Shown: positions 1 to 64,000 of the stretch, in pieces
How the letters are laid out: each line of letters starts with the position of its first letter
How positions within the stretch are numbered: position 1 is the stretch's first letter
Assembly (NCBI GenBank): GCA_017456765.1
Contig: JAFTIR010000035.1
Location: forward strand, 1 to 64,000
Reading direction: 5' to 3'
DNA length: 64,000 nucleotides
Source: Clostridia bacterium
GTDB lineage: Bacteria > Bacillota > Clostridia > Oscillospirales > CAG-382
Notes under the pieces: model-generated
What the model was told of the DNA's origin: nothing
Seen by the model: the letters and a program-made list of their open reading frames with translations, nothing else
The model's database searches: none
Made by a program: the position numbers and the translations under genes

Positions 1-222
1 ATAGTAATAATGAATTCCGATAAAAGAATTATAGCTGAACACAAGGTCGGAAGAACATGCGAAATGCTGATTTACACAAGTCCCGACATTGTTTTTGACG
101 AAGACTACACCGTTTATGTAAACGGTATTGAGCATTCTGCTACAAATGCTTCCGGCTCCATGCAGGGCGGTTTTGGAGGCATGGGCGGCGGTTTCGCCGG
201 TCCGGGCAGAGGCAATAGATAA
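1..222 (+). CDS. C-terminal end of a Gly-rich extracellular protein (partial)
   Basis: The reading frame is open from base 1 to a TAA at 220-222, so the start lies outside the window. The visible end has a beta-strand segment of the form SPDIVFDEDYTVYVNG. It is followed by a glycine/methionine-rich tail with GGFGGMGGGF. That combination resembles the end of secreted carbohydrate-binding-domain proteins (DUF4353-like) of Clostridia, which often finish in a Gly-rich tail. The function cannot be settled from 73 residues. A hairpin terminator follows directly and separates it from the convergent pyruvate kinase gene. An in-frame ATG at base 10 is probably internal rather than a start. Confidence 0.6.
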   Translation: MVIMNSDKRIIAEHKVGRTCEMLIYTSPDIVFDEDYTVYVNGIEHSATNASGSMQGGFGGMGGGFAGPGRGNR

Positions 223-229
223 TAGAAAA

Positions 230-254
230 GAGCCATGCTTTTGCATGGCTCTTT
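230..254. terminator. Bidirectional intrinsic terminator
   Basis: A perfect 9-base stem (GAGCCATGC / GCATGGCTC) with a TTTT loop is followed by T-rich sequence and preceded by an A-rich run. It sits between two convergent genes and can serve both. Confidence 0.85.
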
Positions 255-260
255 CATCTT

Positions 261-1673
261 TTATATTGTCTCTACCTTAATAACATTTGTGTTTCCGCTC
301 TTACCATTTATCTGACCGCCGGTGAGGACTACATTATCGCCCTTCTGAAGCCCAAACACACTCTTTGCTCTGTTAAGTGAGGTATAAAACATAACCTCTG
401 TTGAATTATATTCCTCGCAGAGTGCGGGTGTTACGCCCCAGCTGAGATTTAGTTTTCTCCATGCCTTTTCATTTGTTGTAATGCCGAGAATATCGACGGG
501 ACTTCTGAAACGGCTTACCATTCTTGCAGTTGTTCCGCTTATTGAGTTAACAACAATGCACTTTGCCTCAAGGTCAATCGCCATGGAGCAGGCAGAATGT
601 GAAACGGCGTCAAGGTTACTCTTGATTTTGAACTCAGCCGTTCTGAAGCGTTTCTTATAATCAATACACTTTTCGGTAAACTCCGCAATTTCAACCATGT
701 TCTTTACGGCTTCAACAGGGTGCTTTCCCGATGCAGTCTCTCCCGAGAGCATAATTGCGCTCGAACCGTCATATACGGCGTTTGCAACATCAGAAAGCTC
801 TGCTCTTGTAGGTCTCGGGTTATGAATCATGGATTCAAGCATTTCTGTTGCTGTAATTACTCGTTTTCCGAGCATACGGCACTTATTGATGAGGTATTTT
901 TGAATAGAGGGAACTTCGATAAAGGGAATTTCTACGCCGAGGTCTCCACGGGCGACCATGATACCGTCGGCAAGAGTACAGATTTCATCAATATTATCAA
1001 CGCCCGAGCGGTTTTCAATCTTAGCAATTACATCTATTTCCTTACCGCCATTAGCATTGAGAAAATCGCGGATTGCCTTTACATCCGAAAGAGTTGACAC
1101 AAAGGATGCGGCAACAAAGTCAACGTCGTTTTCAATTCCGAAAAGAAGGTCGGACTTATCCTGCTCGGAAAGGTAGTCATGCTTCATTACTTTATTGGGA
1201 AAGCTCATGCTCTTTCTGTCGGACAGCTCTCCGCCTGCTATCACCTTACAGACAACATCGTGCTGCTTTATTTCGGTAACCTCGAAAATTACAAGTCCGT
1301 TATTGACAAGTATTCTGTCGCCCTTTGACAAATCCTCGGTAAGGTGGTCATAATTTACTGCAACCCTTTCCTTATTTCCCACAACATCGTCAATGGTAAA
1401 GGTAAAGGTATCTCCCTCATTAAGGGTTATTTTTTTATCTTCAAATGTCTTGATTCTGTATTCGGGACCCTTGGTATCAAGCATGATAGCAATTGGCATA
1501 TTCAGCTTTTCACGAACTTTTTTTATAAGGTCTATCTTTTCCTGATGGTCTTCATGTGTACCGTGGGAAAAGTTAAGACGGGCAACATTCATGCCCTCAA
1601 GACACATTTTTGTCAGGGTTTCTTCATTATCGCAGGCAGGGCCTATCGTACAGATTACTTTTGTCTTTCTCAT
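261..1673 (-). CDS. pyk: Pyruvate kinase
   Basis: Converts phosphoenolpyruvate and ADP to pyruvate and ATP in the last step of glycolysis, in the cytoplasm. The protein is 470 residues, the length of a canonical three-domain bacterial enzyme without the extra C-terminal PEP-utiliser domain found in Bacillus. Family marks are visible: the N-terminal KTKVICTIGPA strand, NFSHG, MLDTKGPE, the active-site strand IAKIENRSGVDNIDEI, ARGDLGVEIP, and TATEMLESM followed by PTRAEVSD-like PTRAELSD. The ATG is preceded on the minus strand by GAGGAGAG at about 8 bases. The gene is monocistronic, with convergent genes downstream and a divergent potassium transporter upstream. Confidence 0.97.
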   Translation of the reverse strand: MRKTKVICTIGPACDNEETLTKMCLEGMNVARLNFSHGTHEDHQEKIDLIKKVREKLNMPIAIMLDTKGPEYRIKTFEDKKITLNEGDTFTFTIDDVVGNKERVAVNYDHLTEDLSKGDRILVNNGLVIFEVTEIKQHDVVCKVIAGGELSDRKSMSFPNKVMKHDYLSEQDKSDLLFGIENDVDFVAASFVSTLSDVKAIRDFLNANGGKEIDVIAKIENRSGVDNIDEICTLADGIMVARGDLGVEIPFIEVPSIQKYLINKCRMLGKRVITATEMLESMIHNPRPTRAELSDVANAVYDGSSAIMLSGETASGKHPVEAVKNMVEIAEFTEKCIDYKKRFRTAEFKIKSNLDAVSHSACSMAIDLEAKCIVVNSISGTTARMVSRFRSPVDILGITTNEKAWRKLNLSWGVTPALCEEYNSTEVMFYTSLNRAKSVFGLQKGDNVVLTGGQINGKSGNTNVIKVETI

Positions 1674-1797
1674 ATTTTTGTCTCTCCTCGGAGGTAAATC
1701 GATATGTATTTCAAATCCACAGCCATCCTACATTATATCACAAAATTTCAAAAATTCAATATGCAATTTGTGTAGTGTTGTATTGTATTTTTTGTTA

Positions 1798-1826
1798 TTG
1801 AATTGTACACAAAAAAGTATTATAAT
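1798..1826 (+). promoter_or_regulatory. Promoter of ktrB
   Basis: A TTGAAT -35 and a perfect TATAAT -10 are separated by 17 bases and lie about 30 bases before the ktrB start. Confidence 0.7.
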
Positions 1827-1857
1827 ATCTGTAACAGAAAAACTAAGGAGTATGCCG

Positions 1858-3201
1858 ATGAAAAAACGCGCTCTCTCTACAACCAGGATAATTCTTATTG
1901 GTTTTTTGATTACAATTCTTTTGGGAAGTCTTCTTCTTTCCCTCCCGATAAGTTCTGCAAGCAAAAATCCCGTTCCATACATTGATGCTCTTTTCACCGC
2001 AACCACCGCCACCTGTGTTACCGGTCTTGTCACTGTAACAACGGCACACGCATGGAGCTTTTTCGGTCAAGCCGTAATTCTCCTGCTCATACAGATTGGC
2101 GGTCTTGGAGTTATAACAATAATGTCTGCTTTCATGATTATGCTTGGCAAAAAAATCAGTCTTGGTAACAGAATGTTGATTATGGACTCCTTTAATCTGA
2201 ACTCCATGTCGGGACTTGTACAGTTTATAAAAAAGGTTGTGCTTGGTTCGCTTATTATTGAGGCTATGGGTGCAATGCTTTACATGATTGTTTTTATTCC
2301 CGAGTTTGGCCTTTGGGGTATTTGGATTTCTGTTTTTAATGCCGTATCTGCCTTTTGCAATGCCGGAATGGACATAATCTCAGAATCAAGTCTATACAAT
2401 TATGTCGAAAACCCACTTATAAACATTGTAACTTCTCTCTTAATTATTATCGGAGGTCTTGGATTTATTGTTTGGTGGGACATCATACGAATACTGAAAA
2501 ACAAGCACACAAGACATTTCAGATACCTCACACTGCACAGCAAGATTGTACTGACGGCAACACTGATTTTAATAGTTTCAGGTGCAGTTTTAATTTTCAT
2601 TTTTGAATACACAAATCCCCTGACAATAGGTAATCTTTCACTTTCCGGAAAAATACAGGCAAGTCTGTTCCAATCAGTCACCACGCGTACTGCCGGCTTT
2701 GCCTCTGTTCCGCAAGAGCACCTCACCCTCCCCTCAGTGCTGATCTGCCTGCTTCTCATGTTTATCGGCGGTTCTCCTGCGGGCACTGCAGGCGGTATTA
2801 AAACCGTCACATTCTTTGTAATTCTTTGTACCGCCTTTTCTGTTATCAAAGGTAAAAGAAGAGTCGGAACCTTTAACAGAAGTCTTTCTGAAAACGCTAT
2901 TAATAAAGCAATGGCCGTTTGTACAACATCTTTTATTATACTTTTTGTTTCAACACTGATGTTATCTCTTTGCTGCAATGCCCCCTTTTCGGACATAGTA
3001 TATGAAACGGTCAGTGCTACGGCAACGGTAGGTTTATCGAGAAATTTGACAGCATCGCTGAATTTATTCGGAAAAATAATCATTACAGCAACCATGTATT
3101 TCGGAAGAGTCGGTCCCATTTCTTTCGCTATTGCCCTTGGCAGCGGCAGGGAGAACGGAAACATAGTAACAGACCCGATTGAAGAAATAAGTGTTGGTTA
3201 G
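1858..3201 (+). CDS. ktrB: KtrB-type potassium uptake channel subunit (TrkH/KtrB family)
   Basis: Membrane subunit of a Ktr K+ uptake system. The four pseudo-repeated selectivity loops are visible in order: TATCVTGL, SAFCNAGMD, SVTTRTAGF and SATATVGLS. Each carries the conserved filter glycine within a hydrophobic multi-helix protein of 447 residues, which is the usual length. The frame is open far upstream, but the start was set at ATG 1858 because GGAG at 1847-1850 lies 7 bases before it and a good promoter sits just upstream. ATG 1852 is a weaker alternative. The gene is followed 11 bases later by the matching RCK subunit gene, which supports Ktr rather than Trk. Confidence 0.93.
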   Translation: MKKRALSTTRIILIGFLITILLGSLLLSLPISSASKNPVPYIDALFTATTATCVTGLVTVTTAHAWSFFGQAVILLLIQIGGLGVITIMSAFMIMLGKKISLGNRMLIMDSFNLNSMSGLVQFIKKVVLGSLIIEAMGAMLYMIVFIPEFGLWGIWISVFNAVSAFCNAGMDIISESSLYNYVENPLINIVTSLLIIIGGLGFIVWWDIIRILKNKHTRHFRYLTLHSKIVLTATLILIVSGAVLIFIFEYTNPLTIGNLSLSGKIQASLFQSVTTRTAGFASVPQEHLTLPSVLICLLLMFIGGSPAGTAGGIKTVTFFVILCTAFSVIKGKRRVGTFNRSLSENAINKAMAVCTTSFIILFVSTLMLSLCCNAPFSDIVYETVSATATVGLSRNLTASLNLFGKIIITATMYFGRVGPISFAIALGSGRENGNIVTDPIEEISVG

Positions 3202-3212
3202 GAGGAAAATAT

Positions 3213-3863
3213 ATGAGTATAAACAAAACATATGCGGTTTTTGGGCTCGGCAGATATGGTCTTGCGGTTGCAAAGGAGCTGTGCTCAAACGGTGCCCATG
3301 TTATAGCAGTTGATGTAAATGAAAAAATAGTTGAGGATCATGTCGGCGAATTTCCCGTATGCAAGTGCGCAGATGTTACAGACCCTGAGGTTTTAGAGCG
3401 TCTTGACATTGCGAGCGTTGATACTGTTATCATTGCCATGGCCAGCGGTCTTGAGGCGAGTGTAATGGCAACAATGCTCTGCAAAGAAGCGGGGGTTGGT
3501 GAGGTTATCGTGAAATGTGCAAACGAGCTTCATGAGCGTATTTTCCTGAGTGTTGGCGCTGACAGAGTAATTCTTCCTGAAATTGAATCAGGCAAGCGGC
3601 TGGCAAAAGATCTTTTAAGCTCAGGCTTTATCGACATTGCAGCCATTTCCGATGACATTTCGATAATTGAAATACTTGTCCCGAAAAAGTGGGCAGGAAA
3701 ATCTCTGCGGGAGCTTGATTTACGCAAAAATTTCGGTCTGAATGTTATCGCACTCATTAAAAACGAAAAAACAGAGCTTATTGCAAATCCCGACACAGTG
3801 CTTGACTGTGACACAAAACTTATAATTATTGCAAACAAGTCGGATATTGAAAGAATAAAATAG
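3213..3863 (+). CDS. ktrA: KtrA-type RCK gating subunit of the K+ transporter
   Basis: Cytoplasmic nucleotide-binding regulator that forms a ring under KtrB. The N-terminal RCK_N Rossmann motif is FGLGRYG, followed by an acidic strand end (VIAVDVNE). The C-terminal third, from about residue 140, has the RCK_C pattern (GKSLRELDLR, NVIALIKN). The length of 216 residues is typical of KtrA and about half that of TrkA. An AGGAGG ribosome site precedes the ATG. It lies in one transcript with ktrB. Confidence 0.95.
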   Translation: MSINKTYAVFGLGRYGLAVAKELCSNGAHVIAVDVNEKIVEDHVGEFPVCKCADVTDPEVLERLDIASVDTVIIAMASGLEASVMATMLCKEAGVGEVIVKCANELHERIFLSVGADRVILPEIESGKRLAKDLLSSGFIDIAAISDDISIIEILVPKKWAGKSLRELDLRKNFGLNVIALIKNEKTELIANPDTVLDCDTKLIIIANKSDIERIK

Positions 3864-3872
3864 GTGAATCCC

Positions 3873-4763
3873 ATGGCTATACTGTACTTTTTGCTCTTCC
3901 TGGGAGTAGCAATAGAAACAACAAAGAACATTTACTACAATTATTTCGGCAAAAACCTTATTGAAACAAACAAGGATACGCTGTTTTTCAATGTTATCGG
4001 TTGTCTCGGAACAATAGTGTTCTTTGCGGCGGCAATTTTTATTTCGGGCGAATCCTTTTCCGTCTCAAGATTCACAATTACCGTTGCAGTTATTTTCGGC
4101 TTTGTTACTGCCGCATCTCAGTATTTCTGCTTACTCTCAATGAATCTCGGTCCCATGTCACTAAGTATTCTTTTTACATACTTGAGTGCGCTTATCCCGA
4201 CAGTATTCGGTATTTTTTACAGAAACATACCACCGACTGTGATTCAGATTATAGGGCTTATCCTCATGATTGCGACATTCTTCCTCAGCATTGACAAAGG
4301 CAAGGAATCAGGCATAACGATTAGGTGGTTGTTTGCCGTTGCGGGAAGCTTTCTTGGTATGGGAGGACTCGGGGTATGTCAGACGGTTCACCAGACTTCA
4401 GCATATGCTTATGAAATTAACGGACTCCTTTTCTGGACATTTGTTTTTGCATTTATTTTCTTCACTATTCTGTTTATCCCCTACTCTGTCAAGGACAAAA
4501 AAGCAGGTGTCGCAAAAAGGCACTACAAGTTTCTTGACTGGTGCAGTATGGCTCTGACTGGTGTTTTCATGGGAGCGCTCAATCTTATTTGTCTGTATCT
4601 TTCGGGCAAGCTCCCGAGTATCATTTTCTTCCCGATATTAAACGGCGGTGTTATGATTCTGTCAGGTCTTGCTTCGGTTTTCCTCTTTCGGGAAAAGCTA
4701 TCAAAAAAGAGACTTGCAGGTTTAGCTATAGGCATTATCGCTACCTGTCTTATAGGTATGTAA
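3873..4763 (+). CDS. EamA/DMT-family membrane transporter
   Basis: A protein of about 296 residues made almost entirely of hydrophobic helices (about ten). It has two internal halves and a lysine-rich tail end (FLFREKLSKKRLAG) before the last helix, which is the classic drug/metabolite transporter layout. The substrate cannot be predicted. The frame opens at GTG 3864 directly after the ktrA stop. ATG 3873 is preferred because AGGTGA overlapping the ktrA stop lies 5-6 bases before it, suggesting translational coupling. It probably shares the ktr promoter. Confidence 0.85.
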   Translation: MAILYFLLFLGVAIETTKNIYYNYFGKNLIETNKDTLFFNVIGCLGTIVFFAAAIFISGESFSVSRFTITVAVIFGFVTAASQYFCLLSMNLGPMSLSILFTYLSALIPTVFGIFYRNIPPTVIQIIGLILMIATFFLSIDKGKESGITIRWLFAVAGSFLGMGGLGVCQTVHQTSAYAYEINGLLFWTFVFAFIFFTILFIPYSVKDKKAGVAKRHYKFLDWCSMALTGVFMGALNLICLYLSGKLPSIIFFPILNGGVMILSGLASVFLFREKLSKKRLAGLAIGIIATCLIGM

Positions 4764-4784
4764 TTAAACGGAGGTATTTTTACT

Positions 4785-5240
4785 ATGTTAACACAAGGAA
4801 CAAAAGCACCCGATTTTACGCTTTCCGACAAGGATGGAAACATGGTTTCCCTCTCCTCTTTTCTCGGCAAAAAGATAGTTCTTTATTTCTATCCCAAGGA
4901 CAACACTCCCGGCTGTACAAAACAGGCTTGCGCCTTTGCGGCAGCATACGAGGGCTTTAAGGATAAGGATATTATTGTCATCGGCATAAGTCGTGACAGT
5001 GTATCTTCACACGCAAAATTTGCCGAGAAGTATTCCCTGCCCTTTATTCTTATTTCAGACCCCGGGCTTGTTGCGATAAAGGCGTACGATGTATGGCAGG
5101 AAAAGAAAATGTGCGGCAAGGTTTCAATGGGTGTTGTAAGAACGACATATATAATTGACGAAGACGGAATTATCGAAAAAGTAATGGAAAAGGTAAAGCC
5201 CGACACAAATGCCGCTGAAATTTTAGAATATTTAGCATGA
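4785..5240 (+). CDS. bcp: Peroxiredoxin of the Bcp/PrxQ group (thiol peroxidase)
   Basis: Reduces hydrogen peroxide and organic peroxides using thioredoxin. The motif PKDNTPGCTKQACAF carries the peroxidatic Cys and, five residues on, the second Cys typical of the atypical two-Cys PrxQ/Bcp group. At 151 residues it is full length. The C-terminal half keeps the RTTYIIDEDGII strand of the family. It has its own ribosome site (CGGAGG). A thioredoxin gene (22.0 kb) that could serve as its reductant is elsewhere in the window. Confidence 0.95.
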   Translation: MLTQGTKAPDFTLSDKDGNMVSLSSFLGKKIVLYFYPKDNTPGCTKQACAFAAAYEGFKDKDIIVIGISRDSVSSHAKFAEKYSLPFILISDPGLVAIKAYDVWQEKKMCGKVSMGVVRTTYIIDEDGIIEKVMEKVKPDTNAAEILEYLA

Positions 5241-5243
5241 CAA

Positions 5244-5265
5244 AAGCTCCCCTTTCGGGGAGCTT
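5244..5265. terminator. Bidirectional terminator between bcp and the lipid operon
   Basis: AAGCTCCCC and GGGGAGCTT form a 9-base stem around a TTTC loop. The T-run is better on the minus strand, and convergent genes lie on each side. Confidence 0.8.
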
Positions 5266-5270
5266 AAATT

Positions 5271-7010
5271 TTACACATTTACAGGCTCTTTTTCCGTCTC
5301 TTCATCTTTGATATTTTTCAATTCTTCCTCTTCAAGAACTCTGTATGCCACCTTACCGACAAGGGTTTTTGGCATCTCATCCTTAAAGGAAATATCGTAA
5401 GGCATTGCATACTTTGCGATATTTTCACGGCAGTATTCAAGAAGAATCTGCTTTGTTTCTTCATCAGCCTTTGCCTCAGGAACAAGCTTTACGAAAGCCT
5501 TTACCTTCTGCATTTTATAAGGGTCGGGAACGCCGATTACGCAGCTCATCTGCACAAGCTCATGGGCGTCGAGAATATTCTCAAGCTGTGCAGGATATAT
5601 ATTATATCCCGACGACACAATCATTCTCTTTGCTCTGCCCTTGAAGTACACAAAGCCCTGCTCGTCCATAGTTCCAAGGTCGCCTGTGTACACCCATGTA
5701 AGACCGTCGTCGTGTTGCCTCAGAGTCTTTGCTGTTTCTTCGGGGTGTCCCATATATTCTTTCATAACAGTAGGTCCTGCAAGAAGAATTTCTCCCTCCT
5801 GTCCGTAAGGAAGTTCCTTATCGGTATCGGGTTCTACTATTTTAATATATGTATCGGGGAACGGAAGTCCGATTGAACCCTCCTTTGCCATGTGGCTGGG
5901 TGTAAGACAGCAGGCTGTTACGGTTTCGGTTGTGCCGTAGCCCTCTCTTACCTGTATTACCGCCTTATGGTCATAGAGGAATTTATCAAATTTTTTCTTA
6001 AGCTCAACGGACAAGCTGTCACCGCCCGAGAACACGCCCTTAAGACACGAAAGGTCAGCCTTTTCCATACCCGGAAGTCTGAGCATCGCTTCATAAAGCG
6101 TAGGAACACCTGCGATGAAATTACATCTGTTCTTAACAAGGTCCTTTGCGTAGGATTTTGGGGTAAATCTCGGAACGAGAATACATCTACCACCCTGGGA
6201 GAGCATTGTGTGGATACAAACGCCGAGACCGAAGCCATGGAAAATTGGCATTGCCGAGAGCATCTTATCACCTACTCTGAACATTGGGTTTGCCGCAATT
6301 ACCTGCTGACCGAGAGCATTGAAATTCTTATTTGTAAGAACAATTCCCTTTGTTGTACCCGTAGTTCCTCCGGAATAGAGAATAACGGCGGGGTCCTCCG
6401 ACTTCTTTTCAACCTTGAAGTTATAGAAGCAATGCTTTGAGAGCTTCATAAACTCATTCCATCTGATAACGGGTGCTTCCTCGGGAATCTTTGCAATCTT
6501 TCTTCCTGATGTGAGCATATAACCTGCCTTTATAGGCTGGGAAAGCTCGTCCTTGATAGAAGCAATGATTATATTTACAACCTTTGTGTTATGACGAACG
6601 TGTTCAAACTTATGATAGAACTGGTCAAGGGTAATAGCTGTAACAGAGCCCGACTCATTGAGATAAAACTCAATCTCCTTTTCGGCAGACAGCGGATGTA
6701 TCATATTTGCAATACCGCCAACAAGGTTTACGGCGTAAAAAAGATATATTGCCTGGGGACAGTTGGGCATTGCAATGGTTACCCTGTCTCCCTCGCGAAC
6801 GCCGATTGTACGAAGTGACTTTGCGCATACTTCAACCTGCTCCACGAGTTTTTTATATGTCGTCTTTTTGCCCATGAAATCGAAAGCAACATTATCAGGG
6901 TACTTTTCGGCTATTTTCTTTACAGCCTCATACATTGTTCCTTCAAAATATTCTAAGCTCATAGGAAGGTCGCCAAGATAGTCCTTCCACGGGGTTTTTG
7001 CAGTTATCAT
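5271..7010 (-). CDS. Acyl-CoA ligase (AMP-forming synthetase family)
   Basis: Activates a carboxylic acid, probably a fatty acid, to its acyl-adenylate and then the CoA thioester. Adenylate-forming motifs appear in order: the P-loop YSGGTTGTTKG, GYGTTET, YTGDLG, GRAKRMIVSSGYNIYP, and a C-terminal catalytic Lys in PKTLVGKVAYR. The 579 residues match the family. A longer frame begins at GTG 7031, but ATG 7010 is chosen. AGGTGG lies about 9 bases before it and the upstream stop is only 2 bases away. It is the last gene of a four-gene operon with PlsC-like, PAP2-like and E2-like proteins, so a lipid substrate is likely but not shown. Confidence 0.88.
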   Translation of the reverse strand: MITAKTPWKDYLGDLPMSLEYFEGTMYEAVKKIAEKYPDNVAFDFMGKKTTYKKLVEQVEVCAKSLRTIGVREGDRVTIAMPNCPQAIYLFYAVNLVGGIANMIHPLSAEKEIEFYLNESGSVTAITLDQFYHKFEHVRHNTKVVNIIIASIKDELSQPIKAGYMLTSGRKIAKIPEEAPVIRWNEFMKLSKHCFYNFKVEKKSEDPAVILYSGGTTGTTKGIVLTNKNFNALGQQVIAANPMFRVGDKMLSAMPIFHGFGLGVCIHTMLSQGGRCILVPRFTPKSYAKDLVKNRCNFIAGVPTLYEAMLRLPGMEKADLSCLKGVFSGGDSLSVELKKKFDKFLYDHKAVIQVREGYGTTETVTACCLTPSHMAKEGSIGLPFPDTYIKIVEPDTDKELPYGQEGEILLAGPTVMKEYMGHPEETAKTLRQHDDGLTWVYTGDLGTMDEQGFVYFKGRAKRMIVSSGYNIYPAQLENILDAHELVQMSCVIGVPDPYKMQKVKAFVKLVPEAKADEETKQILLEYCRENIAKYAMPYDISFKDEMPKTLVGKVAYRVLEEEELKNIKDEETEKEPVNV

Positions 7011-7011
7011 T

Positions 7012-7869
7012 TTAAATTTCCACCTTTTCACAGAGAGGTTTATCGAGTAGAGCGGGGTTTTCGAGAAGATGCTTTAAGAGCTTTACTGTTCTTGAATAGT
7101 AGTAGCCGTCGGCAATTCTTTCGTCAATAGTAAGACCAAGCTCTATGCTCTCTCGCATGGTAACATTTCCCTCATCATCATAGAAGGGTCTTTTTTTCTT
7201 GATACCAATGGCACAGAAAACAGAGTTTGTTCCCCAGTTTGTCATATGGTGATAGCCTGCGTCAAGTCCTATTGAGCCAAGGTTCGTAAGAACCACCGAG
7301 CACTGATAGGGGTCGGTTGCTATCATGGACGCCGGCATCCATCCGTGTCTGTCAAGAAAACGCACGGCAGCACCTATTATGTGCTTTCCGGGTATCTTCT
7401 GCACAAGGTCCATGCTTTCAGTCGACGCATCCTTTTTATCACTGCGGCAAAAAGACACCTGACGGAAAATCTCGTTATGTATGGAATCGAGGGTATCCTC
7501 GTCCTTTGCATTTATTCTCGCAAGAGCCTCTCCGCCGTTATCGGAAAAGATTTTCTTTACCGTAAATGCAGCTGTCAGGTCATTTCTCTCATACATATTC
7601 TGATTTGCGATGAAGTAGTTCATCTTAGGTCTCTGCTTTATCGTTTTAAGTACAGCCGTCAGCACAAGCTGAAATATATTATACTTATATTCGGGATTAT
7701 CTGCGTTCTTGTTTGCCAAAAATTCTTCGGCAGCTGTCAGGTCCACTGTTATCCTGATAAAAGCCTCGTTATCACATCTGTTGGGATACATGAGGGGCAT
7801 GATATAGTGCATTGAGTCAAGTTTTTTTATCAGTTTCCCGTCTTTGCGGTCTCCCCATTTTCTTGCCAT
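7012..7869 (-). CDS. Stand-alone E2/CAT-fold acyltransferase-like protein, catalytic His absent
   Basis: 285 residues with the fold pattern of the catalytic domain of 2-oxo-acid dehydrogenase E2 enzymes and chloramphenicol acetyltransferase. Key stretches are SVVLTNLGSIGLD, NSVFCAIGIKKKR and IELGLTIDERIADG near the C-terminus. E2 enzymes carry HxxxDG in the last motif (usually DHRVxDG). Here Glu occupies the His position (residue 250), so ordinary CoA-dependent transacylation by that His is not expected. There is no lipoyl domain and no E1 or E3 gene nearby. It lies between a PAP2-like gene and an acyl-CoA ligase gene, so a role in lipid assembly is an inference. GAGAGG precedes the ATG by 8 bases. 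Confidence 0.75.
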   Translation of the reverse strand: MARKWGDRKDGKLIKKLDSMHYIMPLMYPNRCDNEAFIRITVDLTAAEEFLANKNADNPEYKYNIFQLVLTAVLKTIKQRPKMNYFIANQNMYERNDLTAAFTVKKIFSDNGGEALARINAKDEDTLDSIHNEIFRQVSFCRSDKKDASTESMDLVQKIPGKHIIGAAVRFLDRHGWMPASMIATDPYQCSVVLTNLGSIGLDAGYHHMTNWGTNSVFCAIGIKKKRPFYDDEGNVTMRESIELGLTIDERIADGYYYSRTVKLLKHLLENPALLDKPLCEKVEI

Positions 7870-7891
7870 ATTTTTTTCCTCTCACATTCAT

Positions 7892-8563
7892 TTATTTTTT
7901 TATTTTATTTCGCCAGTACCTGCCAAAAGTGATTATCTCTGCAAGCAGGCACACGGGAACTGCGGCGTAAATATCCACAACAGAGTGCTGCTTTACAAAC
8001 ACAACAGACATACAGACAAGCACACAGAAAATAACTATCGGAAGTTTAGTTTTCCATGTCACGCCCTTTTCCTTGAGCCAGGTTGATGCTATCCCTATGG
8101 AATATGCAACATGGAGCGAGGGACATACGTTTGTATTTGTATCGAGCGAATACAAAAGTTTTACCCCGTCTGTAAATATATTGTCCCTTGCAAACACTTC
8201 AGGTCTTAAATCCTGACGGCTTGGAACAAGAATATATATTATCATTGCCGTCACCTGAGTTACAATTATAAACTTCATCATATTCTTAAAGTTATCGGGG
8301 TTATAGAACATAAAATACAGAAGTGACCCCACAATCAGAAGATACCAGCCGAAATACGGAATAAGAAAATATTCGCAAAAGGGTATCATGTCATCAAGCG
8401 GGTGATAAGCAACAAAGCAATCCTCTGCCGGAATAAGTGCTTCTGTGATAAAAAACAGAGTAAAATACCCAATCCAGCCTGCAAGATACTGCAAGTGACG
8501 GAATCTCGGTTCATTTATTTTTGAAAGTCTGAAATCTTTATAACTGACTACGGGTTTTCTCAT
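7892..8563 (-). CDS. PAP2-superfamily membrane phosphatase/phosphotransferase
   Basis: A multi-helix membrane protein of 223 residues with the three PAP2 signature blocks in order: SRQDLRP, CPSLHVA and KQHSVVDIYAA. The spacing resembles the inositol-phosphotransferase-like PAP2 branch more than PgpB-type phosphatases. It likely acts on a lipid phosphate at the membrane. Its ATG overlaps the stop of the upstream PlsC-like gene by four bases, which indicates translational coupling. The substrate is unknown. Confidence 0.85.
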   Translation of the reverse strand: MRKPVVSYKDFRLSKINEPRFRHLQYLAGWIGYFTLFFITEALIPAEDCFVAYHPLDDMIPFCEYFLIPYFGWYLLIVGSLLYFMFYNPDNFKNMMKFIIVTQVTAMIIYILVPSRQDLRPEVFARDNIFTDGVKLLYSLDTNTNVCPSLHVAYSIGIASTWLKEKGVTWKTKLPIVIFCVLVCMSVVFVKQHSVVDIYAAVPVCLLAEIITFGRYWRNKIKK

Positions 8564-9324
8564 TTTTTAGGTACCTCGGTTATGTCCTTATTGGACAGGA
8601 AACATTTTTTTGGAATATTGGCATAAGGCACAACTGTATGCTCGGGAAGATTTCTTGCAATGTCTGTAATTTCATCCGAAAGGCATTTGCAAATTCTTAC
8701 TCTTTCCTTTGCAATGTCGTTTTCGGGGTTAAACTCTATCGACTTGCCCACATACACTTTTTTGAGCTTCGGGGCAATATACATGGGTACAAAGGAAAGA
8801 ATTCTTCCGTTTGTTTTATAATAAAGCTTTGCAATGTCAACAAATTTATCCTGAAACTTATAAACAATATTATTGTGCTTCTCGTTCGTCTCGGGAAAAA
8901 TCACAAGATTCTTTCCATCTTTAAGCATCGATACGGATGTTCTGAAGGTTGAAAGTATCCTCATGTCATGGTATACGCCGACAGTTCTTGCGCTGTTGAA
9001 CACACTTACGGATATTGGTGCAATCACATAAGAAAGAAGTTTATAAAAGGGTCTTACGGCTTTAGGCTTATTTGACCAGAAATCATTATAGGCGTATTCC
9101 GGAACCTCTTTGAGATTCATCATCTGACCAGCACACCAGGTGTAGCAGTTCTCGGGTAGATAAAGCTCTGCGCTGATTGGGCCGTTCATAAGGCAGTGGT
9201 TCCCGACAAGGACGGCATCCCTTTCGGGGATATTCTCACGTCCCACAATCTCAATTTTCGGATAAAAAAATTTGACAAGGGCACGTATTACAATAAAAAG
9301 GTACGTTTTTTTCTTTTGCGACAC
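8560..9324 (-). CDS. PlsC-like lysophospholipid acyltransferase with degenerate HX4D motif
   Basis: 254 residues with PlsC/LPLAT features: a hydrophobic N-terminus, a VGNH block around residue 41, and the FPE block (VIFPETNEKH) that contacts the glycerol phosphate. The catalytic motif should read NHX4D, but here the sequence is NHCLMNG, with Gly where Asp is expected (residue 48). Activity may be altered or lost, or another acid may substitute. It starts with GTG at 9324. It is the first gene of the lipid operon. An extended -10 (TGTTATAAT, minus strand, at 9363-9371) lies 40 bases upstream without a clear -35. Confidence 0.75.
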   Translation of the reverse strand: MSQKKKTYLFIVIRALVKFFYPKIEIVGRENIPERDAVLVGNHCLMNGPISAELYLPENCYTWCAGQMMNLKEVPEYAYNDFWSNKPKAVRPFYKLLSYVIAPISVSVFNSARTVGVYHDMRILSTFRTSVSMLKDGKNLVIFPETNEKHNNIVYKFQDKFVDIAKLYYKTNGRILSFVPMYIAPKLKKVYVGKSIEFNPENDIAKERVRICKCLSDEITDIARNLPEHTVVPYANIPKKCFLSNKDITEVPKK

Positions 9325-9565
9325 CTTTCTTCCACCCCTCTCATAATCTTCGCATCTTGTTAATTATAACACACACCTGCTCAAATTTCTTTACATATTT
9401 TGATACAATCTTTTAATATATTTATACACAATCATTAAATAAATATTAAAGAAAACGTCAAATTGTTGTAAAAAACAAATTTTTGATTTTGGCTGCACTA
9501 AAATTACAATAATAATTCCGCAGATATTATTACAATTTATTTTTTTCAAAATGACAAAAAACCAC
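9325..9565. other. AT-rich intergenic region
   Basis: No gene is visible. It holds the probable minus-strand promoter of the lipid operon and long A/T runs before the tRNA promoter on the plus strand. Confidence 0.5.
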
Positions 9566-9594
9566 TTGACATTTACTTTTTTATGTGATACAAT
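9566..9594 (+). promoter_or_regulatory. Promoter of the serine tRNA pair
   Basis: TTGACA and TACAAT are separated by 17 bases and lie about 31 bases before the first tRNA. Confidence 0.85.
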
Positions 9595-9625
9595 ATCATG
9601 CGTTGGGTCGCACCGACCAAAATAC

Positions 9626-9714
<89 letters not shown>

Positions 9715-9744
9715 ACATCAATTTAATAATTTGATTTTCACTAT

Positions 9745-9834
9745 GCAGAAGTACTCAAGTGGTGAAGAGGCGCCCCTGCTAAGGGTGTAGGTCGAGCAAT
9801 CGGCGCGAGAGTTCAAATCTCTCCTTCTGCGCCA
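9745..9834 (+). tRNA. tRNA-Ser (anticodon GCU)
   Basis: The acceptor GCAGAAG pairs with CTTCTGC and CCA is encoded. The anticodon loop CTGCTAA gives anticodon GCT. The variable arm is long, and the T-loop reads GTTCAAATC. The last 21 bases of this gene recur 444 bases downstream, so it is the likely integration target of a lost element. Confidence 0.96.
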
Positions 9835-9872
9835 ACATAAAAGGCATCCCATTCGGGGTGCCTTTTATGTTA
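9835..9872 (+). terminator. Terminator of the tRNA pair
   Basis: A 16-base stem with one G-T pair, containing AAGGCATCCC and GGGGTGCCTT, encloses the loop ATTC and is T-rich at its 3' side. Confidence 0.85.
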
Positions 9873-10063
9873 CCATACAAAAAGGTTGGATTTTGAGACC
9901 GAGAGCCGATTGTCGGCGTGAGAGGGAGCGTTGCGAGCGCTGCCGGTGGCAGATGAAGCGAGCAAAAGCGAGTGAAGATTTAAGGAGTATCGGTCGGTGG
10001 AACCGCCGAGACGACTATAAATCTGAGGTGGTCGCAGACCAAATCTCTCCTTCTGAGCTGGTT

Positions 10064-10095
10064 GAAAGAGCATTCCTTTGGGGATGCTCTTTTTG
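10064..10095 (+). terminator. Terminator-like hairpin inside the repeat array
   Basis: AGAGCATTCC and GGGATGCTCT pair with one T-G around a short loop and are followed by five T. It occupies the same place in unit 2 as the tRNA terminator does in unit 1. Confidence 0.65.
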
Positions 10096-10347
10096 GTTTT
10101 GTACATGGGTGGATTTGAACTCGAGCGCCGAAGGCGTGAGAGGGAGCGTTGCGAGCGCTGCCAGTGGCAGATGAAGCGAGCAAAAGCGAGTGAAGATTTA
10201 AGGAGTATCGGTCGGTGGAACCGCCGAGACGACTATAAATCTGAGGTGGTCGCAGACCAAATCTCTCCTTCTGCGCCAAGCAAGAATGGCTTAAAACCGT
10301 GTGTTTTGAGTCATTTTTGTTCTTTTTCTAACATTTTTTTCTAACAA

Positions 10348-10640
10348 CTATATTCCTATTGCCCTTGTGAGAGCTTCAACGCTCTCATTTTTTGTTATTT
10401 TGATTTTTTTGATATATATTTTTTCTGTGGTGCTTGTTTGCCCGTGCCCTAGTTGAACGGTTATATCCTTAAGCGAAATCCCCTGTTCAAACAATATGCT
10501 CGCCACAGCATGTCGATAGTCATGACCCTACAAGGTGGTAAACCAAGTTTGTTTGTCATTCTCCTTATTATTCGGTTTATGCTATTCGGATTATATATTC
10601 TACCATTGTCCTGACGAATAACAAAATCTTTATCATACTC
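10348..10640 (-). pseudogene. Frameshifted C-terminal remnant of a tyrosine-type integrase
   Basis: On the minus strand from 10524 to the stop at 10348 the frame reads HDYRHAVASILFEQGISLKD and then LGHGQTSTTEKIY. These are the catalytic HxxR, LGH and Tyr blocks of phage/ICE integrases. In a neighbouring frame upstream, 10640 to about 10526 reads EYDKDFVIRQDNG and ending TNKLGLPPCRV, the usual stretch before HDxRH. One base is missing at the junction near 10524, and an in-frame TAG lies just upstream of HD. The N-terminal two-thirds are absent. The gene is dead, and it lies beside the tRNA-tail repeats, fitting a lost element at tRNA-Ser. Confidence 0.85.
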
Positions 10641-10810
10641 ATTATACTATAGAAGTATCGTTGCACGTGTTTTAATTACACCATTTCCTATCATCTGTTG
10701 TGCGGCTAATGCTCTTTCTGCTTCTTGCATCCCGATTAATGATAAATTTAGCTTACTAAATACCAACTCTTAACTAATGCAAAACCGTTGTGGCGATTTT
10801 GATATTGTTA
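10641..10810. other. Decayed sequence upstream of the integrase remnant
   Basis: No intact gene. A short minus-strand frame around 10645-10740 includes MQEAERALAAQQMIGNG but is interrupted by stops and I do not recognise it. It is probably further debris of the integrated element. Confidence 0.35.
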
Positions 10811-10839
10811 TTGACAATTTATCATTTTTTTGATATATT
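10811..10839 (+). promoter_or_regulatory. Promoter of the zinc-ribbon gene
   Basis: TTGACA and TATATT are separated by 17 bases and are followed 17 bases later by the start codon. Confidence 0.6.
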
Positions 10840-10856
10840 AAAAGAGGTGATGAATA

Positions 10857-11192
10857 ATGAAAGTTGTAAGATGTTTTAGTTGCGGAGCAGTATACCCATC
10901 GGATATGGATAAGTGTCCGACTTGTGGTTGTGATAATAATGGCGATAATTCAAAAAAAATGGAGATACCACCTAAGGCGCCTAACCTTCGTGGATATTGG
11001 AATTCCGCCTCAACAAGTCAAAATATAGCAGTTTCGGATGTGCCAAAAGTGACCTGTCCTTATTGTAATTCCAACAACTGTTCTCGTATTTCAAATACTG
11101 ACAAAATAATCAATATTGCTCTCTTTGGTGTTTTTGGTAACAAAAGAAAGCATCAGTGGCATTGCAATAATTGCCGAAGTAATTTTGGCTAA
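10857..11192 (+). CDS. Small protein with two zinc ribbons
   Basis: 111 residues. The N-terminal zinc ribbon is CFSCGAVYPSDMDKCPTCGC (two CxxC knuckles). A second lies at the C-terminus: CPYCNSNNC followed by CNNC. A low-complexity linker joins them. There is an AGAGGTGA ribosome site and a terminator 16 bases after the stop. Such double-ribbon proteins occur often on mobile elements and their function is unknown. It sits at the far end of the tRNA-Ser island and is AT-rich compared with the flanking core genes, so acquisition is likely. Confidence 0.7.
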   Translation: MKVVRCFSCGAVYPSDMDKCPTCGCDNNGDNSKKMEIPPKAPNLRGYWNSASTSQNIAVSDVPKVTCPYCNSNNCSRISNTDKIINIALFGVFGNKRKHQWHCNNCRSNFG

Positions 11193-11207
11193 TTTTAAGT
11201 TATTTTA

Positions 11208-11236
11208 TACGCTATCAAAATGATAGCGTATTTTAT
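11208..11236 (+). terminator. Terminator of the zinc-ribbon gene
   Basis: TACGCTATCA and TGATAGCGTA form a perfect 10-base stem around AAA, followed by TTTTATTTTA. Confidence 0.85.
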
Positions 11237-11488
11237 TTTATCGGTGAGTTATACTATCAAGTGCAACTTGTAACAAAAATATATTTACTTTACAGTAGCT
11301 AAATTCTCAGGGTGTTACCGCATCATTTATTGAAATAAAGGTGTGTAACAGTATCACACCATGACAATTCCCATTTTTTATCATACTTTTGTGGAAATTT
11401 TCCATTTACTAAAATTCACCATAATGCTAAAATATGCTTATAATATTATGTATATCTACTATTACCAATAATTACGAGGTGAAATTTA

Positions 11489-12826
11489 ATGCAAAAATTG
11501 TTTGATGCTGTTGAAAAACACTCACAACTTATCCTTGATGCAGAAAGATATATCTGGAAAAATCCCGAAACCGGCTACAAGGAATTCAAAACATCAAAGT
11601 TCATGAAGGAAACCTTTGAAAGCCTCGGATATGAGCTGACTATGGCTGACGGAATCACGGGTTTTTATACAGTTGTTGATACAGGTCGTCCCGGTCCTAC
11701 CCTGCTTATTTTGGGCGAGCTTGACTCTATTATCTGTCCCCAGCACCCCGAGTGTGACCCCGAAACAGGCGCAGTTCACTCCTGCGGTCACAATGCTCAG
11801 TGTGCGGCACTTTTGGGTATTGCGGCGGCTCTCAAGGAAGATGGTGTTCTTGACGGTCTTTGCGGTAAAATCAAGCTTTGTGCCGTTCCTGCCGAAGAGC
11901 TTCTTGAAATTGATTACAGAAGCACTCTCAAGGCTGAGGGTAAAATCAAATATTTCGGCGGCAAAACAGAATACCTTTCAAGAGGATATTTTGACGATGT
12001 TGACCTCGCTTTCATGGTTCATACGACAACTACTCCCGATTTCCATGTTACAGGCGGCTCTGTCGGCTGTATGGCAAAGAAAATCATATACAAGGGCAAA
12101 GCCTCTCACGCAGGCGGCTCTCCCTGGGACGGCATAAATGCTCTTTATGCGGCTTCAAACGGTCTTAACGCCGTTAACGCAATAAGAGAAACGTTTATGG
12201 AAAAGGACATTATCCGTGTTCACCCCATTATCACAGAGGGTGGCTCGATGGTTAATGCAATTCCTGCAAGAGCTATTCTTGAAAGCTATGTAAGAGGTGC
12301 AACCTTTGAGGGAATCGTAAATGCCAACAAGAAAGTTAACCGTGCTTTCGTCGGTGCGGCACTTTCACTTGGCGCTCACATTGAAATAAACGATTTTCCC
12401 GGCTATGCTCCTCACGTAAACGACAAAGATATGATGCTTGTTTCAAAAGAAGCATATGAGCTTGCTTTCCCCGGCATCGAGTTCGGCTACACAGAACGGA
12501 TGGGTTCGGGAAGCACAGACATGGGCGACCTTTGCTGTGTAATGCCTGTTGTTCACCCGTATGCCTGCGGTGCTGTCGGCACAAGCCACGGAAGCGACTA
12601 CTATATCAAAAATCCCGAGGATGCGTGTGTTAACAGCGCAAAATTCCAGCTGTCGATGATGAAGATTTTACTCAGCAACGGTGCAGAAAGAGCAAAGAAG
12701 ATTATAAGCGAATACAAGGCTCCCTTTGCAACCATCAAGGAATACCTTGACTACATGGACTCCCTTGTTGACAACGGAGAAAGAATTGAATATACCGAGG
12801 ACGGCAACGCCAAGGTAAGATTATAA
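11489..12826 (+). CDS. M20-family amidohydrolase (M20D, AbgB/HipO-like)
   Basis: A zinc-dependent hydrolase of amino-acid amides or small peptides. Visible blocks are LGELDSI and HSCGHNAQ (metal ligands), PAEE (catalytic Glu), a dimerisation insert with KGKASHAGGSPWDG, and GSGSTDMGD near the C-terminus. The 445 residues fit the M20D branch. Start: GAGGTG precedes the ATG by about 9 bases, and a TATAAT at 11439 may be its -10. It heads a three-gene run with a deacetylase-like gene and a second M20 peptidase. The shared substrate is unknown, and a modified peptide or peptidoglycan fragment is only a guess. Confidence 0.88.
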   Translation: MQKLFDAVEKHSQLILDAERYIWKNPETGYKEFKTSKFMKETFESLGYELTMADGITGFYTVVDTGRPGPTLLILGELDSIICPQHPECDPETGAVHSCGHNAQCAALLGIAAALKEDGVLDGLCGKIKLCAVPAEELLEIDYRSTLKAEGKIKYFGGKTEYLSRGYFDDVDLAFMVHTTTTPDFHVTGGSVGCMAKKIIYKGKASHAGGSPWDGINALYAASNGLNAVNAIRETFMEKDIIRVHPIITEGGSMVNAIPARAILESYVRGATFEGIVNANKKVNRAFVGAALSLGAHIEINDFPGYAPHVNDKDMMLVSKEAYELAFPGIEFGYTERMGSGSTDMGDLCCVMPVVHPYACGAVGTSHGSDYYIKNPEDACVNSAKFQLSMMKILLSNGAERAKKIISEYKAPFATIKEYLDYMDSLVDNGERIEYTEDGNAKVRL

Positions 12827-12845
12827 AATTTAAAGGAGATTTATC

Positions 12846-13778
12846 ATGGAAAAACTCAGTTACTTTTTTATTGACGACGTTATTTGGGTATTCAGAGATT
12901 TAGCAAGACAGAAACCCAAATCCCTCTTTGACAACGAGTACATGAAGATGTTAAAAAAGGCTCACGATGAATACGGTGTTACCGTACAGCTCAACATCTT
13001 TTACAGAACAGATTTCTTCTACGGCAACGACGAATTTACACTTTCCGACATGCCCGACACTTACAAGGACGAATTCCAGGCTTCCAAGGACTGGCTTAGA
13101 CTTGCTTTCCACGCAAAGCAGGAATTTCCCGACTATCCTTATGTAAATGCTACATATGAGGATGTTAAGGCAAACTACGAAACAATCGTCGGCGAAATAG
13201 AAAGATTTGCAGGAAAAGGCGTAAATTCCGATATTCTCTGTACACACTGGCTTCCTCTCAGCAAGGCGGCTTGCCGCGCCCTCAGTGACTGCGGCATAAG
13301 AATTGTAACCCCCTCCTCCGGCGACAAATGGGAATTTGACGGCGACGAAAGTGTACTTCCCTACGGACACGCCGCAAGACTCAAGCAGAACAGACAGCCC
13401 GAAACAATGCTCTACACAAGAAACACAAAGGATTTGAGAATCCGAGCTTCCATCTGCGGCTACAACCATATTTCCGAGGAAGAAATGGCACAGATCAAAT
13501 TCAAGAATGTATCTATTAAGGACAAGGAGCTCGAGCTTCGTTACAGACCCCTTTCGGGCGGTCCCTGTCTCAACCTCAACACCCCTGAGGAAATTGAGGA
13601 AACTCTTAAAAAGCTTATTGCCGAGGGTCACGAATTTATCGGCTGTGCTACCCACGAGCAGTATTACTATCCCGACTATCTTGCATACCAGCCTGACACT
13701 CCCGAAAAGGTTTACACAATGGGCAGAGTTTTAAGTGAGGCAGGATACAGATTTGTAACTGCTGATGAAATCAAGTAA
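12846..13778 (+). CDS. Polysaccharide-deacetylase-like (NodB-fold) protein
   Basis: 310 residues. The opening strand FFIDDVIWVFRDL followed by KSLFDNEYMKMLKKAHDEYG and the FHAKQEFPDYPY, THWLPLSKA and CATHEQYYYPDY blocks resemble divergent NodB-fold proteins of Clostridia and Bacteroides. The FIDD acidic pair and the His in the FHA and THW blocks could be metal ligands. No signal peptide is seen, so it is likely cytoplasmic, unlike cell-wall deacetylases. AAAGGAG precedes the ATG. It lies 19 bases after one M20 gene and overlaps the next, indicating a common pathway. Confidence 0.65.
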   Translation: MEKLSYFFIDDVIWVFRDLARQKPKSLFDNEYMKMLKKAHDEYGVTVQLNIFYRTDFFYGNDEFTLSDMPDTYKDEFQASKDWLRLAFHAKQEFPDYPYVNATYEDVKANYETIVGEIERFAGKGVNSDILCTHWLPLSKAACRALSDCGIRIVTPSSGDKWEFDGDESVLPYGHAARLKQNRQPETMLYTRNTKDLRIRASICGYNHISEEEMAQIKFKNVSIKDKELELRYRPLSGGPCLNLNTPEEIEETLKKLIAEGHEFIGCATHEQYYYPDYLAYQPDTPEKVYTMGRVLSEAGYRFVTADEIK

Positions 13779-14901
13779 AATGAACATCAAAAAAATTATT
13801 GAGGCAGAATTTGATTCTGCCTTAACCCTTTTACACGATTTATGTCTCATTCCGGCTCCTTCGGGAAAGGAAGAAAAAAGAGCAGAATACTGTCTTGAGT
13901 TTTTCAAGGGTTTAGGTCTTGAAGATGCATACATAGACGAAAGCAAAAATGCTGTGTGCTTTCTTGGCCCAAAGGATGGGGATATTGTTCTTTTTATGGC
14001 TCACACTGACACGGTTTTCCCCGACGAAGCACCTCTTCCATACAGTGAGGACGAGAAAAACATCTACTGTCCCGGTGTCGGCGATGACACGGCATGTCTT
14101 GCAATCATGATGTCCTGCATCAAGTACATGGTACAAAACGGCATTACTCCAAAGCGCAGGCTTATGTTTGTGGCTAACTCCTGCGAGGAAGGACTCGGGA
14201 ATCTCAAGGGCTGCAGGCAGATATTCAAGGACTACGGCGACAAAATAGTGAGAATGTACACCTTTGACGGAATGTGTGATGCGGTTGTGAACAAGAGTGT
14301 CGGCTCGCACAGATACAAGGTGACAATTAAGACCGAGGGCGGTCATTCCTTTAATCACTTCGGTAACAGAAACGCAATAGCTGTGCTTACTGAAATCATA
14401 GGCAAGATTTACACCATTGAAGTTCCGAAGGTCAAAGGCAGCAAGACAACATACAATGTCGGAACTGTTGAGGGCGGCACATCCGTCAACACAATTGCAC
14501 AAGAGGCTTCTGCCCTTGTGGAATACCGTTCCGACAATGTTACTTGTCTTTCCGAAATGGAAAAGAAATTTTCAAGCATTTTTGACAATGCAAGAGAAAA
14601 ATGCAAGGAGCTGATTGTCGAGCGTGTAGGCGAAAGACCCTGCATGGACGGAGTTGACGAGGCTGTGCTTTCGGAAATGACTGAAAATGTGGTTTCTGTT
14701 CAAAAAAAATACGGCGATGTCGAGGTTGCTGTGAATTCAGGCTCTACCGACTGCAACATTCCCCATTCACTCGGAATCCCTGCAATATGTGTCGGCGTAT
14801 ACATGGGCGGCGGAATGCACACGAGAGAAGAATGGCTTGAAAAGGATTCTATAAAGACGGGGCTTTGCATCGCACTTGAGCTAATACTCGACGAGGGGTA
14901 A
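13765..14901 (+). CDS. M20-family metallopeptidase (peptidase T-like)
   Basis: 378 residues with the M20 metal-binding pattern: MAHTDTVFP, PGVGDDTACLA, ANSCEEGLGN (catalytic Glu-Glu), and NSGSTDCNIPHSLGIP near the end. The lid domain has GGHSFNHFG. It likely cleaves short peptides or acylated amino acids in the cytoplasm. The frame begins at ATG 13765 inside the upstream gene. ATG 13780, one base after that gene's stop, is an equally plausible start and neither has a strong ribosome site. This suggests re-initiation after the deacetylase-like gene. Confidence 0.87.
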   Translation: MKSSKMNIKKIIEAEFDSALTLLHDLCLIPAPSGKEEKRAEYCLEFFKGLGLEDAYIDESKNAVCFLGPKDGDIVLFMAHTDTVFPDEAPLPYSEDEKNIYCPGVGDDTACLAIMMSCIKYMVQNGITPKRRLMFVANSCEEGLGNLKGCRQIFKDYGDKIVRMYTFDGMCDAVVNKSVGSHRYKVTIKTEGGHSFNHFGNRNAIAVLTEIIGKIYTIEVPKVKGSKTTYNVGTVEGGTSVNTIAQEASALVEYRSDNVTCLSEMEKKFSSIFDNAREKCKELIVERVGERPCMDGVDEAVLSEMTENVVSVQKKYGDVEVAVNSGSTDCNIPHSLGIPAICVGVYMGGGMHTREEWLEKDSIKTGLCIALELILDEG

Positions 14902-14936
14902 TAACAAACACATTTTCATAACTTGGGGGTCTATTC

Positions 14937-15842
14937 ATGATTAAAACAGTGAAAAACTTTACTCAAAAAATTGCACCTTATATCAGCATAGCGCTTGTTG
15001 CAATTCTTCTTGCATTTGTATACCAGCTTTTTATTGTAAAAAACGGGTTTGCTCCTGCAGGTCTTAACGGAATTGCCACAATGGTTCAGTACAAAACAGG
15101 CTTCAGCATCGGCTTTATGTCGCTGATTATAAACATACCCCTCTGTGTACTTGCCTATTTTCTTGTGGACAAAACCTTTGCAAAGCGTTCGCTGTGCTTT
15201 TGTCTTGTATATTCTTTTGTATTTCTCTATCTTCAGAAGATAGGGCTTGAACAGTTTCAGTACAACGCACAGGGACACGACACAATTTATCCCGTAATGA
15301 TAAGCGGGGTGCTCGGCGGTTTTGTTTACGGAATATGCTTTCGTAACATGGCTTCAACGGGAGGCACTGACATAGTTTCCAAATACATAAGCAAAAAGAA
15401 GCCTGACCTTAATTTCTTCTGGGTAACCTTTGCTCTCAACGCGGTCGTTGCATTTGCCTCATTCTTTGTTTACGCAAAGGCTGACACAAGCGGAAATCTC
15501 ATTTATGACTACAAGCCCGTATGTCTTTGTATTCTTTACTGTTTTCTGTCAAGCTTTGTCGGAAACACCATTCTTAAAGGTTTTAAGACGGCGTGCAAGT
15601 TTACAATTATAACTTCCCATGCCGACGAAATCACAAAGGAAGTTATAACAACGCTCAGACACTCCTGCACTGAAATATCGGCTGTCGGCTCTTTCGGAAA
15701 GGAAGAAAAGACGGTACTTATCTGCATCATCAACAAGCATCAGATGGTGGATTTACAGAATATTCTAAGCAAATACGACAATACATTTTCTTTTTCCGAA
15801 ACTGTTAACGAAACATACGGAAATTTCAAAAGAATAAGGTAA
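14937..15842 (+). CDS. YitT-family membrane protein with C-terminal DUF2179 domain
   Basis: 301 residues. Five hydrophobic segments in the first 200 include FAPAGLNGIATM and ASTGGTDIVSKYI, the two Gly-rich blocks that define the YitT family. A soluble C-terminal domain (residues about 215-300) matches the DUF2179 pattern TIITSHADEITKEV and KTVLICIINKHQ. The function is unknown and a transport role is suspected in the literature. It follows the M20 run by 35 bases and could be cotranscribed. Confidence 0.88.
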   Translation: MIKTVKNFTQKIAPYISIALVAILLAFVYQLFIVKNGFAPAGLNGIATMVQYKTGFSIGFMSLIINIPLCVLAYFLVDKTFAKRSLCFCLVYSFVFLYLQKIGLEQFQYNAQGHDTIYPVMISGVLGGFVYGICFRNMASTGGTDIVSKYISKKKPDLNFFWVTFALNAVVAFASFFVYAKADTSGNLIYDYKPVCLCILYCFLSSFVGNTILKGFKTACKFTIITSHADEITKEVITTLRHSCTEISAVGSFGKEEKTVLICIINKHQMVDLQNILSKYDNTFSFSETVNETYGNFKRIR

Positions 15843-15857
15843 AATTACACCAACCTA

Positions 15858-15886
15858 TTGCAAAAAGCGACAACATATGATATAAT
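15858..15886 (+). promoter_or_regulatory. Promoter of the small membrane protein gene
   Basis: TTGCAA and TATAAT with a 17-base spacer. Confidence 0.7.
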
Positions 15887-15916
15887 AAATATATCAAATC
15901 AACGGAGGTAATGAAA

Positions 15917-16162
15917 ATGGATATGCTCAAGAAAATCTGGCCCACACCCTTTAAGGTAGAACAGAAGAATGTTGTTTCTCTTATCATTCAGCTCGTTATT
16001 TTCCTTATTATCTGTGCAGTTGTAGGCTGGCTCATTTCTGTGCTTGCTCAGATTCCCGTTATCGGAATTATCGCAGGTCTTGTAGGTGCACTTCTCGAAA
16101 TCTACAGCATTGTAGGCATCGTGCTTTGTGTACTTAATTTCCTCGGTGTAAAGCTCGGCTAA
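15917..16162 (+). CDS. Small two-helix membrane protein, function unknown
   Basis: 81 residues beginning MDMLKKIWPTPF, with two hydrophobic helices separated by LAQIPVIG. Short proteins of this type with a KIWP-type start are common and uncharacterised in Clostridia. ATG 15917 is preferred to ATG 15911 because GGAGG at 15904-15908 is then 8 bases away instead of 2. It has its own promoter and terminator, so it is an independent transcription unit. Confidence 0.75.
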   Translation: MDMLKKIWPTPFKVEQKNVVSLIIQLVIFLIICAVVGWLISVLAQIPVIGIIAGLVGALLEIYSIVGIVLCVLNFLGVKLG

Positions 16163-16176
16163 ATCAAGAACACAAA

Positions 16177-16200
16177 CGCTCCCGAAAGGGAGCGCTTTTC
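16177..16200 (+). terminator. Intrinsic terminator
   Basis: CGCTCCC and GGGAGCG around GAAA, followed by CTTTTC. Confidence 0.8.
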
Positions 16201-16204
16201 TTAT

Positions 16205-16233
16205 TTGACAACAATGCTTTTTTGTGTTAAACT
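16205..16233 (+). promoter_or_regulatory. Promoter of the SGNH esterase gene
   Basis: TTGACA and TAAACT with a 17-base spacer. Confidence 0.65.
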
Positions 16234-16262
16234 TTACTCATAAAGCCATCAGAGGTGAAAAC

Positions 16263-17054
16263 ATGAAAAATACCGACCTTATCATCTTTTCGGGACAGAG
16301 CAACATGGAGGGAGAGGCAGAACGAAGCCCAAAGGACAACAGTCCCGTCGAGGGCGCTCTTGAATACAGGTACCTTGAAAACAGGCTAATTCCCCTACGT
16401 CACCCCGCGGGAGAAAACATATCGGTAAACGGAAAAGTTTTTATTCCCCGACACCGCGATGGCTGGGGTACAACCCAAAGCTGTGCGCTTCTTTCGGCAT
16501 GGAGAAAAAGAACAAATCCCGTTCCCTTCTTCTGCAAAAGCTACATAAAAACAACAGGAAGAAATGTTATTGCAGTTCACGCCGCAAAGGGTGCTACCAC
16601 AATCGACTGCTGGCAAAGGGGACAGCTCAGCTACGAAATGATGTGCAAAAAGGCAAAGAAAGCCATTGAAATGACAAATCCTGAGCACATATACTTTGTA
16701 TGGCTTCAGGGTGAGAGCGACGCAATAGCAAAAAAGAGCAAAGACGAATACAAAAGGCAGATGATTTCTCTTTACGAATCGCTTCACGAGGATTTGGGAG
16801 TCGAAAAATTCGGCAACATCCTCGTCGGCCGCTTCACAATGGAAGACAGCGATTTTGAAATAATAAATGCTCAGAAAGAGGTTTGTCGCGAACACGACGG
16901 ATTTCTGATGCTTACCGAAATCACCGAGGAAATAATTTACATCGACAAATACATGAACCCCGAGGCTCACGGGCATTACAGCGTGGACGGGCAAGAGCTG
17001 ATAGGAAATCTTGCCGGCAAGAAGCTCGGAGAGTATGCCAAATTAAATACATAA
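16263..17054 (+). CDS. SGNH-fold carbohydrate acetylesterase (sialate O-acetylesterase/CE6-like)
   Basis: 263 residues. Block I is FSGQSNMEGE with the nucleophile Ser, and block III is WLQGESDA. The closing NPEAHGHYSVDGQ region should carry the catalytic His. These fit the SASA/DUF303 group that removes acetyl groups from sugars. No signal peptide is visible, so it would act on imported sugars in the cytoplasm. An upstream frame extends to 16224, but AGAGGTG before ATG 16263 fixes the start. Confidence 0.85.
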   Translation: MKNTDLIIFSGQSNMEGEAERSPKDNSPVEGALEYRYLENRLIPLRHPAGENISVNGKVFIPRHRDGWGTTQSCALLSAWRKRTNPVPFFCKSYIKTTGRNVIAVHAAKGATTIDCWQRGQLSYEMMCKKAKKAIEMTNPEHIYFVWLQGESDAIAKKSKDEYKRQMISLYESLHEDLGVEKFGNILVGRFTMEDSDFEIINAQKEVCREHDGFLMLTEITEEIIYIDKYMNPEAHGHYSVDGQELIGNLAGKKLGEYAKLNT

Positions 17055-17057
17055 ACG

Positions 17058-17085
17058 AAAAGGGCGGATTTCTCCGTCCTTTTTT
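17058..17085 (+). terminator. Terminator of the SGNH esterase gene
   Basis: AAGGGCGGA and TCCGTCCTT with a TTTC loop, then six T. Confidence 0.85.
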
Positions 17086-17129
17086 GAGGCTTGGCGACAT
17101 GAGCCATGCTTTTTTCGGATTATGTCCGA

Positions 17130-17296
17130 AAAAAATAAAAAATGCGTGACCGAAGCCACGCATGAAAAATACATGGCTCTCAGTCGCTAAACAAACTCAT
17201 TACCCCAAAATAGGCATGTAGTATAGAGCATGTATTTTTACCAAAAGAATAAAAATACACACCTATTGTTCAGGGGCTTTATTAAGTTTGTTTAGC
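17130..17296 (-). ncRNA. Structured intergenic ncRNA, copy 1 (unassigned family)
   Basis: A minus-strand RNA of about 165 nt with its own promoter. The ends are closed by a perfect 12-base helix (GCTAAACAAACT, 17285-17296, with 17186-17197). Inside are a CCCC/GGGG contact, a 10-base helix AATAGGTGTG/CATGCCTATT, and an apical hairpin TATTTTTA/TAAAAATA. After the closing helix the tail AGAGCCATGTATTTTT (17165-17180) is complementary, but for one bulged C, to 15 bases at 17225-17239 in the 3' arm of the apical hairpin. A terminator ATGCGTGGC-TTCG-GTCACGCAT ends it. A second copy with compensatory changes lies at 37612-37767. No gene is downstream on this strand, so it is not a riboswitch of a neighbour. 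Confidence 0.8.
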
Positions 17297-17302
17297 ATAC
17301 AT

Positions 17303-17331
17303 ATTCTACCACTTTTCTCGGCATTTGTCAA
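17303..17331 (-). promoter_or_regulatory. Promoter of ncRNA copy 1
   Basis: TTGACA (17326-17331) and TAGAAT (17303-17308) on the minus strand with a 17-base spacer. The first paired base of the RNA falls 7 bases after the -10, exactly as in copy 2. Confidence 0.85.
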
Positions 17332-17431
17332 TAGCTATTCGTTTGTTGTTTTGTATTCGTTACAAAATTGTTATTGTTATAATATACAAAATCTGCTATA
17401 AAATATAATGTATTTTTTGTTAAAATACTGA

Positions 17432-17460
17432 TTGACAAAACACAATATATTGTGTATAAT
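17432..17460 (+). promoter_or_regulatory. Consensus promoter of pflB containing an NrdR-box-like palindrome
   Basis: TTGACA and TATAAT are separated by 17 bases. The spacer and the first base of the -10 form the perfect 16-base palindrome ACACAATATATTGTGT (17440-17455). It fits the published NrdR box form ACACWATATATWGTGT. A bound repressor there would block RNA polymerase. Confidence 0.75.
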
Positions 17461-17472
17461 ATTCTCACAAGG

Positions 17473-17583
17473 TAAATATTACATGACTGACGGATTTAAG
17501 CGGATCGACGCTAAGGGATTGTAATATAATTTTAGCCGACCGTCTGGGCAATTCGTTCATTTTGGATAGAATTGCCCTTTTTA
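17473..17583 (+). promoter_or_regulatory. ZTP riboswitch (pfl motif) with terminator
   Basis: The 5' half has TGACTGACGG, and a pairing ATATTACA/TGTAATAT (17476-17483 with 17520-17527) closes the first domain. The 3' domain carries CCGACCGTCTGGGCA, the conserved pfl-motif core. The last bases of the core, GGGCAATTC, also form the 5' arm of a terminator with GAATTGCCC (17569-17577) followed by T. This is the usual design in which ZMP/ZTP binding stops terminator formation and turns on the gene. Folate/one-carbon stress would thus raise pyruvate formate-lyase. Confidence 0.9.
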
Positions 17584-17618
17584 TTTGTTTAATACTATCT
17601 CACAAGGAGGTTACCTAT

Positions 17619-19850
17619 ATGAAACATGAAAACTGGAGTGGTTTTGCCGCAGGTGCATGGCAGAATGAAATCAATGTACGCGACTTTATCCAGAAAAACT
17701 ACAAGCCATACGAAGGCGATGATTCTTTCCTTGCAGGAGCAACCAAAAGAACATCTGCTCTTATGAACAAGCTTCAGGGGCTCTTTGCCCTTGAGCGTCA
17801 GTACGGTGGTGTACTTGATATAGATACGGCTACGGTATCCTCACTTACCGCATATTCTCCCGGATACCTTGACAAAGAAAACGAGCTCATTGTCGGTCTT
17901 CAGACAAACCGTCCCTTAAAGCGCGGCGTTTGTCCCTTCGGCGGCATGAGAATGGCAAAGAGTGCGTGCGAGGCATACGGCTACGAGCTCAGCCGCAAGA
18001 TTCAGGACGAGTTCAAGTACAGAACAACCCACAATGACGGCGTTTTCAGAGCATATACAGACGAGATGAGAGCGGCAAGAAAGTGCCATGTTATCACAGG
18101 TCTTCCCGATGCTTACGGCAGAGGCAGAATTATCGGTGACTACAGAAGAGTTGCACTCTATGGCGTGGACATGCTCATTGAGGAAAAGAAAAAGGACAAG
18201 GCGGCACTTCAGGACGGAGCATTCTACACAGAAACAATCCGTCTTGACGAGGAGCTTTTCCAGCAGATTTCCTTCCTTGGAAAGCTTAAAGAAATGGCAG
18301 CAATGTACGGCTTTGACATCTCCGAGCCTGCAAAGAATGCAAAGGAAGCTATCCAGTGGACATACTTCGGCTATCTCGCTGCCATAAAAGAGCAGAACGG
18401 CGCGGCAATGTCACTCGGTCGTGTCAGCACATTCTTTGACATCTACTTTGAAAGAGACATTGCACAGGGTTTACTTACAGAAGAAGGCGCACAGGAGCTT
18501 ATGGACGACTTCGTAATGAAGCTCAGAATGGCAAGACACTTACGTACACCCGAATACAACGAGCTTTTCGGCGGAGACCCCATGTGGATTACCGAAGCTG
18601 TCGGTGGCATGGGTGAGGACGGAAGAACACTTGTTACAAAGACAAGTTTCCGTGTTCTCAACACACTCTACACCCTCGGTTCTTCTCCCGAACCCAATCT
18701 TACGGTTCTCTGGTCCACTTCCCTTCCAGAGCAGTTTAAGAAATTCTGCGCAAAGGTTTCAAAGGACACAGACTCCATTCAGTACGAAAACGACGATGTT
18801 ATGCGTCCCGAATACGGCGACGACTATGCAATCGCTTGCTGCGTTTCTGCAATGAAGGTTGGTAAGCAGATGCAGTTCTTCGGCGCTCGCTGCAACCTTG
18901 CAAAGCTTCTTCTTATTGCCTTGAACGGCGGTTATGACACAACAAGCGGCATGCACATTGGTCCTCAGATGCCTGTTATGGATGTAGAAAAACTCGACTA
19001 CGACGAGGTTCTTTCTCGTTTTGAAATCTACAATGCATGGCTCATGAGACTTTATGTTAACACCATGAACGTTATCCACTACATGCACGATAAATACTGC
19101 TACGAAAAGATTCAGATGGCGCTTCACGATACAAAGGTCGAAAGACTTATGGCGTTCGGTATTGCGGGTCTTAGTGTTGTAGCTGATTCATTCTCGGCTA
19201 TCAAGTATGCAAGCGTTGTGCCTGTTAAGAATGATGACGGCTACATTGTTGACTTTGAAACAACAGGGGATTTCCCCAAGTACGGCAACGACGATGACAG
19301 AGTTGACCTCATTGCAAAGGACATGACTCACAGAGTTATCACGGAACTGAGAAAGACTCCTACATACAGACAGGCCATTCACACACTCAGTGTTCTTACA
19401 ATTACGTCAAACGTAATGTACGGAAAGAACACAGGTGCTACCCCCGACGGCAGACGTGCCTCCGCTCCCTTCGCCCCCGGTGCAAACCCCATGCACAACA
19501 GAGAAGAAAACGGCGCTCTTGCATCCTTAAATTCTGTTGCAAAGCTGTCCTACGACGACTGCCGCGACGGTATTTCAAATACATTCTCCATTACTCCCGA
19601 AGCACTCGGAAAGAGCGACGATGAAAGAATTACAAATCTCGTCACAATCCTTGACGGATACTTTGCAAAGAAGGCACACCACATCAACGTAAATGTACTC
19701 AACCGCGAAACACTTATGGATGCCTACGAAAACCCCGAAAAGTATCCCAACCTCACAATCAGAGTTTCGGGCTACGCCGTAAATTTCAACAAGCTCTCAC
19801 GTGAGCAACAGAGAGAAGTTATCTCCCGTACATTCCACGAGGCAATATGA
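17619..19850 (+). CDS. pflB: Pyruvate formate-lyase
   Basis: A glycyl radical enzyme that splits pyruvate and CoA to acetyl-CoA and formate under anaerobic conditions. The 743 residues carry the double Cys active site in [11 protein letters not shown] and the C-terminal radical loop RVSGYAVNF, both as in E. coli PflB, which separates it from diol dehydratase-type relatives. ATG 17619 is preceded by AAGGAGGT. The open frame reaches back to 17562, but this lies in the riboswitch terminator. Formate feeds formyl-tetrahydrofolate, which explains control by the ZTP riboswitch just upstream. The activase gene overlaps its stop by four bases. Confidence 0.97.
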
Positions 19851-20548
19851 AAGGTTTCATCCATTCATTCCAGAGTCTTGGTGCGACTGACGGGCCGGGA
19901 ATCCGGTTTGTAGTCTTTATGCAGGGGTGCAATCTCAGGTGCGGCTGCTGCCACAATCCCGACACATGGGAGTGCGGTGTAGGCAGTGAATTTACACCCG
20001 AAGAAATTGCCGAAAAGGTTGAAAGATACAAAACCTACTTCGGAAAAGACGGAGGGATTACCGTTTCAGGTGGTGAGCCGCTTCTTCAGGCCGGGTTTGT
20101 ATATGAGTTATTCAGGCTTTGCCGTAAAATGGGCATAAACACCTGTCTTGACACATCGGGAAGCATTATAAACGACGATGTTCTAAGGCTTTTATCAGAA
20201 TGTGACAGGGTACTGCTTGACATCAAGTACACGGATGAAGAAAGCTACAAGAGGTACGTCGGCTGTTCTCTCTCAAAGCCTCTTGAATTTTTAGAGCTAC
20301 TTCAGCAAAGAAACATTCCTACATGGCTAAGACAAGTCACAATACCGGCGCTCAATGACGACGAGGAAAATATAAGGCGTCTACGAGATATTGCAAAGGC
20401 ACATTCGTGCGTTGAAAAGGTCGAGCTTCTCCCCTTTCGCAAAATCTGCAAGAGCAAGTACGACAACATGGGAATTGAGTTTCCCTTTGAAAAGTACGAT
20501 GTGCCGAGCCAATCGGTTATGAAACGACTCAATGAAATAATCAAATAA
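19847..20548 (+). CDS. pflA: Pyruvate formate-lyase activating enzyme (radical SAM)
   Basis: Makes the glycyl radical on PflB with S-adenosylmethionine. The cluster motif CX3CX2C is in [15 protein letters not shown], followed by the family blocks [13 protein letters not shown] and LDTSG. 233 residues is the usual length without the extra ferredoxin domain seen in some activases. Its ATG overlaps the pflB stop (ATGA), so translation is coupled. Confidence 0.96.
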
Positions 20549-20555
20549 CAACAGT

Positions 20556-20585
20556 AGGAACCGAGTAAAATCGGTTCCTTTTTTG
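20556..20585 (+). terminator. Terminator of pflBA
   Basis: GGAACCGA and TCGGTTCC around GTAAAA, followed by T7. Confidence 0.9.
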
Positions 20586-20675
20586 TATATTATTAACTAC
20601 GCGTTAACAAAAAAAAAAAAAACTGTAAACATTCTTTGATATTATAAATAAAAAACACATTTAAGGAGAGAAAAC

Positions 20676-21149
20676 ATGGGATTATTAAAATTTTTATTTG
20701 GAGGCGCTTCGGATACAATAAGACCATTCGAGCAGCTTTCAATTCAGGACAGAGGATACATTCTTGTTGCAGAACAGTATTTGGAAGATGCTTACCGTAT
20801 AGCACAAAATAAGCGGATATGGAACCCGTACCTTATATATTTGTTTATAGGAGATAACAGAGAATGCTGGGGCATAGGTCTTTATTTTGACGGCGGTTAT
20901 AATACTTGCCAGTATATTTCTCAATCTATTGAAAGTGATATGGAACGAAGAATTGGTTGGACTGTAAAGCCTGTAGAGCATGATGATACGCTGATGTGTT
21001 ACGGTGAAAGTCACAATTTTTCTTGTTCAAAAAAAGAATTTTATCATCATGTAATCAGGTTATTTAATAATGTACATCCAGATGTAGTAATAGAACAAGT
21101 TACATCCGGTAATCAAATTGATCACATTAGTATTGATGTAAGAAAATAG
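20676..21149 (+). CDS. Unrecognised 157-residue protein
   Basis: I do not recognise a family. The protein is soluble and mixed, starting MGLLKFLFGG, with many aromatic residues (IWNPYLIYLFIG, GIGLYFDGGY). Its codons are richer in A/T than those of pflB. AAGGAGAG precedes the ATG. It is followed 24 bases later by a small Cys-rich gene and then a JAMM-type protease gene, all on one strand without terminators between, so the three probably form one unit. The likely role is accessory or defence-like, but nothing in the sequence proves it. Confidence 0.6.
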   Translation: MGLLKFLFGGASDTIRPFEQLSIQDRGYILVAEQYLEDAYRIAQNKRIWNPYLIYLFIGDNRECWGIGLYFDGGYNTCQYISQSIESDMERRIGWTVKPVEHDDTLMCYGESHNFSCSKKEFYHHVIRLFNNVHPDVVIEQVTSGNQIDHISIDVRK

Positions 21150-21173
21150 TTGAATTTGTAAAGGAGAACATTT

Positions 21174-21365
21174 ATGAAAATTAAAGACAACATCACTATC
21201 TGCGACGGGACATTCTGTTCCGAAACACTTTGCGGTGACTGCATATGGCTTGATTACAGTCAGCCAACCAAAAGCGCTCCAACATACTATTGGTGCAAAA
21301 GAGTCAGCTCATACAAAAACCCTAAATTAAATACCAGCTGTTCACACTGGAATGTTAATGACTAA
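21174..21365 (+). CDS. Small Cys-rich protein (63 residues)
   Basis: Six or more Cys are arranged as CDGTFC, CGDC, a single C in YYWCKR and a C in TSCSHW, which could bind one or two zinc ions. AAAGGAG precedes the ATG. The end overlaps the start of the JAMM gene by 14 bases. It is not recognised beyond a probable zinc-binding mini-domain. Confidence 0.6.
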   Translation: MKIKDNITICDGTFCSETLCGDCIWLDYSQPTKSAPTYYWCKRVSSYKNPKLNTSCSHWNVND

Positions 21366-21780
21366 AGGTGTTTTAATCAAAAAAACTCTCTTTGACACCA
21401 TAATTTCCGAATTATCTTGCCTTGATTACGAGAAAGGTGGTATTTTAGGACAGAAAGTCAGAGGACAGATTGATGAATTCTTCCTTGATGCTCTTCCAAA
21501 ATCGGCAAGTATAAGCAGTTACACACCTGACATTGACGTCCTTGAAAAAACAATCAATTCGGTGTGGAAGCATAGAGGAATTACCTTTTGTGGTTTTGTG
21601 CATTCGCATATTAACACTTCCTATGCTTCGCAAGCCGATATTGACTTTATCAGAAGATTTTGCAAGGTTAACTGTTTGGATGAATTCATGCTTGGAATTG
21701 TAAATTCAAAAAGTGGGACATTTCACTTATATTCTATTTCAAATCAACTTGTCAAAGAACTTTCTGTTTTATCAGAATAG
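21352..21780 (+). CDS. JAMM/MPN-type metalloprotease-like protein
   Basis: 142 residues. Glu27 in YEKGGILG and the block HSHINTSYASQAD (His84, His86, Ser93, Asp96) match the JAMM zinc protease signature, in which Glu plus HxH and SxxD form the site. The HxH to Ser gap is one residue shorter than the usual seven. Bacterial JAMM proteins cut isopeptide or C-terminal tails of ubiquitin-like or sulfur-carrier proteins. No E1-, E2- or ubiquitin-like gene is visible beside it. ATG 21358 is an alternative start, and coupling to the preceding gene is likely. Confidence 0.65.
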   Translation: MLMTKGVLIKKTLFDTIISELSCLDYEKGGILGQKVRGQIDEFFLDALPKSASISSYTPDIDVLEKTINSVWKHRGITFCGFVHSHINTSYASQADIDFIRRFCKVNCLDEFMLGIVNSKSGTFHLYSISNQLVKELSVLSE

Positions 21781-21789
21781 CATTATTAA

Positions 21790-21820
21790 ATCCTGCTTCA
21801 ATAGAGGCAGGATATTTCTT
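21790..21820 (+). terminator. Terminator after the JAMM gene
   Basis: ATCCTGC and GCAGGAT around a 10-base loop, followed by ATTTCTT. Confidence 0.6.
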
Positions 21821-21823
21821 ATA

Positions 21824-21965
21824 TTATGCAAGACTTATAATCGTCAGATGTGCCGAAACGGGCTGCGTTCCCGTGGCTCTGCCGACAACCGTATATGCAA
21901 GCTCTTGTCCGTTTAATGTAAGAACAAGCTGTCCCGGCTCATCAACGCTCAACTGAATAGCAAAA
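21824..21965 (-). pseudogene. Remnant of a collagen-like/BclA-type C-terminal domain
   Basis: The minus strand reads FAIQLSVDEPGQLVLTLNG, then ELAYTVVGRATGT, directly joined to QPVSAHLTIISLA and a stop. These are the start and end of the trimeric BclA-like domain that caps collagen-like spore or surface proteins. The middle stretch that normally separates GRATGT from PVSAHL is missing. No start, collagen repeats or ribosome site remain. It runs into the trxA terminator, so it is a small fossil. Confidence 0.75.
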
Positions 21966-21991
21966 ATCCCTCGCCGCACAGCGAGGGATTT
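21964..21991 (-). terminator. Terminator of trxA
   Basis: On the minus strand AAATCCCTCGC pairs with GCGAGGGATTT and is followed by TTG. The stem is 11 bases and the loop 6. Confidence 0.85.
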
Positions 21992-21999
21992 AATGTTTT

Positions 22000-22308
22000 T
22001 TACTTTACAAAATTTTCGAGCTGGTCTTTCGTTTGGTAGCCGAGGGTCTGTTTTACCATTTCTCCATCCTTAAAAAGAATGAGTGTGGGAATTGATGCAA
22101 CGCCGTACTTTATGGCAATGGGTGTTTCCTCATCAACATCAATTTTGCAAACCTTTATATCCTCATGCTCCTTTGCAAACTCTTCAAGCACCGGCGCGAG
22201 CATTTTACAGGGACCGCACCAGGTTGCAAAAAAGTCTACAAGTACCGTTCCTTTAGAGTTTAACACTTCATTTTCAAAATTTTCTTTTGTAAGCTTTACT
22301 TCTAACAT
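22000..22308 (-). CDS. trxA: Thioredoxin
   Basis: Cytoplasmic dithiol reductant of 102 residues with the WCGPCK active site, the cis-proline strand SIPTLILFKDG and the family tail. ATG 22308 is chosen over an upstream frame start at 22365 because AAGGAGGA lies 8 bases before it. It follows an FTR-like gene on the same transcript, which suggests ferredoxin-driven reduction in addition to, or instead of, NADPH-driven reduction. Confidence 0.96.
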   Translation of the reverse strand: MLEVKLTKENFENEVLNSKGTVLVDFFATWCGPCKMLAPVLEEFAKEHEDIKVCKIDVDEETPIAIKYGVASIPTLILFKDGEMVKQTLGYQTKDQLENFVK

Positions 22309-22321
22309 TTCTATATCCTCC

Positions 22322-22519
22322 TTATTTTGATTTATAATATAACAAACAGTGGCAGAAGCCCTCAAAATCAGTGTCAGCTATATGTTTTTTTAATTCCTCA
22401 CACATAAACTTATATTCCTCTGTCCTATAGAGTCTACAGGGGCAATATCCACCTGTACGCTTGAGTCCCTCTTTAATTGTTTTTACTACTTCCTTATCGG
22501 GATTTAGTGTCACTGCCAT
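22322..22519 (-). CDS. Ferredoxin-thioredoxin reductase catalytic-chain-like protein
   Basis: 65 residues with the FTR pattern: CPC (Cys26, Cys28), a single Cys40 and CHC (Cys56, Cys58), the last in GFCHCLLYY. Standard FTR has a second CPC or CMC pair that gives two cluster ligands. Here the first of those positions is Phe38 (TTT codon, one base from TGT). Either the [4Fe-4S] cluster has a different fourth ligand or the protein is impaired. It lies 13 bases before trxA and 3 bases after the tlpA remnant, in a probable thiol-redox operon. No FTR variable chain is visible. Confidence 0.75.
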   Translation of the reverse strand: MAVTLNPDKEVVKTIKEGLKRTGGYCPCRLYRTEEYKFMCEELKKHIADTDFEGFCHCLLYYKSK

Positions 22520-22522
22520 TTT

Positions 22523-23026
22523 CTATTCCTCCTTAAGGACTGCCTTTATTGCTCCCTCAAGTGCATCTTCGGGAAGTACTCCTATCTGGTATCCGTAAAC
22601 CTCCCCGCCCTCATGTATTACCAAAGTAAGGGGAATGGACGAGGCACCATAGGTGTAGGCAGCAATCTGAGTGTCATCATAGTATACCGGAAAGCTATAA
22701 CTATTTTTTTCAATAAATCCTTTTACTGTTTTTCTGTCATCCGAGACATTAAGCATTACAAAGTTAACTTTGTCCTTATACTTGTCATAGAGTCTGTTAA
22801 AGCCGGGCATTTCGGATTTACACGGTCCGCACCAGGTCGCCCAGAAATTAAGAACAAGCGGCTTATCAAAAAAGCTTGATAGCATAACCGGCTTTTCATC
22901 AGCATCAAAAATTTCAACATCGGGTACTATGTTCTGATTTTCCTCTTTGGGTTGTTCATACACGGAGATATGAAAGAAATTATTCCTTCTACAAAAGTAA
23001 GAATATATTCCATATACAACCTCCAT
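22523..23026 (-). CDS. TlpA/ResA-like thioredoxin domain fused out of frame to a ccdA start (probable pseudogene)
   Basis: Residues from about 23 on form an intact TlpA-type domain: VLNFWATWCGPCKSEMPGFNR, then YGASSIPLTLVI. The signal anchor normally present is missing. The frame reaches up to an ATG at 23026 without a ribosome site. The only good site (GGAGG, 23020-23024) serves ATG 23013 in another frame, which encodes the first residues of CcdA. A deletion therefore joined ccdA to tlpA. Unless an unusual start is used, the domain is probably not made, and without an anchor it would stay in the cytoplasm. Confidence 0.6.
   Translation of the reverse strand: MEVVYGIYSYFCRRNNFFHISVYEQPKEENQNIVPDVEIFDADEKPVMLSSFFDKPLVLNFWATWCGPCKSEMPGFNRLYDKYKDKVNFVMLNVSDDRKTVKGFIEKNSYSFPVYYDDTQIAAYTYGASSIPLTLVIHEGGEVYGYQIGVLPEDALEGAIKAVLKEE
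22927..23013 (-). pseudogene. First 18 codons of ccdA, then frame-shifted to a stop
   Basis: The sequence reads MEYILTFVEGIISFISPC, the typical N-terminus of CcdA membrane electron carriers ending at the SPC site. It then runs into 10 foreign codons and a TAG. GGAGG lies 6 bases before the ATG and a consensus promoter is upstream. The remaining helices are gone. Confidence 0.8.
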
Positions 23027-23047
23027 TTTTGTATTGATTACAATTTT

Positions 23048-23076
23048 ATTATAACAGCAATTTTCTCGCTTGTCAA
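23048..23076 (-). promoter_or_regulatory. Promoter of the thiol-redox operon
   Basis: TTGACA and TATAAT on the minus strand, 17-base spacer, about 35 bases before the ccdA start. Confidence 0.85.
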
Positions 23077-23158
23077 GGGGTTAATAAAAATATTATTTCA
23101 AAAATTCTGATTTTTTATCAAAAAAGAGCCTTTGCAAAAGGCAAGGGCTCCATATTTA

Positions 23159-23902
23159 TTACTTATCGTACTTGAGAATAAAATCAACGATAGCTGCATT
23201 ATTATCAGGTATTCCGTGGGGATGGTGGTCTCCGCCGGGTTTTATATGTACTTCGAGGGGAATACCTGCTTCTTCATACGCCTTCTGGAGATAATAGCCG
23301 TTTTCTTCAAAATTAACAACTGTATCGGAGTCACCGCTGACGAGAATAAGAGGAATCTTATGAGAAACAAGTTTCGGAATATAATCATAAGGATGCTCTC
23401 TGTAAACGAGCAAATCTTCAAATGTCATTCCCTTTCCCTTCAGCAGTTCGTTTAGCATCGGCTCATTTGCAGGACAATCTGCAGTCTTGCCGAAACCGCA
23501 GGGAATTGACAGCAAATTTACAACAGGAGCATCAAGATACATACACGAAACATATTCGGGATATTCCGCGCCGAAATAAATGCCCTGCATGCCGCCGCAG
23601 CTCATGCCGACGATAGCGCACCTTCTTGAAAGTCCGAGTTCATTATGCATATATTCCGCAAGATCTGCCTTTGCTTTATTATCCTCCTCTACAAACCAGC
23701 GTGTCTTTGTATAGGAATGAGCTATATGATAACCCTTTTCGAGGAGCATAAGCTCTGCCTGGGGAAATGCTGTAAAATATTCTGTTTTAAGAAGCCATTT
23801 TCCGTTGGCTGTTCCCTCTTTGGGTTTTACGATTCCCGCGTCTCTTCCGTTGATTGTGATGTTTTCAATGGGATGTCCGTGATAATTTTCAATAAGTGCC
23901 AT
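23159..23902 (-). CDS. Alpha/beta hydrolase (esterase/peptidase-like)
   Basis: 247 residues, cytoplasmic. The nucleophile elbow is GMSCGGMQG, the acid is in VSGDSDTVV and the His is in GGDHHPHG, a full triad in the standard order. It resembles small sugar-ester or acyl-peptide hydrolases, and the substrate is not evident. It follows the GerMN lipoprotein gene by 15 bases and is the last gene of that run. An imperfect hairpin near 23125-23152 may terminate it. Confidence 0.82.
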   Translation of the reverse strand: MALIENYHGHPIENITINGRDAGIVKPKEGTANGKWLLKTEYFTAFPQAELMLLEKGYHIAHSYTKTRWFVEEDNKAKADLAEYMHNELGLSRRCAIVGMSCGGMQGIYFGAEYPEYVSCMYLDAPVVNLLSIPCGFGKTADCPANEPMLNELLKGKGMTFEDLLVYREHPYDYIPKLVSHKIPLILVSGDSDTVVNFEENGYYLQKAYEEAGIPLEVHIKPGGDHHPHGIPDNNAAIVDFILKYDK

Positions 23903-23917
23903 TTTAATGTCCGTCCT

Positions 23918-24487
23918 TTACTGTTTTGCTATTAAATCTGTTTGGGGTAAGAATACTTCATCCAGAGTAAAATGTCCTCCGAATTCGGAACTCTTATTTC
24001 CGTCAATATCTATTTTTACCTCTTCTATTCCATCAAGCTCGCAAAGCGAGTTTACAATAGAACCAATTGCAAAGGCTTCTCTTGTGGAGCCGCCTGAATT
24101 GAGCAGTATAAAATCAGACGCAAAATCCACAGTACACAAACCATTCTCAACCTTGACGGAGTTTACAAGATTCTCACCATCAAGACCCGGGGCAAGTTCT
24201 TCATCCTTGGGACCCCTGAACAGCTCTTCAAGCACTACCTCTGCAAGAAGCTGTCCTTTTTCCACCTCAACCTCTCTTTTCTCGGGATGAAGATAGAGAA
24301 CGTCATTATCGGGAAAATACAAAGTAAGTGTCACAATTTCTTTTTCGGGTTCTTCGTTTATCACCGGCTTTTCAATGACTTTATCATTCTTAACGTCAGT
24401 ATCTGCTTTTTCTGTGGAAGCATTGCTGCAGGATACCAACGCTATCGCAAGAACAAATATTATCGCAATCAAAGACAGCTTTTTCAT
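23918..24487 (-). CDS. GerMN-domain lipoprotein
   Basis: A secreted lipoprotein: the signal sequence ends in the lipobox LVSC at about residue 20. The following acidic linker leads to a GerMN domain (about residues 55-180) with LTLYFPDNDVLYL, VLEELFRGP and VDFASDFI. GerM proteins act in spore formation and germination or bind cell-wall structures. ATG 24487 is chosen because AAGGA lies 8 bases before it. ATG 24496 is the frame's first start. Confidence 0.88.
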   Translation of the reverse strand: MKKLSLIAIIFVLAIALVSCSNASTEKADTDVKNDKVIEKPVINEEPEKEIVTLTLYFPDNDVLYLHPEKREVEVEKGQLLAEVVLEELFRGPKDEELAPGLDGENLVNSVKVENGLCTVDFASDFILLNSGGSTREAFAIGSIVNSLCELDGIEEVKIDIDGNKSSEFGGHFTLDEVFLPQTDLIAKQ

Positions 24488-24509
24488 ATACATCATCCTT
24501 TCACTAAAA

Positions 24510-25220
24510 TCAATATTCGGGAAAAGCTCTGTTATTCAGAATGGCCTCTGCTCCCTCTTCAAAAAGCATAGGACACATGGTGGAAAACTTCTTTTGGGCA
24601 ATTTTTCTTGCCGGCGCCATATTACACACCCTACTTGTAAGGTTATGCATATCGGACGAGGCAAGAAACTTATTATGGTACTTGAAAACATTTTTCAGAT
24701 GCCGTCTGTCGGTCATTGTCAAAAAACGTGATGAATTGATCTGGTAAACCACATCAACATGCGACAGCTCCCTCATTATTTGGGCATAGAAGGAGTATCT
24801 GTCAACATGCGCAATTACGGGACGGTAACCCTTTACGCTTATGTTATATATCCACTCTACAGTTTGCGACGGCTCAATATCCTCCGTCATTTCAAGAAGA
24901 ATATAGTTTGTATTCTGATAGCACAGTGATGACAGGTTTTCAAATTCACTTATATCTCCGCACAAATACACTTCACTACCAAGAAGAATTTCGGGATAAT
25001 CACTTTTATTTTTGATTTCCAAAAGCAACTTCTCATAGCTCTCCCGGCGCTTTTCTACAAAAACATCGACTGCCATGCTGTCCTTTGCAACACAGTGTGG
25101 GGTTGCAACAACAGTATTTACCCCTTGCTCCTTTGCCATTTTAAGCATAGCAAGGCTCGTTTCCATATCCTTTGCTCCGTCATCTATATAAGGCAGAACA
25201 TGAGAATGCAAATCAAACAT
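24510..25220 (-). CDS. CpsB/YwqE-type PHP phosphatase-like protein
   Basis: 236 residues. It begins with the PHP metal motif DLHSHVLPYIDDGAKD, followed by ATPHC, LLGSEVY, VIAHVDRY and ASSDMHN, the ligands of the three-metal site of CpsB-like tyrosine phosphatases. In other firmicutes these dephosphorylate capsule kinases. No kinase gene is beside it here. It is the first gene of a run with a GerMN lipoprotein and a hydrolase, with its own promoter. Confidence 0.85.
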   Translation of the reverse strand: MFDLHSHVLPYIDDGAKDMETSLAMLKMAKEQGVNTVVATPHCVAKDSMAVDVFVEKRRESYEKLLLEIKNKSDYPEILLGSEVYLCGDISEFENLSSLCYQNTNYILLEMTEDIEPSQTVEWIYNISVKGYRPVIAHVDRYSFYAQIMRELSHVDVVYQINSSRFLTMTDRRHLKNVFKYHNKFLASSDMHNLTSRVCNMAPARKIAQKKFSTMCPMLFEEGAEAILNNRAFPEY

Positions 25221-25256
25221 AAGATAATCACCGCCTTATTATCCTTTTTCAAGATA

Positions 25257-25285
25257 ATTGTATCACAAAGCTATTCATTTGTCAA
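25257..25285 (-). promoter_or_regulatory. Promoter of the PHP-GerMN-hydrolase run
   Basis: TTGACA and TACAAT on the minus strand, 17-base spacer. Confidence 0.8.
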
Positions 25286-25310
25286 CAAAACATATTCGGG
25301 TTATTACAAC

Positions 25311-25338
25311 AAAAAGAGAGCCTTTCGGCTCTCTTTAC
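25311..25338 (-). terminator. Terminator of the PstS-like gene
   Basis: AAAGAGAGCC and GGCTCTCTTT around a four-base loop, ending in T-rich sequence on the minus strand. Confidence 0.85.
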
Positions 25339-25351
25339 GACATAATGCTTT

Positions 25352-26251
25352 TTACTGTTTGACTACATAGTTTTCTTTCTCTGCAAGTTCTTTTCCCTGC
25401 TCAGAGCAAATCCAGTTATACAGTATTCTTTCGGGGCTGTCTTCGGCGGCATCCTTACGGATTACAACATAAAAATCATTTGTATAGGGATACTCGCCCT
25501 TGCCGATACTTTCGTTTGAGGGTGCTACACCATCAACCGACAAAAGCTTACTTGTTGTCAGCTTATCTGCCTCCATATTTGTCAGGTAATAATAAACCGT
25601 ATAGCCGAGAGCATCCTTTGAATTTTCATAATCTGCCACAGCCTCAAGAAGTCCAATCATTGAGCCGATTCTTATATCAGAGGGGGCTTCCATAAGCTCG
25701 TCACCGAGGGGAATAAGCTTATCAAATAGCGTCTGGCTTCCGCTGTCCTTATTTCTCTGGTAAGGGATAATGTCGTGGTCTTCACCGCCAAGTTCTTTCC
25801 AGTTTGTGATATTACCCTTATATATTTCTTCAATCTGCTCCTGTGTTAAATTTTCTACTCCGTTTTCAAGCGAACAGATGAAAACAAGAGCATCTGTACC
25901 TATGGGCGTCATTTCAAGTTCAACACCCTTTTCTTTGGCATACGCCTTTGCGTCTTCTCCCATTTCATATGCAAGAATAATATCGAATTTTCCGTCAACA
26001 AGCCACTCGTAGTTATCTGTTGTCGAGCCTTCAAATTTTATCATGGAGGAAGCGGTTTCTCTGTCAATTCCAAGAACTGTTGCGGTCACTGCTTCACCGA
26101 GGGGAAGATTTGCAAGACTTCCTCCCATTTTGGGATAGTTTTCAATTGTAAACTCAAAACTTTCCTTTTTCTCTTCTTTTTCGGAAGCACAGCCTACAAG
26201 GCACAAAAGAAGTGTGAGAAGCGCGAGTGTGAGAGCAAGTATCTTTTTCAT
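25352..26251 (-). CDS. PstS-like substrate-binding lipoprotein
   Basis: 299 residues. The signal peptide has the lipobox LVGC. The mature part has PBP-like features: TSSMIKFEGSTTD, FICSLENGVENLTQEQIEEI, YKGNITNWKELGG and RNKDSGSQTLF, the last two being marks of phosphate-binding PstS proteins. No PstCAB transporter genes lie nearby, so it is an orphan or a sensor. ATG 26251 is used because AAAGGA lies 8 bases before it, and it follows the upstream lipoprotein gene by 22 bases. Confidence 0.8.
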   Translation of the reverse strand: MKKILALTLALLTLLLCLVGCASEKEEKKESFEFTIENYPKMGGSLANLPLGEAVTATVLGIDRETASSMIKFEGSTTDNYEWLVDGKFDIILAYEMGEDAKAYAKEKGVELEMTPIGTDALVFICSLENGVENLTQEQIEEIYKGNITNWKELGGEDHDIIPYQRNKDSGSQTLFDKLIPLGDELMEAPSDIRIGSMIGLLEAVADYENSKDALGYTVYYYLTNMEADKLTTSKLLSVDGVAPSNESIGKGEYPYTNDFYVVIRKDAAEDSPERILYNWICSEQGKELAEKENYVVKQ

Positions 26252-26273
26252 AATCATTTTCCTTTCATCAAAT

Positions 26274-27932
26274 TTATTCATAATAGTTTCTTCTTATGAG
26301 CTTCATATTCTCATCATAGAGTGCCGAGCTGTTATCGGTACATACATTGATATATGTATTGTCGCCCACAGTGTAAAATGTGATATTTTTACAATTTTCA
26401 AATACAATTTCACCTGTATTTGTATCAAGAAGCCAGCTTGCTTCAATGCTGCCGAACATATCATTTACATCATTTTCGGAAAGCACGATAAAGCGTTTAT
26501 CCTTGTCGGCAAAATGGGCATACGAGCTTGAATCGAGTGTGAAAACAATCTCTTTTTTCTTTGAATCGTAGACATGAGTTTTTCTGGTATCGGGCTTTGG
26601 CTTTCCCGTTTCCTCGTCAAAGATATATTCATATTCGCCCTCGATATATATGGCATATTCGCCGTATTCTGAGGTATTTATGACATCTGAAGCGCCGTCA
26701 AGAACTGCTATGGTTTCGCCGTTACAGTCAAACAGATAGCCGACCTTTTTCGCTTTATCTATATGAACAAAGCAGTTATCCGTTCCCGAATAAGCATTTG
26801 GGCTGACTCCGAATTCTTTGCTTACAAAGTCCATATTATCGCCAAGGCGTTTGAAAATCATTTTTTCGCTGTTATATACGGCATGACCCTTATCATTATT
26901 ATCGAAAATGGTATAGTAATAATAAATATCACCATTATCGGGGAATTTGAAGGACATATAGGTCGCACCGCCGACACTGCCAAGAAGCTTTCCGTCAGCA
27001 GAGAAAACATCACTCACTTCAGGTTCGCTGCCATGTCGCCCGACATAAACAAGTTCATTCATATCGTCCGAGAATTCCTTGAAAAAGCTCTCATAAAAGT
27101 CTGACAGGATTTCTCCCTTTGTGTTTATCAGATACGCTCCCTTTTCGTCCTCCACGGCTGTAATTCCGTATTCGTTAAAATCACTTGCCGCACTGTAGGG
27201 ACCTAAAACCTTTTCTCCGCTTTCATTTATAAACTCAGCACTATAGCCGCCCTTGCCCCAACTTGAAACAAGCATAAGCCCCTGTGAAAACATTCCCGTA
27301 CTGTCAACTCCCTCGATAGTACGGACAAGCTTTCCGTCATAATCATAAAGCTTTATTCTTACGCCACCGTCATCGGTATAATCACAAACCGAAACATATC
27401 CTCCGCCCGCATTTGTCACCCACGAGCTTCCCTCAAGCTTTAAGCACCATGTGCCATCAAGCGGAATTACATATGTTTCGCTCGGCAAAAATTCATCGGG
27501 TGCGTCATCCTTTGGCCTTGTCTCGCGTGTAACGGTATAAAAGCCGAAGCCGTCATCGGTTTCTCCGTAATTGATGTATGTATTTTTATCCGAGGCATCC
27601 ATGAGGATTTTACCGTCGGGAGTACAAAAGCCGTATGCGGCATAACCTATTTGTGTGTGCCACGAGGAATCCTCCCTTTTTGGTGTTTCAAACACACGGT
27701 ATGAGCCGACATATGGTATTATCCTGCCGTAATCACCGCTTGGAACAAAATCATAGGTCAGTTCATCATAAAAGCGAGCCTCACCTATCTTGCCCGAAAA
27801 CTTACCTATATCGGGAAGAGAATCAAGATAGAATGCATCGGTGTCTTTTGGACTTCGGGTATCTGTCGCCACGTTATTACACGAGGTCAGCAAAAAAAGC
27901 ATGGCAAGAAACAAACAAAGTGTTTTTTTCAT
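26274..27932 (-). CDS. Large lipoprotein with WG-like propeller repeats
   Basis: 552 residues. The signal peptide ends in the lipobox LLTSC. The rest consists of repeated short beta motifs of the kind YGFCTPDGKILMD, KLYDYDGKLVRTI, EFINESGEKVLG and YLINTKGEILSD, at roughly 40-60 residue spacing. They resemble WG/KWG propeller repeats. The molecular role is unknown. AGGAGG precedes the ATG. It is the first gene of a two-gene unit with the PstS-like lipoprotein. Confidence 0.75.
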   Translation of the reverse strand: MKKTLCLFLAMLFLLTSCNNVATDTRSPKDTDAFYLDSLPDIGKFSGKIGEARFYDELTYDFVPSGDYGRIIPYVGSYRVFETPKREDSSWHTQIGYAAYGFCTPDGKILMDASDKNTYINYGETDDGFGFYTVTRETRPKDDAPDEFLPSETYVIPLDGTWCLKLEGSSWVTNAGGGYVSVCDYTDDGGVRIKLYDYDGKLVRTIEGVDSTGMFSQGLMLVSSWGKGGYSAEFINESGEKVLGPYSAASDFNEYGITAVEDEKGAYLINTKGEILSDFYESFFKEFSDDMNELVYVGRHGSEPEVSDVFSADGKLLGSVGGATYMSFKFPDNGDIYYYYTIFDNNDKGHAVYNSEKMIFKRLGDNMDFVSKEFGVSPNAYSGTDNCFVHIDKAKKVGYLFDCNGETIAVLDGASDVINTSEYGEYAIYIEGEYEYIFDEETGKPKPDTRKTHVYDSKKKEIVFTLDSSSYAHFADKDKRFIVLSENDVNDMFGSIEASWLLDTNTGEIVFENCKNITFYTVGDNTYINVCTDNSSALYDENMKLIRRNYYE

Positions 27933-28032
27933 AATTCTCCTCCTTTAAGTTGTGTAAAATCTGATTACATTTTATTTGACGGTTTTATAAGGCAAAAAGT
28001 TCCAACATTTTGCAACACTTTTATCTATAAAA

Positions 28033-28062
28033 ATTATAACATCCGTTGTTATACTATGTCAA
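28033..28062 (-). promoter_or_regulatory. Promoter of the lipoprotein pair
   Basis: TTGACA and TATAAT on the minus strand with an 18-base spacer and a TG before the -10. Confidence 0.75.
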
Positions 28063-28106
28063 TAAGCCAACGGTTGAATTATACATAAAATCTGCCTGTT
28101 TTTTAA

Positions 28107-28135
28107 TTGACATATCACATCTTTTGATTTATAAT
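28107..28135 (+). promoter_or_regulatory. Promoter of the serine hydrolase gene
   Basis: TTGACA and TATAAT, 17-base spacer, divergent from the lipoprotein promoter. Confidence 0.85.
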
Positions 28136-28167
28136 GACTATGTATTTTATATTCAGAGGGTGTTCAA

Positions 28168-29346
28168 ATGGACTTTTCAAACGTAAAAAATTTCATGGAC
28201 AAATTATCACGGGAAAAGGTTCCCGGAAACGCCGTTGAAATTTACCTTGGCGGCAAAAAGGTATTTTCATACTCATCGGGCTATTCAAATCTTGAAAATA
28301 AAACAAGGATGACGGGAAATGAGCATTTATTTATATACTCTTGCTCAAAGCTCACAACCATCACAGCCGCAATGCAGCTGCTTGAAAGAGGAGAAATTCT
28401 TGCCACAGACCCGCTTTATGACTACATTCCCGAATACAGAGAAATGTACATAAACAGAGGTGGCGGAGAGCTTGAAAAAGCGAAAAATCCAATTCTTATA
28501 AAGCATCTTTTCAACATGACGGCAGGGCTTTCCTACAACATGAACACAGACGCATTCAAAAAGGCAAGAGAACTGACGGGCGGCAGGATGAACACGGATG
28601 TTGTAGCAAGGTGCATAGCAAGCGACCCTCTGTCCTTTGAGCCCGGCACAAGGTGGCAGTACAGTCTTTGCCACGATGTGCTTGCAGGGCTTGTAAGCAT
28701 TATTTCGGGCAAACCCTTTCGTGATTATGTAAAAGAAAACATATTTGAGCCGCTTGGAATGAATGATTCCTACTATCATGTAAACGAGAAAATACTTTCA
28801 AACATGGCAGAGCAGTATTCCTTTGTTCCCAAGGGACAGGACACAAACTTTGACATTGTTGAAGCTCAGAAATACGGCAAGACAAACGAGGGAACAATCG
28901 TCAATGTCGGCAAAAGAAACAGTCACATTCATGGAGAAGAATATGACAGCGGCGGTGCGGGGATTATCACCACCGTCGGAGACTACGCTCTTCTCACAGC
29001 GGCGCTTGCAGGCTATGGAAAGGGTATAAACGGTGAGAGGATTCTCTCAAAGGGCTCTGTCGAGCTTATGCGTACAAATACTCTTGGCGAAGAACAAATA
29101 AAGAACTTCAACTGGACACAGGTTTGCGGCTACGGCTACGGCTATGGTGTCAGAACACTTATTGACAAGGCAAGAGCAGGCTCTATCGGAAATGTCGGAG
29201 AATTCGGCTGGGGCGGTGCGGCAGGTGCAACGGCACTTGTTGACCCAGAAGCAGGTCTCGGTGTGTTCTATGCACATCATATGCTTAACCCAAGAGAAGA
29301 ATACTATCAACCAAGACTCAGAAACGTAATTTATTCTTGTCTGTAA
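28168..29346 (+). CDS. Serine hydrolase of the beta-lactamase/esterase EstB family
   Basis: 392 residues, no signal peptide. The SxxK nucleophile motif is Ser58-Cys-Ser-Lys61 in YSCSKLTT. The second-motif Tyr is likely Tyr165 in WQYSLCHD. A late GGxG-type loop ([10 protein letters not shown]) takes the place of KTG, as in class C-like esterases. [11 protein letters not shown] is a typical family block. It probably hydrolyses small esters, and a role in antibiotic resistance is not suggested. AGAGGGTG precedes the ATG. Confidence 0.85.
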
Positions 29347-29368
29347 TATAATTTATGCTGTCTTTTGC

Positions 29369-29397
29369 TTGACAAACGGACAAATTGGTGATAGAAT
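29369..29397 (+). promoter_or_regulatory. Promoter of asnS
   Basis: TTGACA and TAGAAT, 17-base spacer. No T-box structure is visible between here and the start. Confidence 0.8.
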
Positions 29398-29440
29398 AAT
29401 TTGGTATAAGTTTTTTCTAAGCATGAAAGGGAAAATCAAG

Positions 29441-30838
29441 ATGAAAAGAGAGTTAATTAAGCATCTTTACGACGACATGACTGCCTTCGGCGGCAAAGAA
29501 ATTATCTTGGGCGGCTGGGCAAGAAGCATCCGTGACAGCAAGGCTTTTGGTTTTATAGACCTTAACGACGGAAGCTGCTTCAAGGGTGTTCAGGTTGTTT
29601 TTGAAAGAGAAAAAATAGAAAACTACGACGAAATCGCAAAGCAGAATGTCGGTGCTGCACTTGTTGTAAAGGGTGTTGTGGAGCTTACCCCCGAAAACAA
29701 ACAGCCCTTTGAAATCAAGGCTACAAGTGTTGAAGTTGAGGGTACATCTACCCCCGACTACCCTCTCCAGAAAAAGAGACACACTGTTGAATACTTAAGA
29801 GAGCAGGCATACCTCAGACCCCGTACAAATCTCTTTTCTGCAGTATTCAGAGTAAGAAGTGAGGTTGCTTATGCAATCCACACTTTCTTTAACCAGAGAG
29901 GTTTTGTTTATGTTCACACTCCCCTTATTACAGCATCAGACTGTGAGGGTGCAGGTGAAATGTTCAGAGTAACAACCCTTGACCTTGAGAATCCCCCAAA
30001 GAACGAGGACGGAACCATTGACTGGTCAAAGGATTTCTTCGGCAAGAGTGCAAACCTTACGGTTTCGGGTCAGCTCAACGGCGAAACATACGCCATGGCA
30101 TTCGGAAACATCTACACATTCGGTCCTACATTCAGAGCCGAAAACTCAAACACAGCAAGACATGCAGCAGAATTCTGGATGATTGAGCCCGAAATTGCTT
30201 TTGCTGACCTTGACGACAACATGCAGCTTGCCTGGGACATGATAAAGCACATTGTAAACCATGTTCTTGATAAGTGCAGAATGGAGCTCGAATTCTTCAA
30301 CAACTTTGTTGAAAAGGGTCTTATTGAAAGACTTGAAGCACTTGTTGCAAGCGAGTACGAAAAGGTTCCCTATACAAAGGCAGTAGAGCTTCTCTTAGCT
30401 GCAAAGGATGTGGAATTCAAGTACCCTGTTTCATGGGGTTGCGACCTTCAGACAGAGCATGAAAGATACCTTACCGAAGTTGTATACAAGAAGCCTATCT
30501 TTGTTATTGACTATCCCAAGGAAATCAAGGCATTCTACATGAGACTTAACGATGACGGCAAGACCGTTGCGGCAATGGATCTTCTTGTTCCCGGTGTCGG
30601 AGAAATTATCGGCGGAAGCCAGAGAGAAGAAAGACTTGAAGTGCTTCTCGACAGAATGAAGGAATTAAACCTTTCCGAAGAGGACTACTGGTGGTATGTA
30701 AACCTCAGAAAATTCGGCGGCACAAAGCACGCAGGCTACGGTCTCGGCTTTGAAAGAATCCTTATGTATGTTACAGGTGTTTCCAACATCCGCGACGTAC
30801 TCCCCTTCCCGAGAACAGTCGGCAACGCAGAATTCTAG
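29441..30838 (+). CDS. asnS: Asparaginyl-tRNA synthetase
   Basis: Charges tRNA-Asn with asparagine. 465 residues: an OB-fold anticodon domain ([20 protein letters not shown]), then the class II core with motif 2 ([22 protein letters not shown]) and motif 3 ([15 protein letters not shown]). The insert sequence and [10 protein letters not shown] block mark it as AsnRS rather than AspRS. The frame is open to 29369, but that region is the promoter. ATG 29441 has AAAGGG about 9 bases upstream. Codon use is strongly biased, as in highly expressed genes. Confidence 0.97.
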
Positions 30839-31048
30839 CGCGGAGTCCGCGCGGACATTTTCGCGGGCAGTTTTTGGTGCTAACAAATGTTCGGTGTCGC
30901 ACAACAGACACCATTTGACCGCCATAAATCCAAGCGGTCAAATGCGGAGAGTCTCCGATGACATTTTCGCGGGGTAACATCGCTGTTAAAAGCATTCGTT
31001 GTCGCGCAACAAGCCTTTTCATGCCTTCAATAAGGCAGAAGGCATGAA
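30839..31048 (+). repeat. Two diverged copies of a modular hairpin element
   Basis: Unit 1 (about 30839-30944) and unit 2 (about 30943-31048) share the order: a short perfect palindrome (GCGCGGA-G-TCCGCGC, then CGGAGA-G-TCTCCG), a conserved GACATTTTCGCGGG, a spacer with CTAACA or GTTAAAA, a TTCGxTGTCGC hairpin, and a longer final hairpin. The final stems differ in sequence (ATTTGACCGC/GCGGTCAAAT and TTTTCATGCCTTC/GAAGGCATGAAAA) but both are intact, so structure is kept. The terminator that follows suggests the element is transcribed from asnS. Confidence 0.7.
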
Positions 31049-31081
31049 AATCAAAAACTATGTTGTAAATAGTATAGGTGT

Positions 31082-31116
31082 CTCCTGCATTTTCGGATGC
31101 AGGGGATTTTTTTTTG
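31082..31116 (+). terminator. Terminator downstream of asnS and the hairpin element
   Basis: CTCCTGCAT and ATGCAGGGG around TTTCGG, then nine T. Confidence 0.88.
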
Positions 31117-31158
31117 CAAGTATGAGCGAAAAGTTATATAAAATGAGCGATTTATACC

Positions 31159-31187
31159 TTGAAAATGCTTTGATTTTAGGATAGAAT
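31159..31187 (+). promoter_or_regulatory. Promoter of the polysaccharide locus
   Basis: TTGAAA and TAGAAT, 17-base spacer, 27 bases before the first start codon. Confidence 0.75.
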
Positions 31188-31214
31188 ATACTCAAAGAAA
31201 GTGAGGGAACAATT

Positions 31215-31769
31215 ATGGCACAAGAAAAGCACACATATTCTCCCGATTTTACTGATGAGGAATTCGAAAAGTTCTGCAAATTCATGCATCAGACAGATAC
31301 AAGAGAATACGGCTATGCACGTGCAAAAGTGCTTGGCTATGATGTCGAAGGACTAAATATTGCCCCCGGTGTTATCATTAGCAAAAATCCGAGAATGTCC
31401 TTTGGCAAAGGCGTGCGCATAAGCCAGTACACATACATTTCGGGCGCTACAAAAATAGGCGACCATGTGCTTATAGGACCCAACTGCTCACTTGCAGGAG
31501 GAAATCACAAGTTCAACGCAGAAAAGGGTTGGTTTGCGGACAGGTCTGAAAAAGACAAACTCGAAACAAGCATTGAAATCGGTGATGGCAGCTGGCTTTG
31601 CAGCAATGTTGTGGTTGTTGCCGGTGTAAAGGTCGGAAAATGCAATCTTATCTGTGCAGGCGCTGTCGTCACAAAGGACACCGAGGACTATGCAATCATG
31701 GCCGGTGTACCTGCAAAGAAAATAGGACATATTGACAAGGAAACAGGTGAGTATATTTATGGAAAATAA
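31215..31769 (+). CDS. Hexapeptide-repeat (left-handed beta-helix) O-acetyltransferase, copy 1
   Basis: 184 residues. An N-terminal helical cap (HTYSPDFTDEEFEKFCKFM) is followed by hexapeptide turns (IAPGVIIS, IGDHVLIGPNCSLAGGNH, SWLCSNVVVVAGVKVGK) and the closing GAVVTKDTEDYAIMAGVPAKKIG of the maltose/galactoside acetyltransferase group. AGGNHKF probably holds the catalytic His. It likely acetylates a sugar with acetyl-CoA. GTGAGG precedes the ATG. Its last 11 bases overlap the start of the heparinase-like gene, and the same pair recurs 3.6 kb downstream. Confidence 0.85.
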   Translation: MAQEKHTYSPDFTDEEFEKFCKFMHQTDTREYGYARAKVLGYDVEGLNIAPGVIISKNPRMSFGKGVRISQYTYISGATKIGDHVLIGPNCSLAGGNHKFNAEKGWFADRSEKDKLETSIEIGDGSWLCSNVVVVAGVKVGKCNLICAGAVVTKDTEDYAIMAGVPAKKIGHIDKETGEYIYGK

Positions 31770-33882
31770 GTTCCCGACTCAAAGAAAAGTCTTTACTCAG
31801 AATTTTCAGTTTCCCACCGAAAACGAACTGATTTATGAGGACAATCCGACACTGATATGGATTCCCGTTGAAGATGCAAAAATGTACACCGTAACTGTTT
31901 ACGACGGTGATGAAATTTTTGAAAAAGCGAGCACCTCAAATAGCTATATAAACATCTCAAAAAAGCTTTCGGCAAAGGAATATTCATGGACCGTTGAAAG
32001 CGACACGGGATTATTGCGCGAAAAAATGTATTTTACCGTTTCTGACAAGGCTTTACATTTTGAAAGACCAACAGCAGACGAGGTTTTTAATGCCTATCCG
32101 ACAGAACGGCCCTCATATATTTTCTCAAAAACCGACATCGACACCCTTATTTCCGAAAGAAGTAACGCTCTTGAAGCTATAAAGAGAAATGTCGAAATTG
32201 CTCTTTCACGTCCTTTCCCTGAGACTCCGACATTCCATTGGTATGCTAAGTCCTATGCGTTCAAAATGTATTTTTCCGAACACAGATTATACTGTGACAG
32301 GGATCTTATTGCCTGCTCACTGTTCTATGCACTTACAGGCGATGAAAAAGCGGGCGAGCACGCAAGAAAGCTTCTTCTTCGAATATGCGACATGAACCCG
32401 CTTGGCCCCTGCGATGTTTCCGGACAATGGGACGACGAAATCGGCATAAGCAACATCAGAAATCTGCCTTGTGCATTTGATATGATATTCCCTCTTCTTG
32501 ATAACAAGCAACTCAAATATGTTGCATCCACAATAGCCGTATATGCTCAGCAGTGCGAAAACAAACTACGCGGCATAGACTACGAAAAGAACCCTTCAAA
32601 CTCTCATGCAGGCAGAATTCCTGCCTACCTTGGCGGTGCGGCACTTGTGCTGAAAGGCACAGGCGTTGTTCCCGAAGAAACGCTTAAAAGATGGCTTACA
32701 TATGCACTTGACATTTACTGTGGTATTTTCCCTTTCTACGGCGGCAACGACGGAAGCTGGGCTGAAGGTGTATTCTACTCTTCGAGCTATACCAAATGGT
32801 ACCTACCGTTCTTTGCGGCTGTCGAAAGATTTTCGGGAAAGAGTCTCTTTAACAGACCCTTCTATCACAGATACACCAATTTTCTCATTCACTTTTGCGA
32901 TCACAGATATGAAAACCATCCATTCTGCGACTGCTACTATGAAACGCCTCTTTCAGAAGCCTGGCCGGGATTCTTCTCACAGAACCCATTTACTGTCTAC
33001 GCCGACAAATTCGGTCCCGCGCTTGCCAGGGAAAGATGCAAAAAGCTGTCAAATCAGGAAATATATTATCTGCACCTGCTTGACTTATTCATTCCAACAC
33101 TCAGAGAAGAAAAAATGAGTCTTGCAACAGACCCCGAAGATATAGCGGTATTCCCTGACAGCGGTTTTATTGCAATGCACACAGAACTCGAAGACGAAAA
33201 CGACATATGCGTTATGGCTCGTGCATCAAGATTTTCGCACGACAGCCACAGACACAAGGACCAGGGCTCCTTTGCCCTTTTCTGCGGTGGAACAAGTCTT
33301 ATTTCTCCCTCTGGCTACTACGGCATCGGCTGTGGAACAAACCATCACCTGAAATGGACAAATTCAACAAAGGCACACAACTGTATTCTCGTTAACGGTA
33401 TAGGTCAGGAAGCAGTGCCGCATCTGGAATCAGTAGGAAAATTTGTTTCTGTTGACAAGCAAAACAAAATTTGCGTCATGGATATGTCAACAGCTTATCC
33501 CAACATTTCAAAGTGGCAGAGAACACTTTCTCTTTCAGATGACGGACTTGTTGTTTCGGATGTAGTTGAAGCAAACGAGGATGTTGAAATCACCTACTGT
33601 CTGCATACGCTTTCAGAGCCTACGGCAGAGGGCAACAATGTAAAGGTCACAAGAAACGGCAAAAAACTCACAATTATTCCCGACGAGAAACTTACTCTCT
33701 GTGAAATTTCAGACAAATTTGATGTAGATATAAACGACGGACAGCCCAAAGAATTTCACGTAAGCGAACCGCCTCAGTATCACATATATTACAAAACAGA
33801 CAAAGCAAAACGTCATACATTTTCAGTAAACTTTAAGGTTTCAAAGCAGGAGGTTTCAGTATGTTCAAGATATGTTCAATAG
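31759..33882 (+). CDS. Heparinase II/III-like polysaccharide lyase, copy 1
   Basis: 707 residues with an N-terminal Ig/Fn3-like domain (TLIWIPVEDAKMYTVTV), an alpha-toroid (about 140-450, with SNSHAGRIPAYLGGAALVL and GSWAEGVFYSSSYTKWYLP), and a C-terminal beta-sheet domain (SRFSHDSHRHKDQGSFALF). The His and Tyr residues in these blocks are the expected catalytic set of DUF4962/heparinase II-type lyases. No signal peptide is visible, so it acts on imported oligosaccharides. ATG 31759 lies within the end of the acetyltransferase gene. It is about 70 per cent identical by eye to copy 2, but the HxHADQ block here is HRHKDQ. Confidence 0.82.
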   Translation: MENKFPTQRKVFTQNFQFPTENELIYEDNPTLIWIPVEDAKMYTVTVYDGDEIFEKASTSNSYINISKKLSAKEYSWTVESDTGLLREKMYFTVSDKALHFERPTADEVFNAYPTERPSYIFSKTDIDTLISERSNALEAIKRNVEIALSRPFPETPTFHWYAKSYAFKMYFSEHRLYCDRDLIACSLFYALTGDEKAGEHARKLLLRICDMNPLGPCDVSGQWDDEIGISNIRNLPCAFDMIFPLLDNKQLKYVASTIAVYAQQCENKLRGIDYEKNPSNSHAGRIPAYLGGAALVLKGTGVVPEETLKRWLTYALDIYCGIFPFYGGNDGSWAEGVFYSSSYTKWYLPFFAAVERFSGKSLFNRPFYHRYTNFLIHFCDHRYENHPFCDCYYETPLSEAWPGFFSQNPFTVYADKFGPALARERCKKLSNQEIYYLHLLDLFIPTLREEKMSLATDPEDIAVFPDSGFIAMHTELEDENDICVMARASRFSHDSHRHKDQGSFALFCGGTSLISPSGYYGIGCGTNHHLKWTNSTKAHNCILVNGIGQEAVPHLESVGKFVSVDKQNKICVMDMSTAYPNISKWQRTLSLSDDGLVVSDVVEANEDVEITYCLHTLSEPTAEGNNVKVTRNGKKLTIIPDEKLTLCEISDKFDVDINDGQPKEFHVSEPPQYHIYYKTDKAKRHTFSVNFKVSKQEVSVCSRYVQ

Positions 33883-34847
33883 GTTGCGGTGCCATGGCTC
33901 AGCGGGGTCACGGTCCGGCCTATGCAAAATACAAAAAAGACTATCCCGGCACAGTGCTTGCGGCATGTTGCGACATCAACGAGGATAGAGCTAAAAAATT
34001 CTCTGAAGATTTCGGATTTGAAGCCTACTACACAGATTATATAAAGATGCTCGAAGAGACTAATCCCGATGTCGTATGTCTGTTATCCCCGGTTGATCTC
34101 ACATGTCCGATGGCGGTTGAAATAATCAAAAAGGGCTTCAACATTATAATGGAAAAACCTCCTGGCAAAAACTGTGACGAAGTCCTGACTATATTAAAGG
34201 CAGCTCAAGAAAACGGTGTCAATGTCCGCACTGCATTTAACAGAAGGTATACTCCTCTTATCACAGAGCTGAAAAAGCGTATCGCAGAAACGGGCGAAAA
34301 GATTATAAATATCACCTATCAGATGTACCGCTGGCACAGATATGACAAGGATTTCTCAACCACTGCAATTCATGCCGTTGATGCAGTCAAATATATTGCA
34401 TCGTCTGATTACAAAAGAGTAACATTTGACTACGATTTCAAACCGAAGTACGGTGAAAACGTCAAGAACATTTTTATAAACGGTGAATTTGAAAACGGTG
34501 TCTTTACTCAGATTTCTCTTGTTCCTGTTGGCGGTGTTGTAACAGAGCGTCTTACCGTCAATACTCATGCCAACACATTTTTTGTCGACCTGCCTGTGTG
34601 GGGCAACATTGATGTTCCCGGAAAGCTCACTCACATAGCAAACGGCAGAGAAATAACCGTTATTACCGGCGATATGCTGTCTAACAGCACAGAAATGTTT
34701 GAACTGTGCGGATTTTACGATGAAAACAGATGCTTTTTTGAGCATATAAGGCACAAAAGTGAAACAACAAACGACCTTGAGAGTGCCATTCAGTCTGTTG
34801 AAATCGAAGACTATATCAGAAAGTCAAAAACATTATACAAAGCATAA
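33861..34847 (+). CDS. Gfo/Idh/MocA-family oxidoreductase
   Basis: 328 residues. The N-terminal NAD(P)-binding fold has IGCGAMAQRGHG. The signature MEKPPGKN (EKP) carries the catalytic Lys. The C-terminal alpha/beta domain follows, with YRWHRYDKDFSTTAIHAVDAV supplying the His. It is likely a sugar dehydrogenase for the product of the lyase genes. It overlaps copy 1 of the lyase gene by 22 bases (ATG 33861 after AGGAGG) and ends 16 bases before copy 2 of the acetyltransferase gene. Confidence 0.88.
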   Translation: MFKICSIGCGAMAQRGHGPAYAKYKKDYPGTVLAACCDINEDRAKKFSEDFGFEAYYTDYIKMLEETNPDVVCLLSPVDLTCPMAVEIIKKGFNIIMEKPPGKNCDEVLTILKAAQENGVNVRTAFNRRYTPLITELKKRIAETGEKIINITYQMYRWHRYDKDFSTTAIHAVDAVKYIASSDYKRVTFDYDFKPKYGENVKNIFINGEFENGVFTQISLVPVGGVVTERLTVNTHANTFFVDLPVWGNIDVPGKLTHIANGREITVITGDMLSNSTEMFELCGFYDENRCFFEHIRHKSETTNDLESAIQSVEIEDYIRKSKTLYKA

Positions 34848-34863
34848 AAGAGAGGGAACAATC

Positions 34864-35418
34864 ATGGCAGAAGAAAAGCACACATATTCTCCGGATTTTA
34901 CTGATGAGGAATTCGAAAAGTTCTGTAAATTCATGCATCAGACAGATACCGCCGCCTACGGCTTTGCAAGAGCAAAGGCTCTTGGCTACGACATCGAAGG
35001 TCTTTCAATTGCTCCAGGTGTTATTATTTCGAGAAATCCAAGAATGTCAATTGGCAAATTTGTAAGACTCGGTCTTTACACATACGTTTCGGGTGCTACA
35101 AAGATAGGCGATCACGTTCTTATCGGGCCCCACTGCTCAATCGCAGGCGGAAATCACAAGTTCAATGCCGAAAAGGGTTGGTTTGCGGACAGGTCTGAAA
35201 AAGATCAACTCGAAACAAGCATCGAAATCGGCGAAGGCAGCTGGCTTTGCAGCAATGTTGTAGTTGTAGCAGGTGTAAAGGTTGGCAAATGCAACCTCAT
35301 CTGTGCAGGTGCTGTTGTTACAAAAGATACAGAAGATTATGCTATCATGGCAGGCGTTCCTGCAAAGAAAATAGGATATATTGACAAAGAAACAGGAGAA
35401 TACATTTACGGCAAGTAA
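34864..35418 (+). CDS. Hexapeptide-repeat O-acetyltransferase, copy 2
   Basis: A paralogue of the gene at 31215 with the same 184-residue length and nearly the same sequence in the cap (HTYSPDFTDEEFEKFC) and the closing turns. Main differences lie around residues 25-80 (TAAYGFARAKALGYDIEG). The start is ATG 34864, with AGAGGGAAC upstream. The open frame extends into the upstream gene. It is followed 19 bases later by lyase copy 2. Confidence 0.85.
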   Translation: MAEEKHTYSPDFTDEEFEKFCKFMHQTDTAAYGFARAKALGYDIEGLSIAPGVIISRNPRMSIGKFVRLGLYTYVSGATKIGDHVLIGPHCSIAGGNHKFNAEKGWFADRSEKDQLETSIEIGEGSWLCSNVVVVAGVKVGKCNLICAGAVVTKDTEDYAIMAGVPAKKIGYIDKETGEYIYGK

Positions 35419-35437
35419 TACAAAGGAGAGAAATACC

Positions 35438-37528
35438 ATGAGCAACATTTTCCCCACAAATAGAACATCACCAACTCAGAATTTTCAGTTCCCTACCGAA
35501 AATGAAACAGTATACGAAAATCCCATGACATTTATATGGATTCCCGTAGACGATGCGAAAAAATATACACTCACTGTTTTTGATGATGAAGGCTACTGCG
35601 AAAAAGTAGAAACAGAGCACAACTTTGCAAATTTTCCAAAAAAACTTGAAGCAAAACAGTACTTCTGGACGGTTGAAACCGATACAGGACTCTTAAGAGA
35701 AAAAATGAGCTTTACCATTTCGGAAAATGCTGTTTTCTTTGATAGACCCACCCCGGAAGAGGTCTTCAACTCATACCCTGCTGAAAGACCTGCGTATATT
35801 TTCACAAAAAATGAAATTCCTGCACTTCTTGAGGAAAGAAAAGAAGAAATCGAAGCAATTAAAAGAACTGTTGCCGTGGCTATGTCCCGTCCTTTTCCGA
35901 AAACTGCTACATTCCATTGGGAAGCCTGGTCTTATGAATACAAGCTGTATTTCTCAGAGCACAGACTCTACTGCGACAGAGACCTTATTGCGTGTGCACT
36001 TCTTTATGCCCTCACAGGCGACGAAAAAGCAGGCGAGCACGGAAAAAAATTGCTTTTATCTATATGCGACATGAATCCCCTCGGCCCTTGTTCTGTTATA
36101 TGCTTTTGGGGAGATGAAGTCGGCATCAGTAACATGAGAAATCTCCCTGCCGCATTTGATATGCTATACCCGCTCCTTGACAACAAGCAGAGAAAATATG
36201 TTGCACAGACCATCGCTGTTTATGCACAGCAGACAGAGGACAAACTTAAAGCAATTGATTTTCCGAGGAATCCTTCACATTCACACGCAGGCAGAGTTCC
36301 CGCATATCTCGGCGGTGCGGCACTTGTGCTTAAGGGAACGGGTGTTGTTCCGGAAGAAACCCTCAAAAGATGGCTCTCCTACTCCCTTGACATCTGCTGC
36401 GGTATTTTCCCCTACTACGGCAGAAGTGACGGTAGCTGGGCTGAGGGAGTTTTCTACTCATCAAGCTATACCAAATGGTATCTTCCCTTTTATGCCGCAA
36501 TTGAACGCTTTACGGGAAAGAGTATGCTTAACAGACCCTTCTTCCACAGATACACAAACTTCCTTATACATTTCTGCGACCACAGGTATGAGAATCATCC
36601 TTTCTGCGACTGCTACTATGAAACTCCGCTTTCGGACAAATGGCCGGGATTCTTTGCACAAAACCCCTTCACCGTTTATGCAGGAAAATTCGGCCCCGAC
36701 CTTGCAAAAAAGAGATGCCGCGAATACTCAAAGCAGGATATTTACCATTTACATCTTCTTGACCTGTTTATCCCGACACTTAGACAAGAAGAAAAGAGTC
36801 TTGCATGTAATCCCGAGGATGTGGCAGTTTTCCCTGACGGCGGATTTATCGCGATGCACACAGAGCTTGAAAACGAAAACGACATATGCGTTATGGCTCG
36901 TGCTTCGAAATTCCCGTACAACAGCCACGCTCATGCTGACCAGGGCTCCTTTGCCCTATTTTGCGGCGGCACCTCACTTATATCCCCATCGGGTTACTTT
37001 GGAATAGGTTTCGGCTCAAATCACCACATGGGGTGGACAAAGAAATCAAAGGCACACAATGTAATACTTGTTGACGGGATTGGTCAGGACGAAGTGCCGA
37101 TACTTGAATCTGTCGGAAAAATTGTTTCTGTTGACAAGGAAAACAAGGTCTGTCTCATGGATATGTCAACAGCTTATCCCAACATTTCAAAGTGGCAGAG
37201 AAAGCTTGACCTTGATACTGACGGGCTTATCGTTTCGGATGTTATTGAATCAGACGAAGATGTTGAAATCACATACTGTCTGCACGCGTTATCAAAGCCC
37301 GAGGCTTCAGGTAACACGGTAGTTATCGAAAGAAACGGAAAGAAGCTCACAATAATTCCTGATGAAAACCTCTCTCTTGAAATTATTTCCGACAAATTTG
37401 ACGTTGACCTGAATGACGGTCAGCCCGAAAAATTCCACGTTACAGAACCTGTGCAGTATCACATTTATTACAAGACAAAAAAGGCAAAATCTCACGCCTT
37501 CACAGTAAAATATAAAGTAAATTGTTAA
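35438..37528 (+). CDS. Heparinase II/III-like polysaccharide lyase, copy 2
   Basis: 696 residues with the same layout as copy 1: Ig/Fn3-like domain, alpha-toroid with SHSHAGRVPAYLGGAALVL and GSWAEGVFYSSSYTKWYLP, and beta-domain with YNSHAHADQGSFALF. The HAHADQ block is the standard family form, so this copy looks catalytically typical, while copy 1 (HRHKDQ) is altered. AAAGGAG precedes ATG 35438. It ends at a strong terminator, closing the five-gene locus. Confidence 0.82.
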   Translation: MSNIFPTNRTSPTQNFQFPTENETVYENPMTFIWIPVDDAKKYTLTVFDDEGYCEKVETEHNFANFPKKLEAKQYFWTVETDTGLLREKMSFTISENAVFFDRPTPEEVFNSYPAERPAYIFTKNEIPALLEERKEEIEAIKRTVAVAMSRPFPKTATFHWEAWSYEYKLYFSEHRLYCDRDLIACALLYALTGDEKAGEHGKKLLLSICDMNPLGPCSVICFWGDEVGISNMRNLPAAFDMLYPLLDNKQRKYVAQTIAVYAQQTEDKLKAIDFPRNPSHSHAGRVPAYLGGAALVLKGTGVVPEETLKRWLSYSLDICCGIFPYYGRSDGSWAEGVFYSSSYTKWYLPFYAAIERFTGKSMLNRPFFHRYTNFLIHFCDHRYENHPFCDCYYETPLSDKWPGFFAQNPFTVYAGKFGPDLAKKRCREYSKQDIYHLHLLDLFIPTLRQEEKSLACNPEDVAVFPDGGFIAMHTELENENDICVMARASKFPYNSHAHADQGSFALFCGGTSLISPSGYFGIGFGSNHHMGWTKKSKAHNVILVDGIGQDEVPILESVGKIVSVDKENKVCLMDMSTAYPNISKWQRKLDLDTDGLIVSDVIESDEDVEITYCLHALSKPEASGNTVVIERNGKKLTIIPDENLSLEIISDKFDVDLNDGQPEKFHVTEPVQYHIYYKTKKAKSHAFTVKYKVNC

Positions 37529-37542
37529 TCAAAGAACGCACC

Positions 37543-37573
37543 AAACGGGAGGATCCATTTCCTCCCGTTTTTA
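37543..37573 (+). terminator. Terminator of the polysaccharide locus
   Basis: AAACGGGAGG and CCTCCCGTTT form a 10-base stem and T-rich sequence follows. Confidence 0.88.
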
Positions 37574-37576
37574 ATG

Positions 37577-37605
37577 TTGACATTTGCGTAAATGTATGGT
37601 AGAAT
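37577..37605 (+). promoter_or_regulatory. Promoter of ncRNA copy 2
   Basis: TTGACA and TAGAAT, 17-base spacer, first paired base 7 bases after the -10, matching copy 1 exactly. Confidence 0.88.
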
Positions 37606-37611
37606 GTATAT

Positions 37612-37767
37612 GCCAAGCTAACTGAATAATCTGTAGAAATGTGTGTTTTTACTTTTCGGTAAAAATGCATGCTCTTTCTTATACACATTTCTATGGTTTA
37701 AGGTTAGCTTGGCGGCAGAGAGCTATGCATTTTTCGTGCGTGGCTTTATGCCGCGCACTTTTTATTT
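37612..37767 (+). ncRNA. Structured intergenic ncRNA, copy 2 (unassigned family)
   Basis: About 155 nt. The closing helix is GCCAAGCTAAC (37612-37622) with GTTAGCTTGGC (37703-37713). The inner helix is TAGAAATGTG/CACATTTCTA and the apical hairpin TTTTTAC/GTAAAAA. The tail AGAGCTATGCATTTTT (37719-37734) is complementary, but for one bulged T, to AAAAATGCATGCTCT (37661-37675). The terminator is GTGCGTGGC-TTTAT-GCCGCGCAC followed by T5. Compared with copy 1 the helices differ in sequence but stay paired, and A-T becomes G-C in the long-range contact. It is an independent unit between convergent genes and encodes no protein that I can see. Confidence 0.82.
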
Positions 37768-37843
37768 AGGGAGGGAATCGAAATAAAGAAAAAGTATTCG
37801 CCCATATGTCGCCAAACAATACTACACAGCTCACGCGCTAACG

Positions 37844-37870
37844 AAAAAGGACGGCTCAGCCGTCCTTTAC
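37844..37870 (-). terminator. Terminator of the heat-shock operon
   Basis: GGACGGC and GCCGTCC around TCA, flanked by AAA and TTT so that it works on the minus strand. Confidence 0.85.
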
Positions 37871-37883
37871 CTTTTATATTTTG

Positions 37884-39047
37884 TTACGAAAACAAATCAG
37901 AAAGCTTATCAAAGAAGCTCTTTTTCTGAACATTATTCTTCTCACCTATTGAGTCAGAAAATGCTTTGAGAAGTTCTTTCTGCTGTTTATTGAGGTTCTT
38001 CGGAACTTCAACGACTACTCTGAAAACAAGGTCGCCGCGTCTTGAACCCCTGATTTCTGTGATACCCTTGCCCTTCATCTTGAACACTGTACCTGTCTGT
38101 GTTCCTTCGGGAATTTCGTAATCGGCTTTGCCCTCGAGGGTCGGAACATCAATTGTTGCACCCAGCACCGCCTCAGAGAACGTAATGGGAACATCACAAT
38201 ATATGTTTCTGCCTTCCCTTTCAAAAATGGGATGCTTCTTGATTGTAACCTCAACATAAACGTCGCCATTAGGTCCGCCGTTTCTGCCGGCATCTCCCTG
38301 TCCCGACAAAACAACATTCTGTCCGTCATCAATTCCTGCAGGGATTGTGACAGTGAGCTTTTTGCTCTTTCTGTTAAAGCCCTGACCGTTACAGGAACTG
38401 CAGGGTGTTTTTATGGTCTTACCCTTACCGTTACAGGTGGGGCAGGTCGTCTGAGACTGGAACACACCGAAGGGTGTTCTCTGCTGGCTTGTAACAGTTC
38501 CGCTTCCGCGACACTGACTACAGGTTTCAGGGCTTGTGCCCTTTGCCGCACCGGAACCGGCACACTCCTCACACTTTTCAATTCTGTTGAAATTTATATC
38601 TTTTTTACAGCCGAATGCCGCTTCTTCAAAGGTAATTGTCACCCTTGCTTCACGGTCCGCACCCTTTTGCGGTGCGTTCTGGCGTCTTGAGCTTCTGCCG
38701 CCCATTCCGCCGCCAAAAAAGCTACCGAATATGTCGCCAAGGTCAATATCACCGTCAAAGCCGCCAAATCCGCCGAAGCCGCCACCAAAGCCACCGCCCT
38801 GACCTGCCCCGTAGGACGGGTCAACACCGGCATGACCGAAGCGGTCATACTTTGCCTTTTTATCGGGGTCGGAAAGAATGCCGTAGGCTTCATTGACTTC
38901 CTTAAACTTTTGCTCGGCTTCCTTATCACCGGGATTGAGGTCGGGGTGATACTGCTTTGCAAGCTTACGGAAGGATTTTTTTATCTCTTCATCCGAAGCA
39001 CCTTTTTGTAATCCAAGTACTTCGTAAAAATCTCTTTTTTCTGCCAT
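37884..39047 (-). CDS. dnaJ: Chaperone protein DnaJ
   Basis: Co-chaperone of DnaK, 387 residues. The J domain has the HPD motif ([11 protein letters not shown]). A Gly/Phe-rich region follows ([16 protein letters not shown]), then four zinc-binding CxxCxGxG repeats ([32 protein letters not shown]), and the C-terminal substrate domain. It is the last gene of the hrcA operon, 28 bases after dnaK. Confidence 0.97.
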
Positions 39048-39075
39048 TATTCTTATCCTTTAAGAATTATTCTGC

Positions 39076-40938
<1,863 letters not shown>

Positions 40939-41001
40939 TTAATAATCTGATTTGTAATTTGTCTGACTGCTTTGATTTATGGCAATCAAACAGTCTCTCG
41001 G

Positions 41002-41550
41002 CTAATTCGCGACCTTTACCATTGAGTGTCTTATGATTTTGTCGCCCATTTTATAGCCCTTGAGGAAAACCTCGGAAACGGTGTTTTCGTCAAGCTCTTC
41101 ATTCTCCTCGTGCATTACTGCATTATGAAGCTCGGGGTTAAACTTTTCTCCCTTTGCGGGTATTTCTTCAACGCCCATTTTAGAGAAAACTTCCTTTGCC
41201 TGCTCAAGTATTTTATTTACTCCGTCGACAACGCTCTGTGCATCGGCGTTTGTTACATCAACCGCCGCCGCTCTGTCAAGGTTATCGAGAACAGTAAGCA
41301 AATTTGCAACGCTATCGGCAATTCCCTCTTTATAAAGAGCTTCCTTTTCCTTCTGTGTACGCTTTTTAAAGTTATCGTACTCGGCAAGCATACGAAGATA
41401 TTTATCTTCGCTTTCTTTAAGTGCCGTTTCAAGCTCTGCTATTTTTTCTTTATTTTTATCCTTTTTGCAAGATTTCTTTTCTTTCTTTTCGCAAGGCTCG
41501 GTATCGTTTGCCACGGTTTCTTCTATGATTTCGTCCTTTTCTGTACTCAT
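41002..41550 (-). CDS. grpE: Nucleotide exchange factor GrpE
   Basis: 182 residues. A charged N-terminal region (CEKKEKKSCKKDKNKEK) leads into the long coiled coil and the beta-domain with YDNFKKRTQKEKE and VMHEENEELDENTVSEVFLKGY. ATG 41550 is chosen because AAGGA lies 8 bases upstream. The frame begins at ATG 41574, overlapping hrcA. Order hrcA-grpE-dnaK-dnaJ is the standard class I heat-shock operon. Confidence 0.95.
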   Translation of the reverse strand: MSTEKDEIIEETVANDTEPCEKKEKKSCKKDKNKEKIAELETALKESEDKYLRMLAEYDNFKKRTQKEKEALYKEGIADSVANLLTVLDNLDRAAAVDVTNADAQSVVDGVNKILEQAKEVFSKMGVEEIPAKGEKFNPELHNAVMHEENEELDENTVSEVFLKGYKMGDKIIRHSMVKVAN

Positions 41551-41570
41551 TTTTTCATTCCTTTCTATTT

Positions 41571-42614
41571 TCATTCTTCACCGCCCGGCAAACTCTTTAC
41601 ATCAAGAGTATTAGCAAGCTGCCGGAGAGCAGAAATAACTTTTTTATAATCCATTCGTTTAGGACCTATAATGCCAAGTACGGCATTCTGTCCGTTACCA
41701 ATAGGCAGATTACAGTAGACAACACTGGTATCCGAAAGCTCCTCCGCCCTGTTTTCATCGCCGATATAAACCTTAAGTCCCTTACTGTCGACATCATCAG
41801 GACGCAGAACTTCATTTATTTTGCTGTCGTTGTTTTCAATAAACTCTAAGATATTCTTTACCTTTCCGACATCCGTAAATTCGGGGTAAGAAAGAAGATT
41901 TGTAATACCGTCAACCTTCACTCGCTGATTTTGTTTTCCGCAGACGGCATCATAAGCACATCTGACAATCGGTGTCACAAGAGACGAAAGAGTGCCAAAA
42001 TCATTTTCAAGCTCGAGAAGTACAGGAAGTGCCACATCATCAAGGCTGATATTGCAAAGGTGCTTATTAAGAGAAGTCTTTATCTTCTCAACCGCCCTTG
42101 CATCAAGGCACACATCTGTCAGCAAGTGCTGGCTTTTGACAGAATTATCGGGAAGCACCATGACAAGAACTATACTGTTCTCATCAATCAGCAGTGCATC
42201 AAAGCGGCTGACAACGTGCTTCTTGTTTGAAGTCATGAGAGAAAGGGTTGCACAGTTGGTAATCTCCGAAATTACCTTTGATGCCTTAGACACCATTTTC
42301 TCCATTTCGTCCATCTTGAAGCGGGTAAGTTCATTGAGAAGGTTCAGCTCTTCAACATTAAGCCTGTAAGCCTCCATTAGCTGTTCAATATATATTCTGT
42401 ACGCCGCATTTGACGGGATTCGGCCTGCCGAGGTGTGTGGCTTATCAAGATAACCCATTTCCTCAAGCTCACTCATCTCGTTTCTTATCGTTGCGGGAGA
42501 AAGGGACATATTTCCCGACTCCACAAGATGTTTGGAACCGACAGGCTCGCCATTGACAATATATTCGTCAACGATAGATTTAAGTATTCTCATTTTTCTT
42601 TCATTCAAATCCAA
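41571..42614 (-). CDS. hrcA: Heat-inducible transcription repressor HrcA
   Basis: 347 residues. The N-terminal winged helix has MRILKSIVDEYIVNGEPVGSK and LSPATIRNEMSELEEMGYL. The remainder is the GAF-like dimer domain. It binds the CIRCE element just upstream and is released in heat shock with help of GroE. The frame starts at TTG 42614 with AAGGGAG about 9 bases before it. ATG 42593 is a possible alternative. Confidence 0.95.
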   Translation of the reverse strand: MDLNERKMRILKSIVDEYIVNGEPVGSKHLVESGNMSLSPATIRNEMSELEEMGYLDKPHTSAGRIPSNAAYRIYIEQLMEAYRLNVEELNLLNELTRFKMDEMEKMVSKASKVISEITNCATLSLMTSNKKHVVSRFDALLIDENSIVLVMVLPDNSVKSQHLLTDVCLDARAVEKIKTSLNKHLCNISLDDVALPVLLELENDFGTLSSLVTPIVRCAYDAVCGKQNQRVKVDGITNLLSYPEFTDVGKVKNILEFIENNDSKINEVLRPDDVDSKGLKVYIGDENRAEELSDTSVVYCNLPIGNGQNAVLGIIGPKRMDYKKVISALRQLANTLDVKSLPGGEE

Positions 42615-42638
42615 AGTCTGTCACTCCCTTTTATATTT

Positions 42639-42665
42639 TTAGCACTCTCATCGTTCGAGTGCCAA
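42639..42665. promoter_or_regulatory. CIRCE operator
   Basis: TTAGCACTC, nine bases, then GAGTGCCAA: the HrcA inverted repeat with one mismatch, 25 bases before the hrcA start. Confidence 0.95.
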
Positions 42666-42746
42666 CGATATATAATTTACCATACATTTGCGATAAAATA
42701 CCATATATTTGATGAACTTTTTGTAAAGTAGTGTGACCTGTATGTG

Positions 42747-42777
42747 AAAAGGCTTCGTACCAAAGACGAAGCCTTAA
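42747..42777 (-). terminator. Terminator of the yqfC-nth run
   Basis: AAGGCTTCG and CGAAGCCTT in a perfect 9-base stem, read on the minus strand into TTTTC. Confidence 0.85.
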
Positions 42778-42788
42778 TTTACAAATAT

Positions 42789-43421
42789 TCAAGCACCTTT
42801 GCAGAGTTTATTCTCTTTCATGGGACACTCACTGCACTTTGGATTTTTGGCAGAGCATATATCTCTTCCGAAATCGACAATCATATGGCAGAAGTCACTT
42901 TGCACCTCTTTTGGCAAAAGCGGTGCAAGAGTGCGCTCGACAATTGCCTGGTTCGTACTTTTCACAAGTCCGAGTCTGTTTGTAATCCGTATACAGTGGG
43001 TATCGGCAACAATTCCACCTTTTCCGAAAACATCGCCGAGGATAAGGTTTGCTATTTTACTTCCAACGCCCGAAAGGGATATGAGGCTGTCATAATCATC
43101 AGGCACTTTGCCGTCAAATTTTTCAACAAGCTGTGCGGACATTTCGCGAAGGCTCTTTGCCTTTGTTCTGTAAAGACCGCAGGATTTAATTAGTTCTTCC
43201 ACCCTCTCCTGCGAAGCCTCTGACATAGCATAAACATCCGGGATTTCTTTAAACAAAGTCTTTGACACGATATTTACTCTTGCATCCGTACACTGTGCCG
43301 AAAGGCGTGCCATAACAAGAAGTCTCCACGGGTCTCCGTCATGGTAAAGAGTACACTCCGAGTCGGGATAGAGCTTCTTTAATTGCTCATATATTTTTGT
43401 TGCTTTATGTTTAGTAGTCAA
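42789..43421 (-). CDS. nth: Endonuclease III (DNA glycosylase/AP lyase)
   Basis: Base-excision repair of oxidised pyrimidines. 210 residues. The helix-hairpin-helix LSGVGSKIAN carries the catalytic Lys, and VADTHCIR carries the catalytic Asp. The C-terminal [4Fe-4S] loop has four Cys with spacing 6-2-7 (CSAKNPKCSECP, then C), whereas E. coli has 6-2-5, so the last loop is two residues longer. The likely start is TTG 43421, because AGGAG lies 7 bases before it. It overlaps the end of the upstream gene by 11 bases. The frame's ATG at 43451 has no ribosome site. Confidence 0.92.
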   Translation of the reverse strand: MTTKHKATKIYEQLKKLYPDSECTLYHDGDPWRLLVMARLSAQCTDARVNIVSKTLFKEIPDVYAMSEASQERVEELIKSCGLYRTKAKSLREMSAQLVEKFDGKVPDDYDSLISLSGVGSKIANLILGDVFGKGGIVADTHCIRITNRLGLVKSTNQAIVERTLAPLLPKEVQSDFCHMIVDFGRDICSAKNPKCSECPMKENKLCKGA

Positions 43422-46400
43422 GATACTTCTCCTGATTTCTGTAATATTCAAGTATTCCGTTCACCAAGGCATCCGCCGATTTTTCGGCATTGCCTGCGGT
43501 TATAGACCACTGATATTCCTCAACATTTGAAATAAAGCACATTTCCACAAGGGTTGACGGGAATCTGTGATTTCTCGCAACTGCAAGTTTCTGATAAGCG
43601 GTCGGCTTCTGAATTCTTGAAAGCTCACGGCACACAACATCCGATACGGTTCTTGAAAGACCAATACCGCTATTATTGGAATAAAGAGCCATGAAGCCTT
43701 TGGTTTTAAGGGCATTTGCGTTTCCCGCAAGGGAGTTATGATGTACGGAAATGGCAAGGTCGGGACATTCTGCATTGAGCAAATCCATTCTTTGATACAA
43801 ATCAACCGTTTCATCTCCGGGGCGTGATTCAACAACCTCTGCGCCAAGATTACGTAGCTTTTGTGCAAGAGATTCAGCAATATTCCGGTTTAGCACCTTT
43901 TCGGGTTTATTGCCGGGACCCAATGCTCCGCTGTCAACACCGCCATGACCGGCATCAACTACGATTCTCTTTCCGAGAAGCGGTTTATCGCCATCGGCAA
44001 GTGTCTGAGGGTTGTTGAGTTTTACAATCATACAGCCGTTTTCATAAACAATATTAAAGCCGTAGAAATTGTTTTCGTCCTTTAGCGTAACATAATACAT
44101 GAGCATATTCGCTCTTGTTCCGAGTCTTCCCTCTATCGATTTGATAAGAGGATTTGCCGGCACATCAAACTGAGGTATTATACTTGTATCGGTATTATAA
44201 ATGATTATTCTCATCTCACCGTTTTCACCGCGAAAATCAACGTCTACGGGAATATTTTCGGTAACACCGAAGCGGATGTCGGTTGAGTTTTGCTTATTAT
44301 TGACTGTGTTCTTGGCATTGACTTCAACAGCGGTTGTGAGAATAGTATTGAGAAGCAGCGGCTTTCCGTATGTAAATTCAAGCTGCTCCTCTGCAATATA
44401 TCCGCCGAATCTCATTTTACAGTAACCGTCAGTGACATCTACCACATAGTCGCGCATACCCTTTGAGGACGGAAGAAAATCGTCATAAAAGGAGGTTTCT
44501 GTGCCGACCTTTGTGTGGGTATAATCTTCCTTCACTTCGGCATAAACATATGCTTCATTTCCCTTTGCGGCAACTTGTCCACCCAGAGCAAGCACCATTT
44601 CTCCATCCTTCTGTGCCATGAATTCAACATTGCCGAGAACCTTAAAGTCTGTACTGCTTACAAGTCTTGCAGGATTGATTTCACCGACATATTTTTCATA
44701 AAGATACCCGTTGCCGTCTCCCTCGGGATAAATTGTGGGCTTCAGAACAATCTCGGTATCCCCCACCTTTGCAGTAACATTACTGCCTGCAGGAGCAACA
44801 CACGAAACGGTCATTTTTTCTCCGTCCGAAAGCCATGTCGTACCCGACGGATACTGCGCTGAAATTTCCATGGAGTCGAGCATTGCCGGCTCCGAAGAAT
44901 AATAGACATTCTGCTTACCGCGGTTAATCACATACTCAGTTGTTTTTCCGTTTTGCGAGAATGTATATGTATTCTTTCCTTTTTCAAGGGGCAAAAACAG
45001 GCTAAAATAACCGTCTGTTGTTTTGGAAACAGCATTACCCTCAAAATAAAGAGGATATGCAGGGTCGCACGAACCGATAATATAGGTGCTTGATGTGTCT
45101 ACATATGAGTTGTTTGACGGATAATTGATTTTAACATCATTTCCGTTAGACACTGCAGTTTTTCTGTAAATCTCGCGACTACACATTTTCTTTATATCAT
45201 CGGCAACCGAGCCAATATTTTCTGTAATATTCTCATAGCCGTAAAAAATGCTTCCTTTGTAGCCAGAAAGTGTACGGCACATTTCAACCTGCTTATATAT
45301 CTCTCCCTCTTCGTATTCTCCCGACTTATATGCGGCATGACCCATATAAAGGCTTACTCCCGTGCCGTCAAGGTTGGCACTCCACCATCTTGCAACGTCG
45401 TCAAAGGGGGCAGCTTCGGTATCAAAGCTCCAGTAATTCTGCGGTGCAATATAGTCAACATAACCGCCCTTTGCCCAGGCAAGTGCATCACAGTAAAGAG
45501 AAGTATATGCTTCAAGTCCCTGTGTATCGCTTCCCATGGTGGGAGTGTCTGAATCCTTATTTGCCCATATTCCGAAAACGGATACGCCGAATTCGCACTC
45601 GGGGTTAATTTCCTTTACGGTATTATAGGTTTGCTGGACAAGAAGATTTACATTATTTCGTCTCCAATCAGCCTTTTCCATACCCTCTCCGTACATTTCA
45701 TACGCCTGCCCGTCATCGAAATCATTTTTGCCGGACGGATAAGGGTAAAAATAATCGTCAAAGTGAATACCTGCAATATCCGGATACTTTTCAACAATCT
45801 CACGAACACCCGAAACAACAAGAGAGCGCACCTCGGGAATACCGGGATTCAGATATGTTCTTCCGTCTGCATACTTTACCGTATATTCGGGATGGATTTT
45901 TGCAGGGTTCGTACTTGCAAGGGAATCCATTTCATCTTCTTCCATAGATACTCTGTAGGGATTTACCCACGCATGAACATCTATATTATATTCCGCCGCC
46001 TTATCTATGAGAAAGCTCAGAGAGTCAAAGTCGGAGACGGTTTTTCCCTGTGTTCCAGAAACATATCTTGATGCAGGAAAAATATCAGAATCGTACAAGG
46101 CATCGCAAGCAGGTCTCACCTGGAAAAACAATGAGTTTATTCCAAGCTCGTCTGCCTTTTCAACTATCGCTGAAAGTTCCTTTTCAAGGCTTTTTTGCGT
46201 AAGTCCCGCCTTTGAGGGATAATCAATATTTATGGTTGATGCTATCCACAGCCCCCTCATTTCAAGAAGGGATACGTCCGTTGGCTCTGCCACGGGGTTT
46301 TGCACCTGAGAACCGGCAATGACAGGCTGGGTGTTTTTTCTGCCGAACATCACAAAACCAAGTCCCACAAGCGCAAGAAGAACCACTGAAATTGCAATTG

Positions 46401-46467
46401 ACACAGCCACCGCGGCTGTAGATTTATTTTTGTTAACATTTCTGTTTCTGAAGCTTTTATATGACAC
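43411..46467 (-). CDS. Membrane-anchored GHL10-type glycosidase fused to N-acetylmuramoyl-L-alanine amidase
   Basis: About 1018 residues. An N-terminal anchor helix is followed by a glycosyl-hydrolase-like domain (GHL10/DUF187, about 55-390: MRGLWIASTINIDYPS, FFQVRPACDALY, GIHFDDYFYPYPS, YIAPQNYW). Beta-rich modules follow, then Amidase_3 (about 815-1010) with VVDAGHGGVDSGALGP and SVHHNS as zinc ligands and LVEMCFISN as the Glu block. It should cut peptidoglycan peptides from glycans. Start: GTG 46467 with GGAGG 6 bases before it. It is transcribed with the sporulation genes yqfC and yqfD, so a spore-wall role is possible. Confidence 0.88.
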   Translation of the reverse strand: MSYKSFRNRNVNKNKSTAAVAVSIAISVVLLALVGLGFVMFGRKNTQPVIAGSQVQNPVAEPTDVSLLEMRGLWIASTINIDYPSKAGLTQKSLEKELSAIVEKADELGINSLFFQVRPACDALYDSDIFPASRYVSGTQGKTVSDFDSLSFLIDKAAEYNIDVHAWVNPYRVSMEEDEMDSLASTNPAKIHPEYTVKYADGRTYLNPGIPEVRSLVVSGVREIVEKYPDIAGIHFDDYFYPYPSGKNDFDDGQAYEMYGEGMEKADWRRNNVNLLVQQTYNTVKEINPECEFGVSVFGIWANKDSDTPTMGSDTQGLEAYTSLYCDALAWAKGGYVDYIAPQNYWSFDTEAAPFDDVARWWSANLDGTGVSLYMGHAAYKSGEYEEGEIYKQVEMCRTLSGYKGSIFYGYENITENIGSVADDIKKMCSREIYRKTAVSNGNDVKINYPSNNSYVDTSSTYIIGSCDPAYPLYFEGNAVSKTTDGYFSLFLPLEKGKNTYTFSQNGKTTEYVINRGKQNVYYSSEPAMLDSMEISAQYPSGTTWLSDGEKMTVSCVAPAGSNVTAKVGDTEIVLKPTIYPEGDGNGYLYEKYVGEINPARLVSSTDFKVLGNVEFMAQKDGEMVLALGGQVAAKGNEAYVYAEVKEDYTHTKVGTETSFYDDFLPSSKGMRDYVVDVTDGYCKMRFGGYIAEEQLEFTYGKPLLLNTILTTAVEVNAKNTVNNKQNSTDIRFGVTENIPVDVDFRGENGEMRIIIYNTDTSIIPQFDVPANPLIKSIEGRLGTRANMLMYYVTLKDENNFYGFNIVYENGCMIVKLNNPQTLADGDKPLLGKRIVVDAGHGGVDSGALGPGNKPEKVLNRNIAESLAQKLRNLGAEVVESRPGDETVDLYQRMDLLNAECPDLAISVHHNSLAGNANALKTKGFMALYSNNSGIGLSRTVSDVVCRELSRIQKPTAYQKLAVARNHRFPSTLVEMCFISNVEEYQWSITAGNAEKSADALVNGILEYYRNQEKYLDY

Positions 46468-46576
46468 AGAGAACCTCCCAAAAACAACATAAAAAAACAA
46501 AAGTACATTCTTATGACAATATTATACACCAAACGACACAAAAAGAAAACAGTATTCAAAGAATGTTTTCAATTTT

Positions 46577-47749
46577 TTATGAAAGTTCAAATTCAAGCTC
46601 CGTCGCAATGTTTTCAACACCGTCAAAATTACATTTATATATCAGTTTCCCGTTCTCAACCGTGTATTCTTCATCAAAATCGGCAATTGCAAAATCGGGA
46701 GATATTTCTAATAGTCTCTCTTTTGCTGTTTGTCTTGCCAGAAGCAGTGCTTGCTGTTTTGTCCTGCGCTGAGTAAATTCGGTATATTCATTATGTACGG
46801 CACGATTAAACATTACGGGAAGAACTACTTTTCCGAAAAGGCGGAGTTTTTCATGATGCTTTACAAACTCGCTTTTTTCGGTGCCTGAATTTACCGAATC
46901 CGAAAAGCTCAAGGTTTTACCAAGGAAGGTAAAGCTATAATCGTGTCTCGTATTTCCCGTGTACTTCTTGATTTTATATTCAAGCGGAACAACCACGCCA
47001 AAGCTGCGGACAGTATTTGCCCACACAAATCCCCTCGCACCGCGAAGCATGCTTCCGCCCGTTCTTTTATCGACAAAAGCCGACACAAGAAGCTGTCCCT
47101 TCAGCACCACATCTCCCTTTGCGACCTTTGTTCCGCCCTCAAGTGCATCCACTCTCAGTATTATGCCGTTTGTGGAGGCGACAAGATTTACATTCTCCTT
47201 CTTTGGAGCGGGCAATGCAATTTTCGCCTCCTTCATTTCAACGTGTGCCACGGTACCGTCAAAATTTATTGCCATCCAGGACACTGCATCTTCATTTATG
47301 AGAAGTCTGTCGGTGACTTTTTTTACATCAACATTCTTTTTCATCATTCCCTCTCTGAAACCCGCTTTCTTCAGCATCTCTACAACTTCGCTATCCCTTA
47401 GTTTTTCGTTGCCCTCAATCCGTATTTCCCACACGAACAGAGATGACAGCATAATAAGACAGACGGAAATCACAAGTCCTGCAATAAGTCCCAGTCTGTG
47501 TTTCAGCCTTTCTGCAACAACCGGAATTCCGAAGGTCCTTTTATTTATAATTGTGCCGCCGCTTTTATTTAATGCCGTTTCAAGTTTTTCCCTTTCCCGG
47601 TAAAAGCAGGATATATTCAATATTCCGTCTTTTTCAAGCGACATATTTTTTATCGAAACATCAGCTTTTACGGAGTTTATAAAGTTTTCTGTATTATCAA
47701 GACCAAGACGGTATACGGCGATTCCCTTAAGAAAATCAAAAACAAACAT
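46577..47749 (-). CDS. yqfD: Sporulation protein YqfD
   Basis: 390 residues. A soluble N-terminal part, one membrane helix at about residues 87-107 (LGLIAGLVISVCLIMLSS), and a long outer domain with FVWEIRIEGNEKL and YTEFTQRRTKQQA. This matches YqfD, a SigE-regulated membrane protein of sporulation. GAGGTAGG precedes the ATG. It follows yqfC by 8 bases, as in other spore formers. Confidence 0.92.
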   Translation of the reverse strand: MFVFDFLKGIAVYRLGLDNTENFINSVKADVSIKNMSLEKDGILNISCFYREREKLETALNKSGGTIINKRTFGIPVVAERLKHRLGLIAGLVISVCLIMLSSLFVWEIRIEGNEKLRDSEVVEMLKKAGFREGMMKKNVDVKKVTDRLLINEDAVSWMAINFDGTVAHVEMKEAKIALPAPKKENVNLVASTNGIILRVDALEGGTKVAKGDVVLKGQLLVSAFVDKRTGGSMLRGARGFVWANTVRSFGVVVPLEYKIKKYTGNTRHDYSFTFLGKTLSFSDSVNSGTEKSEFVKHHEKLRLFGKVVLPVMFNRAVHNEYTEFTQRRTKQQALLLARQTAKERLLEISPDFAIADFDEEYTVENGKLIYKCNFDGVENIATELEFELS

Positions 47750-47757
47750 ATCCTACC

Positions 47758-48048
47758 TCATTCAAAGCCCACATTTGTGACAAAACCCGTAACCCTCAAA
47801 TCACCGTTTGCAAGAAATACAATCTTAAGATTTCTGCCTGTGACGGAAACTGTGTTTTTTCTCTGCATGACACGCACATTCTCCATGTCGTAATGTACAA
47901 GTTTGCCTGCGTCTTCTATAATGATTTCACGATTAAAGCACATTCTGATATATGGGTAACACACCGCCATATCGAAAGGAATTTGTGCCGCATTTGAAAC
48001 TTTTGCGACCTTTGGGAGCTTTTTGCTTTTTCTTTCTCTCAATGTCAT
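47758..48048 (-). CDS. yqfC: Sporulation protein YqfC
   Basis: 96-97 residues with the YqfC pattern YIRMCFNREIIIEDAGKL and LKIVFLANGDLRVTGF. It is always paired with yqfD. The frame opens with GTG 48051 and ATG 48048, and GGAG is just upstream, so the exact start is uncertain. It is divergent from the ylbJ-type gene, 77-80 bases away. Confidence 0.9.
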   Translation of the reverse strand: MTLRERKSKKLPKVAKVSNAAQIPFDMAVCYPYIRMCFNREIIIEDAGKLVHYDMENVRVMQRKNTVSVTGRNLKIVFLANGDLRVTGFVTNVGFE

Positions 48049-48128
48049 CACTCCAATTTTTTCTCTTAAAAATATTTATGCTGTATTTTGCATATAAATA
48101 CTTAGAAAAAGTTTTGGGAGGCGCAAAT

Positions 48129-49232
48129 ATGGCAAAGAAAACAACTTCATTTTCAATGCTCTGCTTAATCGTTATTTCTATTGTTTATACACTTTTTAAC
48201 CCATACCGCATATCTTTTCATGCCCAGAGTGCAATAAAATTGTGTGCCACAGCTCTTGTGCCGACCCTGTTTATATTCATGGTTTTTTCGAGAATGTTGT
48301 CACATTTGTGTACAGCAAATATTTTTGGCGGTAAAATCATTTCATTTCTATCCGCTCTTTTAAAGCTACCTCCGTGCCTTATCCCCATTTGCATTTCGGG
48401 ACTTTTCTGCGGAGCGCCTGCCGGTGCCTTTGCAATATGTCGGATGTATGATGAGGGTATAATCACAAAGAAGGAAGCAGAAAGGGCATGTATTTTTGCC
48501 AACAACTGCTCTGCCGCTTTTATTCTCGGCTTTATATCAGCACTTCTCGATTCAAAACAAAAAAGCGTTTACATATTCATTTCAAACATTGCCGCAACTG
48601 TTTTTGTATACATGATTTTTTTTAGAGGCGACAACGACAAAAGCAAAACCAAAACCGAACGCAGGTATTCTCCAAAACCGTTTTCCGAAAGTCTTACCGA
48701 AAGTATTTCGTCATCGGTTACAGCAACCGTCACCCTATGCGGATATGTAATTTTCTTTTACACCCTCACACAGGTGATTTGCCAAGAGCTTATGCCGTTT
48801 TTACACGGCCTTACTTCTTCGGATGAAAAAATCGGATTTATAAACGCCGCGATATGCTCGTTTTTTGAAATAAGCTCGGGTGTTATGAGAATATCGTCCT
48901 TAAAGGGCAGTGAGGCTGTCGTTTTATGTGCCGGTGCCGCAGGATTTACGGGTCTTTCAATGGTTTTTCAGGTGAAAGGTATACTCGGCAAAAGTAGGAT
49001 TTCGGCAAAAAACTACTTTTTTTCAAAGTGTCTTTGTGCTTTTGTTTCTCCGATTTTTACTGTTTTACTCATGTTTTTGTCCCCAACAGAGCTTTCTGTT
49101 TCATCATATACAGGCACAAAAACATCTTCAGGAGTATCTTCCGGCGATGTTATTTCTCTCGCAGTTATGACCTGCATCGCTCTTGCAGGAGCATATATTT
49201 TATCTTATCTTGATAAAAAACACAAAAAGTAA
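48129..49232 (+). CDS. YlbJ/SpoVV-like sporulation membrane transporter
   Basis: 367 residues with about eight helices. The block ISGLFCGAPAGAFAICRM and NNCSAAFILGF match the nucleoside-recognition/YlbJ group, in which YlbJ (SpoVV) moves dipicolinic acid into the forespore. The Gly-x-Pro-x-Gly pattern is seen as CGAPAGA. GGGAGG precedes ATG 48129. An upstream open frame runs to 47952 inside yqfC and is not real. Divergence from yqfC/yqfD supports a sporulation role. Confidence 0.82.
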   Translation: MAKKTTSFSMLCLIVISIVYTLFNPYRISFHAQSAIKLCATALVPTLFIFMVFSRMLSHLCTANIFGGKIISFLSALLKLPPCLIPICISGLFCGAPAGAFAICRMYDEGIITKKEAERACIFANNCSAAFILGFISALLDSKQKSVYIFISNIAATVFVYMIFFRGDNDKSKTKTERRYSPKPFSESLTESISSSVTATVTLCGYVIFFYTLTQVICQELMPFLHGLTSSDEKIGFINAAICSFFEISSGVMRISSLKGSEAVVLCAGAAGFTGLSMVFQVKGILGKSRISAKNYFFSKCLCAFVSPIFTVLLMFLSPTELSVSSYTGTKTSSGVSSGDVISLAVMTCIALAGAYILSYLDKKHKK

Positions 49233-49266
49233 CAATTAAAAACATTAAATTTATGCTGTTTGCTTC

Positions 49267-49294
49267 TTGATTTTTCCGCAATTTAATGTATAAT
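49267..49294 (+). promoter_or_regulatory. Promoter of the small Cys-rich gene
   Basis: TTGATT and TATAAT with a 16-base spacer. Confidence 0.55.
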
Positions 49295-49348
49295 ATATTT
49301 GGGTTACTTTATATGTGACAAAAACAAGACTTTGAAGGAGGAGAGTTT

Positions 49349-49573
49349 GTGAGAAAAAAACTTCCCGTCAGCATAACAAAATGCTGTGCGCTCTGCGAGT
49401 ACGCAAAAAAGGTTACCGTCACAGGTGAAATTTTATGCGCACGGAGCAAGAATCTCAAAAGGGTATCAGATGATTACTGTTGCAAAAAATTCAGCTTTGA
49501 CATCCTCTCCTACCGTCCGAATCCCACAAAGCTTCCCAAATTCAATGCCACAACCGTGGACGACATATTATAA
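49349..49573 (+). CDS. Small Cys-rich protein, function unknown
   Basis: 74 residues. Cys residues lie as CCALCEYA, LCARSK and DYCCKKF, which could bind one metal. GTG start with AAGGAGGAG about 8 bases upstream. It is not assigned to a family. It is followed 38 bases later by the KDPG aldolase fusion gene. Confidence 0.6.
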   Translation: MRKKLPVSITKCCALCEYAKKVTVTGEILCARSKNLKRVSDDYCCKKFSFDILSYRPNPTKLPKFNATTVDDIL

Positions 49574-49611
49574 AAAATAAAAAAATTTTACATAAACAAG
49601 GAGCAAAAACA

Positions 49612-50574
49612 ATGAAAGACGTTTATCAGAGAATTTACGAAACAGGCATTATCCCCGTAATCAAAATTGACGATGCAAAGGACGCAGTCCCCCTTGCAAA
49701 AGCACTCATCGAGGGCGGACTTCCCGCAGCTGAAATTACATTCAGAACAGCGGCTGCCGCTGATGCTATCAAGGCTATTTCCGAAAACTACCCTGACATG
49801 CTCATCGGTGCGGGTACAGTTCTTACTCCCGAGCAGGCTGACACAGCAATCGCTTGCGGTGCTCACTTTATCGTAAGCCCCGGCTTCAATCCCACAGTTG
49901 TTAAGCACTGCATTTCCAAGGGCTACATCATTATCCCCGGCACATCCAGCCCCTCCGAAGTTGAAGCAGCACTTGAACTCGGTCTCGACACAGTTAAGTT
50001 CTTCCCCGCAGAAGCGGCAGGCGGTCTTGCAATGCTCAAGGCTATGGCTGCTCCCTACGGCAAGGTTAAGTTCATGCCCACAGGCGGTCTCAACGAAAAG
50101 AACATCCTTTCATACCTTGAATTCAACAAGATCGTTGCTTGCGGCGGTTCTTTCATGGTTAAGGACGAATACATCAAGAACGGCGAATTCGACAAAATAC
50201 GTGAACTTACCGAAAACGCAGTTAAGCTCATGCACGGCTTTATGCTTCACCATGTGGGCATCAACGCAGGCTGTGAAGAAGAAGCTCTTAAAGTTGCTGA
50301 AATGTTCGAAATCTTCGGCTTTGCTTCCAAGGTTGGCAACAGCTCAATCTTCACAGGCAAGGTTATCGAAATCATGAAGAAGCCCGGCAGAGGCAAGCTC
50401 GGTCACATCGCTATCGGCTGTAACAATGTCGAAAGAGCTGAAAGCTACCTCAAGTCCAAGGGTCACGGCTTTATCGAAGAATCAAGAGTAGTTGACGACA
50501 AGGGCACAGTTAAGGCAATCTATCTTGACAAGGAATTCGGCGGCTTTGCTGTTCACCTTGTACTTAACAAGTAA
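49612..50574 (+). CDS. eda: KHG/KDPG aldolase fused to a C-terminal VOC domain
   Basis: The first 205 residues form an Eda-type class I aldolase that splits 2-keto-3-deoxy-6-phosphogluconate or 4-hydroxy-2-oxoglutarate. It has EITFRT (Glu41), IGAGTVLT, SPGFNP and the Schiff-base Lys129 in VKFFPAEAAGG. The last 108 residues (from about 212, HHVGINAG) have a glyoxalase/VOC pattern ending FGGFAVHLVLNK. The Entner-Doudoroff branch would fit with uronate catabolism from the lyase locus. GGAGC precedes the ATG. Codons are strongly biased to the C-ending forms, suggesting high expression. Confidence 0.87.
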   Translation: MKDVYQRIYETGIIPVIKIDDAKDAVPLAKALIEGGLPAAEITFRTAAAADAIKAISENYPDMLIGAGTVLTPEQADTAIACGAHFIVSPGFNPTVVKHCISKGYIIIPGTSSPSEVEAALELGLDTVKFFPAEAAGGLAMLKAMAAPYGKVKFMPTGGLNEKNILSYLEFNKIVACGGSFMVKDEYIKNGEFDKIRELTENAVKLMHGFMLHHVGINAGCEEEALKVAEMFEIFGFASKVGNSSIFTGKVIEIMKKPGRGKLGHIAIGCNNVERAESYLKSKGHGFIEESRVVDDKGTVKAIYLDKEFGGFAVHLVLNK

Positions 50575-51093
50575 TTGAAGTACACAAAATATGCTCTTTT
50601 AAGGCGTGCGTATACTCTTCTCGAAAACTCTACCCCGTTAAAGTACGACTGCGGAAAGCTCTGCGAGGGCGCCTGCTGCAGAGCAGATACCATCAGAGCT
50701 GAGTCAGATGCAGGCATGATGCTTCTTCCCTACGAGGATGTACTTATCGGCGGATGCGAAGAGTTTGAGATTAAAGACACAAGCGACGGCAAAATTCTTA
50801 CTTGCAGTGGCACATGCGAGAGAATTTTTCGCCCCTTTATGTGCAGGATATTCCCCTACTACGCGAGAATTGACGAGGAAACGGGAAGAATTTCACTTCG
50901 GGTTGACCCAAGGGCGGCAAATATCTGTCCCATTGCCACAAAGAAAAAAAGAACAAGGCATTCTGTGTATTTTCACAGAAACGCACTCAGGGCAGTCCGA
51001 ATTCTCATGCACGACGAAGATTTTAAAAAAGAGCTTATCAAAACAAGCAATTTTTGCGACGGTCTTTACGAAATGTACCGCACACTTATTTAA
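50575..51093 (+). CDS. Cys-cluster protein, YkgJ-like
   Basis: 172 residues. Cys lie as CGKLCEGACC, then CSGTCERIF, FMCRIFPYY and ICPI. This resembles the YkgJ/flagellin-methylase-like metal-binding fold. The start is TTG 50575, directly after the TAA of the aldolase gene, so expression depends on re-initiation or a weak site. The role is unknown. Confidence 0.65.
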   Translation: MKYTKYALLRRAYTLLENSTPLKYDCGKLCEGACCRADTIRAESDAGMMLLPYEDVLIGGCEEFEIKDTSDGKILTCSGTCERIFRPFMCRIFPYYARIDEETGRISLRVDPRAANICPIATKKKRTRHSVYFHRNALRAVRILMHDEDFKKELIKTSNFCDGLYEMYRTLI

Positions 51094-51108
51094 GTAAAGG
51101 GATTTATT

Positions 51109-51645
51109 ATGTCACTTATTAAAAATCAATTGGAAACTGCTTTTGACGAGCTGATTTTGCAGAGCAACCCCGAAGAGGGCGACATTCTTGTTGTCGGCTG
51201 TTCTTCGAGCGAGGTTCTCGGAGAAAAAATCGGAACAAGCGGTAGTCTTGAAACAGCAACCGAAATCTTTTCGGTTCTCAAGGAAAAGTGTAAGGAAAAG
51301 GGGCTTTTTCTCGCGTGTCAGTGCTGTGAGCATCTCAACCGCGCTCTCGTTGTTGAAAAGGAGCTTGCAAAGAGAGAACGTCTTACAATCGTAAATGCCG
51401 TTCCCCACGAAAAGGCAGGCGGCTCATTTGCAACGGCGGCATACAGAGGCTTTAATAATCCTGTGCTTGTCGAAGAAATTACGGCACAGCTGGGTATTGA
51501 CATAGGAAGCACCCTTATGGGGATGCACCTTTCTCGTGTTGCAGTTCCCGTAAGAACAAGCATAAAAAAAATAGGCGAAGCTCCCGTGACATTTGCGAGA
51601 GTCCGTCCTAAGTACATTGGCGGAGAAAGAGCAAAGTACAATTAA
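51109..51645 (+). CDS. UPF0340/TIGR01440 family protein (YwlG-like)
   Basis: 178 residues with the family marks VVGCSSSEVLGEKIG, CQCCEHLNRALV, VPHEKAGGS and MGMHLSRVAVPVR. A conserved cytoplasmic protein of firmicutes without known activity. AAAGGGA precedes the ATG, 15 bases after the Cys-cluster gene. Confidence 0.92.
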   Translation: MSLIKNQLETAFDELILQSNPEEGDILVVGCSSSEVLGEKIGTSGSLETATEIFSVLKEKCKEKGLFLACQCCEHLNRALVVEKELAKRERLTIVNAVPHEKAGGSFATAAYRGFNNPVLVEEITAQLGIDIGSTLMGMHLSRVAVPVRTSIKKIGEAPVTFARVRPKYIGGERAKYN

Positions 51646-51705
51646 AGCGGCTTTACAAATGCCGACAAAAAAGGTTTTATTTTTCCATAAACGGAGGTTT
51701 ATACA

Positions 51706-52794
51706 ATGAACAAGTTAAAGGCAGGCATCATCGGTGCCACAGGTATGGTAGGTCAGAGATTTATCACTCTCCTTTCCGACCACCCCATGTTTGAAATCAG
51801 CGTTCTTGCGGCAAGCGCATCCAGCGCAGGCAAGACTTATGAAGAAGCTGTAGGCGGCAGATGGAAGATGGACACAGCTATTCCTGAAAAGGTTGCTAAG
51901 ATGCCCGTTTACGATGCGGCAGACGTTGAAAAGGTTTCTTCAATGTGTGACTTCACTTTCTGTGCAGTTAACATGAAAAAGGACGAAATCAAGGCTCTTG
52001 AAGAAGCTTACGCAAAGGCAGAAACCCCTGTTGTTTCCAACAACTCGGCGCACAGAGGAACAAATGACGTTCCTATGGTTATTCCCGAAATCAACAACTC
52101 CCACGTGGCAGTTATTGAAACACAGAAAAAGAGACTCGGTACAACACGCGGCTTTATTGCAGTTAAACCCAACTGTTCAATCCAGAGCTATGTTCCCATG
52201 CTCACTCCCCTTCTCAAGTACGGCATCGAAAACGTAGTTGTTTGTACATATCAGGCTATTTCCGGTGCAGGTAAGACATTCAACGAATGGCCCGAAATGA
52301 TTGACAACATCATCCCCTTTATCGGCGGTGAAGAAGAAAAGAGCGAAAACGAGCCTCTCAAGATCTGGGGCAAGGTTGAAGACGGCGTTGTTGTTTCAGC
52401 ATCTGAACCCTGCATCACATGTCAGTGCATCAGAGTTCCCGTAACAAACGGACACACAGCGGCAGTATTCGTAAAGTTCAAGGGCAATGCTCCCTCAAAG
52501 GAACAGATTCTCGCTGACTGGAAGACATTCGGCAACGATGTAAAGGCTGAGCTTGATCTTCCCTCTTCTCCCGAGCAGTTTATCACATACTTTGAAGAAG
52601 ACAACCGTCCCCAGGCAAACCTTGACCGCGACATATACGGCGGCATGGGCATTACTGCTGGAAGACTTCGCGAAGACAAACTCTTTGACTACAAGTTTGT
52701 AGGTCTTTCCCACAACACCCTCAGAGGTGCGGCAGGCGGAGCGGTGCTTATCGCAGAATACCTTGCAAAGAAAGGCTTTATTACTGCAAAGTAA
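51706..52794 (+). CDS. asd: Aspartate-semialdehyde dehydrogenase
   Basis: Reduces aspartyl phosphate for lysine, threonine, methionine and cell-wall diaminopimelate. 362 residues. IGATGMVGQRF binds NADP, and KPNCSIQSY holds the catalytic Cys (position 156 or so). GAGKTFNEWPEM and the CITCQCIRVPVTNGHT block include the His. The length and insert pattern resemble the archaeal/fungal-type Asd rather than the E. coli type. CGGAGG precedes the ATG. No riboswitch is seen upstream. Confidence 0.94.
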   Translation: MNKLKAGIIGATGMVGQRFITLLSDHPMFEISVLAASASSAGKTYEEAVGGRWKMDTAIPEKVAKMPVYDAADVEKVSSMCDFTFCAVNMKKDEIKALEEAYAKAETPVVSNNSAHRGTNDVPMVIPEINNSHVAVIETQKKRLGTTRGFIAVKPNCSIQSYVPMLTPLLKYGIENVVVCTYQAISGAGKTFNEWPEMIDNIIPFIGGEEEKSENEPLKIWGKVEDGVVVSASEPCITCQCIRVPVTNGHTAAVFVKFKGNAPSKEQILADWKTFGNDVKAELDLPSSPEQFITYFEEDNRPQANLDRDIYGGMGITAGRLREDKLFDYKFVGLSHNTLRGAAGGAVLIAEYLAKKGFITAK

Positions 52795-52811
52795 TTATTG
52801 TAAAACATAGC

Positions 52812-52847
52812 AAAATCCCTTACGCAAAAAGCGTAAGGGATTTTTTT
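52812..52847. terminator. Bidirectional terminator between asd and the NAGPA gene
   Basis: AAATCCCTTACGC and GCGTAAGGGATTT in a 13-base stem around AAAAA, ending in T7. Confidence 0.92.
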
Positions 52848-55743
52848 ATATTGATTTGAATTCAAAAGTTACTTTATCGCCAAAGAAAAACTCAACCGTA
52901 TTCTTACGTTTTTCTCCGAGAAGTGAGAAATCTGTTATCGGTGTACTGTCAACGGTAAAATATTTTACGCCATCAATATTCATATAGGTCGCATTTTCTC
53001 CGGGTGACACCACAAACACATTCTTATCCACAGATGCAAGATAATCCTTTATGACCTCGTTTTCAAATTCATCATTGCCGAAAACGGAAGCATTTGTAAT
53101 AAGAAACAGATTGTCTCGCTCAGACGATGAAACAGCCTGCAAAATCAGCTCCCACTGGGAAGAATCGGTGTTTCTTATACCGCCGCCGGATGTATCAAGG
53201 TGGACATACACAGCATGATCATCCTCCGAAACAGACTTTTCGAGCTTTTCGGAAATCACAATTCCGTTTTCGGAAAGAACAGTATTTTCAACCCTTATAC
53301 GTTCATAGTCAGAAACAAGGCTATTTCCGCTTTTTTCGGGAACTGCGCTCACCTTTGTGCTTGTACTTACATTACTGTTATTTGTGTTATATATGTACAC
53401 ATTCTGCGGAGCAATTTCAGGTTTATAATCACGGCCTGACACAACCGACAAATCTTCAATATATACACTACCGCTATCCTTTTCCTCTCCCGGTGTATAA
53501 AGGACATACACTCTCGCAAGCGAAACGGGACGTTTAAGTTCTTTTGGTACTTCAAGGGTAAGTGTGTTCCATTCTCCCGCGGCAATATCACCGTCGAATT
53601 TGACGTTTTTTACCTTTCCGTCAGCATCAACAAGCTGTGCTCTCACTTCGTGCTGAAATTCATCTTCACAGTAAACTTTGATTTCGGCAAAATCATTATG
53701 TTCATCAAAAACAACCTTTTCAAAGAGTGAAAAATATACAGCTCTTGAGATTTCCTCCTGTGTTGCTTTTTCTGCATCTTCGTCCTCGGTTTCTGCCTGC
53801 GGATGCGCGACGTCTTCCGCTTCGGTTTTTTCTGTGAAGTCAAAGCTGAGTTTTCCCGAAAGGCTTCCTGACAGTGAGAAATCGCCCGAAAGCTCAAATT
53901 CTCCCTTTGTATCCTCGGGATAGCTTGAAAATGTTCCTGTTTTTCTTTCAAAATTATTGAGATAATCAAAGGTATAATCTCCGACGGCGATGCTGACAAA
54001 ACTTATAGCCTTGCCGTTTGAAATCTGTACAATCGCACTGCCATTATTCTTCGCAAGAATTTTATTATCCTTTATTGCAACAACAAATTCATCCGAGGAT
54101 ACTATATCAAAAGCATCCGTGTTTTCGACCTTTATAAAGCGTCCCGAATAATCGAACACATAAAGCGGAAGCTCATATGTTTCGTCCTTTTTCATATAAA
54201 GGACACTATCCGTTACAATTCCGCTGACATTTTCTATGTAGTAAACGGAGGCTTCTGCATAATGCTCGCCGAATGCGGCGCTTACCGTAACAAATCCACC
54301 AACATTTGAAGTGAGAAATCCGTCTTCAAAATCCCCCTCTGAAACAGAAAAGGAAACTTCCTCTTCATCAAAAGGAACAGGTCTTAGCTGTTCGTCGTGA
54401 GCAACAACCTCAAACCCGATTTTCTCACCCACAAGAGCCGTTTTCTTTGACGGTTTTATTTTTATTCCTGTAATTATCTTTTGTTCGGTCTCATGATGCT
54501 CTTCTTTTTCTTCTGTTTCTTCTTGAGCTTTTTGCTCTTCCTGTGGCTCTTCTTGATTTTGGATGTTCTCCGTTTCTTCCGTTTCGTCCCCTTCCTCTGC
54601 CGGCTCAGCTTCCTCACCGTTATCAAGTACAATGCCTATGGCGTTTATTACTTTTCTGTTTTCGGTGGGATTATTTACAGGGTGCATTTCGGAATTCCAG
54701 AAGGTCGAGGCAACCATTCTTGAAGAACCTCCACCGTCAAGATTTACGGCAGTATAACAGCCAAGCTCAATAAGAAGCTCTGCAAGGTGGGACATTCTCA
54801 TGCCGCGGCTACCTGTTTGTCTTCCGTCAACTGCCACAAGATAAAGAGTTTTCCCCTCCTTATCAACACCTATCGCGCTTCTCGGATTAAAGCCTGCAAC
54901 GGTATGGGTATAGTCTCCGACCTTACCCACATCTTCGCCCTCGTAAACGAGCATTGAGCCTGCACCGAAGGCAGTATCAAAATCATCTAAAGATGGGGTT
55001 ATGTACCAGTCAAATTTGATTTTACTTCCAACCTCAAAGTTATCCCGAAGGAACATACTTGAACCCTCAGACAGTACAAGCACGCATCCGTTTTCGGGAA
55101 TTCTGCAAGGCTCCATTCCCCGTCTGAATTCTGTTACAATTCCGTCTTCAACAACAACCTCCACAACATCTCCTCCGGGTGCAGGAGAGTATCCGCCACC
55201 GAAATCATGGGTATACATGAGAAGATCTCCGTAGTAAGAGGTATGCTTATTTATATGTCTGATTTCCTTATTCTCCCAGTTTTCCGCAACGGCAAAGACA
55301 TGAAAGTCAAGATGTGTCATAAGAATGTTACTTCCGTCATATGCAACAGTTGCCATGGTATCGGGATTTATGGGCGACTGAATTATTTCGCCGTCCTTTT
55401 TCTCAATTCCAAGCGAAAAGCCTTTATTTCCCGAATAGACAGAGAAAAAGTCTGCGTTCAGCGCCGCAACCGTATTTTCATCCGTCTTTACAAGATCCGA
55501 CATATAGGACAGTACATCCGTGCCGTCAGACGACGTCAACAGCTTCAGTCTCACCCTTTCATCCGTAAGGTCCATTTTAATATAGGAATAGCTGATATTA
55601 TAATCTGAATGAAATTCGCGTACATTTGTAAGGGTTACGGTATCGGTTATTGACGTAGTATCTTCATATTTATATATGGGTGAAGCAAACGTCAGACTAC
55701 AAAGCATTATAATGACACCAAGCATTACTACAAGTCTTTTCAT
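52846..55743 (-). CDS. Secreted phosphodiester glycosidase (NAGPA) domain protein
   Basis: 965 residues, with an N-terminal signal peptide (ending near TFAS). The NAGPA domain (about 60-380) includes ALNADFFSVYSGN, NPRSAIGVDKEGKTLYLVAVDGRQ and the motif VNLDGGGSSRM. An acidic Glu-rich linker follows (about 385-435). Ig-like segments, a carbohydrate-binding-like module (about 600-790) and a C-terminal alpha/beta region lie beyond it. It likely trims phosphodiester-linked sugars or acts on wall polymers outside the cell. It has its own promoter and is divergent from murJ. Confidence 0.82.
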   Translation of the reverse strand: MKRLVVMLGVIIMLCSLTFASPIYKYEDTTSITDTVTLTNVREFHSDYNISYSYIKMDLTDERVRLKLLTSSDGTDVLSYMSDLVKTDENTVAALNADFFSVYSGNKGFSLGIEKKDGEIIQSPINPDTMATVAYDGSNILMTHLDFHVFAVAENWENKEIRHINKHTSYYGDLLMYTHDFGGGYSPAPGGDVVEVVVEDGIVTEFRRGMEPCRIPENGCVLVLSEGSSMFLRDNFEVGSKIKFDWYITPSLDDFDTAFGAGSMLVYEGEDVGKVGDYTHTVAGFNPRSAIGVDKEGKTLYLVAVDGRQTGSRGMRMSHLAELLIELGCYTAVNLDGGGSSRMVASTFWNSEMHPVNNPTENRKVINAIGIVLDNGEEAEPAEEGDETEETENIQNQEEPQEEQKAQEETEEKEEHHETEQKIITGIKIKPSKKTALVGEKIGFEVVAHDEQLRPVPFDEEEVSFSVSEGDFEDGFLTSNVGGFVTVSAAFGEHYAEASVYYIENVSGIVTDSVLYMKKDETYELPLYVFDYSGRFIKVENTDAFDIVSSDEFVVAIKDNKILAKNNGSAIVQISNGKAISFVSIAVGDYTFDYLNNFERKTGTFSSYPEDTKGEFELSGDFSLSGSLSGKLSFDFTEKTEAEDVAHPQAETEDEDAEKATQEEISRAVYFSLFEKVVFDEHNDFAEIKVYCEDEFQHEVRAQLVDADGKVKNVKFDGDIAAGEWNTLTLEVPKELKRPVSLARVYVLYTPGEEKDSGSVYIEDLSVVSGRDYKPEIAPQNVYIYNTNNSNVSTSTKVSAVPEKSGNSLVSDYERIRVENTVLSENGIVISEKLEKSVSEDDHAVYVHLDTSGGGIRNTDSSQWELILQAVSSSERDNLFLITNASVFGNDEFENEVIKDYLASVDKNVFVVSPGENATYMNIDGVKYFTVDSTPITDFSLLGEKRKNTVEFFFGDKVTFEFKSI

Positions 55744-55791
55744 ATCAGCTCTCCTTTCGTGAACAATTGAGGTTTGGACTCTTTGTATAAT

Positions 55792-55820
55792 ATTCTATCA
55801 TAACAAACTCTTCATTTCAA
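55792..55820 (-). promoter_or_regulatory. Promoter of the NAGPA gene
   Basis: TTGAAA and TAGAAT on the minus strand, 17-base spacer. Confidence 0.7.
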
Positions 55821-55843
55821 CAAGAATTTTAAACAATTATGTG

Positions 55844-55872
55844 TTGACTATCTGAAAATTTTAGTATAGAAT
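55844..55872 (+). promoter_or_regulatory. Promoter of the murJ operon
   Basis: TTGACT and TAGAAT, 17-base spacer, divergent from the NAGPA promoter. Confidence 0.75.
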
Positions 55873-55944
55873 GTATTATATATGCAATATTGTATTTATT
55901 ATGGAAGTTTATGACCATTTTTAGGTGATTAAGGAGTTATTTAC

Positions 55945-57459
55945 ATGGGAAATGCTTATGTAATGGTGGTCCTGGGAATCATACTTGCAAAAGGTGTGGG
56001 ATTCTTCAGGGAAATATTCTTTTCCGGCACATTCGGAACAGGAATTGAAGCCGGTATTTATCTTCAGGTCTTCAATCTTGTAAATTTAATTTTTGCAGGC
56101 ATTGGTGTTGCCCTTTCAACACTTGTTATAAAGAACATGAACAAGGCGGAAAATGCAGGAAACGAAAAAGCATATGTGGCATCCTTTTTAAGAAAGAGCT
56201 TTATTGCGCTTACTGCCGCAGCTTTGGCTGTTGTTGTGTTTGCAAAGCCCATTGTCACCAAAATTCTGCTTCCCGGCATTTCAGATGAGAATATCTTTCT
56301 TGCCGTAAAGCTCATGTACATCATGGCACCCTCACTTGTATTTGTGGTTATTGCCTATATCATATCGGGAGTTCTTCAGAACGAAAAGGTATTCTTTATT
56401 ACGGCAATCATGAGTCTGCCGTTCAATGCAGTCATCATTGCATCTCTTGCAATACCCAATGTTTCCATAACCACCGTTTCACTTATTACAACAATCGGCT
56501 GGTTTCTTCACGTTGTTATTCTTCTCCCGTCCTTTTTCAAAAAAGGATATTCCCTTATAAGTAAATCAAAAAAGACAAGCACCGTGAAGGACAAAAATCC
56601 AGAAATCATTTGGATTTTCATTTCCAACATGATGTTCCAGCTTCTCTTCTATTCCGACAGAGCATTTATCAGCTCCCACGAGGACATGATATCAACCCTC
56701 GGATATGCATCAAACCTGTTTGTAATTATTGCAAGCGTATTTGTTGTGGCTATGAGTACGGTTTTCTTTCCGGCAATTTCAAAGAACTACGAGGAAGGAC
56801 AAATCGAATATGTAAACGGCCTTGTCAAGTACATCATTACAGTTATGGCGGCAATATTCCTTCCATACCTTCTTGTTGTAGGACTTTTCGGAAAGAACAT
56901 AATATGTCTGCTCTATGAGCGCGATGCCTTTACGCCCGAAGCAACTGCGGCTGTTTCATCTGTATTGTTTTTATACAGCCTTGGTGTTCTCGGCTACATT
57001 GCCCAGGAATTATTCAACAAAATCCTGTACCTTGCAGGAAAATACAAATACTGCGTTTTCGGCACAATCGGCTTCGTTTTACTGAATTTACTCACTAACA
57101 GCGTAATATGCACATACGCCTCTGACATGGCATTTTTGGATACTGGAATATCCGTCAAAACAATGCTTATTGCCGCTTCCAGTTCGTTCTTTCTGCTATG
57201 CTATGCCATAATGATTTCCTTTGCAATAAAGACGGTTGTAGGCAAATACTGGCGGCGTGATTTACTCTCGGACATCTCAAAAATCTTTATATGTGCAGTA
57301 CTCGCTTTTGCGGTATACTTCATTTTTAATACATTTGCTCCCACATTCACACACGGAAAATTCACGTTTATTATTCCACTCGCAGTTTGCGGCGTTGTTT
57401 ATATAGCTTCACTTGCTTTAAGCGGCGTCCTTATGCGGCTTATCAAAAAAGAAAGGTAA
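55945..57459 (+). CDS. murJ: MurJ/MviN-family lipid flippase
   Basis: 504 residues in about 14 helices of the MOP exporter superfamily. GFFREIFFSGTFGTGIEAGIY at the N-terminus and FYSDRAFISSHEDMISTLGYASNL mid-protein are MurJ-like. It probably flips lipid II or a related lipid-linked sugar. TAAGGAG precedes the ATG. It is the first of four genes with DUF5693, csaB and a lipoprotein, so the substrate may be a secondary wall polymer precursor instead. Confidence 0.85.
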   Translation: MGNAYVMVVLGIILAKGVGFFREIFFSGTFGTGIEAGIYLQVFNLVNLIFAGIGVALSTLVIKNMNKAENAGNEKAYVASFLRKSFIALTAAALAVVVFAKPIVTKILLPGISDENIFLAVKLMYIMAPSLVFVVIAYIISGVLQNEKVFFITAIMSLPFNAVIIASLAIPNVSITTVSLITTIGWFLHVVILLPSFFKKGYSLISKSKKTSTVKDKNPEIIWIFISNMMFQLLFYSDRAFISSHEDMISTLGYASNLFVIIASVFVVAMSTVFFPAISKNYEEGQIEYVNGLVKYIITVMAAIFLPYLLVVGLFGKNIICLLYERDAFTPEATAAVSSVLFLYSLGVLGYIAQELFNKILYLAGKYKYCVFGTIGFVLLNLLTNSVICTYASDMAFLDTGISVKTMLIAASSSFFLLCYAIMISFAIKTVVGKYWRRDLLSDISKIFICAVLAFAVYFIFNTFAPTFTHGKFTFIIPLAVCGVVYIASLALSGVLMRLIKKER

Positions 57460-57468
57460 TGGTCCATT

Positions 57469-59550
57469 ATGAAAAAAAGAGTTACAACGGTTATTGCCTG
57501 GGCACTTATAATAGTGATGTTTATTCTCATCACCCCCTCTCTTATAACAAGGCTTGAGGCGGAAAAAGCCAACAAGAATGTCAACATTGCCGTTCTTTAC
57601 AACGACCTTGCAAAAAAAGTTTCGAGTGAAAAGCTCGATGAAAACCTTAATGAATACAAAAAAATCGGTGTTGACACAATTGCGGTAATGGAGGAGGACC
57701 TTAACGCCTATGTTGCCGCCGGAAAGGTCACCTGTATAAAATACAATGTTCTTCTTCACAAATATGACGAAGAAAGTGTTTATGTCGGTGATGTTATTGC
57801 AGAGAAGTATCCGAATGTAACGCTCGACAGCTATGTCGTATTGGTCAAGCGCGACGAAATGCAGGAAAAGCTCCGTTATCTTCTTCCTCGTCGTTTCGCA
57901 GATGACGACTACACTTATATAGGTAACGTCAAATATGATGAGGCGACAGAGGATATGGACATCTATCTTTTCCACAACGGTCACAACCAGCTCTGGGACT
58001 TCGCTTTGGGATACGATGAAGATACAATTGAGGCACTGTACGAAAAAGGCTTTAAAATCGCCCTTATTCACAAGGTTAAGAACTATGAAAAAACCGAATA
58101 TCTTGAAGACATTGACAGAATTGTAAAAAAGTACAAGGTTGAGTTCTTAAATCTCAAAGAGGACACAAGTCCCATTCTGACGCGTGAGGAAAACGACAAA
58201 AACTACAAGGGCATTGCCGACATTATCAATAACAATAACATGACACTTGTTGTTACGGAAAACTCCAATCAGCTCTCAAATCAGAGATTCCTCGGTTATT
58301 CATATGTCTTTGATTCCGTTGTGAAAAACAATGGAGTCGGAAAAGTTATAAGAGCCTACGAAACATATGACGATTCTCAGGTCGATGAAACAGTCTACGG
58401 TCACAGAACGACTCAGTTTTTCAATTCGACCATGGACAGAAACCTGAGGTTTATCACCGTAACTCAGTTAAACGTTGAAAAGTTTTCCATGAATCAGCTT
58501 GCAGATTACACGCTTCTTGCAACAGCCGAGTACAAGGAAAAAATTGAAAACGAAGGCTTTAGTGTAAACGGCAACACCTCTTACATCGGCAATTATTCAA
58601 ATAAGACATTCAACTATGCCTGCTGTGCTGTTATTATGGTGATGGCAGTTCTTATCATGATAAAGCTTATCGGTGGCAAGGAATATGTAAAGCTCTCCAT
58701 TGCCTCATTTGCCGTCTGTATCTTAGGGTTTGCGGCAACAATTCTGCTACCTGTTCGCTTTTCGTCTCTGCTTACACTTTATCCAACAGTTTACTGTGTA
58801 GTGCAGTCCTGCTTTGCAATGACTCTTCTGCTCTGCTTCTTAAAAGCCTTCAAGGAAAGACTCGGCGTCTTTACTCTTACTCTTTCAGGGGTTGCAATTA
58901 TGCTTTCTTCCCTTCTCATGTTCTCTATCGGCATGGGAAGTATGCTGTCGGGAATTGATTACTACATCAACAACTCAATTTTCAGAGGCATTAAGCTCTC
59001 TCTTATTGTTCCCATAGTTTTTACGGCAGTTGTTTTTTACGTTCTTTTCATGCAGAACAAAAAAGGAAATCTTCTTAACGACATTTACAGAATTCTCAAT
59101 GCCGACATAAAGGTTTTCTGGGTGCTTATCGGCGGATTTGTTCTTGCGGTGGGTGCTTACTACATCATCAGAAGCGGAAACGTTGAAAGTATAAGTGTAT
59201 TTGAAAAGAAAATGAGAACCGCTCTTACAGAGCTATTCTCTGCTCGTCCCAGAACAAAGGAATTCCTTATCGGCTACCCAGCCACAGTGCTTTTGGTTTA
59301 TTATCTCAAAAAGACAGACATAAAGCTAATTCAGTGGCTTCTTGCAATTGCTTCGTCAATTCTCGCAGCTTCCGTTACCAACAGCTTCTGCCATGTATTT
59401 ACCGATTATTCGGTTATCGTTTCAAGAACCGTTAACGGCTTTATTGTCGGCGTTCTTGTATGTATTGTCGTAATAATTGCAAATCTTTTGCTTGTAAAGG
59501 CGGCAAAAAACGTCTATTCCAAAATCAAATCCAATCCGGAGAATGAATAA
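57469..59550 (+). CDS. DUF5693-family membrane protein
   Basis: 693 residues: an N-terminal helix, a large outer domain (about 35-385) with repeated EYKKIGVDTIAVMEEDL-like segments, and about ten helices in the C-terminal half. This family commonly lies next to csaB in firmicutes. It is likely part of pyruvylated wall polymer assembly, but its activity is unknown. It overlaps csaB by one base. Confidence 0.8.
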   Translation: MKKRVTTVIAWALIIVMFILITPSLITRLEAEKANKNVNIAVLYNDLAKKVSSEKLDENLNEYKKIGVDTIAVMEEDLNAYVAAGKVTCIKYNVLLHKYDEESVYVGDVIAEKYPNVTLDSYVVLVKRDEMQEKLRYLLPRRFADDDYTYIGNVKYDEATEDMDIYLFHNGHNQLWDFALGYDEDTIEALYEKGFKIALIHKVKNYEKTEYLEDIDRIVKKYKVEFLNLKEDTSPILTREENDKNYKGIADIINNNNMTLVVTENSNQLSNQRFLGYSYVFDSVVKNNGVGKVIRAYETYDDSQVDETVYGHRTTQFFNSTMDRNLRFITVTQLNVEKFSMNQLADYTLLATAEYKEKIENEGFSVNGNTSYIGNYSNKTFNYACCAVIMVMAVLIMIKLIGGKEYVKLSIASFAVCILGFAATILLPVRFSSLLTLYPTVYCVVQSCFAMTLLLCFLKAFKERLGVFTLTLSGVAIMLSSLLMFSIGMGSMLSGIDYYINNSIFRGIKLSLIVPIVFTAVVFYVLFMQNKKGNLLNDIYRILNADIKVFWVLIGGFVLAVGAYYIIRSGNVESISVFEKKMRTALTELFSARPRTKEFLIGYPATVLLVYYLKKTDIKLIQWLLAIASSILAASVTNSFCHVFTDYSVIVSRTVNGFIVGVLVCIVVIIANLLLVKAAKNVYSKIKSNPENE

Positions 59551-60644
59551 TGGCTGATATTTTAATATCGGGTTACCACGGATTTGCTAACAGCGGCGAT
59601 GAAGCGCTTCTGTTCGCAATTCTAAACACCCTCAGAAAAAAAAGACCCGAGCTTGATTTTACGGTGCTTTCAAAAAAGCCTGAGGAAACAAGCGAGGTTT
59701 ATAATGTAAACTCCATAAGCAGATACAACCTTTTTAAAATCAGAAAAGAAATGAAAAGGTCAAAAATGCTTCTTTTCGGAGGCGGCAGTCTGCTCCAGGA
59801 TGTTACCAGCAGCAAGTCTATTTTATACTATCTTGCAATAATACGCCTTGCGCAGAAGTGCAGTATGAAAACCATGCTTTATGCAAACGGAATAGGTCCG
59901 ATTACCAGGAAAAGAAACCGAGCTCTTGCGGCAAGAATTCTGAACAGGGTTGATTTCATCACCCTGCGTGACGACAAATCAGACGAAGAACTCAGAAGCC
60001 TCGGGGTTACAAAGCCAAAAATCATAATTACAGCCGACCCTGCATTCACCATTGACACCGAGGGCAGAGGTTCAGGCAGATTCTTTACCAACATTGCAGG
60101 TGTTCCTCAGGGCACAAAGCTTTGTATTGTTTCAATAAGGTCATGGAAGCATGCAAGTCCACGCTTTGCCCCTGACCTTGCGAAGCTCTGTGACTACATG
60201 GTGGAAAACCACGGCATCCACCCTTTATTTGTTCCCATGCAGTACCCGGAAGATACGGAGATTTCAAAAGCCGTTATGTCCCTCATGAAAAAGCCTTCAT
60301 ACATCATCAGCCGTGAATTATCGGTGCCGGAAATGTTTTCTGTTCTCTCGGAAGCCGAAATTTTAATTGGCATGAGGCTTCATTCGCTTATTTACGCAAC
60401 AACCCTTGCAATTCCGGCTCTTCCTCTTTGCTATGACCCTAAAATCAGTGCGTTTATGGAGTCATTGAACCAGCCTGACAGAATTGATGTCGAGAAATTT
60501 GACTATGAAAGCGCGCAAACACTTTTAAACACGCTGATTCTCGAAAAAGATACAAGACGTGAAAACTTAAGAAAAACAAATGCAATTCTCAGAAAAACCG
60601 CAGAACAAAATGCTCAATTTGCACTTGAGCTTTTATATGAATAA
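59550..60644 (+). CDS. csaB: Polysaccharide pyruvyl transferase CsaB
   Basis: Adds pyruvate ketals to secondary cell-wall polymer so that SLH-domain proteins can bind. 364 residues with ISGYHGFANSGDEA, LFGGGSLLQDVTSSKS, MLYANGIGP and GMRLHSLIYA. The length is typical. Translation is coupled to the DUF5693 gene by the TAATG overlap. GGAGAATG lies just before the start. Confidence 0.93.
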   Translation: MADILISGYHGFANSGDEALLFAILNTLRKKRPELDFTVLSKKPEETSEVYNVNSISRYNLFKIRKEMKRSKMLLFGGGSLLQDVTSSKSILYYLAIIRLAQKCSMKTMLYANGIGPITRKRNRALAARILNRVDFITLRDDKSDEELRSLGVTKPKIIITADPAFTIDTEGRGSGRFFTNIAGVPQGTKLCIVSIRSWKHASPRFAPDLAKLCDYMVENHGIHPLFVPMQYPEDTEISKAVMSLMKKPSYIISRELSVPEMFSVLSEAEILIGMRLHSLIYATTLAIPALPLCYDPKISAFMESLNQPDRIDVEKFDYESAQTLLNTLILEKDTRRENLRKTNAILRKTAEQNAQFALELLYE

Positions 60645-60665
60645 TGATACAGAAGGAGACTAATC

Positions 60666-61718
60666 ATGAAGAATTTTTTACGTGTATTTATTGTTATTAC
60701 ACTTACATTAGCACTCACAACCGTATTTACAGGCTGTGAAAGCAACGATTCAGGCAACAATTCTGGCTCATTGAACTACACTTTCAATGACTTTAAAAAG
60801 GATTTTTATGAAAACCAAAACAACAATTCCGGCATAAGAGAACAGACTCAGAACAACCGTGACTTATACAACAGCATGATGAATAATGCCAACAATAACA
60901 ACAATAACAATAATAACAACAGCAATACATCAGGCAGTGTCAACACGGTTACTATCGGCGGAAACAACAACGGCGGATATGACGGAAGATATGACAACAA
61001 TACTTCATCAAACCAGTCATCTTCAGGCACGTGGAAGCCTCAGTCTGTTCAGATAACAACAAACAACAATAGCAACAACAGTAGCAGCAATACCAGCAAC
61101 AGCAACAATAACAGCAATTCTTCTTCGGGCACGTGGAAGCCTCAATCTGCCCAGGTGAACAGCGGTTCAAGCTCAAGTTCAAGTTCAAGCTCCGGCAGAG
61201 TCAGCCTTGACACAACCGGAAGCTACTCCGGACTCAGACTTAAGGCTGTTTCCACAAGAAACGATACAATTTGCTATGAAATAAACAAAAACACAAGCAA
61301 CATGGTTTCAAGTCTTACCGGCAACGAAGCGCCCCTCAAGACTGCTGTGGCATTATTCAATGCCTTGAAGAACGAAAACGCTTCGGCTTTGAACAACCTT
61401 TATTATTCCTCCTCTTCAAAATCCGACTTGAGCGGATACAGCGAAAAGTTTGTTGCATACAAGGTACTTGAATATCACAAGTTCAGTCAGAGCGAGACCG
61501 ACAAAATTGAAAAATCAGCAAGAACCTTATACAACATTCCCACATCTTCCGACATTACCGGCTACTACCGTGTTTCTTTCAAGGTTTACAAATACGATGA
61601 GGCACCAAGCTCATTATACGACAGCGGAATTTACGATGCCGACCCCTATCATCTCAGAGTAACTTTGATTGAAGTGGACGGAACACCCTACATACTCTCA
61701 TATATGACAGCAAAATAA
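60666..61718 (+). CDS. Lipoprotein with Asn/Ser-rich linker and internal repeats
   Basis: 350 residues. The signal peptide ends in a lipobox near FTGC. A low-complexity region (about 50-190) contains runs of Asn and Ser and two copies of SSSGTWKPQS (followed by VQI and by AQV). The C-terminal 150 residues are an ordered domain with TAVALFNALKNENASALNNL and YNIPTSSDITGYYRVSF. It resembles exposed wall lipoproteins and is not assigned. It is the last gene of the murJ-csaB operon and has a terminator after it. Confidence 0.75.
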   Translation: MKNFLRVFIVITLTLALTTVFTGCESNDSGNNSGSLNYTFNDFKKDFYENQNNNSGIREQTQNNRDLYNSMMNNANNNNNNNNNNSNTSGSVNTVTIGGNNNGGYDGRYDNNTSSNQSSSGTWKPQSVQITTNNNSNNSSSNTSNSNNNSNSSSGTWKPQSAQVNSGSSSSSSSSSGRVSLDTTGSYSGLRLKAVSTRNDTICYEINKNTSNMVSSLTGNEAPLKTAVALFNALKNENASALNNLYYSSSSKSDLSGYSEKFVAYKVLEYHKFSQSETDKIEKSARTLYNIPTSSDITGYYRVSFKVYKYDEAPSSLYDSGIYDADPYHLRVTLIEVDGTPYILSYMTAK

Positions 61719-61727
61719 CACCTATCA

Positions 61728-61758
61728 AGGTCTGTACAGTGAGTACAGACCTGTTTTG
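61728..61758 (+). terminator. Terminator of the murJ-csaB operon
   Basis: AGGTCTGTAC and GTACAGACCT around AGTGA, then GTTTTGTT. Confidence 0.88.
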
Positions 61759-61801
61759 TTGCAATTTTACGAAAAAAAGATGATTTTTTTGTGCAAAACC
61801 C

Positions 61802-61830
61802 TTGACAAAGGTTTTGTTATAGTGTATAAT
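61802..61830 (+). promoter_or_regulatory. Promoter of the ylxM-ffh operon
   Basis: TTGACA and TATAAT with a 17-base spacer, a full consensus. Confidence 0.92.
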
Positions 61831-61875
61831 CTTCAAGGTGTAAAGAAAAACACTTTACAGTATGTTGAGGTAACT

Positions 61876-62214
61876 ATGGTCGGTAAAAACTTGGAGATTT
61901 CGGTTTTATGCGACATCTACTCTGCACTGCTTCCCGAAAAGCAGAGGCTGGCGCTTGAATACTACTATGATGACGATTTATCCCTTTCCGAAATTGCCGA
62001 GCACGTCGGTATTTCAAGGCAAGGTGTGAGAGACCAGATTAAGCATGCCGAAGCACAGCTTCTGAGTCTTGAAAACGCACTTCATCTATACGAAAAAACA
62101 CAAAAGACCGAAAAGATTCTGAATGAGCTGTTACAGCTTTTACAAAACACAGACGACAGCCGCATAACATCTCTTATTGAGCAATTACGTGCGGTTCACG
62201 AATTACAGGAGTAA
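61876..62214 (+). CDS. ylxM: YlxM-type putative DNA-binding protein (UPF0122)
   Basis: 112 residues. The helix-turn-helix LSLSEIAEHVGISRQGVRDQI matches the UPF0122 family, which always precedes ffh and is linked to the SRP pathway. ATG 61876 is used, with GAGG 5-6 bases upstream. The frame's upstream ATG 61756 is not credible. Confidence 0.93.
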   Translation: MVGKNLEISVLCDIYSALLPEKQRLALEYYYDDDLSLSEIAEHVGISRQGVRDQIKHAEAQLLSLENALHLYEKTQKTEKILNELLQLLQNTDDSRITSLIEQLRAVHELQE

Positions 62215-62215
62215 A

Positions 62216-63589
62216 ATGTACGAAAGTTTAACTCAAAGGCTTGCAAATGCGTTTAAGTCTTTTAAAAACAAAGGAAAACTTACCGAGGCTGACGTCAAGG
62301 AGGGCATGCGTGAAATTAAGCTCGCACTGCTTGAAGCTGACGTCAACTACAAGGTTGTAAAGGATTTTATAAAGACATGCTCCGAAAGGGCTGTCGGTGC
62401 AGAGGTCCTCGAAAGTCTTGTTCCCTCGCAGCACGTTGTAAAAATCGTAAACGAAGAACTGACGGCTCTCATGGGCGGAGAAAACACAAAGCTCGTGATT
62501 TCCTCAAAGCCTCCGACGATTGTAATGATGTGCGGTCTTCAGGGTGCAGGTAAAACAACCCACACGGGAAAACTTGCTCTTATGTACAAAAAGCAGGGCA
62601 AGCGTCCGTTACTTGTTGCCTGCGACGTTTACAGACCTGCGGCAATAAAGCAGCTTCAGGTAGTGGGACAGTCGATTGATGTTCCCGTATTTACCATTGA
62701 GGGTTGTACTGACCCTGTAAAAATAGCAAACGAATCCCTTCGTCATGCGTACAAATACGGGCATGACATGGTATTTCTCGATACGGCAGGCCGTCTGCAC
62801 ATCGACGAAGAGCTTATGGGAGAGCTTCAGAAAATCAAGGAGAGCGTAAATCCCACAGAAATTCTCTTTGTTGTTGATGCAATGACAGGTCAGGACGCAG
62901 TAAATGCTGCGGCTTCTTTCAACGAAAAGCTGGATGTAACAGGTATTATCCTTACAAAGCTCGACGGTGACACAAGAGGCGGTGCGGCACTCTCCACAAG
63001 GCAGGTAACCGGAAAACCCATTAAGTTTATCGGTACGGGCGAGAAGATGGACAACATTGAGCCCTTCTACCCCGACAGAATGGCAAGCAGAATCCTTGGC
63101 ATGGGCGATGTACTTTCACTCATTGAAAAAGCAGAGGCGGCATTTGACGAAAAGAAAGCGGCTGAGCTTGAGAAAAAAATGCGTGAGCAGACTTTTACCC
63201 TCACTGACTATCTCGACCAGTTTGACCAGCTCAAGAACATGGGCCCCATTGACCAGCTTCTCGGAATGATTCCGGGAGTCAAGGCGGATGCTCTTAAAGA
63301 CGTCAAGGTTGACGACAAGGCAATTGAAAGAATGAAGGCAATTATTCTTTCAATGACACCCGAGGAAAGAGACAATCCCGACATCATCGGAGCTTCCCGC
63401 AAAATCAGAATTGCAAAGGGATGCGGCATGAAGGTTGAGGACGTAAACCGTCTTCTTAAGCAATTTGACCAGACACGCAAGATGATGAAGCAGATGACAA
63501 GCGGCAATTCCCCCTTCGGAAAACTTGGCGGAAAAATGGTTTCAAAGGCTCTCAAAAAGAAAAACAAAAACAAGAAAAAGAAAAGATAA
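62216..63589 (+). CDS. ffh: Signal recognition particle protein Ffh (SRP54)
   Basis: 457 residues. The N domain (ANAFKSFKNKGKLTEADVKEG) is followed by the GTPase G domain (GLQGAGKTT, DVYRPAA, DTAGRLHIDE, TKLDGDTRGG) and a Met-rich M domain with GMKVEDVNRLLKQFDQTRKMM. The tail is Lys-rich. ATG 62216 follows AGGAG, overlapping the ylxM stop region. Confidence 0.97.
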   Translation: MYESLTQRLANAFKSFKNKGKLTEADVKEGMREIKLALLEADVNYKVVKDFIKTCSERAVGAEVLESLVPSQHVVKIVNEELTALMGGENTKLVISSKPPTIVMMCGLQGAGKTTHTGKLALMYKKQGKRPLLVACDVYRPAAIKQLQVVGQSIDVPVFTIEGCTDPVKIANESLRHAYKYGHDMVFLDTAGRLHIDEELMGELQKIKESVNPTEILFVVDAMTGQDAVNAAASFNEKLDVTGIILTKLDGDTRGGAALSTRQVTGKPIKFIGTGEKMDNIEPFYPDRMASRILGMGDVLSLIEKAEAAFDEKKAAELEKKMREQTFTLTDYLDQFDQLKNMGPIDQLLGMIPGVKADALKDVKVDDKAIERMKAIILSMTPEERDNPDIIGASRKIRIAKGCGMKVEDVNRLLKQFDQTRKMMKQMTSGNSPFGKLGGKMVSKALKKKNKNKKKKR

Positions 63590-63658
63590 ACACGTTTTAT
63601 AAGGCTTAACAAAAGCGTTTATAAATATAAAAAATATTTTATTTTGGAGGACAAAAAC

Positions 63659-63901
63659 ATGGCAGTAAAGATCAGACTTAGAAGAATGGGCGCAAAGAAG
63701 GCTCCTTTCTACAGAGTAGTAGTAGCAGATTCCAGATACCCCAGAGACGGTCGTTTCATCGAAGAAATCGGCTACATCAACCCCCTTACAGACCCTGCAA
63801 CAGTTGAAATTGATGCAGACAAGGCTAAGAAGTGGATTGCTAACGGTGCTCAGCCTACTGAAACAGTAAAGGCATACCTCAAGAAGAACGGCATTCTTTA
63901 A
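63659..63901 (+). CDS. rpsP: 30S ribosomal protein S16
   Basis: 80 residues starting [19 protein letters not shown], which is the S16 signature. TGGAGG precedes the ATG. Strong codon bias. Confidence 0.98.
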
Positions 63902-63952
63902 TCAAATTTAGGAGTATTATCTCTTACCGCCGATTAAAGGAGGCATTCTACT

Positions 63953-64000
63953 ATGAAACAGGTTCTTTTTGACATAGTTACATCTATTGTCAACAATCCC
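63953..64000 (+). CDS. khpA: KH-domain RNA-binding protein KhpA (partial)
   Basis: Only MKQVLFDIVTSIVNNP is visible before the window ends. It follows rpsP with an AAAGGAGG site, in the usual rpsP-khpA-rimM order. The identification relies on order and the short N-terminus. Confidence 0.75.
   Translation, partial: MKQVLFDIVTSIVNNP

Follow-up and report, generated by a model that had tools for sequence, protein, structure and literature searches.

The repeat core beside tRNA-Ser(GCT) in the window (the whole 64,000-nucleotide stretch of DNA analysed) is, judged by sequence comparison, one diverged member of a large class-wide family that is absent from Rfam. We call this family element X. Its members are about 105-120 bp long, and we consider X to be probably a non-autonomous palindromic mobile DNA element that targets tRNA arms and other GG sites. 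X shares the general features of such elements: copies are dispersed and numerous, have no coding capacity and a self-complementary structure, and both empty and filled sites are found.

tRNA genes are textbook landing sites of large integrative elements. An enzyme-less element of about 115 bp sitting repeatedly in the D-, anticodon-, variable- and T-arms, always on the sense strand and next to a preserved intact tRNA, represents a different use of tRNA genes. X also accounts for broken tRNA fragments of a kind that is frequent in gut Clostridia and escapes annotation.

The array beside tRNA-Ser(GCT)

Two units lie downstream of tRNA-Ser(GCT) at a spacing of 218 bases, each containing the core and ending in a copy of the tRNA 3′ tail (Table 1). 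The original prediction of a 218-base array with copies of the tRNA tail is thus borne out: the 144-base repeat is 99% identical and chance is ruled out. The tail, CAAATCTCTCCTTCTG, occurs three times as claimed (within the tRNA at 9814, then at 10040 and 10258), and two of these copies have the complete CGCCA end. The claimed near-identity of the core also stands, over 144 bases rather than 142, with 2 of 144 positions differing between 9915-10058 and 10133-10276 (142/144 the same). The inverted T-arm had been placed at the left end of this core; it is found just to the left of it and outside it (9884-9908 and 10107-10131), and it differs between the units. The left flank of each unit reads antisense then sense: an inverted T-arm/variable arm comes first and a short sense copy after it. 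The two terminator-like hairpins share 71% identity within repeat D2. The array was missed by Tandem Repeats Finder because the linkers diverge.

These are the only two X copies in the window's own genome (1.8 Mb). Both are diverged family members, scoring about 48 bits and aligning well in the 5′ arm only; in copy 1, the 5′ arm fits the family model and the 3′ arm has diverged.

The corresponding empty site is found in a sister species of the same genus (G002, L009), where tRNA-Ser(GCT) leads straight into AAGCAAGAATGGCTTAAAACC. From 10258, that is from the third tail onward, the window matches this site at 60 of 60 bases, a match that marks the two units, at the level of sequence, as an insertion or duplication at the 3′ end of tRNA-Ser(GCT). 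A tyrosine integrase relic (PF00589) lies just downstream of the tRNA in both genomes (about 1590-1850, minus strand, in L009). Elsewhere in the window, a ZMP/ZTP riboswitch (17473-17556; RF01750, 54.7 bits) is located upstream of a pyruvate formate-lyase-like ORF.

Table 1. Features of the array and its surroundings (window coordinates)
Feature	Position	Strand	Evidence
tRNA-Ser(TGA), intact neighbour	9626..9714	+	ARAGORN, Rfam
tRNA-Ser(GCT), intact; target, with its T-arm and 3′ end duplicated	9745..9834	+	ARAGORN, Rfam
Terminator-like hairpin, then T-run, 3′ of the tRNA	9834..9871	+	Inverted repeat I2, 94% complementary
Unit 1 left flank: antisense T-arm/variable arm, then sense GGCGTGAGAG	9884..9924	+	Sequence comparison
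Element X copy 1, two-armed hairpin	9925..10039	+	Model R1, 48.6 bits, E 6.3e-10; repeat D1
Second tRNA 3′ tail copy, end damaged (AGCTGG)	10040..10061	+	Sequence comparison, repeat analysis
Second terminator-like hairpin	10065..10096	+	Repeat D2, inverted repeat I9
Unit 2 left flank: antisense T-arm, then sense stretch	10107..10142	+	Sequence comparison
Element X copy 2	10143..10257	+	Model R1, 48.1 bits, E 8.3e-10
Third tRNA 3′ tail, full CGCCA	10258..10278	+	Comparison with L009
Broken tyrosine integrase C-terminus, frameshifted relic beside the array	10346..10527	-	Translation, PF00589, E 1.6e-7

Distribution and fold of element X

A DNA search of 60 relatives gave weak core matches, nearly all adjoining tRNAs; one further match (L010), weak and coding, falls outside the family and was dropped. 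Nine of the matches were used to build the covariance model R1. One training row (L003) is short of one C, which leaves the conclusions unaffected. With R1, trained on the D-loop subtype and therefore biased towards matches of that subtype, X is found in 33 of 63 genomes of the family, 104 of 295 of the order and 28 of 148 of the class, and in 0 of 118 genomes of the phylum outside the class. Most of the genomes are draft assemblies, in which contigs frequently end at X, and the statistics on X treat copies as independent, ignoring shared descent.

An exact-pattern search returned 58 named contigs with X, all of them Oscillospiraceae/Clostridia assemblies and many from ruminant gut; viral contigs searched by exact pattern gave none. 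Phage records yielded only unannotated fecal contigs of doubtful origin, labelled 'Bacteriophage sp.'. In these deposits (L131, L133, L134, L135 and L136), X-like hairpins lie between genes and the phage origin is uncertain.

Rfam 15, searched in gathering and E-value mode, gives no match to X and returns only tRNA, the unrelated Gut-1 and sub-threshold noise. Near tRNA loci that carry X, Gut-1 RNA motifs form inverted pairs with close spacing (L021:1117-1293 and L063:441-626). Our literature search found no account of element X and was informative only through reviews of such elements at large.

The fold of X, on one strand, has two arms. The first is a helix P1 with tandem G-A pairs, topped by the hairpin P2, and a linker separates it from the second, P3. 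P1 has 4-10 bp of free sequence followed by the conserved tandem G-A step, and P2 is CYGCC-NNN-GGCRG; next come an asymmetric AUGAA side and the linker, and P3 is GCGGU..ACCGC in most copies, with a variable tip. Since the conserved G-A steps are found on one strand only, we infer that this strand is the folded one. The ends of X (GGACG..../....CAACAGGA) are not inverted repeats; inspection revealed no clear terminal inverted repeats and no target-site duplication at the ends, and one target base is often lost. In three loci (L126:4292-4455, L120:5512-5644 and L122:6622-6702), a two-hairpin element of about 55 nt (GTGGCTTGTCCTCGGC...TTGCGC) is nested in the X linker.

The pairing is strongly conserved. 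In alignment A4, 94.3% of cells are paired, with 217 two-sided changes and a covariation score of 0.416, compared to 0.05-0.07 when slid. Alignment A6, partly from outside the order, gives 93.7% paired cells, 248 two-sided changes and a score of 0.622. Slid controls have only 31-58% of cells paired compared to 94% in X. RNA helices normally change through G-U, and the helices of X do not display this RNA-like tolerance: G-U pairs amount to 8/1300 in A4 and 14/1316 in A5 (0.6-1.1%) compared to 200/2149 (9.3%) in 91 distinct tRNAs from the same loci. This near-absence suggests that pairing is kept at the DNA level, or that the arms are rewritten together.

Sites of X at tRNA genes and elsewhere

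Copies beside other tRNAs, which the original prediction had proposed to look for, are common. An intact tRNA lies within 500 nt of 76 of the 134 distinct X copies, compared to roughly 2-3% expected for random sites (an estimate from about 50 tRNA genes per 2 Mb). The tRNA is on the same strand as X in 76/76 cases and in 19/19 of a second set partly from outside the order (95 in total). This adjacency to many tRNAs, always on the same strand, supports the idea of a tRNA-targeting element; the idea of a tRNA-derived repeat is not supported, the core having no tRNA homology and tRNA sequence being confined to the flanks. The strand rule also makes a direct test of target recognition possible, between folded single-stranded DNA and RNA.

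Typically X is found at a GG within one arm of a tRNA copy that is truncated and has an intact one next to it; of 178 distinct X copies, 137 have GG immediately before them. The D-loop is the most common site; the others are the anticodon loop or stem, the variable loop and the T-arm, in tRNAs for Ser, Pro, Met, Trp, Gly, Ala, Lys and Leu. Two arrangements are found. The 5′ type consists of the leader, the 5′ part of the tRNA up to GG, X, a tRNA stub of 5-25 nt, and then the leader again with the intact tRNA. The 3′ type, seen in the window, consists of the intact tRNA, a terminator, an antisense then a sense arm, X, and the remainder of the tRNA to its 3′ end. The direct repeats on either side of units range in length between 9 and about 100 nt, and X copies follow each other head to tail in L039 and L128. 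In the 5′ type, the stub is frequently capped by its own antisense: a cap hairpin of at least 7 bp is present in 25% of 61 units compared to 1.4% of shuffled sequences and 3% at the native site.

Other sequences interrupt tRNAs at some of these loci. To the right of X in L020, L022, L027, L037 and L081, the anticodon loop of tRNA-Ser(CGA) is where a different insert begins, at CTGACTCGAA(A)^GGTAGCCGA...; it looks like one end of a larger integrative element that uses this tRNA too. In L012 and L065, Pro tRNA fragments are broken at TTTGGGA by a third sequence (GCGTGAACAAACTTCTC...).

Spread to non-tRNA sites, named beforehand as an observation that would speak against tRNA targeting, is seen for a minority of X copies. 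In Vescimonas fastidiosa and in one metagenome-assembled genome, X lies in palindrome loops; the other such sites are the starts of integrase genes and an RHS gene.

V. fastidiosa carries 37 X copies on one 860-kb replicon. The 24 copies of one subtype mostly sit in the loop of a REP-like palindrome, with GGGCCGATGTGG before X and TCATCGGCCC after it. Unfilled copies of this palindrome are found nearby, and other X copies lie in two further palindromes. A 9-bp closing stem is present in 14 of the 24 copies, and a closing stem of at least 6 bp in 58% of them compared to 8% of random junctions. In the other genomes, a stem closing directly around X is only slightly enriched, at 14% compared to 9% with mismatched flanks. 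X is on the G-rich strand in 23 of 30 cases in Vescimonas, a weak hint of a replication-strand preference.

X also occurs at or in protein genes. It is found at the starts of three integrase genes: in L116 and L100, a partial copy of the gene start precedes X and the intact gene follows it, and in L087 X directly precedes the start codon. X further lies inside an RHS gene, at two paralogous places of one genome, where the protein is broken. X is often open in at least one frame (GDVCERRRWRMKRAK..., for example L100:5949-6060) and can lengthen a neighbouring protein.

Explanations and known systems

In the mobile-element reading that we favour, X would join after GG where the target DNA is exposed and single-stranded. 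Its fixed orientation at tRNAs suggests that it probably uses the non-template strand during transcription. After insertion in an essential tRNA, the survivors would be those lineages in which part of the tRNA and its leader or trailer had been duplicated in tandem, leaving one tRNA copy intact. Direct repeats of such variable length are more in keeping with tandem duplication than with a constant att core. The flanking repeats could let arrays grow or shrink through recombination, and the two units of the window may have come from duplication of one. The antisense caps may stem from template switching at tRNA hairpins, or from selection against misfolding of tRNA fragments; the antisense-capped stub speaks against our reading in that simple insertion leaves it unaccounted for. 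Two further points against it are that the ends of X show neither clear terminal inverted repeats nor a target-site duplication, and that none of the three enzymes considered below tracks X. The hairpin loop as a general target of X is supported in Vescimonas and by the positions within tRNAs, and is not proven.

The putative moving enzyme would be supplied in trans. Y1 transposase (Y1_Tnp) does not track X and is absent from the window's genome and from many X-bearing genomes. TnpB is above cut-off in only 19 of 285 genomes and reverse transcriptase (RVT_1) is found in 76 of 285; neither is associated with or enriched alongside X, and both are absent from the window's genome. We accordingly rejected an IS605/TnpB-derived element, whose TnpB/TnpA requirement is unmet in the window's genome, as well as a retroelement or group II intron passenger. 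We put forward tentatively, and with some doubt, a more specific scheme: a putative mover would recognise the non-template strand as folded single-stranded DNA and join X after GG in exposed loops of tRNA arms and palindromes, with a built-in partial tandem duplication and antisense caps that spare the essential tRNA.

We regard it as unlikely that X is instead a structured non-coding RNA, or a guide or ribozyme, expressed with the tRNA, whose pieces would serve as guide or decoy while the caps fold the transcript. Strong covariation, conserved non-canonical internal loops and flanking antisense arms point in this direction, as do the invariable sense orientation of X and its position within the tRNA's own leader in most tRNA cases. 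Against this, G-U pairs are almost absent, X has no fixed genomic partner and occurs in palindrome loops and a broken RHS gene as well, the X copies of the window lie behind a terminator, and there is no Rfam match. A version in which the antisense T-arm is a 5′ guide was rejected, as the D-loop flanks are sense and G-U pairs are missing.

Repeated integration and deletion at the tRNA, which the original prediction had offered as one explanation, gains from the broken tyrosine integrase that adjoins the array and stays a rival. The units would then be shrunken remnants of integrative elements, with the tRNA pieces as attL and attR and X as a surviving attP-arm or end. The direct repeats of tRNA ends around units, the integrase relic beside both the window array and the empty site, and the three integrase starts, of which two have part of the gene start repeated before X, all agree with such an origin. 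The widely varying repeat lengths, the dominance of D-loop sites, the palindrome-loop and RHS insertions free of such repeats or an integrase, and the missing integrase motif near most X loci together make it improbable. Replication slippage and template switching at tRNA hairpins, with cores exchanged between tRNA loci and no mobile element, would typically produce sense-antisense caps and variable tandem repeats, but this is very hard to reconcile with one and the same core family occurring across a class at tRNAs that are unrelated, in palindromes and at protein genes, and X at non-tRNA sites that have no local homology already disfavours it.

Among known systems, X works most like the Rickettsia palindromic elements (RPE), being small, palindromic, gene-invading and often open in frame. 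We know of no enzyme for these elements. Described RPE are about 100-150 bp, palindromic, and found in protein genes and in RNA genes such as tmRNA and M1 RNA (PMC2229807). Where RPE form one end-to-end stem, X forms two separate arms, and it lacks terminal inverted repeats; it is further set apart from their described features by its restriction to Clostridia among the genomes surveyed here, its tRNA bias, its fixed strand and the intact tRNA that is kept.

ERIC, RUP and NEMIS are bacterial MITE-like small non-autonomous repeats. MITEs typically have terminal inverted repeats, target-site duplications and AT-rich targets (PMC10969869), whereas X has neither such repeats nor such duplications and follows GG. 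The CIR elements of Caulobacter resemble X as small non-autonomous repeats with a linker between two arms (PMC2229807). GTAG/CGTC-tagged REPs with RAYT transposases (PMC3733652) are likewise palindromic and dispersed, and X even sits inside such palindromes in Vescimonas; in contrast to them, X is larger, has internal loops and no tag tetranucleotide at its foot, and the window's genome has no Y1 transposase. Like integrative elements at tRNAs, X units come with a duplicated tRNA end and one tRNA that stays intact, but they contain no integrase, vary in repeat length and prefer the D-loop. X thus belongs to no named family, while its general kind, that of small palindromic elements, is already known.
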